A stretch of DNA of 48,863 bases from NCBI GenBank assembly GCA_016845225.1, contig JAERTB010000011.1, positions 1 through 48,863 on the forward strand, in the 5' to 3' direction. The position numbers were made by a program, and so were the translations under genes. This document shows, piece after piece, positions 1 through 48,863 of this stretch (positions are counted from its first letter, which is position 1; each line of letters begins with the position of its first letter). The stretch is from Candidatus Woesearchaeota archaeon (lineage in GTDB: Archaea > Nanobdellota > Nanobdellia > SCGC-AAA011-G17 > UBA489). The notes under the pieces are model-generated. The model ran no database searches. It was not told the DNA's origin and saw nothing but the letters and a program-made list of their open reading frames with translations.

Positions 1-170
1 TCTTCATCTTCATGATCATCTTCATCTTCATGATCATCTTCATGATCTTCAGGTGCATGGTCTTGAATTCCATCTCCGTCATGGTCATGGTCATCGTGTC
101 CAAGTTCAGTATCACAACCAGTAGCAAATAAAGCTAAAAATATCAACATTAAAGCAACAACATATTTCAT
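1..170 (-). CDS. Putative lipoprotein with His/Asp/Glu-rich metal-binding region (partial, runs off window start)
   Basis: Manual minus-strand reading from ATG at 170: MKYVVALMLIFLALFATGCDTELGHDDHDHDGDGIQDHAPEDHEDDHEDEDDHEDED...; lipobox FATGC; strong Shine-Dalgarno (AAGGAGGTGAAAAGATG). Confidence 0.8.
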   Translation of the reverse strand, partial: MKYVVALMLIFLALFATGCDTELGHDDHDHDGDGIQDHAPEDHEDDHEDEDDHEDE

Positions 171-183
171 CTTTTCACCTCCT

Positions 184-954
184 TCAATGTCCGTGTGCAG
201 GACCATATAATGTAATTAATGTAATTATTCCAATTCCCAGAATAATCGCAAATATATGCAATAAACTATCTTTCAGATTATGTTGTCTATGTAATTGAGG
301 AATCAAATTCGAAGCAGCAATATATATGAAATTTCCGGCAGCAAAAGGTATGATAAATTCATTGAATCCACTCAATTTATTTACCAAAACCAATCCCACA
401 ATAGTTCCCATTATCGCTGTAGCGGCCGATAAAAAATTAAATATCAGGGCTTTTTTCTTAGACATCCCAGAATAAAGTAACACTCCAAAATCTGCAATTT
501 CTTGTGGAATTTCATGAAATATAATTGAGATAGTTGCAGCAATACCTAATCCAACATTTACAGCATAACTTCCAGCGATTACTAAACCATCAAGAAAATT
601 ATGGATTCCGTCACCTATAAGATTAATTGGTGCAAGATTATATGCGTGTCCATGTCCAGATTCTGTTTCTTCAAATTTTTGGTTATGTTGGAAATGAACA
701 AACTTTTCCAGAATAAACATAACCAAAAATCCTAACAAGAAATATAATGCTATTCCTAAGGTATATTTGTGAGAAAATATTTCAGGTAAAAAATCCATAA
801 ATACAGTTGAAAGCAACACTCCCACTGAAATACTTAAGAGAAATAATAGGAATCTAGAAGATATCTTTTTCTTAAAGAAGAATGGAATTGTAAATATAAC
901 TGAAATTAGTGAAACTATTATTACGCTAACGATAGGATATACAAAATTCATCAA
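184..954 (-). CDS. ZIP family metal transporter
   Basis: Multi-TM protein with HNFLDGLVIAGSY and HEIPQEIADFGVLLYSG, the ZIP TM4/TM5 metal-site motifs; His-rich loop HFQHNQKFEETESGHGHAY. Confidence 0.93.
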   Translation of the reverse strand: MMNFVYPIVSVIIVSLISVIFTIPFFFKKKISSRFLLFLLSISVGVLLSTVFMDFLPEIFSHKYTLGIALYFLLGFLVMFILEKFVHFQHNQKFEETESGHGHAYNLAPINLIGDGIHNFLDGLVIAGSYAVNVGLGIAATISIIFHEIPQEIADFGVLLYSGMSKKKALIFNFLSAATAIMGTIVGLVLVNKLSGFNEFIIPFAAGNFIYIAASNLIPQLHRQHNLKDSLLHIFAIILGIGIITLITLYGPAHGH

Positions 955-1011
955 AATATTAATTAAACGCTCTATTTATAAATATTAATGATTTTTCTTC
1001 TCAATAACAAA

Positions 1012-1386
1012 ATGACACGAAAATCAAGAAATACAATACAAAAAGAATTAATTCGAGATAAGGTTAAAAATATTAAAGAATTTTTCACGGCAGAGGACCT
1101 GTACAAGTCAATTAAGAAGAAATATCCAGAAATCGGACTAGCAACAATATATAGGTTTATGAAAGATTTGAGAAAAACAAAGCAAATCCACACATATATC
1201 TGTAATAAAAAATTTTTATATTCTAACGAAAAAAGATCACATTGCCACTTTATTTGTGAAGAAACAGGAAAGATAACACATTTTGATATTGATTCTCTTG
1301 ATTTCTTAAAAGACAAAATACCTGGATCTATATCAAGTTTTCAGATTGAAATTAAAGGTAAATGTAAAAAATGTTTAAAATCTTGA
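1012..1386 (+). CDS. Fur-family-like metalloregulator
   Basis: wHTH (TAEDLYKSIKKKYPEIGLATIYRFMKDL), HCHFIC, and C-terminal CKKC. TATA-like tttataaata about 30 nt upstream of the ATG at 1012 favours this start over 988. Confidence 0.85.
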   Translation: MTRKSRNTIQKELIRDKVKNIKEFFTAEDLYKSIKKKYPEIGLATIYRFMKDLRKTKQIHTYICNKKFLYSNEKRSHCHFICEETGKITHFDIDSLDFLKDKIPGSISSFQIEIKGKCKKCLKS

Positions 1387-1413
1387 GTGTGTTGGAATAA
1401 ATTAAAATATAAT

Positions 1414-2838
1414 CTATTTTCCACCACAACCACAACCGCCAGATCCGCCACCACAACCGCCACCTTTAGCAACTGCTGCACCAGTCAGAGCATTTCCAGC
1501 ATCTTCATCGCCTTCAACAACGACAAATAATCCTGGAATCATGCCCATCCAACAAGTAAATGGAATCTTTCCAACTTCATTAGGAGTAAATTCAATAATT
1601 TGTTCTCCCATTTTATTATCAAATTCAATTCCCAATCTAGGAACATTAATTCCTTTGTTACATCCAGTAAGTTCTGTGGTTGTTACAACCCACTTAACAG
1701 GAACTCCTTTTTTCAATACAAACTTATCAGGAGTCCAACCTCTGGCAGTAACTTCCATTCTAATAATTTGATAACCGTCTTGCATTTCAAAACCATCTTC
1801 GGATTCACCTTCATTAGTTAACATACTATTAACATCATATCCTGATCCAGTTAAAGCAACACCTCTATTCAACATAATTAAACCAAGAATAATCACAATA
1901 GTTCCAGAAGCTTTCAATATTTTAGTTGTTGCTTTAGCACTTACAAAACTAGTAAAATAGCCAAAACCTAACAACACTGGTAAAGTTCCAACACCGAATA
2001 CAAACAACATTTTAGCCCCTTCAATCATACTTCCAGTTCCAGCAGCCATAATGTAAATTGCTTGCAATGGTCCGCATGCAATCATCAAACCATTCAACAA
2101 ACCAATTACTAACGGATTATTAGAATGTTTTTTACTTTCATAACCTACAAATTTTGCTATGAATTTTGGAACAGTTAATCTGAATTTTCTTAACCAAGGA
2201 ACAAGATTCAACATTTTTAATCCAAAAATAACTAAAAATAATCCTGCAAAAATTCCTGCATAACCTCTCATCTTAGGAGTAAACGCAATTATGCTACCCA
2301 ACAAACCAAACAATGCTCCGATTATTGTATAGGAAGCTGTTTTACCTATTGCATAAGACATATGCATTTGATGTGGTTTCTTTCCTTCTTTTACGCCTTT
2401 CGCAGTATATCCTACAACAAATCCACCACACATACTAACACAGTGGAATCCTGTTAAAAGTCCTACAGTAAACAATAATCCATAGCCCATATTTTGTGTA
2501 ATCGCAGGAACTTCAAAACTTTCAATCAAACCCATACCATAATAACCGACTATCAAAAGACCAAGTATTCCAATTACCCATCCTCCAATATTAACACTAA
2601 CTTCATCATGTTCACTACAAGTATATCCTTTCTTTTCAACTTCTCTGATAATTTTATTTAATGTGGATTTCTTTCCATCATAATTAAATTTCAAAGTACT
2701 ACTAACATAATCTACATCTACATTTTCAACACCTTTAATTCTTGAAACAACTTTAGAAATAATTTTCTCACAACTCTCACAAGTCATTCCTCCAATTGAA
2801 AATTTAGAAGCATTTAACACATTTAATTTTTTACTCAT
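1414..2838 (-). CDS. HMA domain + TauE/SafE-like transporter (UreH/DsbD-like) + cupredoxin-like domain fusion
   Basis: N-terminal GGMTCESCEK HMA motif; TM core GFHCVSMCGGFVVGY; C-terminal cupredoxin-like region (FVLKKGVPVKWVV...IPFTCWMGMIPGLFVV) and GGGCGGGSGGCGCGGK tail. Confidence 0.85.
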   Translation of the reverse strand: MSKKLNVLNASKFSIGGMTCESCEKIISKVVSRIKGVENVDVDYVSSTLKFNYDGKKSTLNKIIREVEKKGYTCSEHDEVSVNIGGWVIGILGLLIVGYYGMGLIESFEVPAITQNMGYGLLFTVGLLTGFHCVSMCGGFVVGYTAKGVKEGKKPHQMHMSYAIGKTASYTIIGALFGLLGSIIAFTPKMRGYAGIFAGLFLVIFGLKMLNLVPWLRKFRLTVPKFIAKFVGYESKKHSNNPLVIGLLNGLMIACGPLQAIYIMAAGTGSMIEGAKMLFVFGVGTLPVLLGFGYFTSFVSAKATTKILKASGTIVIILGLIMLNRGVALTGSGYDVNSMLTNEGESEDGFEMQDGYQIIRMEVTARGWTPDKFVLKKGVPVKWVVTTTELTGCNKGINVPRLGIEFDNKMGEQIIEFTPNEVGKIPFTCWMGMIPGLFVVVEGDEDAGNALTGAAVAKGGGCGGGSGGCGCGGK

Positions 2839-3035
2839 TTTACTTTGTATCCCTCATCTTCTATCGTCTTTTTTATTTTATCTAAAGAAACTTTTGATTC
2901 ATCGAACTCAATAATTCCTATTCCTGTTTCAGAATTAATATTAGAATTATCTACTCCCACATCTTCAAGAGCATCTGAAATTAACATTGAACAACTCGGA
3001 CAATGCATTCCCTCAATTTTTAATTCAACTTTCAT
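2835..3035 (-). CDS. Small heavy-metal-associated (HMA) domain protein
   Basis: MKVELKIEGMHCPSCSMLISDALEDV; CxxC motif of the HMA fold. SD-like TGGAGG upstream of the internal ATG at 3035. Confidence 0.9.
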   Translation of the reverse strand: MKVELKIEGMHCPSCSMLISDALEDVGVDNSNINSETGIGIIEFDESKVSLDKIKKTIEDEGYKVK

Positions 3036-3126
3036 AGTTGTTGCCTCCAATCATAAACAACAATAGTCTGAAACAGTTTATAAAAGAAGTAGTGAAACTA
3101 GTTTCAAACTAGAATATTTTAACAAT

Positions 3127-3300
3127 TTATCGTTTAAACCAACTATATGCTAGGAAAAAACCAGCAATTAAATTTAATATTGAATGTCCAACAATTTGAT
3201 CTGCAGGCATTCCATAACCTAGCATATACAAGTGTGTTGCGAAAACAATAGTAATTCCAATCCAGTAGGAAATTTTAACAGTTTGTTTTATTTTTACCAT
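3127..3300 (-). CDS. Small two-TM membrane protein
   Basis: Manual translation: MVKIKQTVKISYWIGITIVFATHLYMLGYGMPADQIVGHSILNLIAGFFLAYSWFKR; GGAGGTGG SD-like sequence upstream; not in the supplied ORF track (57 aa). Confidence 0.75.
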   Translation of the reverse strand: MVKIKQTVKISYWIGITIVFATHLYMLGYGMPADQIVGHSILNLIAGFFLAYSWFKR

Positions 3301-3744
3301 TTAATCCACCTCCATCTTTTTACCAGTTTCAATCATAGTATCATAAACAAATTCCCTATATTCTGGAAATTCTTTTTTCAATTGATTAGTATTATACCCC
3401 AAATCAAAAATATCATTTAATGCAATACCTACAGCAGGAGAACGGTTCATTCCAAAATGACAATGTACTAACAATGTTTCAATATTTGAATAATTTTCTC
3501 TAAAATCAGTAATAATTTTCTTAGCTTTTTCTTCATTAAAAACTACATCTTGAGGATCTAATCCTCCAGGTATTCCTGGCCAAACATCATCAAAAGTATA
3601 CCAATTACTCCCTACCCAATTATCACTCATAGCCAAAGCATGTAAGTGGTCAACTGTCCTTTCACTACAAATTCTTATGGCATAAGTCTTATTTTCAGGA
3701 ACATATTGTATTGCATTCCGTAAAGATAATATTTCTAGTTTCAT
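3301..3744 (-). CDS. Dual-specificity/tyrosine phosphatase-like protein
   Basis: VHCHFGMNRSPAVGIAL contains the CX5R(S/T) phosphatase loop. Confidence 0.85.
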   Translation of the reverse strand: MKLEILSLRNAIQYVPENKTYAIRICSERTVDHLHALAMSDNWVGSNWYTFDDVWPGIPGGLDPQDVVFNEEKAKKIITDFRENYSNIETLLVHCHFGMNRSPAVGIALNDIFDLGYNTNQLKKEFPEYREFVYDTMIETGKKMEVD

Positions 3745-3828
3745 GATTCAATTAAGAAGTAAGGATTTAAATCCCTTTCTAAAATAATATTAAGAAACAA
3801 TTAAATACTAATCTAAACATAAAAAATC

Positions 3829-4620
3829 ATGAAAGAGATATATTCTATTCTAAGAAAAACTTCAATACCCTTACTAATCACTGCAATATTTACTATTTTT
3901 AGTGGGTTTTTAATAACTAAGAATTTTTTAGTGGATTCAATAAGTTATGATACTTCTTTATTTATTCATACAAAACTTTTACCATTAATTTTTATCGCAT
4001 TATTATATCTTCATGCTATTGCAGGAACTTTAATCATCTGCGTTCGAAGTAAAAAGTTCAATAATAGTTTAACAAAGATATCAATTATTCTAACTTACAC
4101 ATTAATATTTTCATTATTCTTCTTTATGTTTTTTGCAGAAAGGCCCACATTAGATCTAGATTCTTCTAAAACAACTCAAGAAGGCAATATAAATTCACAA
4201 GAAGAAATAATTCAAGACAAACAAATAACCGAAATACTAAAGATTAAATTAAATTCTCTAGAAATCTCAAAACATAATAAAATTTCTGATTGCTGGATGA
4301 TTATTGAGAATAAGGTATATGATCTAACTAGTTATATGAATTATCATCCACCTGGTTCAGATGAATTAATACCTTATTGTGGAAAAAATGGAACCAATGC
4401 TTTCAATACAAAAAATAAGGGTTCACCACATTCTTCGGCAGCAAATGACATTCTCGATTCCCTATTCATTGGAAATTTAGATCAAGAAGTTAAAGAAGAT
4501 ATATTAATACAAAGAATAGGCTCAATTAATACTTCCTCAAATAGTAATGGAAACTATCAAGCAAGATACGAGGAGGAGGATGATGATGACTGGGAAGACG
4601 ACTGGGATGATGATGACTAA
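3829..4620 (+). CDS. Membrane protein with C-terminal cytochrome b5-like heme-binding domain
   Basis: HNKISDCWMIIENKVYDLTSYMNYHPPGSDELIPYCGKNGTNAF...SPHSS (b5 HPxG and second His); N-terminal TM helices with His residues; very acidic C-terminus. Confidence 0.88.
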   Translation: MKEIYSILRKTSIPLLITAIFTIFSGFLITKNFLVDSISYDTSLFIHTKLLPLIFIALLYLHAIAGTLIICVRSKKFNNSLTKISIILTYTLIFSLFFFMFFAERPTLDLDSSKTTQEGNINSQEEIIQDKQITEILKIKLNSLEISKHNKISDCWMIIENKVYDLTSYMNYHPPGSDELIPYCGKNGTNAFNTKNKGSPHSSAANDILDSLFIGNLDQEVKEDILIQRIGSINTSSNSNGNYQARYEEEDDDDWEDDWDDDD

Positions 4621-4847
4621 ATCATTCTAATCAAACTAATCAAAGAAATTAAAATCCAAACGCCATTCAAAAACACTAAAGGAAACGCCTTTTTCTTCAA
4701 AGCTAAGTACAATAAAAATAATGAACCAAATGCATTCATCAACACATAACCTAAACTCTGAGCAACAAATACACCCAAACTAATCAAAGAATAAGCACCT
4801 AAAACTAATAGCATACCTATCCAACCAAAAATATCTTCAAAATTCAT
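4617..4847 (-). CDS. Small integral membrane protein
   Basis: 76 aa hydrophobic ORF; ATGA-type overlap with the downstream end of the 4844-5326 gene. Confidence 0.75.
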   Translation of the reverse strand: MNFEDIFGWIGMLLVLGAYSLISLGVFVAQSLGYVLMNAFGSLFLLYLALKKKAFPLVFLNGVWILISLISLIRMI

Positions 4848-5326
4848 ATAAATACGCTATCCAAAATTACTATGTTTGTCATTCCTCTTCGTTTACGATC
4901 AATCAAACCCTTGCCCTCTAATCTATCTAATATCCTACTAACTTTAACTTTATTCATACCACTTTCTTTAATTAAATCGCTTTGATATATTGAACCCTCT
5001 TTCAATTGAATTAAATCGATTAATTTTTTCTCCTCTTCATTTAATCCAGAAATTAACTTTTTCTTTTTAACATGAGACAATTTAGTGGTTTTAACTCCTT
5101 CCTCTTTCATAAAAAAAGCCAAAAAACTTCCAAATAAAACCAGCAAACCCATTAACCCATAACTAATTTTTTCCTGAGTTTTCAAAGTAACTTGCATAGG
5201 GCAAGAAGTTCCGTGATCACAACTAGTATTAACAATTGTTTCTAATGCATTATTAAAAGATAGTACAATAAAAAATAATAAAATTGCTATTCCGATAACT
5301 AAAAATCCAACGTGTTTGTTTTTCAT
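4844..5326 (-). CDS. Membrane-anchored winged-helix (MarR-like) transcriptional regulator
   Basis: Two N-terminal TM segments, then EEEKKLIDLIQLKEGSIYQSDLIKESGMNKVKVSRILDRLEGKGLIDRKRRGMTNIVIL. Confidence 0.85.
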   Translation of the reverse strand: MKNKHVGFLVIGIAILLFFIVLSFNNALETIVNTSCDHGTSCPMQVTLKTQEKISYGLMGLLVLFGSFLAFFMKEEGVKTTKLSHVKKKKLISGLNEEEKKLIDLIQLKEGSIYQSDLIKESGMNKVKVSRILDRLEGKGLIDRKRRGMTNIVILDSVFI

Positions 5327-5348
5327 AAAAATTAATTAGGAACTTGAT

Positions 5349-5750
5349 TTATATGTCTTTTCTAATATGTTTATACTGCAAATCTTCGCTAATTAACTGT
5401 TCAACACTGGAATAATTCATAGATTTACCCATTCTTCTTGCACCATCTAGACATCCCAGAGTCGCAAAACCAATTAATCCATAAGGTGAACTCCAAAAAT
5501 ATTCATCAAATGCAAGACCCAAAGTAAATCCGCCAATAAAACTTCCAACACCTTTTGCCATTTCATTTAATCTACATGAAGCAAGATATGATGCAACCTT
5601 AACAATATCACCTGTACCTTCTAATTTGCTAGTAAATTCAGAAATTCTCATAGTTTCATACACTTTTCCAGTGTGCGGAGCATGTTTTTTGTTAAATCTA
5701 TATAATTCCACTATTCCATCTAAATTTTTTTGTATTTCTTCAGTTTTCAT
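5349..5750 (-). CDS. Hypothetical protein
   Basis: 133 aa intact ORF in a coherent gene run; no family recognised. Confidence 0.7.
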   Translation of the reverse strand: MKTEEIQKNLDGIVELYRFNKKHAPHTGKVYETMRISEFTSKLEGTGDIVKVASYLASCRLNEMAKGVGSFIGGFTLGLAFDEYFWSSPYGLIGFATLGCLDGARRMGKSMNYSSVEQLISEDLQYKHIRKDI

Positions 5751-5775
5751 GATCTCTATCCCTAAACAGCAATAT

Positions 5776-6297
5776 TTAAACTTTCCGCTTAATAACTATT
5801 AAACCATCTCCAAGGCCAGTTTCCTTCCATTCTAACCAATTCAAACTCTCTATGTATTCAAAAAAATCACCCATTTTTTCCTTATGGGATATAGTATTAT
5901 CTACAAATATCATAAAATCATCATCTAAAACGTTCAAAACTTTTTCTAAATATTTCTTATATTCAGATTTCATTGCATCAATCAAAACCACATTAAATTT
6001 TTCACCTAACCTATCAATTTCTTCTAAAGCATTACCTAAAATTAATTCTACATTATCTACACTCTTCAAATTTTCTTTAGCCTCATTAAATCTTTCAGAA
6101 TCAATTTCTAAACTAACTACTTTATCTGCAACTTTAGCAAACCATAAAGCAGAATAACCATTAAATGTTCCAATCTCTAAAACTTTAATTTTATCAAACA
6201 ATAAACTATTTACAATAAATTCAATAGTCTCCTGAGAAATATTCCATTTAACTCGTTTATTTTCAAGTTTCTTTATCTTTTCTTCAATTAAATTCAT
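5776..6297 (-). CDS. O-methyltransferase-like SAM-dependent methyltransferase
   Basis: VLEIGTFNGYSALWFA, VVSLEIDSERF, FNVVLIDAMKSEYKKYLEKVLN; COMT/PCMT-like pattern. Confidence 0.85.
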   Translation of the reverse strand: MNLIEEKIKKLENKRVKWNISQETIEFIVNSLLFDKIKVLEIGTFNGYSALWFAKVADKVVSLEIDSERFNEAKENLKSVDNVELILGNALEEIDRLGEKFNVVLIDAMKSEYKKYLEKVLNVLDDDFMIFVDNTISHKEKMGDFFEYIESLNWLEWKETGLGDGLIVIKRKV

Positions 6298-6785
6298 ATT
6301 CCTGAAAGGATGTATTCCACTGAATCAGTAAACTCATTTTTTTCTTCTGTATAAGGGCCACCATACATAGGATTGTCAATATGTCCTTCAACAAAAAGTT
6401 TAGAATATTCATATGCTTGATCCATGCTTCTTGCAGCGGCAATAGTTGCAATTTCGGCAGCAGCTAATTCTTCATCTGCAATTTTATAACTCATACGGTT
6501 TGCTCCTAAAAATGCAACAGAAGTTAAGAAACCAGTTCTTTTATTTCCATCACTAAAAGGGTGACCTTTTACGATTCTAGATAAGTAATATGCAGCCAAG
6601 CCTTCGACTGTTTTTTCTTCATGATAAAATGCATCATGGCAAATTGAACCTAAAGTTCTATTTTTACCATTTAATCCACCATAAGCTTCAAGGGTAGATG
6701 CATGTAAGCCTTCAATTATTTTTTCATCCATATAGACGATTCCATCTTTAGCGATGAATGTTCCGTAATCTTTTGATAAACTCAT
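6294..6785 (-). CDS. Fic/Doc family protein
   Basis: HPFSDGNKRTGFLTSVAFL, the Fic/Doc core motif HxFxDxNKR. Confidence 0.9.
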   Translation of the reverse strand: MSLSKDYGTFIAKDGIVYMDEKIIEGLHASTLEAYGGLNGKNRTLGSICHDAFYHEEKTVEGLAAYYLSRIVKGHPFSDGNKRTGFLTSVAFLGANRMSYKIADEELAAAEIATIAAARSMDQAYEYSKLFVEGHIDNPMYGGPYTEEKNEFTDSVEYILSGI

Positions 6786-6851
6786 TTGTATAGTCTCCAG
6801 TATATATTTTCAACCAAAACCTTTATTAATTATTAGTTTATAAACTTAACT

Positions 6852-6905
6852 ATGCAAAAACAACAATACAGCACAATAGACTCTGTAAGGGTATCAGGCA
6901 GTTAG
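6852..6905 (+). other. Candidate leader mini-ORF (17 aa) upstream of polyamine/hypusine operon
   Basis: ATG...TAG reads MQKQQYSTIDSVRVSGS*; TATA-like tttataaac just upstream. Could be chance. Confidence 0.25.
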
Positions 6906-6966
6906 TTTTAGCATAAATTCTATTATAATTAATCAAAAAACCTATTTCGGTTATTCGGAGATTAAA

Positions 6967-7908
6967 ATGCAAAAAGTAAAAGATTTCAAATGGACAAAGA
7001 ACAGCAAAACTGAAAATTTAGTAGATGCATTAGGAAACGTAGGATTCCAATCTATTGAGCTAAAGAAAGCCGTAGATAATGTAATCAAAATGAAAAAGAA
7101 CGGAGCTAAAATCTTTTTAACATTCACTTCAAATATGGTAACCTCTGGATTAAGAGGTTTTTTCGCACAATTAATTAGACTAGGAATACCAGATGTAATA
7201 GTTACTACTGTGGGTGGTTTAGAGGAAGACATCATGAAATCCCAAGGAACAGATTTCATTGTTGGCGATTTTAATTCTGATGATCTTGAATTAAATGAAA
7301 AAGGAATCAACAGAGTAGGAAATTTATACATTCCAAATGAATCATATATTAAATTTGAAGATTTAATGAAGCCCATGTTAACAGAAGTTTACAAGAAAAA
7401 ACAAAGAATTACAACTTCAGAATTATTAAACGAATTAGGTTCGCAACTAAAAGATGAAAATTCAATACTTTATCAGGCACATAAAAACAAAGTTCCAATT
7501 TTTTGTCCAGCAATAACTGATGGTTCAATGGGATTTCAACTTTACATGTTTCAACAAGACAATCCAGATTTCATAGTTGATGTAGTAAAAGATTTTTCAA
7601 ACATTCTATTCAGTGTTTCTCAAGATGATAAAAAAGGAATTATCTCTTTAGGAGGAAGTATTTCAAAACATCATGCAATTTTAGCAGGAGTTTTAAATGG
7701 TGGAATGGATTATGCAATTTATATGACAACAGCAAGACCCACATCAGGTAGCATGAGTGGGGCAACAACAAATGAGGCAAAATCATGGGGTAAAGTAAAA
7801 GATGATTCAGACGTAGTTACAGTCGTTGGAGACGTTACAATCAACTTTCCTTTAATGATGACTGCAGCACTAGAAAAACTATCTAGAGAGGGATTAATCA
7901 ATGAGTAG
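6967..7908 (+). CDS. dys: Deoxyhypusine synthase
   Basis: TSNMVTSGLRGFF, SGSMSGATTNEAKSWGKVK (catalytic Lys region), VVGDVTINFPLMMTA. Confidence 0.93.
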   Translation: MQKVKDFKWTKNSKTENLVDALGNVGFQSIELKKAVDNVIKMKKNGAKIFLTFTSNMVTSGLRGFFAQLIRLGIPDVIVTTVGGLEEDIMKSQGTDFIVGDFNSDDLELNEKGINRVGNLYIPNESYIKFEDLMKPMLTEVYKKKQRITTSELLNELGSQLKDENSILYQAHKNKVPIFCPAITDGSMGFQLYMFQQDNPDFIVDVVKDFSNILFSVSQDDKKGIISLGGSISKHHAILAGVLNGGMDYAIYMTTARPTSGSMSGATTNEAKSWGKVKDDSDVVTVVGDVTINFPLMMTAALEKLSREGLINE

Positions 7909-8929
7909 GGCCAAATTTATCTTAAACAAGAGTAAAGTAATTGAACAGTTAAACAAAACTTACGAACTTGCGGACGAAGTCTCATACAGTTTGAAAACAA
8001 ACTATGAAGTTGGAAAAATATTAGAAAAAGAATCTAAGTGCCAATTTAGTGTACATTCACTAAAAGCATCACAAGAAGTAGAATCTTCAGAAAGAATTTG
8101 GTTTTTTGCTCAAGCATGGAATAAAGAAGAATTAAAAAATTTACTAAAAAGAGGTATAACTTCATTTGTAGTAGATAATGAAAAAGATTTACAAGTTTTA
8201 TTAGAAAACACTACAGAAAAAGTAAACTTACTTCTAAGAATGAAATTACAAGAAAATACTGTTCACACAGGAAAACATTTTGTATTTGGATTTTCTTCAA
8301 AAAGAACAAATGAATTAATTGAAGAACTATCAACTCATAAAAAAATAAATAAGATTGGAATTCATTTTCACAGAAAAACACAAAATGTAAGTGAATGGGA
8401 AATAAAAGAAGAACTACAAGATTCATTAACCAAAGAAACTCTAGAAAAGATAAGTTTCGTAAACATTGGAGGGGGGCTTCCAAGCATTTACAAAAATTAT
8501 AAATTAGAAGCATTAGATTCAATTTTCACAAAAATTAAAGAAGTAAGAGACTGGCTTAATCAAAACCAAGTAAAAATGATTATTGAACCGGGCAGATTCA
8601 TTGCTGCACCTTCAATAAAGTTAGAAACTACTGTAAAAAACATTTACAATGGAAACATTATTGTTAATGCATCAGTATACAATTCTGCAATGGACACATT
8701 CATAGCAAATATCAGATTAAACATAGCGGGAGAAACCACAGCAGAAGAAGGAAGGCCATTTACAATTAAGGGAATAACTCCAGATTCTTTAGATATTTTT
8801 AGATATAGAGTGTTTTTATCAAAAAAACCAAAGATTGGAGAACAAATAACCTTCCTAAATGCAGGAGCATATAACTTTTCAACAGATTTTTGCAAATTAC
8901 CAAAAATACCTACAGAGGTTGTAGAATGA
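7901..8929 (+). CDS. PLP-dependent fold-III amino acid decarboxylase (ornithine/arginine/DAP decarboxylase family)
   Basis: VSYSLKTNY (PLP Lys), IGIHFH, VNIGGGLPS, MIIEPGRFIAAPS, NAGAYNFSTDF; 8-bp overlap with upstream gene. Confidence 0.88.
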   Translation: MSRAKFILNKSKVIEQLNKTYELADEVSYSLKTNYEVGKILEKESKCQFSVHSLKASQEVESSERIWFFAQAWNKEELKNLLKRGITSFVVDNEKDLQVLLENTTEKVNLLLRMKLQENTVHTGKHFVFGFSSKRTNELIEELSTHKKINKIGIHFHRKTQNVSEWEIKEELQDSLTKETLEKISFVNIGGGLPSIYKNYKLEALDSIFTKIKEVRDWLNQNQVKMIIEPGRFIAAPSIKLETTVKNIYNGNIIVNASVYNSAMDTFIANIRLNIAGETTAEEGRPFTIKGITPDSLDIFRYRVFLSKKPKIGEQITFLNAGAYNFSTDFCKLPKIPTEVVE

Positions 8930-9765
8930 ATTGGATGCACTTACCAGAAGAATACAGTAAAGAAGACTCTTTCTTTAAAATATTGCCAATAAGTTACGAA
9001 CAATCCACTACTTACGGAGACGGAGCTTCAAAAGGTCCAGAAGAAATAATTCAAGCATCAAAACACTTAGAATATTATGAAGATCAATTTAACAATGAAC
9101 CTTTTACAAAAGGAATAAAACTTTTACCGCAATTAAAACTTAATTCAACACCAGAAGAAATGGTTAAACAAGTATCAGAAATTGTTGCAAATCAAAAAGG
9201 ATTTTTAATTTCATTGGGGGGAGACCATGCTGTAACAATTGGGGCAGTTAAAGGGTTTAAAGAAGATTTTTCAGTAATAGTTTTTGACGCACATTCAGAT
9301 TTTAGACAAGAATGGAATGGTTCAGAATTAAACCATGCATGCGTTTCTAAACAAATTTCAAAAAATCATGATTTAGCATTAATTGGAATCCGTTCGCAAG
9401 ATATTGAAGAACACAATGAAATAAAAAATAATCCAAAGATTCACCAGCTAAATGCCTATAATTTTTCATTAGAGAAACTAAAAGAAATACTTCCGAAATT
9501 AAAAGAAAAAGTTTACATTTCTATTGATGTAGATGTGTTTGATCCTTCTTTCTTAAAAAATACGGGAACACCTGAACCTGGAGGTCTTCAATGGAATCAA
9601 TTAATTAATTCATTAGAAGAGATATTTAAACAAAAACAAGTAATTGGGGCAGATATAGTTGAATTTGCACCAAAAGAAAACTTTAGAACAGAGGCTTATT
9701 CATTAGCAAGACTAGTTTACAAGCTATTTTCACTCAAACTCAAAAATATCCTTAATAGGTCTTAA
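8926..9765 (+). CDS. speB: Agmatinase/arginase (ureohydrolase) family protein
   Basis: SLGGDHAVTIG, FDAHSDFR, SIDVDVFDPSF...PGG, the Mn-binding motifs; start ATGA overlaps the upstream stop. Confidence 0.92.
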   Translation: MNWMHLPEEYSKEDSFFKILPISYEQSTTYGDGASKGPEEIIQASKHLEYYEDQFNNEPFTKGIKLLPQLKLNSTPEEMVKQVSEIVANQKGFLISLGGDHAVTIGAVKGFKEDFSVIVFDAHSDFRQEWNGSELNHACVSKQISKNHDLALIGIRSQDIEEHNEIKNNPKIHQLNAYNFSLEKLKEILPKLKEKVYISIDVDVFDPSFLKNTGTPEPGGLQWNQLINSLEEIFKQKQVIGADIVEFAPKENFRTEAYSLARLVYKLFSLKLKNILNRS

Positions 9766-10188
9766 TATTTTATTATTTGCAGTGGTTAGATATTTTCCTT
9801 CCTTTAACAACCACAACCTAGTTCCAATCAAGTCTTCAATACTATCTACATTTTGCATGGTACGATAATTAGTAGCTTCATCTTTCATAAATTCTTCAAT
9901 AGAAATGCCATATCTCCCATCAATCAATTGAAAAATATCATCTTCAAAGTTCTTACTAAATTCCACTTCTTTAGGAATATAACCAATCACATTGTACCAT
10001 TTTTCTTCAAAGTTCCTTCCATTATGGAATCTTCTCCAATGATTGTGGTAAATATCCTTTGGCTTATACCTGTTTGATCCCAGTTTCAATGGAATCTTAA
10101 ACACTTCGTATTCTGTAGGTGCTTCACAAAACTCCATATAATACTTCTCATCTCTATCTGTAATTAATCCATATCTCTTAAAACTCAT
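9730..10188 (-). CDS. Hypothetical protein
   Basis: 152 aa ORF convergent with the agmatinase gene; no recognised family. Confidence 0.7.
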   Translation of the reverse strand: MSFKRYGLITDRDEKYYMEFCEAPTEYEVFKIPLKLGSNRYKPKDIYHNHWRRFHNGRNFEEKWYNVIGYIPKEVEFSKNFEDDIFQLIDGRYGISIEEFMKDEATNYRTMQNVDSIEDLIGTRLWLLKEGKYLTTANNKILRPIKDIFEFE

Positions 10189-10238
10189 TTAATATAAAAT
10201 AGGAAAGATAGTTTAAATTTATTATTGTTTAGAAATAA

Positions 10239-11327
10239 TTAGTTTGAGTAATCTAAAGCAAAAGCACTAGTAACCAATCCAGATCCAAAAGAAACAACAA
10301 TTACTTTAGAATCTTTCTTCAATCTATTTTCCTTCATAGCCTCACTCAATGCAACCGCACAAGTAGCAGAAGACATATTTCCATATTTTTCAATATTATT
10401 ATAAACTTTTTCCCATGGAAGTTTAGTTGTTCTTGCAACAGCTTGAAGAATTCTAATATTTGCTTGATGAGGAATAACTAAATCAATATCATCATTAGTC
10501 CACCCAGTTTTTTCTTTCAAATAACTAACTGCATCAGCCATATTTTTCACAGCGTATTTCATCACCTTATTTCCTTCAGGCATCATTAATTCATTATATT
10601 CGCTTCTAAAAATTAAATTATTTCTCCCCTCAGTTGTTTCACTTCCCATATATGTAGCTTTAATTTTTCCTTCTAAACCTTCAAAATTATTAGAATTTTT
10701 CCCAATAATCACAGCACCAGCCCCATCTCCAAACAAAGGAGAATTAATATCGTTCTTTGCAATTAGTGGACTTAATTTTTCAACAGCAACTACTGCCAGA
10801 GGCCCATCCACAGCACCAGATTCGATTAAAGAACTAGCAACAGAAATCGCAGCAGGATAGCCTGCACATGCAGCCCCAATATCTAATGCATAAAATCGTT
10901 TATTTCCATTAATAATTCCAAGTCTTTCTTGAATTTCACAAGATGTTGAAGGAAATCCTCTTTCAGAGGTTACAGTGGCAGTTATAATTCCTTCCAAATT
11001 ATCTAAAGCTATTCCAGAATCCTCAAGAGCTTGTGCTACTGCTTTGGCCCCCATGTAGTCTACAGTTTCAACTACATTACCATACCTTCTTTCTCTTATT
11101 CCCATAAGCTTGACTATTTTCTCATTACTACTAATAATCTTATTTTCTTCTGTAGGTTCATTCATTTTTCCATCATAGCCATATTTATGAACTCTTAATC
11201 CTTCAAATCTAGAATTATCAATTACTTCTTTTGGAACATAGTGTCCATACCCTTTTAATGAAGTTAAAACCTTAAAACCTTTGACAGGCGGAAAAATATA
11301 TTCAGTAGATTTAGTCTTTTCAACCAT
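10239..11327 (-). CDS. 3-oxoacyl-ACP synthase III (FabH)-like thiolase-fold enzyme
   Basis: Catalytic triad contexts: DIGAACAGYPAAI (Cys), VIPHQANIRILQAVA (His), YGNMSSATCAVAL (Asn). Confidence 0.9.
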   Translation of the reverse strand: MVEKTKSTEYIFPPVKGFKVLTSLKGYGHYVPKEVIDNSRFEGLRVHKYGYDGKMNEPTEENKIISSNEKIVKLMGIRERRYGNVVETVDYMGAKAVAQALEDSGIALDNLEGIITATVTSERGFPSTSCEIQERLGIINGNKRFYALDIGAACAGYPAAISVASSLIESGAVDGPLAVVAVEKLSPLIAKNDINSPLFGDGAGAVIIGKNSNNFEGLEGKIKATYMGSETTEGRNNLIFRSEYNELMMPEGNKVMKYAVKNMADAVSYLKEKTGWTNDDIDLVIPHQANIRILQAVARTTKLPWEKVYNNIEKYGNMSSATCAVALSEAMKENRLKKDSKVIVVSFGSGLVTSAFALDYSN

Positions 11328-11378
11328 ATTCTAAATTAAAGCAATAAGTTTATAATATTATCTAGAGACTTCAAAATA

Positions 11379-11588
11379 ATGGTTAAAATCAATGTTTACA
11401 TAGAACGAGATGATGAAACAAAGCAAGTAGATATTTCTAAAAAAACCACAATAAAAGATATGCTAAATCAGTTAAACATTAATCCAGTCACAGTAATTGT
11501 AACTAAAAACAATGAATTATGTGATGAATCAGAAGAGATTAACTCAAAAGACAAATTAAAGATTATTTCAGTAGTTTCTGGCGGATAA
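11379..11588 (+). CDS. Ubiquitin-like sulfur carrier protein (MoaD/ThiS/SAMP-like)
   Basis: 69 aa beta-grasp-like ORF ending ...KLKIISVVSGG (C-terminal GG); immediately upstream of a TtuA-like gene. Confidence 0.88.
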   Translation: MVKINVYIERDDETKQVDISKKTTIKDMLNQLNINPVTVIVTKNNELCDESEEINSKDKLKIISVVSGG

Positions 11589-11589
11589 A

Positions 11590-12489
11590 ATGAAAAAAAT
11601 AATTTACAGCGATCAAAGTGGAAAGAGTTATACTAAATCTGAATTTATTAGATATTTTGAAGCAAAAGTTTTCAGAACTATAAGAAAATATAATATGTTT
11701 GAAAAAGGAGATAAAATAGTTGTCGCAATGTCAGGAGGTAAAGATTCAGTAGCAACCGCACATATTCTTAACCAAATTATCTCAAAAAGAGGAGAACAAC
11801 TAGAAGCATTACTAATTGATGAAGGGATACCGGGTTACAGAGATATCACAATTAAAGATGCTAAAAAGTTCTGTAAAGATGAAGGAATTAAATTAACAAT
11901 TGCAAGTCCAAAAAAAGAATTTAAATTTACTTTAACTCAGGCACTAAAAAAATTACCAAAAAATCCATGTAATATGTGTGGAACACTTAGAAGATATCTT
12001 CTAAATTTATATGCTAAAAAATTAAAAGCAACGAAAGTAGCAACAGGCCACAACATAGATGACGAAGCACAGACAATTCTAATGAATCAATATAAGGGAA
12101 ATGTCCAATTATCCGCTAAATTAGGCCCAGTAACTGGCGTAACAGAACATAAAAAATTCATAAGAAGAATCAAACCACTTTATTTCATGACTGAAAAAGA
12201 AGTTGCAATTTACACCACACTAAAAGGATTCCAAGTAATTTATACTGAGTGTCCTAAAGCAAGAGATTCATTTAGATCAATAGTAAGAGACCAAATAAAT
12301 GATTTAGAGAATAATTATCCAGGCATAAAAAATGGTATAATCAACTCCTTCTTAGAAATGCTACCAAAATTAAGAAAAGAATTAGCTCCAAAAAGCAAGA
12401 TCAAAGAATGCGAATCTTGTCAAGAACTCTCTGCTAAGAAAATTTGTAGCATGTGCGAATTATTAGACGAATATAAAAAAGCCAAATAA
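11590..12489 (+). CDS. ttuA: tRNA 2-thiolation protein (TtuA/Ncs6 family)
   Basis: PP-loop VAMSGGKDSVATAHIL, NPCNMCGTLRRYLLN, TECPKARDSFR, C-terminal CESCQ...CSMC. Confidence 0.9.
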   Translation: MKKIIYSDQSGKSYTKSEFIRYFEAKVFRTIRKYNMFEKGDKIVVAMSGGKDSVATAHILNQIISKRGEQLEALLIDEGIPGYRDITIKDAKKFCKDEGIKLTIASPKKEFKFTLTQALKKLPKNPCNMCGTLRRYLLNLYAKKLKATKVATGHNIDDEAQTILMNQYKGNVQLSAKLGPVTGVTEHKKFIRRIKPLYFMTEKEVAIYTTLKGFQVIYTECPKARDSFRSIVRDQINDLENNYPGIKNGIINSFLEMLPKLRKELAPKSKIKECESCQELSAKKICSMCELLDEYKKAK

Positions 12490-12525
12490 TAACATTTAAA
12501 ACCTATTAAAATTCAAAATTTCACC

Positions 12526-12900
12526 ATGAAATTAGAAAATTTATTGGATAGAAAAGCAGAATTATCTAAATATTATGAATTGGGTTTAAAATTTGAAGAT
12601 CATGAAAGAGAGCCATTAAATTCCCTTATTAAAGATTTTAACAAATCAATTAAAGAAGAAATAAACGTAATTGAATTATATGAACAAACAGTAAATGATA
12701 ATCGCGAATTGATATCACTATTAGAAAGACAACATCAAACATTAAGAGATTTAGATTATATTTCTGAAAATTTAGGCTATATTCATACAAAAGAAAGGAA
12801 TATTGAAAATAGATTAAGAGAAGTATTACGTCCAAAATCAGACACACATAGGTTAATGTTTGATTTCTATGACAAACTAAGTGAAAAATATAAAGATTAA
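12526..12900 (+). CDS. Hypothetical helical protein
   Basis: 124 aa intact ORF rich in charged helical sequence. Confidence 0.7.
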   Translation: MKLENLLDRKAELSKYYELGLKFEDHEREPLNSLIKDFNKSIKEEINVIELYEQTVNDNRELISLLERQHQTLRDLDYISENLGYIHTKERNIENRLREVLRPKSDTHRLMFDFYDKLSEKYKD

Positions 12901-12901
12901 A

Positions 12902-13396
12902 ATGGATGACTATTACAACGAAATCGCATTAACATATAATGAACTTCATGGCGAAGAACAAAAGAAAAAAGCAAACATAATTCTAAAAGAAATTTTAAAA
13001 CAAAAAAAATCTGGGATGTTACTAGATATTGGTGGGGGAACAGGAATTGCGACAGAATTATTCATTGACTCTTATGATTGCATTCTTATTGATCCTTCAG
13101 AAAGACTTCTTGATGTAGGTTCATATAAAATGGAAAAAATACTTGCAGAAGCAGAACAATTACCCTTTGCAGAGAGCAAATTTGATATTATTATCTCATT
13201 AACTGCGTTACACCACACAAAATTAGAAAAAGCACTGTCTGAATTAAAAAGAGTTGCAAAACCAGATGCATTAGTTGCAATCTCTTTTCTAAAAAAATCT
13301 GAAAAACTAGAAAAATTCAGAGAATTATTCAAAAAAGATTTTCCAAATTCAAGAGAAATAGAAGAAGACAAAGATATTATTTTCTTTAATTTCTAA
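12902..13396 (+). CDS. Class I SAM-dependent methyltransferase
   Basis: MLLDIGGGTGIATELF, CILIDPSERLL, DIIISLTALHHT. Start at ATG 12902, directly after the preceding stop, rather than 12881. Confidence 0.88.
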   Translation: MDDYYNEIALTYNELHGEEQKKKANIILKEILKQKKSGMLLDIGGGTGIATELFIDSYDCILIDPSERLLDVGSYKMEKILAEAEQLPFAESKFDIIISLTALHHTKLEKALSELKRVAKPDALVAISFLKKSEKLEKFRELFKKDFPNSREIEEDKDIIFFNF

Positions 13397-13441
13397 TAAC
13401 ATTTATATAGTAAAATCAATTAAAAATTATCATGGGCGTGA

Positions 13442-13537
13442 TTATTCGGTATCTTCTAAGCAGTCTTCATCACTAATTTCAGATGAATCACCTTTGAAAT
13501 TCCTTAACCATCTTGGTACAATATTTTCGTTAGGCAT
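13442..13537 (-). CDS. Possible micro-protein (31 aa, acidic)
   Basis: MPNENIVPRWLRNFKGDSSEISDEDCLEDTE*; occupies an otherwise empty intergenic region. Confidence 0.3.
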   Translation of the reverse strand: MPNENIVPRWLRNFKGDSSEISDEDCLEDTE

Positions 13538-13593
13538 ACGGAAACTTTCCGGACTACAATACTTAAAAGTATGCAATATACAATATATACAAC

Positions 13594-15378
13594 ATGAAAA
13601 GATACACTAAAGAAGAAATTGATTTTAAGTACAATCTTAAGATTTATTGGAACATTCTAAAAAAACATAAACTTACTATGTTTGTTTTATTACTTCTAGT
13701 TTTATTCGTTGAAGCTAGTCATACTCTAACAAAATTTCTTTTCAAAGTATTAGTAGATAAGGGAGAATTATTAGTTAAATCAGAAATAACAAGAGATTAT
13801 TTTGTAAGGATATTATTAATCTTATTAAGCGTATATCTACTTTTAATATTCTTAAGGTCCATCTCTAATTGGTGGGATCATTATCTTTTGGCAAAATTAG
13901 ATGGAGAATTAATTTATGACATTAAAAAGAAATATTTTAACCATTTAGTAAATCTTTCTCATAATTTTCATACATCAAACAAAACTGGTTCAATAATTGC
14001 GAGATTAACTCGTGGAGGTAGGGCAATTGAGTCTATGACAGACATAATTGTATTCAATTTTTCTCCACTAATTTTTCAAACATTGGTAGTCGGAGGTTCA
14101 TTATTTTATATCGGTTGGATTCCTGCAGTCTCAGCAATTTCCACCATAGTTCTCTTCATAGGATTCAGTCTATATCTTCAGTCTAAAACAAAAGACAAAA
14201 AGATGAATGCAAATAATCAAGACGATTTTGAAAAAGGAACAATTGCAGACATTTTCACAAATATAGACTCGATAAAGTATTTTGGAAAAGAAAAAGCAAT
14301 TATGAATAAGTTTGCAAAAATTTCCAAAGATACAAGGAGAAAAATGATTTTACACTGGAACAGTTATAATTGGTTATCTGCTGGACAAAGTTTTATTTTA
14401 GGATTAGGCTCATTAATCACTGTATTTTTCCCGATGGTTGAATTTGCTAATGGGGACCTCTCTTTAGGGCAAATTGTATTTGTTTGGACAATTTATGGAA
14501 ATTTAATAGGCCCTATGTTTTCATTTGTACATGGAATTAAAGGATATTACAAGATCATGGGAGATTTTGAATCATTATTTAGGTATGGTAAAGAAGAAAA
14601 TGAGATCAAAAACTCATCAACTGCTAAAAAATTAAAAATTAAACAAGGAACAATAAAATTTGAAGATTTATCATTTAGATACCATAAACGAAAGATATTT
14701 TCTAACTTCAATCTAGACATAAAGAAAAATGAAAAGGTTGCATTTGTAGGGCACTCTGGATGTGGTAAGTCTACATTAGTTAAACTTCTTTACAGACTAC
14801 ATAATTTAGAAAGAGGAAGAATATTAATTGATAATAAGGATATCAGAGACTTCAAACAAGATTCATTAAGATCAGAACTGAGCATTGTTCCACAAGAATG
14901 TGTTTTATTCGACGATACTATTTACAATAATATCAAGTTCTCAAATCCAAAAGCAACTAAGCAAGAAGTATGGAAGGCAATTAGATTTGCACAATTACAC
15001 AAGGTAATTCAAAGTTTCCCAGAAAAAGAAAAAACCATAGTGGGAGAACGGGGAGTTAAATTATCTGGCGGAGAAAAACAAAGAGTTTCAATAGCAAGAG
15101 CAGTATTAGCAAATAAGAAAATTTTAGTTTTGGATGAAGCAACCTCGGCCTTAGATTCAGAAACAGAACATGAAATCCAAAAAGATCTTGCAAAATTAAT
15201 GAAAGGGAGAACAAGTATCATCATAGCACATAGATTATCTACAATTATGCACTCAGACAAGATTGTTGTTATGAAAAAAGGAAAGATAGTGCAAATGGGT
15301 ACGCACAAACAATTAATCAAAAAACGAGGAGAATATAAGAAGCTATGGAACCTCCAAAAAGGTGGATATATTAAATAA
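13594..15378 (+). CDS. ABC transporter, fused permease/ATPase (Atm1/ABCB-like exporter)
   Basis: Walker A GHSGCGKST, signature KLSGGEKQR, Walker B ILVLDEATSALD, H-loop IAHRLST; N-terminal TM domain. Confidence 0.95.
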   Translation: MKRYTKEEIDFKYNLKIYWNILKKHKLTMFVLLLLVLFVEASHTLTKFLFKVLVDKGELLVKSEITRDYFVRILLILLSVYLLLIFLRSISNWWDHYLLAKLDGELIYDIKKKYFNHLVNLSHNFHTSNKTGSIIARLTRGGRAIESMTDIIVFNFSPLIFQTLVVGGSLFYIGWIPAVSAISTIVLFIGFSLYLQSKTKDKKMNANNQDDFEKGTIADIFTNIDSIKYFGKEKAIMNKFAKISKDTRRKMILHWNSYNWLSAGQSFILGLGSLITVFFPMVEFANGDLSLGQIVFVWTIYGNLIGPMFSFVHGIKGYYKIMGDFESLFRYGKEENEIKNSSTAKKLKIKQGTIKFEDLSFRYHKRKIFSNFNLDIKKNEKVAFVGHSGCGKSTLVKLLYRLHNLERGRILIDNKDIRDFKQDSLRSELSIVPQECVLFDDTIYNNIKFSNPKATKQEVWKAIRFAQLHKVIQSFPEKEKTIVGERGVKLSGGEKQRVSIARAVLANKKILVLDEATSALDSETEHEIQKDLAKLMKGRTSIIIAHRLSTIMHSDKIVVMKKGKIVQMGTHKQLIKKRGEYKKLWNLQKGGYIK

Positions 15379-15382
15379 ATCT

Positions 15383-17392
15383 CTAATCAAACATGCCAAA
15401 CATATTGCCAGTAGGTTCATCATCATCTTTTTTCTTCTTTTTCTCAGATTCAGCCTCATTAGCTCTATCTAAGTTAGAAACCCTATTCTGGTATTGAGAA
15501 GTTTCGCTATAAGACCTCACTTCATCATCTCTGGTCCATTCTTTTTTCACACCACTAAACACATTATTTACCATTAAACTTTCATTAGAAGTCTTCTTTT
15601 TCTTTCTAAATATCTTTGAAAACAAACCTGCTTTCTTAATAGGATTTACTCTGGGTCTTTCTTTAAATCCTTTGGCTCTTTCCATATAAGCCTTGTATTT
15701 TTTAACATGATCTTCTTCACTAGTAACTCTACTCATTGAAGCCCCACCATATTCTCCTTGTTTTCCCTTAGGAACTATATTTCCAGAGTGCATAGTTTTC
15801 CTTATCCTTCTTTTCAATCTCTTCTTACTTCCTTTCCAAATCATCCACAACATAATAATTACCCAGACTATTGCAACATAAATTAACCAACCATAACTCA
15901 TCTTTTTCACACCAATAATTTCAACAGCTTCAAATGAATTTTCATTAACTACAACATCATAAGTTCCAGTAACCATTCCGATTCCCAAATCAATTCTTTC
16001 TTCTTGACCAACACCTAAATTAATTTCATCAGAAACACTAGAAGTCTTAGCCATACTTTCTAATTCAATTTGTAATGGTCCTTCATAAGGAATATTTCCC
16101 ACATTTTTAACTACTAAAGTTTGCCCATATAAACTATAATCTAACTTCAATACTTGTCCAACAACAAATATTTTTTCACCTTCAACATTGCCATAGTAAC
16201 CTCTAATGAAATAATTGCCAGGTTCAACATCTCCATCTAATGTAATTGTAAACTGTTCACCTGAATTTTGGACACTATCAAAGAAAACATCTTCATCTTC
16301 ATCTTCAACTTTAATTGTAACAGAATCTTCAATAACTTCTCCAGCCTGATCTTTCAAAAAAGCTTTAACTTCCATACTCTCGCCAGGGTTAATTGCTTCT
16401 TTTACTCCTGCAATTGTTATTTTAGAAGGAATTGCATCAACAATTATTGAAAAAGTATAAATTCCAAAATTACCAAATTCATCCTCTATTCTAACATTAA
16501 TGTCCTGTTTTCCACTAGTAATGGTATTCAATAAATAAAAATCCAAATCAAAATTACCATTTCTCAAATCTTCTTCATACTTTTCTTCACCCATGCTAAC
16601 ATAAACAATTCCTTTTTTCAATTTTCCACCAAGCACACTAGCAGTCCCCTCCATTTTTACTTTCTCTTTGGGTAAATAATGTACTTTTGCAGTATGTGCA
16701 TTAACTTCAATTTTATTAATTAATACAAATGAACCAGCATTAATCAAAATAGAATTTCCAAAACCATTTCTAATCTCAACAGTTACTAAATATTCCCCTC
16801 CAGGAACATCTTTTGTATCAATTTCAAAAACTACTTTTCCATCTTTAACATCAACAGAATCAGAAAAATAAACTCCGTCATCTTTTTTCAAAGTAACTAT
16901 TGCAAAACCTTCGACAGGAGTTCCATCTTGTTTAAAACTTTCACCACTTATCTTAACTTCTTCCCCTGCTTGAATATTTTCTTTATTTATTCCTACAGTT
17001 CCAGTTAATGCAGTTGTAACAACAAAGTTACTTGAACTTTTACTTTCTAATACATTTTCAAAATCACTTAAACTAACATCAACATTACAATTTCCTTCAT
17101 TAACAGAAACAATTGCAAATTCCTCAGTAAAGTCTTTCTTTTCGCCAGCTTTCAAACTAACACTTCTAACCATTAATACATCTTTTTGAGCACCACAAAC
17201 CAACTCAAATTTTAACAATCCTAAAACATCTCCAGTTCTAAGGGCATAACCACTAATAGTAATATCGTCACCAATATTAACTGCACTTTGATCCGGACCA
17301 TTTACAATAATCTCAGCATTAACAAAACCAACACTAATTAATAAGAAAATTCCTACAAAAAGTCCAAAAACTCCTCTCTTTATCCTTCCCAT
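15383..17392 (-). CDS. Secreted/membrane-anchored multi-Ig-like-domain surface protein
   Basis: Signal peptide, repeated beta-rich domains of ~90 aa (GDDITISGYAL, GEEVKISGESF, GESMEVKAFL), one C-terminal TM helix, then a long basic cytoplasmic tail. Confidence 0.8.
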   Translation of the reverse strand: MGRIKRGVFGLFVGIFLLISVGFVNAEIIVNGPDQSAVNIGDDITISGYALRTGDVLGLLKFELVCGAQKDVLMVRSVSLKAGEKKDFTEEFAIVSVNEGNCNVDVSLSDFENVLESKSSSNFVVTTALTGTVGINKENIQAGEEVKISGESFKQDGTPVEGFAIVTLKKDDGVYFSDSVDVKDGKVVFEIDTKDVPGGEYLVTVEIRNGFGNSILINAGSFVLINKIEVNAHTAKVHYLPKEKVKMEGTASVLGGKLKKGIVYVSMGEEKYEEDLRNGNFDLDFYLLNTITSGKQDINVRIEDEFGNFGIYTFSIIVDAIPSKITIAGVKEAINPGESMEVKAFLKDQAGEVIEDSVTIKVEDEDEDVFFDSVQNSGEQFTITLDGDVEPGNYFIRGYYGNVEGEKIFVVGQVLKLDYSLYGQTLVVKNVGNIPYEGPLQIELESMAKTSSVSDEINLGVGQEERIDLGIGMVTGTYDVVVNENSFEAVEIIGVKKMSYGWLIYVAIVWVIIMLWMIWKGSKKRLKRRIRKTMHSGNIVPKGKQGEYGGASMSRVTSEEDHVKKYKAYMERAKGFKERPRVNPIKKAGLFSKIFRKKKKTSNESLMVNNVFSGVKKEWTRDDEVRSYSETSQYQNRVSNLDRANEAESEKKKKKDDDEPTGNMFGMFD

Positions 17393-17427
17393 AGTGAAAA
17401 TAGGTAAATTATTCTTTATATTATTTG

Positions 17428-17637
17428 CTAAAAAGGAAGTATTCCTAATCTATAAAGAGAATATCCAATCCATACTAAAAATGCAAAATAAAAGAAAGCC
17501 CACAATTTAGTAATCGGCAAATATTTTGACATTGTTTTAAATTTGGCCCTATAGCCTTTCTTCTTAAACCAAGCTATATAATTACAAATTAAACTATCTA
17601 ACATGAATAAAAACCAAATAATCGCCTCAATTTCCAT
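17428..17637 (-). CDS. Small membrane protein
   Basis: 69 aa ORF with two hydrophobic stretches. Confidence 0.65.
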   Translation of the reverse strand: MEIEAIIWFLFMLDSLICNYIAWFKKKGYRAKFKTMSKYLPITKLWAFFYFAFLVWIGYSLYRLGILPF

Positions 17638-17659
17638 ATTAAAAATAAGTAAAGCTCAT

Positions 17660-17749
17660 TTATATTCTTTTTCTTTTTTCAGCAATTTTAGAAAAAAGTC
17701 CAACAATTAAACAAGAAATTAATATTATTGCTATTCCTTTAATTAACAT
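17660..17749 (-). CDS. Candidate single-TM micro-protein (29 aa)
   Basis: GAGGTGAAAAAATG start; MLIKGIAIILISCLIVGLFSKIAEKRKRI*; SD plus one TM helix and basic tail. Confidence 0.5.
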   Translation of the reverse strand: MLIKGIAIILISCLIVGLFSKIAEKRKRI

Positions 17750-17781
17750 TTTTTCACCTCAAAAAAATAAAATAAAGAGAT

Positions 17782-18363
17782 TTATTCAATCTCAATTATT
17801 TCAATTTCAAAATTTAAATCATTACCAGCAAGTGGATGATTTAGATCCAATACAAGAATTTCTTCTCTAATTTCTAATATTGTTACAATTCCCATGCCTG
17901 ATGGACTTTGTAATAACATTTTAGCACCTACTTCTGGTTCAGCACCTTCTGGAAGTCTTTCTTTTGGATATTCAGCCTTTAATTCTGGATTATATTCTCC
18001 ATATGCTTCATCTGAAGGAATTGATAATGTTTCTTTATCTCCTTTCTTCAAACCAAGTAATCTAGTTTCAAATCCTTTAATTATGCTTCCATCTCCAATT
18101 GTAAATTCCAATGGATCTTTTCCTTCTGAAGAATCAAATACGCTACCATCTTCTAAAGTTCCAATATAGTGAATCTTTACAATGCTCCCATCTCCAATAA
18201 CTGCTGCATCATTCATAATAATGAATAAAGCAACTAGTACGAAAGCTGCAAGAGTTAAAATTCCCTTATTGTTACTCTTCTTAGTAGTTTTAGAAACCTT
18301 CTTAGAAGTTTTTTTTGTTACCGCTTTTTTAACAGTTTTTTTCTTTGTTGTTTTTTTTACCAT
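17782..18363 (-). CDS. FKBP-type peptidyl-prolyl isomerase with Lys-rich N-terminal tail and TM anchor
   Basis: VKIHYIGTLEDGSVFDSSEGKDPLEFTIGDGSIIKGFE...NHPLAGNDLNFEIEIIEI (SlyD-like FKBP). Confidence 0.92.
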   Translation of the reverse strand: MVKKTTKKKTVKKAVTKKTSKKVSKTTKKSNNKGILTLAAFVLVALFIIMNDAAVIGDGSIVKIHYIGTLEDGSVFDSSEGKDPLEFTIGDGSIIKGFETRLLGLKKGDKETLSIPSDEAYGEYNPELKAEYPKERLPEGAEPEVGAKMLLQSPSGMGIVTILEIREEILVLDLNHPLAGNDLNFEIEIIEIE

Positions 18364-18425
18364 GTAAAAATCACCTATTCAACAAATCTTTCTCTAACTT
18401 ATAAATATAACTATACTAAAACTAC

Positions 18426-19007
18426 TTACTTTTCAAGCAAAATAAACTTTTTATTCCCTTTTTGATGACTGGTTCCTTCATCCACAACAGTCTCAACTTT
18501 AAATCCTACAAATTTAAAGCATTTAACCCATAATTCAAATTCACCTTTAGATTGAGGATAGAACTGAATTACTCCCTTTCCATTAGTTTTCAAAACTCTG
18601 AACATTTCAGCAGCAACTGTTTTATAATTTTCAACCACTTCATCAGCATTATTTCCACTAATCCATTGCATAGCAGAAATTGAAATTAAACCATCAAAAC
18701 ATTCATCGGCATAATCTAACTCTAACATACTTCCCAACTTAACCTCAAAACCTTTTGACTTAGCAATCTTAACCATTTCCTCAGCCAAATCAACACCAAA
18801 AACCTCAAATCCATTCTCTTTCAAAACCTCTAAAGAAAAACCAGTCCCACAACCAACATCCAAAACTTTTCCACCATCCAATCCCAACAATTCAATAGCA
18901 CGAGAAGTAACTTCAAATTGAACCTTTTTCATACCAGAAGAACTCTCATACTTCAAAGCTTCTTCTTTTCCATAATATTTGTTAGCATCTATTCCAAGAA
19001 CATCCAT
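18426..19007 (-). CDS. Bud23-like SAM-dependent rRNA methyltransferase
   Basis: VLDVGCGTGFSLEVL, VFGVDLAEEMV, DGLISISAMQWI, RVLKTNGKGVIQFYPQ, matching the Bud23/WBSCR22 pattern. Confidence 0.8.
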   Translation of the reverse strand: MDVLGIDANKYYGKEEALKYESSSGMKKVQFEVTSRAIELLGLDGGKVLDVGCGTGFSLEVLKENGFEVFGVDLAEEMVKIAKSKGFEVKLGSMLELDYADECFDGLISISAMQWISGNNADEVVENYKTVAAEMFRVLKTNGKGVIQFYPQSKGEFELWVKCFKFVGFKVETVVDEGTSHQKGNKKFILLEK

Positions 19008-19074
19008 TTTAATTCAAATTCTCCATAAAAATCCACAAAATAAACTTTATAAATATACACATTAACTCAACACT

Positions 19075-20565
19075 ATGAAAAAATTGAATGAGGTGTTAGA
19101 ATCTCTCCACCCATTAGAAAGAAGTGTTCTAAAACATTTAACTGATAACCTAACAGCAACAGAACTAGCTTCGCTATCAAACCTGAAAGAAGTGGAAGTT
19201 ATGCGTGCATTACAATGGTTGGAACAAAAAGGCGTTCTTGAACTTAATCAAACTAAAATGGAAACAATAGAAATTGGTGAAAACGGTAAAAACTATTTAG
19301 AAAATGGCTTCCCCGAAAAAAGATTTCTAAATTCCATAAAATCTAAATCTCAATCAATGAATAAAATAAAAGATTTAGCCTGTTTAGATAATAATGAATT
19401 TTCAATTTCATTAGGATTATTAAAAAGAAATAATTGCATTAAACTAGGAAAAGAAGCAGAAATAACTAAAGAGGGTTTAACTCTACTAAAGAATACAAAA
19501 AATGAAGAGTTTCTTAAACAATTACCAATGTCTTCATCAAATTTAACAAAAGAACAAAAAGAAATTCAAAAAGAATTATCAAAAAGAAAAGACATCACTA
19601 AAAAAGATATTAGAAAGATATTCACAGTAAAACTTCTAAAATTCGGAAAAGAAATTCTAAACTCTAAAATTGATTTAGATTTAATTGATACTTTAACTCC
19701 TGAAATAATTAAAACAGGCAAATGGAAAAATAAGAAATTCAGAAGATATACACTAGATGCTTCTGTTGGAGAAACTTACACGGCAAAAAGACATATGGTT
19801 GCTCAAGCAAGAAATTACATCAGGCAAGTTTGGTTAGACATGGGATTCAAAGAGATGAGTGGGCCAATGGTTGAATCATCATTCTGGAACTTTGATGCAT
19901 TATTTACCCCTCAAGATCATCCTGCAAGAGATATGCAAGACACTTTTTTCATAGAGGGTGCAAAGAAATCTCCAGATAAAAAACTATTATCAAAAATAAA
20001 AAAACAACACGAAACTAAATGGAATTATAAGTGGGAAGAAAAACCCTCAAAAGAATTAGTGCTAAGAACACATACAACTTCAACTACAGCAAGAACATTA
20101 GCAAACCTAAAAGAATCAGATTTTCCAGCAAAATTCTTCTCAGTTAATAGAGTGTTTAGAAATGAAGCATTAGATTGGTCTCATTTATTTGAATTAAACC
20201 AAGTAGAAGGAATAGTAGTTGATCCAAATGCAACATTCCAAGATTTAATTGGATATCTTAAACAATTCTACCAAAAAATTGGTTACGACAAAATAAGAAT
20301 CAGGCCAGGTTATTTCCCTTACGTAGAACCTGGATTAGAAATTGATGCATTTCATCCAAAGAAAAAGAAATGGGTTGAATTAGGTGGTGCAGGAATCTTA
20401 AGACCTGAAGTAGTAATACCTTTACTAGGAAAAGACATTCCAGTTTTAGCGTGGGGTCAAGGATTAGAAAGAGGAATATCAGAATATTATAATATAACAG
20501 ATATTAGAGAGTTATACAAAAATGATCTTAAACAATTAAGAAACTCAAAGGTATGGTTAAAATAA
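19075..20565 (+). CDS. pheS: Phenylalanyl-tRNA synthetase alpha subunit
   Basis: N-terminal wHTH; class II motifs (GFKEMSGPMVESSFWNFDALFTPQDHPARDMQDTFF; SVNRVFRNEALDWSHLFELNQVEG). Confidence 0.97.
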   Translation: MKKLNEVLESLHPLERSVLKHLTDNLTATELASLSNLKEVEVMRALQWLEQKGVLELNQTKMETIEIGENGKNYLENGFPEKRFLNSIKSKSQSMNKIKDLACLDNNEFSISLGLLKRNNCIKLGKEAEITKEGLTLLKNTKNEEFLKQLPMSSSNLTKEQKEIQKELSKRKDITKKDIRKIFTVKLLKFGKEILNSKIDLDLIDTLTPEIIKTGKWKNKKFRRYTLDASVGETYTAKRHMVAQARNYIRQVWLDMGFKEMSGPMVESSFWNFDALFTPQDHPARDMQDTFFIEGAKKSPDKKLLSKIKKQHETKWNYKWEEKPSKELVLRTHTTSTTARTLANLKESDFPAKFFSVNRVFRNEALDWSHLFELNQVEGIVVDPNATFQDLIGYLKQFYQKIGYDKIRIRPGYFPYVEPGLEIDAFHPKKKKWVELGGAGILRPEVVIPLLGKDIPVLAWGQGLERGISEYYNITDIRELYKNDLKQLRNSKVWLK

Positions 20566-20566
20566 A

Positions 20567-22177
20567 ATGCCAAAAATAACATTAAACAAAAAAGAAACAT
20601 TGAAACTAGTTGGGAAAAACATTTCAGACAAACAATTAGAAGAATACATTCCATTACTAGGCACAGATTTAGAAAAAGTAACTAAAACTGAAATCGAAGT
20701 AGAAATTTTTCCAAACAGGCCAGATATGTTATCAGAAGAAGGATTTGCAAGAGCACTTTCTTCATTTATGGGAATTAAAACAGGCTTAAAACCATACAAA
20801 GTAAATAAATCTAATTACAAATACAAAGTAGATTCCAAAGTAAAATCAATCAGACCTTACTGTGGTGCAGCAATAGTAAAAGGAGTAAAATTCACACAAG
20901 ATTCATTAACCGGATTCATGAATTTACAAGATAAGTTACACACAACTCACGGAAGAAATAGAGCCAAGGTTGCTATGGGCGCTCATGATTTAACGAATGT
21001 TTCATTCCCAATAAAATATACTACTAAACCAAGAAGTTTCAAATTTCATGCATTGGGAGACTCTACAGAAGAGACTATTTCAAGAATATTAGAAGAAAAT
21101 CCAAAAGGTTCAGCATATGCACACATATTAGATAAAAAAGAAGTGCCGATTTGGATTGACGCTAAAGGTCAAGTTCTTAGCTTACCTCCAATTATCAATT
21201 CAGAACAAACAAAATTAACAATAAATTCTAAAGATATTCTATTAGATGTTACTGGAAGTTCTCAAGAATCAGTAGATCAAGCATTAAACATCTTAGTTAC
21301 CGCCTTAGCAGATCGCGGTGGAAAAATTTACTCAATAAATAACCAACCTAAACTAAAACCTCACAAACTAAATGTAAATATTAACAAAGTAAACAACTTA
21401 TTAGGTTTAGACTTAAAGAAAAAAGAAATTTCAAAACTTTTAGCAAAAATGGGATTAAAATATTCTCCCTCAACTTCAAGTGTAGAATACCCTGCATATA
21501 GAACAGACATTCTAAGTGAAGTAGATATTGTTGAAGAAGTTGCAACAGCATATGGTTACAATAATTTTTCTTCAAGTATTCCAAATATTTCAACAATAGC
21601 TCAAGAAGATCCTTTTGAAAAATTCAAAAACATAATTGCAAATATTTGTACAGGTTTAGGGTTACAAGAAGTTTCAAGTTATCATTTATCTAACTTAGAA
21701 GATGAAACAACTAAAATGAAACTAGACTTAAAACCAATCAAAATAAAAAATTCTATTAGTTCAGAGTATAATGTATTAAGACCAACAATTACACCTTCAT
21801 TACTAAATGTTCTAAAAATTAACAGGCATAATGAATATCCTCAAAACATTTTCGAAATGGGGAATGTATTCTTAAAAAAAGGAAATGATATTGAGGAACC
21901 AACAAGAATCGGACTTGCATTATGTCATTCAAGAGCGGATTACACTGAAGCAAAAAAAGCCTTAGATTCTATTCTTTCTTCATTAGGATTAACTGCTAAA
22001 TATGAAGCAACTGATCATCCTTCTTTCATACCTGGAAGAGTAGCAAGAGTTTCCATAAAGAACAAAAATATAGCTTACGTTGGTGAACTTCACCCAGAAG
22101 TATTAAACAACTTTGACATTGATACCCCCACTACAACAGTAGAACTTAATTTAACAGAAATATTTAATTTGATTTAA
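20567..22177 (+). CDS. pheT: Phenylalanyl-tRNA synthetase beta subunit
   Basis: Archaeal-type PheT: FPNRPDMLSEEGFARAL, B3/B4 and B5 domains, YRTDILSEVDIVEEVATAYGYNN; follows pheS by 1 bp. Confidence 0.97.
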   Translation: MPKITLNKKETLKLVGKNISDKQLEEYIPLLGTDLEKVTKTEIEVEIFPNRPDMLSEEGFARALSSFMGIKTGLKPYKVNKSNYKYKVDSKVKSIRPYCGAAIVKGVKFTQDSLTGFMNLQDKLHTTHGRNRAKVAMGAHDLTNVSFPIKYTTKPRSFKFHALGDSTEETISRILEENPKGSAYAHILDKKEVPIWIDAKGQVLSLPPIINSEQTKLTINSKDILLDVTGSSQESVDQALNILVTALADRGGKIYSINNQPKLKPHKLNVNINKVNNLLGLDLKKKEISKLLAKMGLKYSPSTSSVEYPAYRTDILSEVDIVEEVATAYGYNNFSSSIPNISTIAQEDPFEKFKNIIANICTGLGLQEVSSYHLSNLEDETTKMKLDLKPIKIKNSISSEYNVLRPTITPSLLNVLKINRHNEYPQNIFEMGNVFLKKGNDIEEPTRIGLALCHSRADYTEAKKALDSILSSLGLTAKYEATDHPSFIPGRVARVSIKNKNIAYVGELHPEVLNNFDIDTPTTTVELNLTEIFNLI

Positions 22178-22524
22178 AGCAAACTACCATATACTCTTTG
22201 ATCTTTTTCACCATAAGAATAAAATCCTTTTACATCTGCATTAAAACAGGCATCAGAACCTAAAAATTCTTTCAAACTTTTAGCTTCTTCCCTAAGAATT
22301 GAATAAATATTTTCATTGAACGCATATTTTGGTATATTGTTTGCTTTAATCAATAATTCTTCATTTTTTGTTAAAATTTCTAAATAAGCGATTTCTTTTC
22401 CATTTTTCATACATCTTTGATAGTTCAAGATTAAATCAGAAGCTGTCCTAAGTTTAGTTTTTAGAGTACTAGAAACGATCAAATTTCTATTTTCTCTATC
22501 AATTGAATGGGTTAAATAAGACAT
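22174..22524 (-). CDS. Hypothetical protein
   Basis: 116 aa intact ORF convergent with pheT. Confidence 0.65.
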   Translation of the reverse strand: MSYLTHSIDRENRNLIVSSTLKTKLRTASDLILNYQRCMKNGKEIAYLEILTKNEELLIKANNIPKYAFNENIYSILREEAKSLKEFLGSDACFNADVKGFYSYGEKDQRVYGSLL

Positions 22525-22558
22525 CTAAACACGAAAAAATAAGCATATATAAGATTTC

Positions 22559-22816
22559 CTAATTCAAATAATCCTTAGCAACCTGTACCACAATATTAAT
22601 TAATTTAGCAGTGCATAACCCATGGTAGACACCATTAGCAACCGCATATGCCTTAAACTTTGAAGTTTCTTTTAATTCATCAGAAAAATCATCAAATCTT
22701 TTAGCAAATTTATATCCTCCATAGATAGGAATAATATCCTTAGAATTATACAACTTTTCCTCTAAGTTTTCATCCTCTCCACGCTTAAAAAAGTCATCAA
22801 TCATAGCAATTTTCAA
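22559..22816 (-). CDS. Hypothetical protein
   Basis: 85 aa intact ORF. Confidence 0.6.
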   Translation of the reverse strand: MKIAMIDDFFKRGEDENLEEKLYNSKDIIPIYGGYKFAKRFDDFSDELKETSKFKAYAVANGVYHGLCTAKLINIVVQVAKDYLN

Positions 22817-22878
22817 CTTAATTCACTATAATTAAGCTTTTGGGTACCTTTTTAAATAAATTATTCAAAATTTCAATT

Positions 22879-23118
22879 ATGAAAGAAATAATTAAATTAA
22901 GAAAAAAAGTAGATAAAATAGACTTAAAACTTCTAAAAACCCTCTCAAAAAGGAATAGCCTAGCCTCGAAAATAAAGAAAATAAAGAAAGAAAATAAAAT
23001 CAAATTAGAAGACAAAACCAGAGAAAAAATCATACTAAAAAATCTAAAATCCAAGAAATTAATATCAAACAAAACACTAGAAAATATTTACAAAGAAATA
23101 TTCAAACAATCAAAATGA
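22879..23118 (+). CDS. Standalone chorismate mutase (AroQ fold)
   Basis: IIKLRKKVDKIDLKLLKTLSKRNSLASKIKKIKKENKIKLEDKTREKIIL: the Arg, Arg, Lys, Asp, RE positions of AroQ mutases are all present. Confidence 0.85.
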   Translation: MKEIIKLRKKVDKIDLKLLKTLSKRNSLASKIKKIKKENKIKLEDKTREKIILKNLKSKKLISNKTLENIYKEIFKQSK

Positions 23119-24443
23119 AAACAGAATTATTAGCACCAGTAGGAGATTGGGAAACCATGCAAGCAGCAATAGATGCTGGTGCAGATGCAGTATATTTTGG
23201 AATAAAATGGATTAACATGCGTTCTTCTTCAGCAAGAAACTTTGACATAGAAGAATTACCAAAAGTTATGGAAAAACTACATAAAAATAATGTCAAAGGA
23301 TTTATCGCACTAAACACTCTAATTTATGATCACGAATTAAAAAAAGCAGAAGATATAATCGATGCAGCAAAAAAAGCAAAAGTTGATGCAGTTATTGCAG
23401 CAGACACAGCAATTTTACAATTATGCAATGATAAAGATGTTGAAGTTCATATTTCAACTCAAGAATCAGTTTCAAATTATCAAGCAGTTAAATTTTTCTC
23501 AAACTTTTCACCCAGAATAGTTTTAGCAAGAGAGTGTACTTTAGAACAAATCAAAGAAATAAAGAAAAAAATAAAACAAGATAAACTAAACTATAAAGGA
23601 AGAGAAATTGAATTAGAAACTTTTATTCATGGTTCTTTATGTGTGGCATACTCTGGAAGATGTTTCATGTCTCAACACCATAACAGATTATCAGCAAACA
23701 GAGGACAATGTTTGCAAGAATGCAGAAAAAAATACAAAATCACAGATTTAGAAGATCCAAGAAGAGAATTTCATATAGAAGACAATTATATTCTTTCGCC
23801 AAAAGATCTTTGCACATTACCAATTTTAGATAAACTAGTCGATGCAGGAATAGATGTTTTAAAAATAGAGGGAAGGGCAAAGGGTCCAGAATATATTTAC
23901 ACAGTAACAAAAGCGTACAGAACCGCATTAGATTTAATTAACAACAATGAATTTACACAAGAAAAAGCAGTAACATTAACAGAAGAACTAAAAAAAGTTT
24001 TCAGCAGAGGATTTACAACTAATTTTTACTTGGGAACACCAACTAATGATTCATGGACTAAATTCTACGGCTCATCAGCAACTGAGAAAAAAGTAAAATT
24101 GGGACAAGTAGATAATTATTACACAAAAACAAACATTGTTTCTTTCAAAATTGAACAAAACGAATTAAACGAAGGTGATGAAGTATGTTTTACTGGACCC
24201 ACAACTGGTTTTTACAAAACCAAGGTTAATGAACTATGGGTTAATGAAAAACCTTCAAAAACAGCTAAAAAGGGTGACGAAGTTACATTCAAAACAGAAA
24301 AGAGATTAAGGATTTCTGATACTGCTTTCAAGATTGAAAAAAGAGATGTAAATAAAGAAGAAAAAGAAATCAGAGAGAGATGTGAAAATATTGACATCCA
24401 TAAACCTTTCAAATTCTTAAAAAAAGACAAAGGTATGAAGTAA
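23115..24443 (+). CDS. U32 peptidase-family protein (TrhP/YegQ-like)
   Basis: ELLAPVGDWETMQAAIDAGADAVYFG, HGSLCVAYSGRCFMS...ANRGQCLQECR; ATGA overlap with chorismate mutase. Confidence 0.93.
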   Translation: MKTELLAPVGDWETMQAAIDAGADAVYFGIKWINMRSSSARNFDIEELPKVMEKLHKNNVKGFIALNTLIYDHELKKAEDIIDAAKKAKVDAVIAADTAILQLCNDKDVEVHISTQESVSNYQAVKFFSNFSPRIVLARECTLEQIKEIKKKIKQDKLNYKGREIELETFIHGSLCVAYSGRCFMSQHHNRLSANRGQCLQECRKKYKITDLEDPRREFHIEDNYILSPKDLCTLPILDKLVDAGIDVLKIEGRAKGPEYIYTVTKAYRTALDLINNNEFTQEKAVTLTEELKKVFSRGFTTNFYLGTPTNDSWTKFYGSSATEKKVKLGQVDNYYTKTNIVSFKIEQNELNEGDEVCFTGPTTGFYKTKVNELWVNEKPSKTAKKGDEVTFKTEKRLRISDTAFKIEKRDVNKEEKEIRERCENIDIHKPFKFLKKDKGMK

Positions 24444-24519
24444 TTTATAAAAAAACTCAAATATAACAATAAAACTAAACAAATTTATTTAAAGCAAATT
24501 CTCAAAGTTCTAACACGCA

Positions 24520-25947
24520 ATGAATAAAATTAGAACAGGTTTAACTTTCTCAGACGTATTATTAGTACCTAAAAGGACCCCTTTATCTTCAAGAAGTGAA
24601 GCAGACACTAAAACAAAAATAACAAAAAATGTTTCTCTAAACAATCCTTTAGTTAGTTCTAACATGGCAACAGTTACTGAACACAAAATGGCAATCGCCA
24701 TGGCAAGAGAAGGAGGAATTGGAGTAATTCACCAATTTGAAACAATTGAATCCCAAGTAGCAGAAGTAAAAAAAGTAAAGCGAAGTACCAGCTATATAAT
24801 TGAAGATCCGATAACGGCCCCATCAAATTTAACATTGGGTGATGCAGAAGACCTCATGGCGAGAGAAAGAGTAAATAGTCTACTAATAGTTGAAGATGAA
24901 AAATTAATCGGAATTTTAACACATAGAGATTATGTTTTTGAAACAAACAAAGAACAAAAAATATCTAACTTAATGACAAAAGAAAAGGACTTAATTGCAG
25001 CAGATCCAAAAATAACTTTAGAAGCAGCAAAGGAAGCATTACATCAAAATAAAATCGAAAAAATCCCACTAATAAACAAAGGAAAATTAGTTGGTTTAAT
25101 CACTGCAAAAGATATTCAAGTTTCAGAACATTGGCCAAACGCTTCAAGAGATAAAAAAGGAAGATTAAGAGTTGCAGCAGCAGTGGGTGTTAGAGATAGT
25201 TTAGAAAGAGCAACTGCGTTGGTTAAAGCAGGAGTTGATCTAATAGTTCTTGATGTTGCACATGCACATTCAGATTTTGTAATTAAACAATTAAAAAAAA
25301 TCAAATCAAAATTAAAAGTAGACGTTCTTGTAGGAAATATTGCAACAAAAACTGCAGCTAAAGATTTAATCAAAGCAGGTGCAGACGGACTAAAAGTGGG
25401 AATCGGTCCAAGTCCAGTTTGTACCACTCGAATTATTTCTGGAAGCGGAATACCTCAATTAACAGCAATTATAGATGTAGTTTCAGTAGCATATAAAAAT
25501 AAAGTTCCAGTTTGTGCAGATGGAGGCATGACCTATCCAGGAGATATTTCCAAAGCAATTGCTGCAGGGGCAGATACTATTTGTTCAGGTTCTTTTTTCG
25601 CAGGAACAGATGAAGCACCAGGATATATAATAATGAAAGATGGAAAAAGATACAAAAGATATATTGGAAGTGCCTCTTACGATTCAAATCATGAAAGAAA
25701 AGAAAAATTAACAAAAAAAAGATACAAAAACAAAATTGATGTGTTTGTAGAAGGTGTAGCAAATTTAGTTGATTATAAGGGTCCAGTAGATGAAATAATA
25801 AAATCATTAATCAAAGGGTTACAAAGTGGAATAAGTTATACTGGCGCTAAAAACATCAAAGAAATGCAAAAAAATTCTGAATTTATTCGATTAACTGCAA
25901 GTGGTTGGCAAGAAAGCATTTCAAGAGGGAAAAAACTTTCTGAATAA
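24520..25947 (+). CDS. guaB: Inosine-5'-monophosphate dehydrogenase with CBS pair
   Basis: TFSDVLLVPKRT, CBS domains, KVGIGPSPVCTTRIISGSGIPQ, ADGGMTYPGDISKAIAAGAD. Confidence 0.95.
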   Translation: MNKIRTGLTFSDVLLVPKRTPLSSRSEADTKTKITKNVSLNNPLVSSNMATVTEHKMAIAMAREGGIGVIHQFETIESQVAEVKKVKRSTSYIIEDPITAPSNLTLGDAEDLMARERVNSLLIVEDEKLIGILTHRDYVFETNKEQKISNLMTKEKDLIAADPKITLEAAKEALHQNKIEKIPLINKGKLVGLITAKDIQVSEHWPNASRDKKGRLRVAAAVGVRDSLERATALVKAGVDLIVLDVAHAHSDFVIKQLKKIKSKLKVDVLVGNIATKTAAKDLIKAGADGLKVGIGPSPVCTTRIISGSGIPQLTAIIDVVSVAYKNKVPVCADGGMTYPGDISKAIAAGADTICSGSFFAGTDEAPGYIIMKDGKRYKRYIGSASYDSNHERKEKLTKKRYKNKIDVFVEGVANLVDYKGPVDEIIKSLIKGLQSGISYTGAKNIKEMQKNSEFIRLTASGWQESISRGKKLSE

Positions 25948-25977
25948 GTTTTTAAACTCGAATTAAACTAATATTCT

Positions 25978-26412
25978 ATGAAAACTGAAATTATCTGTGT
26001 CGGAAAAATAAAAGAGAATTATATGAAGTCAGCAATTGATACATATATCGAAAGATTGAGACCCTATTGCAAATTAGAGATAATTGAAGTTAAAGATTCA
26101 GATAAAGAAAAAGAATCAGAAAAGATATTAGAACTTCTAGAAAAGAGAACAAATTCTAAAATCATTACCCTCTCTGAAGAAGGCGATCAATTTTCTTCAA
26201 TAAATTTTTCAGAAAATTTCAAAAACCAAGAACAAGATTTAGTGTTCATAATTGGTGGTGCAGACGGATTAAATGATAAAGTTAAACAAACATCAAATCA
26301 AGTATTGTCATTATCAGGTATGACTTTCTTACATGACATGGCGAGATTATTTTTAATTGAACAAATTTATAGATCATATAAAATAATTAAAGGAGAACCA
26401 TACCACAAATGA
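25978..26412 (+). CDS. rlmH: RlmH-family SPOUT methyltransferase
   Basis: FIIGGADGLNDKVK, LSLSGMTFLHDMARLFLIEQIYRSYKIIKGEPYHK (RlmH signature). Confidence 0.95.
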   Translation: MKTEIICVGKIKENYMKSAIDTYIERLRPYCKLEIIEVKDSDKEKESEKILELLEKRTNSKIITLSEEGDQFSSINFSENFKNQEQDLVFIIGGADGLNDKVKQTSNQVLSLSGMTFLHDMARLFLIEQIYRSYKIIKGEPYHK

Positions 26413-27038
26413 TTGGAGAATTATTAACTTCATTAGTAGCATTTTTAACCTCTACTGTAGGTTCATGGGGTTACATAGGAATTTTTATATTAATGACAAT
26501 TGAAAGTTCATTTATTCCATTTCCAAGCGAAGTTGTTTTGGTTCCAGCAGGAATTTTAATTACCACAGGAGAAATGAGTTTAATACCTGTTGCATTAGCT
26601 GCACTTTTAGGAAGTGTACTTGGAGCATTCATAAATTATTATTTGGCATTAGGTTTAGGAAGAAAATTCATTCACAAATTAGTTAGAAAATATGGGAAGG
26701 CGCTATTATTGGCAGAATCGGCAATAAATAAATCTGAAAAATATTTTAACAAACACGGCGAATTAACCATATTTATTGGAAGACTAATCCCAGGAATAAG
26801 ACAATTAATATCTCTACCTGCAGGATTTGCAAGGATGAATCTATTCAAATTTACCTTATTTACCTTATTGGGAGCAGGAATTTGGTCAGGAATTTTAATT
26901 TATTTAGGAATAATATTTGGAAACAATATGGAATTACTTCATGCCAACATTAAGTTATTTACATCCATTGTGCTTAGTATTGGAGCATTAGTAATTGGAC
27001 TATACTTCATTTGGCAACAAAAACACAAAAACTGTTGA
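26409..27038 (+). CDS. DedA family membrane protein
   Basis: ESSFIPFPSEVVLVPAG, GRLIPGIRQLISLPAGFARM. Confidence 0.94.
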   Translation: MIGELLTSLVAFLTSTVGSWGYIGIFILMTIESSFIPFPSEVVLVPAGILITTGEMSLIPVALAALLGSVLGAFINYYLALGLGRKFIHKLVRKYGKALLLAESAINKSEKYFNKHGELTIFIGRLIPGIRQLISLPAGFARMNLFKFTLFTLLGAGIWSGILIYLGIIFGNNMELLHANIKLFTSIVLSIGALVIGLYFIWQQKHKNC

Positions 27039-27076
27039 ACAATAATACTTAATAATTTCAACTTCTTCTTAAAATC

Positions 27077-27475
27077 ATGCCAGAATCCACCAAAAATGCA
27101 TTAAAATTCAGAATCAACAATATTTACAGAATTTATTTATTATTAAATTACTACCAGTCAAGTCTTCTAAAAAATTCACCACCCACTACAAAAAATATAG
27201 AAAAATTAACAGAAATAAAACAATTAATATTGAATTCAACGGAACCACACATACAACAAATTGCAGCAATACAAGATAGAGCATTACAGTCTGAAGATTA
27301 CATTGATCCATTAAAAATTTCTGCAGATATTTTAAGCACTGAATTTTTTTTTCAATCACAACCAAGAATTGAAGAAATATTAAACATTTATGAAACAAAC
27401 ATCAGAGGATTAATAGATGAATTTCAAATCAGTCCAATGGATCAAATGAAATTAAACAAAATTAGTTTTATTTAG
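27077..27475 (+). CDS. Hypothetical protein
   Basis: 132 aa intact ORF, helical. Confidence 0.65.
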   Translation: MPESTKNALKFRINNIYRIYLLLNYYQSSLLKNSPPTTKNIEKLTEIKQLILNSTEPHIQQIAAIQDRALQSEDYIDPLKISADILSTEFFFQSQPRIEEILNIYETNIRGLIDEFQISPMDQMKLNKISFI

Positions 27476-27838
27476 CTACTCAAATCTTCTTTCAGATTCC
27501 CAACTCTTAAATCCTTGGTGATATTTACCTGCTTCTGAAGCATAACCGTATCTGTAAGGATTTCCGCCATAAACATTTCTTCTAGCAGAGTAATATTCTC
27601 CAGAATTCCAACCACTCCAACGATTATAACTTCCACATCTACTATAATGTCCATGATAACCAGGACAACTACCTACTGAATATCCATAATTTCCACCGTA
27701 ATGATTTTGATAACTATTAACTCCGTATGAAGGCCAAAAACCCCACCCATACCAAGCACTAACTTCAGAAACGCCAATTAGTCCAAAAACCATCAGCATT
27801 CCAAGTAAAATTAATATTTTTTTCATAATTAATAGCAA
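27476..27838 (-). CDS. Small secreted Gly/Tyr-rich protein
   Basis: Signal peptide then Tyr/Gly/Ser-rich region (YGVNSYQNHYGGNYGYSVGSCPGYHGHYSRCGSY). Confidence 0.75.
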   Translation of the reverse strand: MLLIMKKILILLGMLMVFGLIGVSEVSAWYGWGFWPSYGVNSYQNHYGGNYGYSVGSCPGYHGHYSRCGSYNRWSGWNSGEYYSARRNVYGGNPYRYGYASEAGKYHQGFKSWESERRFE

Positions 27839-27953
27839 TAAATCAATTATTTAAACCTTTCTTTTGTAACTACCAATAGATGATAACTTTTAGCCAAATA
27901 TCTTAAAATTAAGTAAAATAAAACTATTTAAACCAAAAATAAAACTCAGTTTT

Positions 27954-28538
27954 ATGAAAAAACAAACAATAACCTCATTATTATTCATATTCTTAACTGG
28001 GTTAGTATTTTTTAATCAAAAACAACCGTTCAACATAGATTTAATCGTAAATTCATTTCAATTTCCAACATTTACATTACCATTCTTACAATTCATCAGC
28101 AACATAACAGACACAATACCTATTGCAATAGCGACACTCTTCATTTTCTTTTACCTAAGAAAAAACAATAAACCAAAACAGTCTTTATTCGCATTAATAG
28201 TTTTAATAGGAGCAATACTAGTAAAAACGCTAAAATTAGCGATTTCGAGAGCAAGACCAGAAAACATAGATTATCAAAGTTTTCCGAGCGGGCATGTAAC
28301 CATGACCACTGTATTTTGTTCAGTTCTTTATCTAACAATAATCAAAGACCTAAAAAATAAAACAACAAAATTAATCTCAACAATAGTAATAATTTTACTC
28401 CCAATACTAGTGGCAATTTCAAGATTAGCATTAAATCACCACTGGTTCACAGACACAATTGCAGGGTTTTTGCTAGGAATATCAGTGTCATTAATTGGAT
28501 ATTCGTATATTTCCAACCATCATAAGTTATTTAAATAA
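27954..28538 (+). CDS. PAP2-family phosphatase
   Basis: KLAISRARPEN, PSGHVTMTT, SRLALNHHWFTDTIAG (PAP2 motifs 1-3). Confidence 0.93.
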   Translation: MKKQTITSLLFIFLTGLVFFNQKQPFNIDLIVNSFQFPTFTLPFLQFISNITDTIPIAIATLFIFFYLRKNNKPKQSLFALIVLIGAILVKTLKLAISRARPENIDYQSFPSGHVTMTTVFCSVLYLTIIKDLKNKTTKLISTIVIILLPILVAISRLALNHHWFTDTIAGFLLGISVSLIGYSYISNHHKLFK

Positions 28539-28558
28539 TATAATGATAAATTCTACAC

Positions 28559-30271
28559 ATGGATACAAAAGAGATACAGGATTACGCACTAAAACATAGT
28601 ACTTCTCATTTAATGGCTTCAGCAGTCAAAGAACTATATCCTAAAGCTAAATTAGCTATTGGCCCAGCAATTCAAGATGGGTTTTATTATGATTTTGATA
28701 ATTTAGAAATTTCTGATTCTGATCTAAAAAAAATAGAGAAAAAAATGAGACAAATAGCAGAAAAAAATCTTTCTTTCAAAAAATCAGAAACAACATCGAC
28801 AGAAGCAAAAAAAATTCTAAAAGATGAACCTTACAAATCAGAATTACTTAAAGATCTAAAAGGAAAAATCACATTTTACAAACATGGAGATTTCACAGAC
28901 ATGTGTGAAGGGCCCCACGTAAAAACAACAAAAGAGATTAGACATTTCAAGTTAACTAAATTAGCAGGAGCATATTGGAAAGGAAACTCAGATAACAAAA
29001 TGCTCACCAGAATATATGGAATAGTTTTCAAAACTGAAAAAGAATTAAAAGAATATTTACAATTATTAGAAGAAGCAAAAAAAAGAGACCATGTTAAATT
29101 AGGAAAAGAACTAAACCTTTTCTCATTACATCAAGAAGGTCCAGGTTTTCCATTCTGGCATCCAAAAGGAACTATATTATTCAATGAACTAAAAGATTAC
29201 CTAAGTAAACAAAACCATAAAAGAGATTATGATGAAATCATGACACCTCAAATTTTAAACGAAGAGCTATGGCATAAATCTGGACACTATGATAATTTTA
29301 AAGAAAATATGTATTTTGTAGATATTGATAATAAATCCTACGCGGTTAAACCAATGAACTGTCCTGGAGGATTATTAATTTACAAAAAAGGATTACATTC
29401 ATACAGGCAATTACCAATAAAAAATGCAGAATTTGGATTAGTTCATAGGCATGAACTTTCAGGAGTTTTACATGGTTTATTTAGAGTTAGATCATTTACC
29501 CAAGATGATGCACATGTTTTCTGTACACCGGAACAATTACAAACAGAAATTGAAGATTGTATTGACTACATTCAAGAAACGTACAAAGACTTTGGATTCG
29601 AAGAAATATTAACATTTATTGCGACTCAACCAGAAAAATCAATTGGTTCAAAACAAGATTGGGATTTAGCAACAAAATCATTAGAAAAATCATTAGAATC
29701 ATGTAAATTAAAATACGACATCAAAGAAGGTGAAGGTGCATTTTACGGTCCAAAAATAGAATTTAATATTAAAGATGCATTAGGAAGATTATGGCAATGT
29801 GGAACAATTCAAATTGATTTTTCAATGCCTAGAAGATTCGAAGCAACTTACGAAGCAAAAGACAATTCAAAACAAACACCAATCATGATTCATAGGGCAG
29901 TAGTAGGCTCATTAGAAAGATTTACAGGAATATTAATTGAGCATTATGCGGGAAAATTCCCATTATGGTTAAGTCCTGAACAAGTAAGAGTATTAACAGT
30001 TACAGAAAAAAATGATAAATATGCCAAAGAAACATTCAAAAAAATAAAAGAAGCAGGATTAAGAGTTTCTTTAGATATTAAACCAAACTCAATCAGTAAA
30101 AAAGTAAGAGAAGCGCAATTAGAAAAGGTAAATTACATGATTACCATTGGAGACAAAGAACAAGAAAAAAACACTTTAGCAATAAGAACAAGAGAAGGAA
30201 AAGTTAAATTTAACGTAAAGATTGAGGATTTCATTAAAGAATTAAAAGAAGAAATAACAAAAAAACAATGA
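28559..30271 (+). CDS. thrS: Threonyl-tRNA synthetase (bacterial-type editing domain, no TGS domain)
   Basis: HSTSHLMASAVKELYP, DMCEGPHV editing motifs; MNCPGGLLIYK, RVRSFTQDDAHVFC class II core. Confidence 0.96.
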   Translation: MDTKEIQDYALKHSTSHLMASAVKELYPKAKLAIGPAIQDGFYYDFDNLEISDSDLKKIEKKMRQIAEKNLSFKKSETTSTEAKKILKDEPYKSELLKDLKGKITFYKHGDFTDMCEGPHVKTTKEIRHFKLTKLAGAYWKGNSDNKMLTRIYGIVFKTEKELKEYLQLLEEAKKRDHVKLGKELNLFSLHQEGPGFPFWHPKGTILFNELKDYLSKQNHKRDYDEIMTPQILNEELWHKSGHYDNFKENMYFVDIDNKSYAVKPMNCPGGLLIYKKGLHSYRQLPIKNAEFGLVHRHELSGVLHGLFRVRSFTQDDAHVFCTPEQLQTEIEDCIDYIQETYKDFGFEEILTFIATQPEKSIGSKQDWDLATKSLEKSLESCKLKYDIKEGEGAFYGPKIEFNIKDALGRLWQCGTIQIDFSMPRRFEATYEAKDNSKQTPIMIHRAVVGSLERFTGILIEHYAGKFPLWLSPEQVRVLTVTEKNDKYAKETFKKIKEAGLRVSLDIKPNSISKKVREAQLEKVNYMITIGDKEQEKNTLAIRTREGKVKFNVKIEDFIKELKEEITKKQ

Positions 30272-30831
30272 TAGAGCCAAAAAAAGATATTGAGAGATTA
30301 AAAAATTCAAAAGAATTTAAAGATTGGAAAGAAAATCATAAAGAATCTTACCTTTCAGATTTCTTCTGTGTGTTAGATAAGGAATCAAGCGAAGATAACA
30401 TTTGGCAAATAGATTATTACAATCCAGAACAAGACACAATAACATCTTTTGAACTTCCAGCAGATAAAAGAAAAAGTCCAAAATTAAAAGAAGAAAACTC
30501 AAAAATATTCAAAAAAGAAGGAGACACTGTTCAAAAATTATCTTTATCAGAATTAGAATGGAGTGATGAAAACGTAATCGAAGTTGCAAAAGAATCCTTA
30601 AAAGAACAATTCCCTGGTGAGGCTCCAATGAAAACAATCTTAATCTTACAACATAGCAGAGACTACGATAAACCTATCTGGAATCTAACTTTTATGACTT
30701 CAGCATTAAATATGTTCAATGCAAGAATAGATGCTAAGAAGGGAAAGATAATCGATTCTTCACTAAAATCTGCAATGTCTCTAAAAAAAGAAATCTTGCC
30801 AGGTACAGATGAAAAACCTAAGGCAAGTTAA
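30268..30831 (+). CDS. Hypothetical protein
   Basis: 187 aa; start overlaps thrS stop. Confidence 0.75.
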   Translation: MIEPKKDIERLKNSKEFKDWKENHKESYLSDFFCVLDKESSEDNIWQIDYYNPEQDTITSFELPADKRKSPKLKEENSKIFKKEGDTVQKLSLSELEWSDENVIEVAKESLKEQFPGEAPMKTILILQHSRDYDKPIWNLTFMTSALNMFNARIDAKKGKIIDSSLKSAMSLKKEILPGTDEKPKAS

Positions 30832-31469
30832 TAGTATTTAGTTACACCATTCTTAGGACAAATTTTATTTAAAACACATTTACTACAGTTTGGAGTAGGT
30901 GCTTTACAAACCGCCCTTCCATGACTAACTAAAACATGATTAAATTCCAACCAATGTTTTTTATCAATTATTTTCATCAAATCTTTTTCAATTTTATCAG
31001 GATTATTGTTCTTAGTAAATCCCAATCTAAAACTTATTCTTTTAACATGGGTATCAACTGCAATGCCTGATGCAATTCCAAACCAATTACTCAACACAAT
31101 ATTTGCAGTTTTTCTAGCAACTCCATGCAATTTCAATAAATCATCCATCTTAGCAGGAATTTTTCCATCAAATTCTTCCACCAATAATTTACAAGTTTTT
31201 CTAATATTCTTGGCCTTATTTCTAAATAAGCCAATAGATCTGATATCATTTTGTAATTTCTCTAAGTTAGAATTAGCATAATCTTCAGCAGCTTTATATT
31301 TCTTAAACAAGTCTTTAGTTACAATATTTACCCGTTCATCTGTACATTGAGCAGATAAAATTGTAGAAATTAATAATTCTAGTGAATTCTGATGGTGCAA
31401 AGCTACTTTTTTCTCAGGATATTCTTTATCCAAAATTCTAAGAACTTTTTTAACATATTTCTCATCCAT
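30828..31469 (-). CDS. nth: Endonuclease III (DNA glycosylase/AP lyase)
   Basis: LISTILSAQCTDERVN, LHGVARKTANIVL, VDTHVKRISFRLG, C-terminal FeS CKAPTPNCSKCVLNKIC. Confidence 0.96.
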   Translation of the reverse strand: MDEKYVKKVLRILDKEYPEKKVALHHQNSLELLISTILSAQCTDERVNIVTKDLFKKYKAAEDYANSNLEKLQNDIRSIGLFRNKAKNIRKTCKLLVEEFDGKIPAKMDDLLKLHGVARKTANIVLSNWFGIASGIAVDTHVKRISFRLGFTKNNNPDKIEKDLMKIIDKKHWLEFNHVLVSHGRAVCKAPTPNCSKCVLNKICPKNGVTKYY

Positions 31470-31590
31470 ATCTCTTAAAAAAGAATCACTTATTTAATCC
31501 TTTTGAATTAAAAAACTCAAGAATATTGTACATTCAGACTCTAAAACCTCACTTCAAAACACTTATATACTGGAGTATATACTTTCACGC

Positions 31591-32241
31591 ATGCCTTCAA
31601 AACAACAGAAAGAAAGAATGGCGGAATATCTTGCAGATAGTTTAACTGCTGCAGGGCATAGCTTAATTGATTACGAAGTAGGACTAAATCATGGAAACAC
31701 TACAGCACATTATTTCAAATTAGATGATTCTAAAGAAAAAGGAGTTATGTTAATCAATGATTCAACAAAGTATAATGAAAAAAATACTAATGAACTAATT
31801 CAATTTACTAAAAATATGGGAATGATTAATCCAGCATTTGTAGTTTACAAAGATGGAAAACACTTTTTCAGATGCCCTGAATCAAATGAAAATAAACTTA
31901 AATCCTTAACAGGTAAGCTACATCCAAATAGAAGTTTAAAAAATTACATCGACAGATTACCTAGTGAATTTATTGAACCAACAAAAGCAGAAAGAAGAAT
32001 AAGAACTAGTGGATTTTTACAATACTATCAACCAAAATCAGAAAGATTGGATGAAATGTTAGTAACATTTGGTTTTGAAATTCCAATACTTGATTATTCA
32101 CACATCAGTTCAGAAGAAAGATATGGGCCAGTTAGAAAACCTTCAGATAGATATTTCTTAACAGAAAATAGATTTAATATGCCTGGTGCATTAGAATTAG
32201 ATATTGAAAGAGATAGTTTCTTAAGAAATCCTAAAAACTAA
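31591..32241 (+). CDS. Hypothetical protein
   Basis: 216 aa intact ORF with TATA-like promoter. Confidence 0.75.
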   Translation: MPSKQQKERMAEYLADSLTAAGHSLIDYEVGLNHGNTTAHYFKLDDSKEKGVMLINDSTKYNEKNTNELIQFTKNMGMINPAFVVYKDGKHFFRCPESNENKLKSLTGKLHPNRSLKNYIDRLPSEFIEPTKAERRIRTSGFLQYYQPKSERLDEMLVTFGFEIPILDYSHISSEERYGPVRKPSDRYFLTENRFNMPGALELDIERDSFLRNPKN

Positions 32242-32434
32242 TTACTTTTTTCTTACTCTTCAACCCTTTAATTATTTTAACAGGCGATTTATAATTTCTT
32301 GTAAAAAATTTAATAATTTCTAAGTTAGCTTCACCATTTTCAGGTTTACCCTTAACATTTAACTTAACAACACCGTTTTTTTCAGAAATAATTTCTGTTT
32401 TTTTTACATCCAGTTCTCTTAACATGAACTTCAA
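32231..32434 (-). CDS. DUF167 (YggU) family protein
   Basis: VKLNVKGKPENGEANLEIIKFF...IIKGLKSKKKVISF. Confidence 0.85.
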   Translation of the reverse strand: MKFMLRELDVKKTEIISEKNGVVKLNVKGKPENGEANLEIIKFFTRNYKSPVKIIKGLKSKKKVISF

Positions 32435-32536
32435 CAGTTTTAACCATAATAGGAAATTTAACGTAGATAAGCTTAAAATCTTTTCTGAAAAAATAAAACG
32501 AATAAATTATTTAAACAATTAAATCCCCTAAAATAC

Positions 32537-32782
32537 ATGGAATACAAACAATTAATTATTTCATCAGGTGATGAAAAGGGATCGTTTAGGTACAGAGTAA
32601 GGGGCGAAGAAGATGTTTATTACACAAAAGGGTTAGCAGATTTAGTTGATCAAATTAAAGATGTAAATATTGTTTACTTAATTGAAACACCTATCTACAC
32701 CAGAATAACAAGAGAAGACAAAGAAATTTTAGAGGGTCTTAGAAATAAATTAATTGAAGATGATTTAGAGTATATGGTTTAA
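32537..32782 (+). CDS. Hypothetical protein
   Basis: 81 aa intact ORF. Confidence 0.6.
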   Translation: MEYKQLIISSGDEKGSFRYRVRGEEDVYYTKGLADLVDQIKDVNIVYLIETPIYTRITREDKEILEGLRNKLIEDDLEYMV

Positions 32783-33513
32783 ACCCTAAATCTCTCTACA
32801 CACTCTTCTTCCATAAAATGCATATCTCCAGGAACAATTATGCATTGAGGTTTTTTATCGACAGAGATAGTTCCAGCACCACCATACTTAATCTCGGGTT
32901 TAGCTCCGCCTAATCCTCCACAAACAACAACCATTTCAGTACCACTCATTCCATGTTTAATTAAATAATCCAATCCATCCCTAGCAGTCATTAAATTAAA
33001 TTCTTCATTTTCATTTTTTACATCTAATAATATCAAAGTATGTAATCCCATTTTTTGATTTTCCACCATCATTTCATAAGGGCTAGAAATTCCTTCATTT
33101 TCTTTAGGAATTGTTACAACCCGGCCATATTTATACAAACTCATTCCAACAATGCCAACAGCACCCAAAATTCCTGCATTATCAATTACTTTTGATTCTA
33201 CATCCATTTCTTCTGCTCTTCTAAGAATATCTAAATGTGTTGTTGCACCCAATGGACTTCCAACAATTAACAAAGCAACATTACCTTCTCGTGCAGGCAT
33301 CAACATATCATCTTCACAATTTTTTTCAACTACATCTCTATCAGCAAAAATTATTTCCTTACCATAGAATTCTTGCATTTTTTCAATATCAAAATCAACT
33401 TGTTTACTAGTGTAGCATTCTAAAAAAACTTTATCACAACTCTTTACTGCTTCTAAACCCTTCACAGTAATATCTCTCTCATCTCCCATTCCAATACCTA
33501 TTAAGTAAAACAT
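32779..33513 (-). CDS. dphB: Diphthine synthase
   Basis: MFYLIGIGMGDERDITVKGLEAVKSCDKVFLE, ALLIVGSPLGATTH, tetrapyrrole-methylase fold Dph5. Confidence 0.96.
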   Translation of the reverse strand: MFYLIGIGMGDERDITVKGLEAVKSCDKVFLECYTSKQVDFDIEKMQEFYGKEIIFADRDVVEKNCEDDMLMPAREGNVALLIVGSPLGATTHLDILRRAEEMDVESKVIDNAGILGAVGIVGMSLYKYGRVVTIPKENEGISSPYEMMVENQKMGLHTLILLDVKNENEEFNLMTARDGLDYLIKHGMSGTEMVVVCGGLGGAKPEIKYGGAGTISVDKKPQCIIVPGDMHFMEEECVERFRV

Positions 33514-33547
33514 ATATATTAGAGAATTCCACAGTATAAAAAGTTAG

Positions 33548-34171
33548 CTAAATTTCAAATTCAAGCTTATCATAAGCTCTAGCCATCAAAGAATCAACAT
33601 CACATTGTAAATATGCAAGTTCTGATAAAATATCGTCTTTATCTTCTGCATACATACAATAAGGTGATTCTAAAAGCTCTTCAATATCTCTATTGGCCAT
33701 AGCAAGCACTTTATGTGAAAAATAGGGTTTTGTTTCTATGTAGGGTTTGATAATTTTAATAGTTCCATCGATTGCTTCAAAATCTCCCCTCAACTCTTCA
33801 AATGCATGAAAATCCTTAAATTCAATTCCATGATATGCTTTTTTAGAATAATCTTCAAGTGTAAGTTTCACATCACTTAAAATTTCATTTATTTTCAATT
33901 TATCCTCTTCATTAGAATGAATAAAATATCTTGAAGTATTAAGGAATTCGACTCCTTGATCTATTAAATGGATTTTATCTAAGGCAAAATATGGCTTATC
34001 ATCTAGATATTGCTTAACTGCCTCCATTTGATCATATAGGCCAAATAATTCGTCTTTATGAATGCCATAGCCATTGAATCCACTTGAAATAAAATTAAAA
34101 TCAGTGTTACTAAGTTGATACTCTTCTTCCCATTCATTTTCAAAATCTTTTCTCATTTTAATCAATAACAT
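33548..34171 (-). CDS. Hypothetical protein (start may be 34156)
   Basis: 207 aa intact ORF, acidic, helical; internal MRKDFENEW start better spaced from the TATA-like element. Confidence 0.7.
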   Translation of the reverse strand: MLLIKMRKDFENEWEEEYQLSNTDFNFISSGFNGYGIHKDELFGLYDQMEAVKQYLDDKPYFALDKIHLIDQGVEFLNTSRYFIHSNEEDKLKINEILSDVKLTLEDYSKKAYHGIEFKDFHAFEELRGDFEAIDGTIKIIKPYIETKPYFSHKVLAMANRDIEELLESPYCMYAEDKDDILSELAYLQCDVDSLMARAYDKLEFEI

Positions 34172-34239
34172 ATATACTAGAGTATATACTTTATAGCCTC
34201 AGAAATCTTTCAACCATTTATAAAGTTAACTATTTAGAA

Positions 34240-35703
34240 TTAATGTGTTTTAATCACTTTTCCAACAACACTTCTCAGCATATGATCCACAATTTCAACA
34301 TCATAATCTTTACCAATTTCAATTCTATCTTTAATACCTACAATCAACGGATAACTACCCATTTGTCTTCCAAATGTATGGTTCCCATCATGAACTTCCA
34401 TTTTAACCTTCTTCAAAATAGTTCCAGTAGGTACAACATTCTTTAACATTTCAAAATCAATCTCTTTTCTAATCTTATTTCTCCATTTCCAATAATATTT
34501 CTTATTTTTTTTCAAAAATTTAGTTCCAACATCCCACATTGCAGTTCCAGGTAATGGTGTAACTTGCCTAATATTAATTCTTCTCAACAATAATCCCTCG
34601 TCCAGCATTTTTTTCAGATATTCATAATTTAATTCACCAGTTTTCTTACTTTCACCTTTCAAACCAAATACTAAATTTAATCCAGGCAATAAATAGTGCA
34701 TCCCATTCGGTCCACGTTTAGCCCCAAATTTATTAATAATTTTAACTGCATTCATTGCAACATCCGGAGAAGTATTCAATGTATTTTGTTTAACTACTTC
34801 CATATCAAAACTTTCAACACCAAACGCAGCAATATTTCCCTCAGTGCAATGTTTCACAATGCATTTAGTTCTTTCTTCATTAACTAAAGAAGGAATCATG
34901 TTATCTATGTGTAAACAATCTAAATTCAATTTACTTTCTCTTCCAATTGGTTTCAATAACTTATCTAACTCTTTAACATCCATTCCTTTGTAACTTAAAA
35001 TACAAGTTTGTTTACCTAATCTAAAATTTCTTTCACCCATATCATAAAATGTTTTAATTTCTTTGTGGATATCTTTTTGATCTCTCCATTCAACTCTAGA
35101 TTTTAATGGTTCAGTACAAAAACTACATTTACCCATTATGCATCCCCTTCCAGTTTCAATCTCAATCATTTTTCCCCAAGGTATTTGTTTAGCAATAGAA
35201 GCACCTTTAACCGCATATTCACGCATTTCAGCATAATCGCCATAAACCTCTTTCATTTCTTCAACAAATAAACCAGAAGGAATCTTTTCAGCCATCTTTC
35301 CGCCCTCTAATTGAGTTCCAGTACTAACAACCGGCCCATAAAGAATTTTATCTGCCTTAATATTTTTAGTTAAAACTTCTATTTCTTTTACAGTTCCAGG
35401 TAAAGCACTCAAGTATTTTCCTGGAGTTTGCATTCCAACAACGCAAAATAATCTTTTAGTTTTTTCTAGAATTTCACCAATATTATTTCTTGTCAAATTA
35501 TAAATTTTAATATCGGTCTTTTGTCCATCTTTTTTCTTATTCTTATATTTAACATAAAACCTTAGATCATCAATAGTAACATAATTTACTTTTCCTTTCA
35601 AATAACCAGCAAGATATCTTGGATGAACTCCTAAATATGGTGGAACACCTAAACCAGAAGGTTCATCAGTATAACAATCCAAGATAGTATCTTCATATAT
35701 CAT
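34240..35703 (-). CDS. Radical SAM protein (archaeal Fe-S oxidoreductase)
   Basis: EIETGRGCIMGKCSFCTEPLKSR (CX3CX2C), PGLNLVFGLKGES, ITPLPGTAMWD-like region. Confidence 0.9.
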   Translation of the reverse strand: MIYEDTILDCYTDEPSGLGVPPYLGVHPRYLAGYLKGKVNYVTIDDLRFYVKYKNKKKDGQKTDIKIYNLTRNNIGEILEKTKRLFCVVGMQTPGKYLSALPGTVKEIEVLTKNIKADKILYGPVVSTGTQLEGGKMAEKIPSGLFVEEMKEVYGDYAEMREYAVKGASIAKQIPWGKMIEIETGRGCIMGKCSFCTEPLKSRVEWRDQKDIHKEIKTFYDMGERNFRLGKQTCILSYKGMDVKELDKLLKPIGRESKLNLDCLHIDNMIPSLVNEERTKCIVKHCTEGNIAAFGVESFDMEVVKQNTLNTSPDVAMNAVKIINKFGAKRGPNGMHYLLPGLNLVFGLKGESKKTGELNYEYLKKMLDEGLLLRRINIRQVTPLPGTAMWDVGTKFLKKNKKYYWKWRNKIRKEIDFEMLKNVVPTGTILKKVKMEVHDGNHTFGRQMGSYPLIVGIKDRIEIGKDYDVEIVDHMLRSVVGKVIKTH

Positions 35704-35709
35704 AAAAAT

Positions 35710-36216
35710 CTAATTCTTCAAAGATTTATAAGCATATGCCCAACAGAATCCAGAAACTAAAGCCAAAACATAATTTACATCAAAATATTTACCAAAACCA
35801 ATTCCTAAAATCAATAATAGAATATATGGCAAACTCACAAAAAACAATCCTTCTTCTTTCCATCTAATCCCGCTTTCAAACATAAATATCAAAAAAACCA
35901 AAGTTCCAAAAATCAATCCAAAATTTCCGCTAGCCAAACTAACACCTAATCCCAGAACTGAAAACAGATTATTAAACAATTTACCAATCAGCATTCCAAA
36001 AACAACTAACAATGCTAATTCAGTTCCAAAATCTACATTAAAAAACCAAAAAATACCAATTAAAAACAAACAAACATTTCTTCCTAACTTAAACAGACGT
36101 TCACCAACATCCATTTCTTCCGGTGCAATTCTAGTTAAGATATAACCAAATATTAATCCAAGAAATCCATATAATCCTACCCACAAACCTTCACCCCAAA
36201 TCATATATTTTATCAA
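35710..36216 (-). CDS. Integral membrane protein
   Basis: 168 aa with multiple TM helices. Confidence 0.75.
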   Translation of the reverse strand: MIKYMIWGEGLWVGLYGFLGLIFGYILTRIAPEEMDVGERLFKLGRNVCLFLIGIFWFFNVDFGTELALLVVFGMLIGKLFNNLFSVLGLGVSLASGNFGLIFGTLVFLIFMFESGIRWKEEGLFFVSLPYILLLILGIGFGKYFDVNYVLALVSGFCWAYAYKSLKN

Positions 36217-36281
36217 TCAATTTCTTATAAAAAACCTTCCATCAAAACGTTTAAAAGTCCAAAATCAGACAAAAAACCACA

Positions 36282-36671
36282 ATGAAACACCTAAAACAAG
36301 ATTTATACAGAGTAAGAGTTAGTGATACAAAGCCATATTTTGCACCAATTCAATCACTTTCAGCTAGATTGATAGAAGAAGAAAAAATACCTAGTTTAGT
36401 AGAGAGAGTAAGATCCAGAGAAGATTCACATAATCCTAGAGATGGTTCAGTACACCTAGCCTCAATATATTTTACAAAAGCAGAAAATGCAGAGAATTTT
36501 AAAGAAGAATTAGAGTTTGCAAATTTATATGAATCCATAGAGATCGAACATCTTGGAACAGTTAAAGACCATTATGAAAATGTGGTAAAACTAGCATATG
36601 AGGAAACAAACAACAATACTTTAAATTCAGAAGCGTTTCTAGGATATACAAATCTTAGGAAGCTTATTTAA
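36282..36671 (+). CDS. Hypothetical protein
   Basis: 129 aa intact ORF. Confidence 0.65.
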   Translation: MKHLKQDLYRVRVSDTKPYFAPIQSLSARLIEEEKIPSLVERVRSREDSHNPRDGSVHLASIYFTKAENAENFKEELEFANLYESIEIEHLGTVKDHYENVVKLAYEETNNNTLNSEAFLGYTNLRKLI

Positions 36672-36702
36672 CAGAAACATTTATATAACACATATTACAA
36701 TT

Positions 36703-37251
36703 ATGTTACATATGTTACAAAAAAGTAGTATAGATAAAACAATTGAAATTTTTTATATAGATCCAGAAAAAGAATACTATTTAATGGATATAAGTAGAAA
36801 GATTAATTTAGCACATACATCTGTTAAAAAAAATCTAGCTAGATTAATACAGCTAAAATTAATAACCGAATCTTTCGAAAAAAAAGGAAAAAGAAAATTT
36901 CCAATATACAAAACAAACATAAATAACTACTTATTCAAAAAGAATAAATCAATTTATAATTTAAATTCTATACTAAATTCAAACTTAATTAAATTTTTAG
37001 AAGAAAAACTCCTACCCAAATCAATAATTTTATTTGGAAGTTATGTGCGAGGAGAAGATACAAAAGATAGTGACATAGATCTGTTTATTGAGTGCAAACA
37101 AGAAGAATTAAATTTAGAGAAATTTGAAAATAAATTAGACAGGAAAATTCAATTGCATTTTAAAGATAATTTTGATAATTATCCAAAAGAACTAAAAAAT
37201 AATATAATTAATGGGATTGTTGTTCATGGTTTTTTAGAGGGTTATAAATGA
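36703..37251 (+). CDS. wHTH-nucleotidyltransferase (MNT-like) protein
   Basis: N-terminal HTH (MDISRKINLAHTSVKKNLARLIQLKLI); ILFGSYVRGEDTKDSDIDLFIE (GSxxRG...DxD). Confidence 0.9.
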   Translation: MLHMLQKSSIDKTIEIFYIDPEKEYYLMDISRKINLAHTSVKKNLARLIQLKLITESFEKKGKRKFPIYKTNINNYLFKKNKSIYNLNSILNSNLIKFLEEKLLPKSIILFGSYVRGEDTKDSDIDLFIECKQEELNLEKFENKLDRKIQLHFKDNFDNYPKELKNNIINGIVVHGFLEGYK

Positions 37252-37649
37252 TAAGGGCAATCAAACCAGACAAAGAAAAAGCAGCATCTCTGAAAAAGAT
37301 GGCGAAGATAACATTAGAAAGATTAGAAAAAACAGACAAAATAAATTATCCTACAAATACATTAACAGATTATTATGATGTTATTCATAAATTAATGGAA
37401 TCAATAAGTTTAATCAACGGAATAAAGATAAAGGGAGAATCAGCACATAAAGAATTAATCGAATATATTTCTAGTGAACTTAGATTTAACCAACAAACTA
37501 CACAATTTCTACAACAAATGAGAGAGTATAGAAATCGCATCTCCTATGAAGGATTTATGATAAATAAGAACTATATCATGTTAAGCCAAAAACAAACAGA
37601 CAAAATAATTAAAAATCTTTTCAAAGGACTAGAAAAATGTGTGGAATAG
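37248..37649 (+). CDS. HEPN-like protein, partner of the nucleotidyltransferase
   Basis: Helical 133 aa ORF with MREYRNRISYEGF (HEPN-like C-terminal motif); 4-bp overlap with the upstream NTase. Confidence 0.7.
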   Translation: MIRAIKPDKEKAASLKKMAKITLERLEKTDKINYPTNTLTDYYDVIHKLMESISLINGIKIKGESAHKELIEYISSELRFNQQTTQFLQQMREYRNRISYEGFMINKNYIMLSQKQTDKIIKNLFKGLEKCVE

Positions 37650-39691
37650 CTGGAGCAATAAATCTAAAAAATCATAAAGAAATAACTAGCAACGCATTAA
37701 ACAAAATTCTTTACAGAGGGCTAGATAATAAAAAAATCCATTCAGGAGAAAATTTCACTTTTGCACATTGTTTGCATTCTATTGTTGGAAACAAGCCTCA
37801 ACCACTGATAAAAGGAGATTTTATCTTCGGTTCTAATTGTGAAGTTTATAATTGGAAACAACTAAAACAAAAATACAACTTAAAGTCAGAAAATGATGCA
37901 GAATTATTATTCGACTTAATACTAAAAAAACTAAACCAACCAGAACAACTAAATTCAATTCTAAAAGAAGTAAATGGAGTGTTTGCATTTTTCTTACATA
38001 ATAAAAAAGAGAACTACACATTACTAGCAAGAGATATTCTAGGAGAAAAACCCTTATGGTTCTACCATAAAGATTCATTAACATTCGCATCAGAAAGAAA
38101 AGCAATTGCAACAGAAGAAATAGAACCAGAAGAACTAAATCCTAGAAAAATAATACTTTTCAATCACAAAACAAACAAATTAACATTCTTACATCAAGAT
38201 TTCTTCAAAATAGAACCAAAAGAAATCAACAAAGAAAATTTAAAACAGTTAATAGAATCTTCAATCCTACAAAGAGTTCCAGACAAACACTTAGGAATAC
38301 TATTCTCAGGAGGCCTAGACTCAACATTATTAGCACACATTCTAACAAAAAACAAAATCAAGTTCACTGCATATATGACGATAGCAGAATCTAAAACAAA
38401 AGAAATAGAAAATGCAGAAAAAATAGCAAAAGACCTAAATTTCAAATTAAAATTAGTAAAAACAAAAAAAGAAGACATTATCAAAGAATTACCAAAAATA
38501 ATTAACTTAATTGAAACAGCAGATCCGGTTAAAGTAGAAGTAGCAACTACCTTATATTTCTCATTAAAAGAAGCTCAAAAAGACAACATCAAAGTAATTT
38601 TCTCAGGCGTTGGTGCAGATGATATTTTTGGAGGATACAAAAGAATGCATCAATCACAAAACATTACATTAGATTCTTTATCCAACCTAAGAAGAATTTA
38701 TGAAAGAGACCTTTACAGAGACGACGTTCTTTCAATGGCACACAACATAGAACTTAGATTGCCTTACTTAGACAGAGAATTAGTTCAAGCATGCCTTAAC
38801 ACTCCTGACGAACATAAAGTCTCTGAAATTCCAAAGAAATTGATGAGAGAACTATCTCAAGAATTAGGATTATCTAAAGAATTATCACAACTAAAAAGAA
38901 ATGCTGCACAATACAGTAGCGGAATAGGAAAAGTAATTTCAAAAATAGTAAAAGAAAAAAATCAATACAAAGCAGAATATTTCTCCAATATTCTAAAAAG
39001 AAAAAATCTAAAACTGGGAGCATTATTTTCTTCAGGTAAAGATAGTGTATATGCATTACACATCCAACACAGACTAAACTATGATATTTCTTGTTTAATC
39101 ACTATAGATAGCCACAACAAAGACTCTTTCATGTTTCACACTCCAACTATAGAATTAGCAAAAACTCAGGCAGAATGTTTAGAAATTCCAATTATTTTAC
39201 AAAAAACAAAGGGTGAAGAAGAAAAAGAACTAAAAGATTTAGAATTAGCATTAATAAAAGCAAAAGAAATTTATCAAATTCAAGGAATAATAACTGGTGC
39301 AATTTTCTCAAACTATCAAAGAACAAGAATAGAAGAAATTTGCGATAAAATAAATTTAAAATGTTACTCTCCATTGTGGCATATGGATCAAGAAACAGAA
39401 ATGAAAAACTTAATTCAAAAAAATTACAAATTTATTATGACTAAAGTTGCTGCAGAAGGGTTAGACAAATCATTCTTAAAAAAGATTATAACTCAAAAAG
39501 AATTAGACAAATTAGTTAAATTAAATAAAAAATTACATATTAATGTTGCAGGAGAAGGTGGTGAATTCGAAACACTAGTTTTAGATGCACCCTTGTTCAA
39601 ATCAAAACTAAAAATAGAAGAAACAGAAATCATTGAAGAAAAAGATGGTTCTGCAACACTGATTATAAAGAAAATTTCAAAATGCCAATAA
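37637..39691 (+). CDS. AsnB-like glutamine-hydrolysing synthetase fused to Dph6-like diphthine-ammonia ligase
   Basis: MCGIAGA (Ntn Cys2), LFSGGLDSTLL, SGVGADDIFGGY, LSMAHNIELRLPYLD (AsnB), then GALFSSGKDSVYAL, GAIFSNYQRTRIEEI, GEGGEFETLVLDAPLF (Dph6). Confidence 0.93.
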   Translation: MCGIAGAINLKNHKEITSNALNKILYRGLDNKKIHSGENFTFAHCLHSIVGNKPQPLIKGDFIFGSNCEVYNWKQLKQKYNLKSENDAELLFDLILKKLNQPEQLNSILKEVNGVFAFFLHNKKENYTLLARDILGEKPLWFYHKDSLTFASERKAIATEEIEPEELNPRKIILFNHKTNKLTFLHQDFFKIEPKEINKENLKQLIESSILQRVPDKHLGILFSGGLDSTLLAHILTKNKIKFTAYMTIAESKTKEIENAEKIAKDLNFKLKLVKTKKEDIIKELPKIINLIETADPVKVEVATTLYFSLKEAQKDNIKVIFSGVGADDIFGGYKRMHQSQNITLDSLSNLRRIYERDLYRDDVLSMAHNIELRLPYLDRELVQACLNTPDEHKVSEIPKKLMRELSQELGLSKELSQLKRNAAQYSSGIGKVISKIVKEKNQYKAEYFSNILKRKNLKLGALFSSGKDSVYALHIQHRLNYDISCLITIDSHNKDSFMFHTPTIELAKTQAECLEIPIILQKTKGEEEKELKDLELALIKAKEIYQIQGIITGAIFSNYQRTRIEEICDKINLKCYSPLWHMDQETEMKNLIQKNYKFIMTKVAAEGLDKSFLKKIITQKELDKLVKLNKKLHINVAGEGGEFETLVLDAPLFKSKLKIEETEIIEEKDGSATLIIKKISKCQ

Positions 39692-39849
39692 TAATAGATG
39701 TTAGGTGTCCAAAATGTGGAAAATACCAAAAATTAGAAATTAGAAACCCAAAAATGACAGTATTCAATAAACCTGATTTAACAGGAAAAAGAAAAGTTTG
39801 TGTTTGGTGTGAAAAATCTTTCAAAGTTAGTAAAGATACTGTTCAATAA
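39682..39849 (+). CDS. Small zinc-ribbon protein (55 aa)
   Basis: MPIIIDVRCPKCGKYQKLEIRNPKMTVFNKPDLTGKRKVCVWCEKSFKVSKDTVQ*; CPKC/CVWC; overlaps the stop of the upstream gene; absent from ORF track. Confidence 0.8.
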   Translation: MPIIIDVRCPKCGKYQKLEIRNPKMTVFNKPDLTGKRKVCVWCEKSFKVSKDTVQ

Positions 39850-39916
39850 TCCAATTATAAATAACACCCTCTAAACCCTCTAATTCTTTAAATATCTCTA
39901 ATTAACCAAATATATT

Positions 39917-40918
39917 ATGATCAAATGGAGCGCTACGAAACTAAAAGATGCAACAGAGTGCATGTTTAAAATATACTTAAAATACGAAGAAAAAATCAAA
40001 TCTAAAGAAAATTACGCTCTAGCTTCAGGAAAACATGTTCATTCTTTCTGTGAAAAATTTAACGATCACAGATTAAAAAGAAACAATTACGAATCTGCAG
40101 AAAGTTTCGCAAAACAGGGAGCATATATGTGGAATAATTTAGTTCTACCTCAAAAAAATTTAGAAGAAAAATTCGAAGGTGAGAAATGGGCAACCTATAA
40201 TATAATGAAAAACTGTCTAACAAACTTCTATGACTTTTACGGAGATAGAGAAAAACCATTAGATGTAGAAAGAAGATTTGTTTTAGGCATTGAAGACTAC
40301 TTAATTGAAGGATATATTGACATAATAGACAAACCATTCAAACATATTGACCTAAAAACAGGATACCATAAACCAACAGAACAAGAACTAAAAAACGATT
40401 ATCAATTTACAATTTATGCTGCAGCATTGCCTTTCTTAGCACAAAGAGATCAAAGACTAAGAGAAATGTTTCAATTAACAAAAGCGCAAGAAAAAACACT
40501 AGACACTAACCCTTTAGACTTGATGGAAGAAGTTACAGGTGAATTCTACCATATGCGTTCAGGAACATTTGTTCCAATTAAAAAAACAAAAAACGATTTA
40601 CTAGAACTATTAAACACAATAGAATCGGTTTCACATAGGGCAGAACAAGGAGACTTCACGCATCACCGAGGAAGACATTGTGACTGGTGCCTATATGCAG
40701 ACAAATGTAATGAATATAGAAACAATGATCAAATAATTCTACCCGAACCAATTAGAGAGAAAAAACAAGAAGGATTGTTATTTGACATTAACAACCACAA
40801 ATTAAAGTTACATCAGGAAATACCAAAAATAAGATCAGTTAAAACTCCTCCAAAAAACAAAAAGAAAAAGAAGAAAAAATTAACAAAGAAAGACACCCCT
40901 TTATTCAAAGATCTTTAA
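39917..40918 (+). CDS. PD-(D/E)XK (RecB/Cas4-like) nuclease with predicted FeS cysteines
   Basis: LIEGYIDIIDKPFKHIDLKTG...YQFTIYA; Cys in ATECMFKIYL plus C-terminal HCDWCLYADKC. Confidence 0.85.
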   Translation: MIKWSATKLKDATECMFKIYLKYEEKIKSKENYALASGKHVHSFCEKFNDHRLKRNNYESAESFAKQGAYMWNNLVLPQKNLEEKFEGEKWATYNIMKNCLTNFYDFYGDREKPLDVERRFVLGIEDYLIEGYIDIIDKPFKHIDLKTGYHKPTEQELKNDYQFTIYAAALPFLAQRDQRLREMFQLTKAQEKTLDTNPLDLMEEVTGEFYHMRSGTFVPIKKTKNDLLELLNTIESVSHRAEQGDFTHHRGRHCDWCLYADKCNEYRNNDQIILPEPIREKKQEGLLFDINNHKLKLHQEIPKIRSVKTPPKNKKKKKKKLTKKDTPLFKDL

Positions 40919-41613
40919 CGCTCAGTTTCTCTGATTATGTTTTCAAGTTCAGTTCTAACTGCTTTTCTAGCAGCTCTTCTTAACCTAGAACCATAATTAT
41001 TTACTGAATCTTCTTTAACTACCACAATTTCAATCGGTCCGCCAGTATACAAATCATCAGTTTGTTCTATGGATTCATATGCATATCTCAAAGCCATATC
41101 GTGAGTAATTCCATCACCTTCTAAATATTTATCCACTTTCTTTTCTAAATAGTCCCTAGCAGAATCACTTCCAGAACCAATTGCTAAATATTCAGGATTA
41201 TCATCCTCATAAACTGGACGTTCCAGTACATTGCCCATCTTATCCACAAAATAAATTCCTAACTCTGGTTTAGAAGAAGCAAGTAAAAAATGTGCAGAAC
41301 AATCATCCCCATACTTTCTAGCAATTTTAGTATTTAATTCATTAACTTCTGAAAAATATTTGTTATTGATTGCATTCTCAATTAAACTACTAGACCCGCT
41401 TTCACTTCTTAAAACTTTAAAGAAACTTCTCAAAGGAGGACAATAAATTCCAGCAAAACCCATAGCCCAATCTTTTCCAATTGCAATTTTGTTAAATCCT
41501 GTAACTTTAGAAACAGGTATTCTATTATCTTCAAAATCAGTCATTTGGCTATCTGCAGCCAAGATTATTTCCTTAGACCCAGAATATGATTTAATTCCTA
41601 TAATTGCTGTCAT
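40915..41613 (-). CDS. Proteasome beta/HslV-like Ntn hydrolase
   Basis: MTAIIGIKSYSGSKEIILAADSQMT (Thr after Met), VSKVTGFNKIAIG, YLAIGSGSDSARDYLEK (SGS motif). Confidence 0.75.
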   Translation of the reverse strand: MTAIIGIKSYSGSKEIILAADSQMTDFEDNRIPVSKVTGFNKIAIGKDWAMGFAGIYCPPLRSFFKVLRSESGSSSLIENAINNKYFSEVNELNTKIARKYGDDCSAHFLLASSKPELGIYFVDKMGNVLERPVYEDDNPEYLAIGSGSDSARDYLEKKVDKYLEGDGITHDMALRYAYESIEQTDDLYTGGPIEIVVVKEDSVNNYGSRLRRAARKAVRTELENIIRETER

Positions 41614-41684
41614 TACTTTCTAAATCAGTCAAAGAGCATATTTAATCATTATTGTAATTAATCATCAGAACTTATAAACAAAAG
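41611..41684. repeat. 74-bp direct repeat, copy 1 (includes start codon and promoter of the Ntn-hydrolase gene)
   Basis: cattactttctaaatcagtcaaagagcatatttaatcattattgtaattaatcatcagaacttataaacaaaag; identical to 44096..44169. Confidence 0.97.
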
Positions 41685-41700
41685 AGTATATCGAATCTTA

Positions 41701-41832
41701 ATGTTACTAAAATACAGAAAAAAAGATAACTTAGACCTAGAGATAGCAAGTAAACGATGGAAAGAAATAGAAGAAGGTAAATTCTCTAAATCAAATGAAA
41801 AAGAATTCTTAAAAGAGCTAGAGAATTGGTAA
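41701..41832 (+). CDS. Small hypothetical protein (43 aa)
   Basis: MLLKYRKKDNLDLEIASKRWKEIEEGKFSKSNEKEFLKELENW*; inside the repeat-bounded island. Confidence 0.5.
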   Translation: MLLKYRKKDNLDLEIASKRWKEIEEGKFSKSNEKEFLKELENW

Positions 41833-41840
41833 AATACCCA

Positions 41841-42956
41841 TCACATACAATAAGGGTCAGATTTACAATCTAGGTCTGCACAATCCATCTTATTATCGTC
41901 ATCATTATCTTGCCAGTCATTACAAATTTCCTGTAACCCTTCACAATATCGATTTTTTTTGTAAACTTTCCCATTTTCTTCAGTAAAATAATCGCACTTA
42001 TAAACATAATATTCTGTTCCTGAAATTTCTTCCATATCATGTGCTAACCACCAAGTTTGATCGCATTCAGTAGTTTTAGGTGGACATGCACCTTCAAAGG
42101 AATTTTGCTGAAAATCTTCTACAGAGGGTGCATCAATTTCTTTTGTTTTTTTACCAGTGACCCCAATTTCTTCGACCCAATCTTCTCTTAAATTGTCAAA
42201 AGTATTGTCAAAAGATTCGGGAATTTTTGCACATGCTCCATCTTCTCTAAGAGATTCATAGTTTTCACCAATGGGTGGCCTTTTCAAATTACCTTTTACC
42301 TTTAGTCCTCCAACATATTCCTCCCCATGCAATTCTGCATTTTCAAAGAAATCTGAATAGGATGAGTAAGATTCTTTACCTCCGAATGATCTTTTTGCTT
42401 TTATTTTTACCACAATATTTGGGGCGCAATAATCATAAGTCCATTGATAATAAGTATGATCTAATAAATTTTTTCGATCTAAATATGCCCATAAAACATG
42501 CCTTTTAATAAATTCATGACTTGCCGGCCCTTCATTTTCTAGAATATACCTATAAACATATTCAGGGTATTCATTTTCATTGGTTGAATTATCTCCTTCC
42601 TTAAAATCATTAAGTACTTGATCAGCCTCAGATTTCACAAAGTTAAATAGATCATTATAATCTAAAATATAATCATCTTGGTCCTTAATTTCAAAAACAT
42701 AGATACTGGGGTCTGTAAAAACTCTATACTTTTCAGTTTCATAATCTAAATTTACCCTAAGGTCTCTACCAAAAACTGTTTTAAAAGATTGCAAAACAAC
42801 AGTTACATCTTGAAGATTTAATTCTACTTCTTGATTCTTTTCAACAGGCGGAGAGGGAGTTATAATCTCTTGAGATATATCCTCTGCATCTTCAGAACAC
42901 CCCATTAAACCTAACGATAGAATAATTACAACTAAAATAGAAAATTTTTTATCCAT
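41841..42956 (-). CDS. Predicted lipoprotein, secreted, Cys-rich C-terminus with Asp-rich metal-binding motif
   Basis: Lipobox LGLMGCSED; C-terminal ICNDWQDNDDDNKMDCADLDCKSDPYC. Confidence 0.8.
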   Translation of the reverse strand: MDKKFSILVVIILSLGLMGCSEDAEDISQEIITPSPPVEKNQEVELNLQDVTVVLQSFKTVFGRDLRVNLDYETEKYRVFTDPSIYVFEIKDQDDYILDYNDLFNFVKSEADQVLNDFKEGDNSTNENEYPEYVYRYILENEGPASHEFIKRHVLWAYLDRKNLLDHTYYQWTYDYCAPNIVVKIKAKRSFGGKESYSSYSDFFENAELHGEEYVGGLKVKGNLKRPPIGENYESLREDGACAKIPESFDNTFDNLREDWVEEIGVTGKKTKEIDAPSVEDFQQNSFEGACPPKTTECDQTWWLAHDMEEISGTEYYVYKCDYFTEENGKVYKKNRYCEGLQEICNDWQDNDDDNKMDCADLDCKSDPYCM

Positions 42957-43009
42957 ATAATCCTAAAAAGATTTTAACTATAAAACCTTATCTATTGGCT
43001 CATTTTAAG

Positions 43010-43378
43010 TTAAATATAGTCTACACCATATGTTCCTTTGCCTTTTTTCTTTTTTCTTGAATCAGTATATCCTGCATAGTTTAAACCTAAGGGGTCTTTT
43101 TCTTTTTCTGTCCGTTTGTTTTTTGCCCTACGAATATTTTCATTTCTTGACTTATGATCATGACAATTGGGACATAACGCCTGAAAATTTGAAATACGAT
43201 TATCACTCCTATCTCCATTTTTATGATCATAATGGGGCCTAATAGATGTGGTAAATTTAGTTGAACATTTTGTACACCTCCAATCTTGTTTGAAAAGTAA
43301 ATGTTCTTTTTGAGAAGGAGATATTCCTTTTCTTTTCTTTTTAACTTTTCCTAAATTAAATAAATTGTATTCATCCAT
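43010..43378 (-). CDS. HNH endonuclease
   Basis: RCTKCSTKFTTSIRPHYDHKNGDRSDNRISNFQALCPNCHDHKS (CxxC...H-DH...N...H, CxxC). Confidence 0.9.
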   Translation of the reverse strand: MDEYNLFNLGKVKKKRKGISPSQKEHLLFKQDWRCTKCSTKFTTSIRPHYDHKNGDRSDNRISNFQALCPNCHDHKSRNENIRRAKNKRTEKEKDPLGLNYAGYTDSRKKKKGKGTYGVDYI

Positions 43379-43379
43379 T

Positions 43380-44045
43380 TTATCTACAAAGAATTACATC
43401 ATCATAATCCATGTGAATCATACCGTTGCCACCAGTTCTTGTTCCAATACCAAAGTTCACAGGATAATTAAGATTTGTTACAGTATGGGACCAATAACTT
43501 CCATCCGGCCTTTTAATTTTAATTCTTGTTGAATTTGGAGCATCAAAGAATGCTTTAACTTTATATTTTCCTAGCTGATTAGAAATTGTCCCATTTTGTC
43601 CCCAGTATCCTATTAATCCATAAGATACCGTTAAATCAAGAGCATTACCATTAAGGAATATTCTATTCATTCTGTTTCCAGAACCACTTATATAATTTAA
43701 ATCAACTGAAACTGAGTCTCCAACTGTGAAATTATGACGTATCATTTCAAGTTTTACTCCTTTATCTGAAGGACTTATTTGTGCCGTATGGTAAACTCTT
43801 TTTGAAGTATTAATGAAATGTTCATCCATCATTCCTCCACTTTGAAAATCTGGAGATTCACTCCACTTATTTGTATTTAATGTTTGACTGTTAAATCTAT
43901 CATAAAATTTACAGGATTTTAACATTGGTGAAATTGATTGTTGACCAGTTACTTCTGATGATTGAAATGCTAAAGATAGGACTATTACCCCTAAAACTAC
44001 TCCAATAAATGCTTTATTTTTCGCCATAAATTTATCCAATTCCAT
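43380..44045 (-). CDS. Secreted concanavalin/LamG-like beta-sandwich protein
   Basis: Signal peptide MAKNKAFIGVVLGVIVLSLAFQ; FYDRFNSQTLNTNKWSESPDFQSGG...IHMDYDDVILCR. Supplied start 44117 is a TTG inside the repeat; 44045/44027 ATGs are more plausible. Confidence 0.65.
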   Translation of the reverse strand: MELDKFMAKNKAFIGVVLGVIVLSLAFQSSEVTGQQSISPMLKSCKFYDRFNSQTLNTNKWSESPDFQSGGMMDEHFINTSKRVYHTAQISPSDKGVKLEMIRHNFTVGDSVSVDLNYISGSGNRMNRIFLNGNALDLTVSYGLIGYWGQNGTISNQLGKYKVKAFFDAPNSTRIKIKRPDGSYWSHTVTNLNYPVNFGIGTRTGGNGMIHMDYDDVILCR

Positions 44046-44095
44046 CTCTTTCAATAGTTTAAGGAGATTTATATTTATATTTGTTCCTATTATAA

Positions 44096-44169
44096 CATTA
44101 CTTTCTAAATCAGTCAAAGAGCATATTTAATCATTATTGTAATTAATCATCAGAACTTATAAACAAAAG
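44096..44169. repeat. 74-bp direct repeat, copy 2 (ends exactly at tRNA-Ser 3' end)
   Basis: Identical to 41611..41684; flanking bases differ on both sides. Confidence 0.97.
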
Positions 44170-44252
44170 CGCCACGACCCGGATTTGAACCGGGATGTCC
44201 AGAAGGACCTGGATTAGCAGTCCAGTGCAATACCAAGTTATGCGATCGTGGC
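44170..44252 (-). tRNA. tRNA-Ser (GCT)
   Basis: GCCACGA/TCGTGGC acceptor, CTGGA-CTGCTAA-TCCAG anticodon arm, long variable arm, CCCGG-TTCAAAT-CCGGG T-arm. Confidence 0.95.
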
Positions 44253-44296
44253 TTACTCATTTTCTTATAATCTTAATTTATAAGCGTTATCAAAAA

Positions 44297-44378
44297 CGCC
44301 GCGAGTAGGATTTGAACCTACATATCCGAAGAAATCGGTTTTCGAGACCGACGCAATACCAAGTTATGCGATCGCGGC
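44297..44378 (-). tRNA. tRNA-Ser (CGA)
   Basis: GCCGCGA/TCGCGGC acceptor, TCGGT-CTCGAAA-ACCGA anticodon arm, long variable arm, GTAGG-TTCAAAT-CCTAC T-arm. Confidence 0.95.
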
Positions 44379-44457
44379 ACGATATTTCATTCAATTGATA
44401 ATTAATAAAACTAACCAAATATTTAAATATTATTTATAATCTCTATTTAAACAAAAA

Positions 44458-45255
44458 ATGCCTCATCCTAAAATACAAGAAGCCTATGAAAGGATAAACA
44501 ACTTAGAAAAAACTATAGAAGACCCTTCAAAAACTCAAGAAATAAAAGATTTAAGAAAAACGTTAGAAGAATTAGAATTAGAATTGAACACAGATGAAAA
44601 AACTGGAATTCTTTCAAAGACTGGTTTAGAAAAATTATTGAATACTACTATCTCATCTCAATGGCCAAGCGGAATAATCTACATAGACATGATGGGATTA
44701 AAAGAGATTAATGATAAATACGGACACACAACAGGAGATATAAAAATAAACCAGGTAGCTTACGGATTAAAGTATGTTTTACGTTCAGGTAAAGAAACTC
44801 CTGACCATGAAAGAAGAATGGCAGAAAAAGAAAATTTAAATGGATTAGACTTAATTTTTGATTTAAGCTCTAAAGATTCAGAGGTAGGAAGAATGTATTC
44901 TGGAGGAGATGAATTCATAGGAGTTTTACAAAACATAGAAGGATATAATGGTTTGAGGGCTGCAATGGAAAGATTATCGGAACATTTTAATTCAGAAGAC
45001 TTGCCAGCTATTGCAATTGGGGGCACAGTTCACGCGCCAAATAGTTCAATAGAAAGTTCAATAAGGTTAGCAGAAGAGGCAATGTATGAATCCAAACAAG
45101 CATTAAAAACAAGAAAAGACAATTTTGATTTAGATTCCTACGACACAGGATATGCAATAAACTATCCAAATATAGGAATAAATATATATTTACCAAGAAC
45201 AGAATTCTTAACCCCAATTAAAACAAAAGTAGCTAAATTAAAAAAAGTTGAGTAA
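44458..45255 (+). CDS. GGDEF-domain protein (putative diguanylate cyclase)
   Basis: IIYIDMMGLKEINDKYGHTTGDIKINQVA...VGRMYSGGDEFIGVLQN...SIRLAEEAMYESKQ; N-terminal coiled coil. Confidence 0.9.
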   Translation: MPHPKIQEAYERINNLEKTIEDPSKTQEIKDLRKTLEELELELNTDEKTGILSKTGLEKLLNTTISSQWPSGIIYIDMMGLKEINDKYGHTTGDIKINQVAYGLKYVLRSGKETPDHERRMAEKENLNGLDLIFDLSSKDSEVGRMYSGGDEFIGVLQNIEGYNGLRAAMERLSEHFNSEDLPAIAIGGTVHAPNSSIESSIRLAEEAMYESKQALKTRKDNFDLDSYDTGYAINYPNIGINIYLPRTEFLTPIKTKVAKLKKVE

Positions 45256-45294
45256 AACAAACCTTTATAATTCTTCTAATTCTCAATAAATTTG

Positions 45295-46983
45295 GTGGTC
45301 AAAGTAACAGAAAAACGATTAATAACAGCGGCATTGCCTTATGTAAACAACATCCCTCATCTGGGACATATAGTTGGATCTCACTTACCTGGAGATATTT
45401 TTGCAAGATTCTGTAGATTAAAAGGATACGATACATTATACATCGGAGGAACTGATGAACATGGAACTCCTGCATTATTAGAAGCAAAAAAACAAAAAAT
45501 CCCCTTAGACAAATTCTGTACAACAATTTACAAAGAACATAAAAAAATATATGATTGGTTTAATATTTCATATGATAATTTCTCAAGAACATCTAAACCA
45601 ATACATCATGAATTAACTCAAGAATTCTTTCAAAAAATAAAAGATAATGGTTACATCAAAGAAGCAAAAATAAAGCAATTCTACTGCGAACACGATAAAA
45701 TATTCTTACCTGATAGATTCGTAGAAGGTACCTGTAAAAGTTGCGGATATGAGCATGCAAGAGGCGACCAGTGTGAAAAATGCACCAAAGTATTAGACAC
45801 ATTAACATTAACAAAAGCAAAATGTACCCTTTGTTCAAACACACCAGAAATCAAAGAATCAAACCATCTTTTCTTAAAATATGATAAACTATCAAGTAAA
45901 TTAGAAACTTGGTTAAAAAAACAAACACATTGGAGACATCAAGTATTAAACTTAGCATTAGCATGGGTAAAAGAAGGAATCAAAGAAAGAGGAATAACCA
46001 GAGACATTGAAAATGGTGTTAAGGTTCCCTTAGAAGGTTATGAAGATAAAGTATTTTACGTATGGTTCGATGCACCAATCGGGTATATTTCATCAACCAA
46101 AGAACACACCAAAGATTGGGAATCATATTGGAAAGAAGACTCTAAGATTTATCATTTCATTGGAAAAGACAACATTCCATTCCATTCAATATTCTGGCCA
46201 TCATCATTAATTGCAAATGGCGATTATAATTTACCCTACAATGTAGTAGGACTTCAATATCTAAACTATGAGGGTGGAAAATTCTCAAAAACACATAAGA
46301 GGGGAGTTTTCTGTGAAAACATTCCTAAAACAGGAATAAATCCAGATGTTCTAAGAGCATACTTAACATTCGTAATTCCTGAAACAGACGACACTGAATT
46401 CAAATGGTCTGAATTTGAATCAAGAGTTAATTCAGATTTGATTGGAAACTTTGGAAATTTTATCAACCGAACCCTAACATTTGTACATTCAAAATTAAAT
46501 GGAGAGCTAGTTCAACCTAAAGATTTAGAGGAATATTCAGAATTCAATCAACAAGTTACAGAAAAAATAAACAAAGTTGAACAACTACTAGAAAAAGCAG
46601 AATTAAGACATGCTTTCCAAGAAATATTATCTTTATCAGATTTAGGAAATAAATTCTTCAATGATCAAGAACCGTGGGTTGTTCTAAAACAAGATGAAAC
46701 CAAAACAAAAGAAATCCTTTACATCTGTGTAGATTTATGTAGAAAATTAGCAATTCTTTCATCACCATATATTCCTTCAAGTTCAGAAAAAATATTCAAA
46801 ATACTAAACTTAAAAGAAAATCCAACAAAAGAATCAATTTGGGAAACATCTAAAGAAATCAAAATACCAAACAAACACAAAATAAACAAACCAGAAGTAT
46901 TATTTGAAAAATTAACGCCTGAATTCATAGAAGAATTCAAGAAAACCGTTGCTGAAACAAGCAACATAAAAGACTTATTTTAG
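45295..46983 (+). CDS. metG: Methionyl-tRNA synthetase
   Basis: ALPYVNNIPHLGHIVGSHL (HIGH-like), two zinc knuckles, GGKFSKTHKRGVF (KMSKS-like); GTG start at 45295 or TTG at 45292. Confidence 0.96.
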   Translation: MVKVTEKRLITAALPYVNNIPHLGHIVGSHLPGDIFARFCRLKGYDTLYIGGTDEHGTPALLEAKKQKIPLDKFCTTIYKEHKKIYDWFNISYDNFSRTSKPIHHELTQEFFQKIKDNGYIKEAKIKQFYCEHDKIFLPDRFVEGTCKSCGYEHARGDQCEKCTKVLDTLTLTKAKCTLCSNTPEIKESNHLFLKYDKLSSKLETWLKKQTHWRHQVLNLALAWVKEGIKERGITRDIENGVKVPLEGYEDKVFYVWFDAPIGYISSTKEHTKDWESYWKEDSKIYHFIGKDNIPFHSIFWPSSLIANGDYNLPYNVVGLQYLNYEGGKFSKTHKRGVFCENIPKTGINPDVLRAYLTFVIPETDDTEFKWSEFESRVNSDLIGNFGNFINRTLTFVHSKLNGELVQPKDLEEYSEFNQQVTEKINKVEQLLEKAELRHAFQEILSLSDLGNKFFNDQEPWVVLKQDETKTKEILYICVDLCRKLAILSSPYIPSSSEKIFKILNLKENPTKESIWETSKEIKIPNKHKINKPEVLFEKLTPEFIEEFKKTVAETSNIKDLF

Positions 46984-47022
46984 ACCAAAAACCTTTAAAA
47001 CACTTTAAAACTAAATAGTATC

Positions 47023-47150
47023 AGCGGGATAGGACAGGTAGGAGTGTCCGTCGGGCTCATAAGTATCTTAACAAAAGGATCTGAGACACCCGGAGAGTCA
47101 AGTAATAAAGGCTCGGGTAAAGGTCGAAGGTTCAAATCCTTCTCCCGCTA
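47023..47150 (+). tRNA. Initiator tRNA-Met (CAT) with two predicted introns (47062..47087 and 47094..47120)
   Basis: AGCGGGA/TCCCGCT acceptor, GGAC..GTCC D-stem, TCGGG-CTCATA|intron1|A-CCCGG|intron2|AGGTC, GAAGG-TTCAAAT-CCTTC; spliced length 75 nt. Confidence 0.88.
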
Positions 47151-47856
47151 CTTTTTTTATTTTATTCAAATGTTTAGGATTAGCAAAGCCAACTTTTTCA
47201 TTCCATAGTTTTAATTGAGATTCACCATTCAAAGTTAAAGTATTAATAATTGAAAATCCAATTTTAAATCTTGAATCCCTGACTTTATAGTCATATTTTT
47301 CGACAACACGAAATCCCAACTTTTTCAGAATAGTAGAAACTTCAAAAATTAAAGTTTTACTTTTAGAAGCTAAACTAATTACAGGATAATAAGGTTTTAA
47401 TTTATTCCTTTTCTTAAATGAAATACATCCGTCAGTGTCAAAAATTCCCCTTATTAGAGGAATAACCAAAGATTTATTTTCTTTAAATATTTCTGGAAGT
47501 TTTAAAGAGCCATACTTAATACCTACAGGCAAACCTACAAATTTAGTAAAAAACAAAAATAAAGTTTTAGAATAGATTCTAAAACCAAAAGTTGTATTTT
47601 TATGAAAACTTTTCATTTTTGGCATAAAATTAAAAACTTGTTTAAATTTAGGGCCAACTACTTGAAAATAAAACTCTTGTTCGTCTAAGGGATTACCAAA
47701 ACAACAAACAACATATTCTTTTTTATTATCTCTAAAACCAATACTTCCATCTCCAATAAGAACTCCAGATAAATAAGCCAATTCGGAAGAAATAGTTTTA
47801 GGAAGAATTATTCCTTTTTCAACATCTTTTTTACTCAAAACAATCTCTTTTTCCAT
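47098..47856 (-). CDS. LAGLIDADG homing endonuclease (two-motif)
   Basis: LAYLSGVLIGDGSI and PLIRGIFDTDGCISF; C-terminus (AGEGFEPSTFTRAFIT) is antisense to the tRNA gene. Likely start MEKEIVLSKKD at 47856. Confidence 0.9.
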   Translation of the reverse strand: MEKEIVLSKKDVEKGIILPKTISSELAYLSGVLIGDGSIGFRDNKKEYVVCCFGNPLDEQEFYFQVVGPKFKQVFNFMPKMKSFHKNTTFGFRIYSKTLFLFFTKFVGLPVGIKYGSLKLPEIFKENKSLVIPLIRGIFDTDGCISFKKRNKLKPYYPVISLASKSKTLIFEVSTILKKLGFRVVEKYDYKVRDSRFKIGFSIINTLTLNGESQLKLWNEKVGFANPKHLNKIKKVAGEGFEPSTFTRAFIT

Positions 47857-47922
47857 ATACTTCAAAAATAAACCTAATTTATAAAGAATAATCTCGCACA
47901 AGGTAAATAGAGTAAGTACAAA

Positions 47923-48834
47923 ATGCAATTCCCAAAGCTCAAAAACAAACTAATATTGGCCCCAATGGCAGAGGTCACTTCACTACCTTTTAGGCTCTTA
48001 TGTAGGAAATATGGAGCTTCTATGACATATACTGAACAACTTTCAGCACTAGCAATCACAAGAGATTCTGAAAAAACATTAGATATGGCTCAAACTAATT
48101 CAAAAGATTCACCAGTAGGATTACAACTATTTGGAAGGAATCCAGATATTTTATTAAAGGCTGCTCAAAAATTATACAAACCTTTTGATGTAATTGATAT
48201 TAACATGGGGTGCCCTTCTAAAAAAATAGTAAAAGAAGGCTACGGGTCTGCTTTACTAAAGGAAAAAGACAGGATTAAAAAAATAATATCTACTTTATCT
48301 AAGAACATTCCACGGCCCATTACAGTAAAAATGCGGTCTGGATTCAAAAAAGTAGAAGCATTAGAATTAATTAAAGTAATGGAAGATGCTGGCTGTTCTG
48401 CAATTACTATTCATGCAAGAACACAAGAACAAGGATATTCTGGAAAATCTGATTGGGAATTAATTAGAAAAGTAAAAGAAAATTCATCAATACCAATTAT
48501 AGGAAACGGAGATGTGGTTGATCCAATTTCTGCTGAAAAAATGTTGAAACAAACAAAATGTGATTATATTATGATTGGGCGTGCAGCAAGAAATAATCCT
48601 TGGATTTTCAAACAAATAAATACTTATTTTGAAACAGGAAAAATAATCCAACAAACTTCTGAAGAAAAATCAAACTTATTTCAAGAGTACGTAAATCAAG
48701 GAGAAACTAATTTTAAACTTCTAAAAATGAGAGCATTAGACTTTACTAAAGGTTTACCAAAGTCCCATAGTTTAAGAGATACTCTTTCTAGAGCAAAAAA
48801 TATTCAAGAAATTAATTCTATATTAAAAAAATAA
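47923..48834 (+). CDS. dus: tRNA-dihydrouridine synthase
   Basis: LAPMAEVTSLPFRLLCRKYGA, DINMGCPSKKIVKEGYGSALL, ITIHARTQEQGYSG, IIGNGDV, IGRAARNNPWIF. Confidence 0.96.
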   Translation: MQFPKLKNKLILAPMAEVTSLPFRLLCRKYGASMTYTEQLSALAITRDSEKTLDMAQTNSKDSPVGLQLFGRNPDILLKAAQKLYKPFDVIDINMGCPSKKIVKEGYGSALLKEKDRIKKIISTLSKNIPRPITVKMRSGFKKVEALELIKVMEDAGCSAITIHARTQEQGYSGKSDWELIRKVKENSSIPIIGNGDVVDPISAEKMLKQTKCDYIMIGRAARNNPWIFKQINTYFETGKIIQQTSEEKSNLFQEYVNQGETNFKLLKMRALDFTKGLPKSHSLRDTLSRAKNIQEINSILKK

Positions 48835-48863
48835 AAAAGAAAAAGGTAAGGGGATTTTACCCC

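Follow-up and report, generated by a model that had tools for sequence, protein, structure and literature searches.

We confirm that the window, by which we mean the whole 48,863-nucleotide stretch of Candidatus Woesearchaeota DNA analyzed here, carries a gene that joins an AsnB-derived module, consisting of a class II GAT (Ntn) domain and a PP-loop domain, to the diphthamide enzyme Dph6. The explanation that we favor, with about even confidence, is that a working Dph6 is tied to an AsnB-derived, ATP-using module whose substrate has changed. Starting from the domain order, Dph6 membership, residue changes and gene context that we observe, we infer the steps that follow. The C-terminal Dph6 domain would adenylate and then amidate the carboxylate of diphthine on EF2. 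The Ntn domain, where present, would free ammonia from an amide, likely that of glutamine. The middle PP-loop domain would bind ATP and probably activate a carboxylate other than that of free aspartate, and either or both of the PP-loop sites would be able to draw on the ammonia.

A fusion of an AsnB-derived module to Dph6

The fusion gene is a single open frame without an internal stop, and its start codon is right, since the catalytic Cys directly follows the ATG, as it does in relatives. Searches with Pfam matched GATase_7 at residues 53-158 (69 bits), Asn_synthase in two stretches (137 bits) and Diphthami_syn_2 at residues 459-679 (209 bits), and Pfam, NCBIfam and AlphaFold agree on the order GAT-II, Asn_synthase PP-loop and DUF71/Dph6 in one chain. 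The AlphaFold model of the full-length protein, predicted from 74 sequences, has a mean pLDDT of 94 and a pTM of 0.92, and it contains no disordered linker. In Foldseek comparisons, the GAT and PP-loop domains matched AsnB of E. coli (1ct9) and human ASNS (6gq3), with TM-scores of approximately 0.8 by target, and the Dph6 domain matched PF0828 (3rk1), with a TM-score of 0.94 by target length and an rmsd of 1.3 Å. We also considered an archaeosine enzyme of the GAT-QueC-like type and rejected it, the Pfam match to QueC being weak beside that to Asn_synthase.

Table 1. Features of the window, with positions counted from its first nucleotide.
Feature	Position	Strand	Basis
AsnB-like/Dph6 fusion gene, 684 aa	37637..39691	+	open frame; Pfam; NCBIfam; AlphaFold
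Class II GAT (Ntn) domain, aa 1-195	37637..38221	+	GATase_7; AsnB column counts; HMM alignment
AsnB-type PP-loop domain, aa 196-445	38222..38971	+	Asn_synthase in two stretches; residue alignments
Dph6 domain, aa 456-684	39002..39688	+	TIGR03679; Foldseek to 3rk1; invariant residues
Dph5 diphthine synthase gene	32779..33513	-	TIGR00522, 203.4 bits vs cut-off 114.3
Segment missing from L114, ~960 bases	36672-37633		blastn
MNT-like nucleotidyltransferase gene	36703-37251
Small partner gene	37248-37649		weak match to PADLOC candidate PDC-M05B
Tandem tRNA-Ser genes (GCT, CGA anticodons), 43 bases apart	44169-44379	-

The fusion is not peculiar to this assembly and is found again in many independent ones. 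A second Woesearchaeota MAG (L114) encodes a protein of the same length that is 90% identical to it, and among the 80 top-ranking relatives of the AsnB module from named genomes, 79 have Dph6 in the same frame and one is truncated by a contig end. One of these copies (L126) comes from a genome assembled as one contig that is 1,301,350 bases long.

Dph6 adenylates the diphthine carboxylate on EF2 and then amidates it. The archaeal Dph6 model, TIGR03679, scores 265.5 bits on the fusion, above its equivalog cut-off of 197.3, and the domain carries the motifs SSGKDS, YQ560-561, EGGE640-643 and E645. Across 74 fusions, no variation occurs at Ser465, Gly467, Lys468, Asp469, Tyr560, Gln561, Glu640, Glu643 or Glu645. 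PMC3541065 lists the counterparts of the Tyr-Gln pair and of these Glu residues at a modelled EF2 interface. Given a score above the cut-off and invariant active-site residues, the C-terminal domain can safely be assigned to Dph6 on sequence grounds. The host genome also encodes an intact Dph2 in a 331-residue frame and an aEF-2 with the diphthamide-His motif HEDAIHRGPAQ. The window's Dph5 gene lies 4.1 kb from the fusion on the opposite strand and is therefore not its operon partner. The initial annotation, which had described a 684-residue frame with an AsnB part and then a full Dph6 domain, several motifs and a Dph5 gene about 4 kb away, is thus borne out by the intact frame, by the three domains in order within one confident fold, by the recovery of every quoted motif, and by the TIGR03679 and TIGR00522 scores.

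Two other genomes, G034 (98% complete) and G152 (92%), encode an intact Dph2 with no Dph6 found; either gaps in the assemblies or an amidating enzyme of another, unknown kind may account for this. Dph2 itself is split in G004, G045, G058, G109, G116, G119, G131, G252, G265, G282, G285, G310 and others into a C-terminal gene of ~200-245 aa and an N-terminal piece of ~85-125 aa, which frequently lies on a different contig. Split Dph1/2 genes in DPANN archaea have been reported (PMC6349945, citing Narrowe 2018; PMC3655853).

The gene neighbors that are conserved around the fusions are mostly shared by a few related genomes and do not explain its function. In the window, a segment that L114 lacks, its flanks joining directly there, stands immediately before the fusion; the last gene of this cassette overlaps the fusion start by 13 nt, and the cassette resembles a toxin-antitoxin or defence pair that has been inserted there. 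A small gene of the adenylyl/cytidylyltransferase family (TIGR00125, below any specific-function cut-off) abuts the fusion at several loci, directly downstream in L141, L145, L146, L149, L159, L165, L166, L167, L179, L186, L189 and L190, and directly upstream in L117 and L187.

Residues kept and lost in the GAT and PP-loop domains

The reference set for scoring residues was E. coli AsnB plus 32 ordinary AsnB-type proteins, the majority from the same phylum; HMM alignment with 1ct9 and the human enzyme served as an independent check. Some genomes are present twice in the alignment, from two collections, and the counts given here are of rows rather than of independent genomes. The window GAT keeps Cys2, Arg27, Asn67, Glu69 and Asp87, whereas Leu46-His47 occupies the site of the glutamine-binding Arg and Cys68 that of the oxyanion Gly. 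The same pattern runs through the family. Fusions keep Cys1, Arg30, Asn74, Glu76 and Asp98 (E. coli numbering), with Cys1, Asn74, Glu76 and Asp98 present in the window protein and nearly all others. At the position of Arg49, which binds glutamine in AsnB (PMC11296641), all 104 scorable fusions have Leu, with His as the next residue in nearly every case, and all 32 ordinary AsnB proteins have Arg; the Gly75 position is Cys in 98 of 104 fusions. Since the catalytic Cys is kept together with Arg30, Asn74, Glu76 and Asp98, the Ntn domain probably releases ammonia from an amide. Glutamine is a likely but not certain donor, because the anchor for its carboxylate has changed.

In the middle domain, the window protein has an intact SGGLDS, and SGVGADD where AsnB has SGEGSDE. 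The SGGxDS residues do not vary in any row, whether of fusions (106), GAT-less fusions (11) or the PP-loop domain by itself (27). Position 348 is acidic (Asp or Glu) in 29 of the 32 ordinary AsnB rows and in none of the 106 fusions, which have Leu, Val (as in the window), Ile, Ser, Thr, Asn or Gln there. Asp351 and the Lys449 position are kept, the latter as Lys or Arg (Arg in the window); a first guess from a phmmer alignment that Lys449 had been lost was dropped when a larger alignment placed Lys or Arg there. The AsnB model TIGR01536 scores 231.3 bits on the window protein, below its equivalog cut-off of 267.1, and likewise falls short for L126 (251), L183 (260) and L105 (247), that is, for four of the four members tested; PRK09431 gives 214.7 against a cut-off of 499. 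Mean identity among fusions is 0.560 for the PP-loop domain, 0.551 for Dph6 and 0.497 for the GAT, so the PP-loop domain is about as conserved as Dph6 and the GAT is less so.

Given the loss of Arg49 and of the acidic residue at 348, together with equivalog scores below the cut-offs, we infer from sequence that the AsnB-derived module is not an ordinary asparagine synthetase. The description of this part in the initial annotation as a complete AsnB-type enzyme holds for its domains and fails for its residues. The altered-substrate reading is tempered by the ability of enzymes to compensate for the loss of Arg49 or Glu348, which is conceivable here since beta-lactam synthetase has Tyr at the Glu348 position and since a conserved His follows the lost Arg in the fusions. 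It is tempered further by the three of 32 ordinary AsnB-type rows that also lack the acidic residue.

Distribution of the module and competing explanations

Dph6 was matched in 355 of 382 genomes of the phylum. Among the best 150 matches listed, the frame length is at least 590 aa for 42, 470-535 aa for 11, 415 aa for one and at most 300 aa for 96. The long loci examined are GAT-PPL-Dph6 fusions, and those of 470-535 aa are PP-loop-Dph6 fusions without a GAT. Other arrangements also occur: a GAT-less PP-loop gene overlaps the Dph6 gene that follows it in L006, L007 and L253, L248 retains a degenerate GAT remnant, and the GAT-PPL genes of L105, L106 and L108 are unfused to Dph6. Most of the stand-alone-Dph6 genomes that we checked encode a GAT-less PP-loop gene elsewhere, and most of these genes carry the same GLGSEE-like and AAQYGS hallmarks. 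Even close relatives can lack the fusion: two members of the window's family (G185 and G332) have Dph6-like genes that are unfused and divergent, at 27-28% identity with the window's, together with a GAT-less PP-loop gene at another site. We rejected pseudogene decay of the PP-loop gene in two genomes where Dph6 is missing (G109 and G265), as the frames are intact and the stops lie outside them. No sign of the module was seen in seven genomes lacking both Dph2 and Dph6, which might hint at its co-loss with diphthamide; all seven, however, come from one reduced family (f56), and it was also absent from both members of that family checked that keep Dph6 (G118 and G210).

A PP-loop tree of 105 rows, made by a quick method and rooted on ordinary AsnB, places all fusion-type and GAT-less rows on one side of a starred branch; the order of its deeper branches is only tentative, and L264 stands out as a very long row. 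On this tree, GAT presence requires at least three changes, most GAT-less rows are grouped (support 93) inside GAT-bearing rows, and L032/L093 form a separate, starred GAT-less case. These results suggest that the GAT was lost repeatedly after the module arose and that the PP-loop domain was kept. Fusions from Methanolobus (L183) and Altiarchaeota (L192) nest among those of DPANN archaea.

The GAT-less relatives bear on a simpler explanation, in which the protein is a glutamine-dependent diphthamide synthetase whose GAT ammonia passes through a passive middle conduit and is used by Dph6 only. A glutamine-fed enzyme was already put forward in 2012 (PMC3541065), and it agrees with the retention of the GAT catalytic Cys and most glutamine contacts and with the confident folding of the full chain as a unit. 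In human ASNS, Ser362 and Glu364, the latter equivalent to Glu348, line the ammonia tunnel beside the synthetase site (PMC11615228), so a change of the Glu364 site to Leu or Val could open an ammonia route. However, the ATP loop would be expected to decay in a passive conduit, and the SGGxDS residues are invariant even in GAT-less members. There would also be nothing to conduct in the 11 GAT-less PP-loop-Dph6 fusions or in the three loci with overlapping genes, and a GAT-Dph6 protein without the middle domain was not seen among the loci typed. We consider the passive-conduit explanation unlikely, and glutamine-fed diphthamide synthesis in general stands as a possible role.

A second explanation, that the protein is bifunctional, with a true glutamine-dependent asparagine synthetase and a diphthamide-making enzyme sharing one glutaminase, draws on the gene content of the host. 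The window genome (679 kb, 98% complete) has one Dph6 gene and one Asn_synthase gene, both of which are the fusion frame. AspRS, AsnRS, GatD and GatE are encoded in one cluster, and we found no GatB of the GatCAB type, no bacterial AsnA and no other Asn_synthase in this genome. Free asparagine must therefore come from the fusion protein, an unrecognised enzyme or import, and a real asparagine synthetase would fit this genome. The retained PP-loop, Asp351 and Lys449 (Arg in the window) agree with such an activity. On the other side stand the complete absence of Arg49 and of an acidic residue at 348 from scorable fusions, and the scores below both AsnB cut-offs. The human ASNS variants E364A and E364Q are inactive with aspartate, ATP and NH4Cl (PMC6748925). 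Moreover, several genomes (e.g., G004) encode ordinary AsnB-type genes besides the fusion, and amino-acid import is possible in small symbiotic archaea, as inferred for Nst1 (PMC3655853). A shared-glutaminase bifunctional enzyme thus seems improbable, although the lack of any other asparagine synthetase in the window genome keeps it alive. In the same genome, the GatE gene of the GatD-GatE-AspRS-AsnRS cluster (L067:1465-2886, contig C16) encodes 474 aa, compared with 622-630 for the models, which match it in two stretches; the usual insert domain is seemingly missing.

An artefact of assembly or frameshift that joined two genes, a concern raised by the initial annotation for what proves to be a genome in 28 contigs, is contradicted by the same fusion, frame and order in at least 79 named genomes, including that of L126 with its single 1.30-Mb contig, and by the confident single fold, and it can be dismissed as vanishingly improbable.

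The initial annotation had interpreted the protein as glutamine-fed or as serving both asparagine and diphthamide synthesis. Its Dph6 assignment and its fusion stand; the fusion recurs widely among Dph6 homologues, and a separate AsnB, lacking in the window genome, occurs in others. The interpretation itself is weakened, because the Arg for the glutamine carboxylate and the essential acidic residue are missing in all scorable fusions and because related lineages drop the GAT and keep a PP-loop domain with an intact ATP loop. Within our favored reading of a Dph6 tied to a module of changed substrate, a bolder version may be ventured tentatively: the AsnB-derived PP-loop domain would act alongside Dph6 and carry out an ATP-dependent step of its own, on EF2 or some other translation-related carboxylate. 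It would be neither an asparagine synthetase nor a mere conduit, would work without a glutaminase, and would be separated from Dph6 in some lineages.

Comparison with known systems

In archaea, the origin of the amide nitrogen in diphthamide has been an open question. De Crécy-Lagard et al. 2012 (PMC3541065) describe a COG0367/AsnB domain N-terminal to DUF71 in Methanohalophilus mahii, Methanosalsum zhilinae and the nanohaloarchaeon Ca. Nanosalinarum J07AB56, and propose that ammonia from the GAT serves both PP-loops. Among that paper's three named reviewers, one wanted to know at which PP-loop the ammonia is consumed and what function the Asn-synthetase-like domain has. We found no later experimental test of this proposal in the searchable literature, from which subscription papers are mostly absent. 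The fusion and the ammonia idea have thus been known since 2012, and the window protein is a further member of that family. To this we add that the AsnB part has diverged at individual residues, that it is widespread in DPANN archaea and that the GAT has apparently been lost more than once. The residue changes and the GAT-less relatives turn the reviewer's question into a directly testable one. They also call for caution, as annotation of these genes as 'asparagine synthase' can mislead metabolic reconstructions of DPANN archaea, where such a gene can be the sole apparent route to asparagine, as in the window genome.

The window protein has the same domain order as the AsnB-DUF71 fusion of PMC3541065. 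It differs in being woesearchaeal, and the available text of that report does not mention the residue changes or the GAT-less relatives. The Methanolobus fusion, which we compared in place of the 2012 proteins, falls in a starred branch with DPANN fusions inside the fusion group of our quick tree, which speaks for common descent with the methanogen fusions, and shares their Leu-His pair and non-acidic residue. With AsnB (E. coli 1ct9 and human ASNS 6gq3), the window protein has in common the GAT and PP-loop fold, Cys1, Asn74, Glu76, Asp98, SGGxDS and Asp351; unlike AsnB, the fusions have Leu for Arg49, mostly Cys for Gly75, no acidic residue at 348 and equivalog scores below the cut-off. With archaeal Dph6, the diphthine-ammonia ligase (TIGR03679; PF0828, PH1257), it shares the domain, fold and active-site residues, but its Dph6 domain sits behind an AsnB-derived module rather than standing alone. 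Eukaryotic Dph6 is likewise a fusion protein, carrying C-terminal RidA/YjgF domains that have been suggested to supply ammonia (PMC3585130; PMC3541065).
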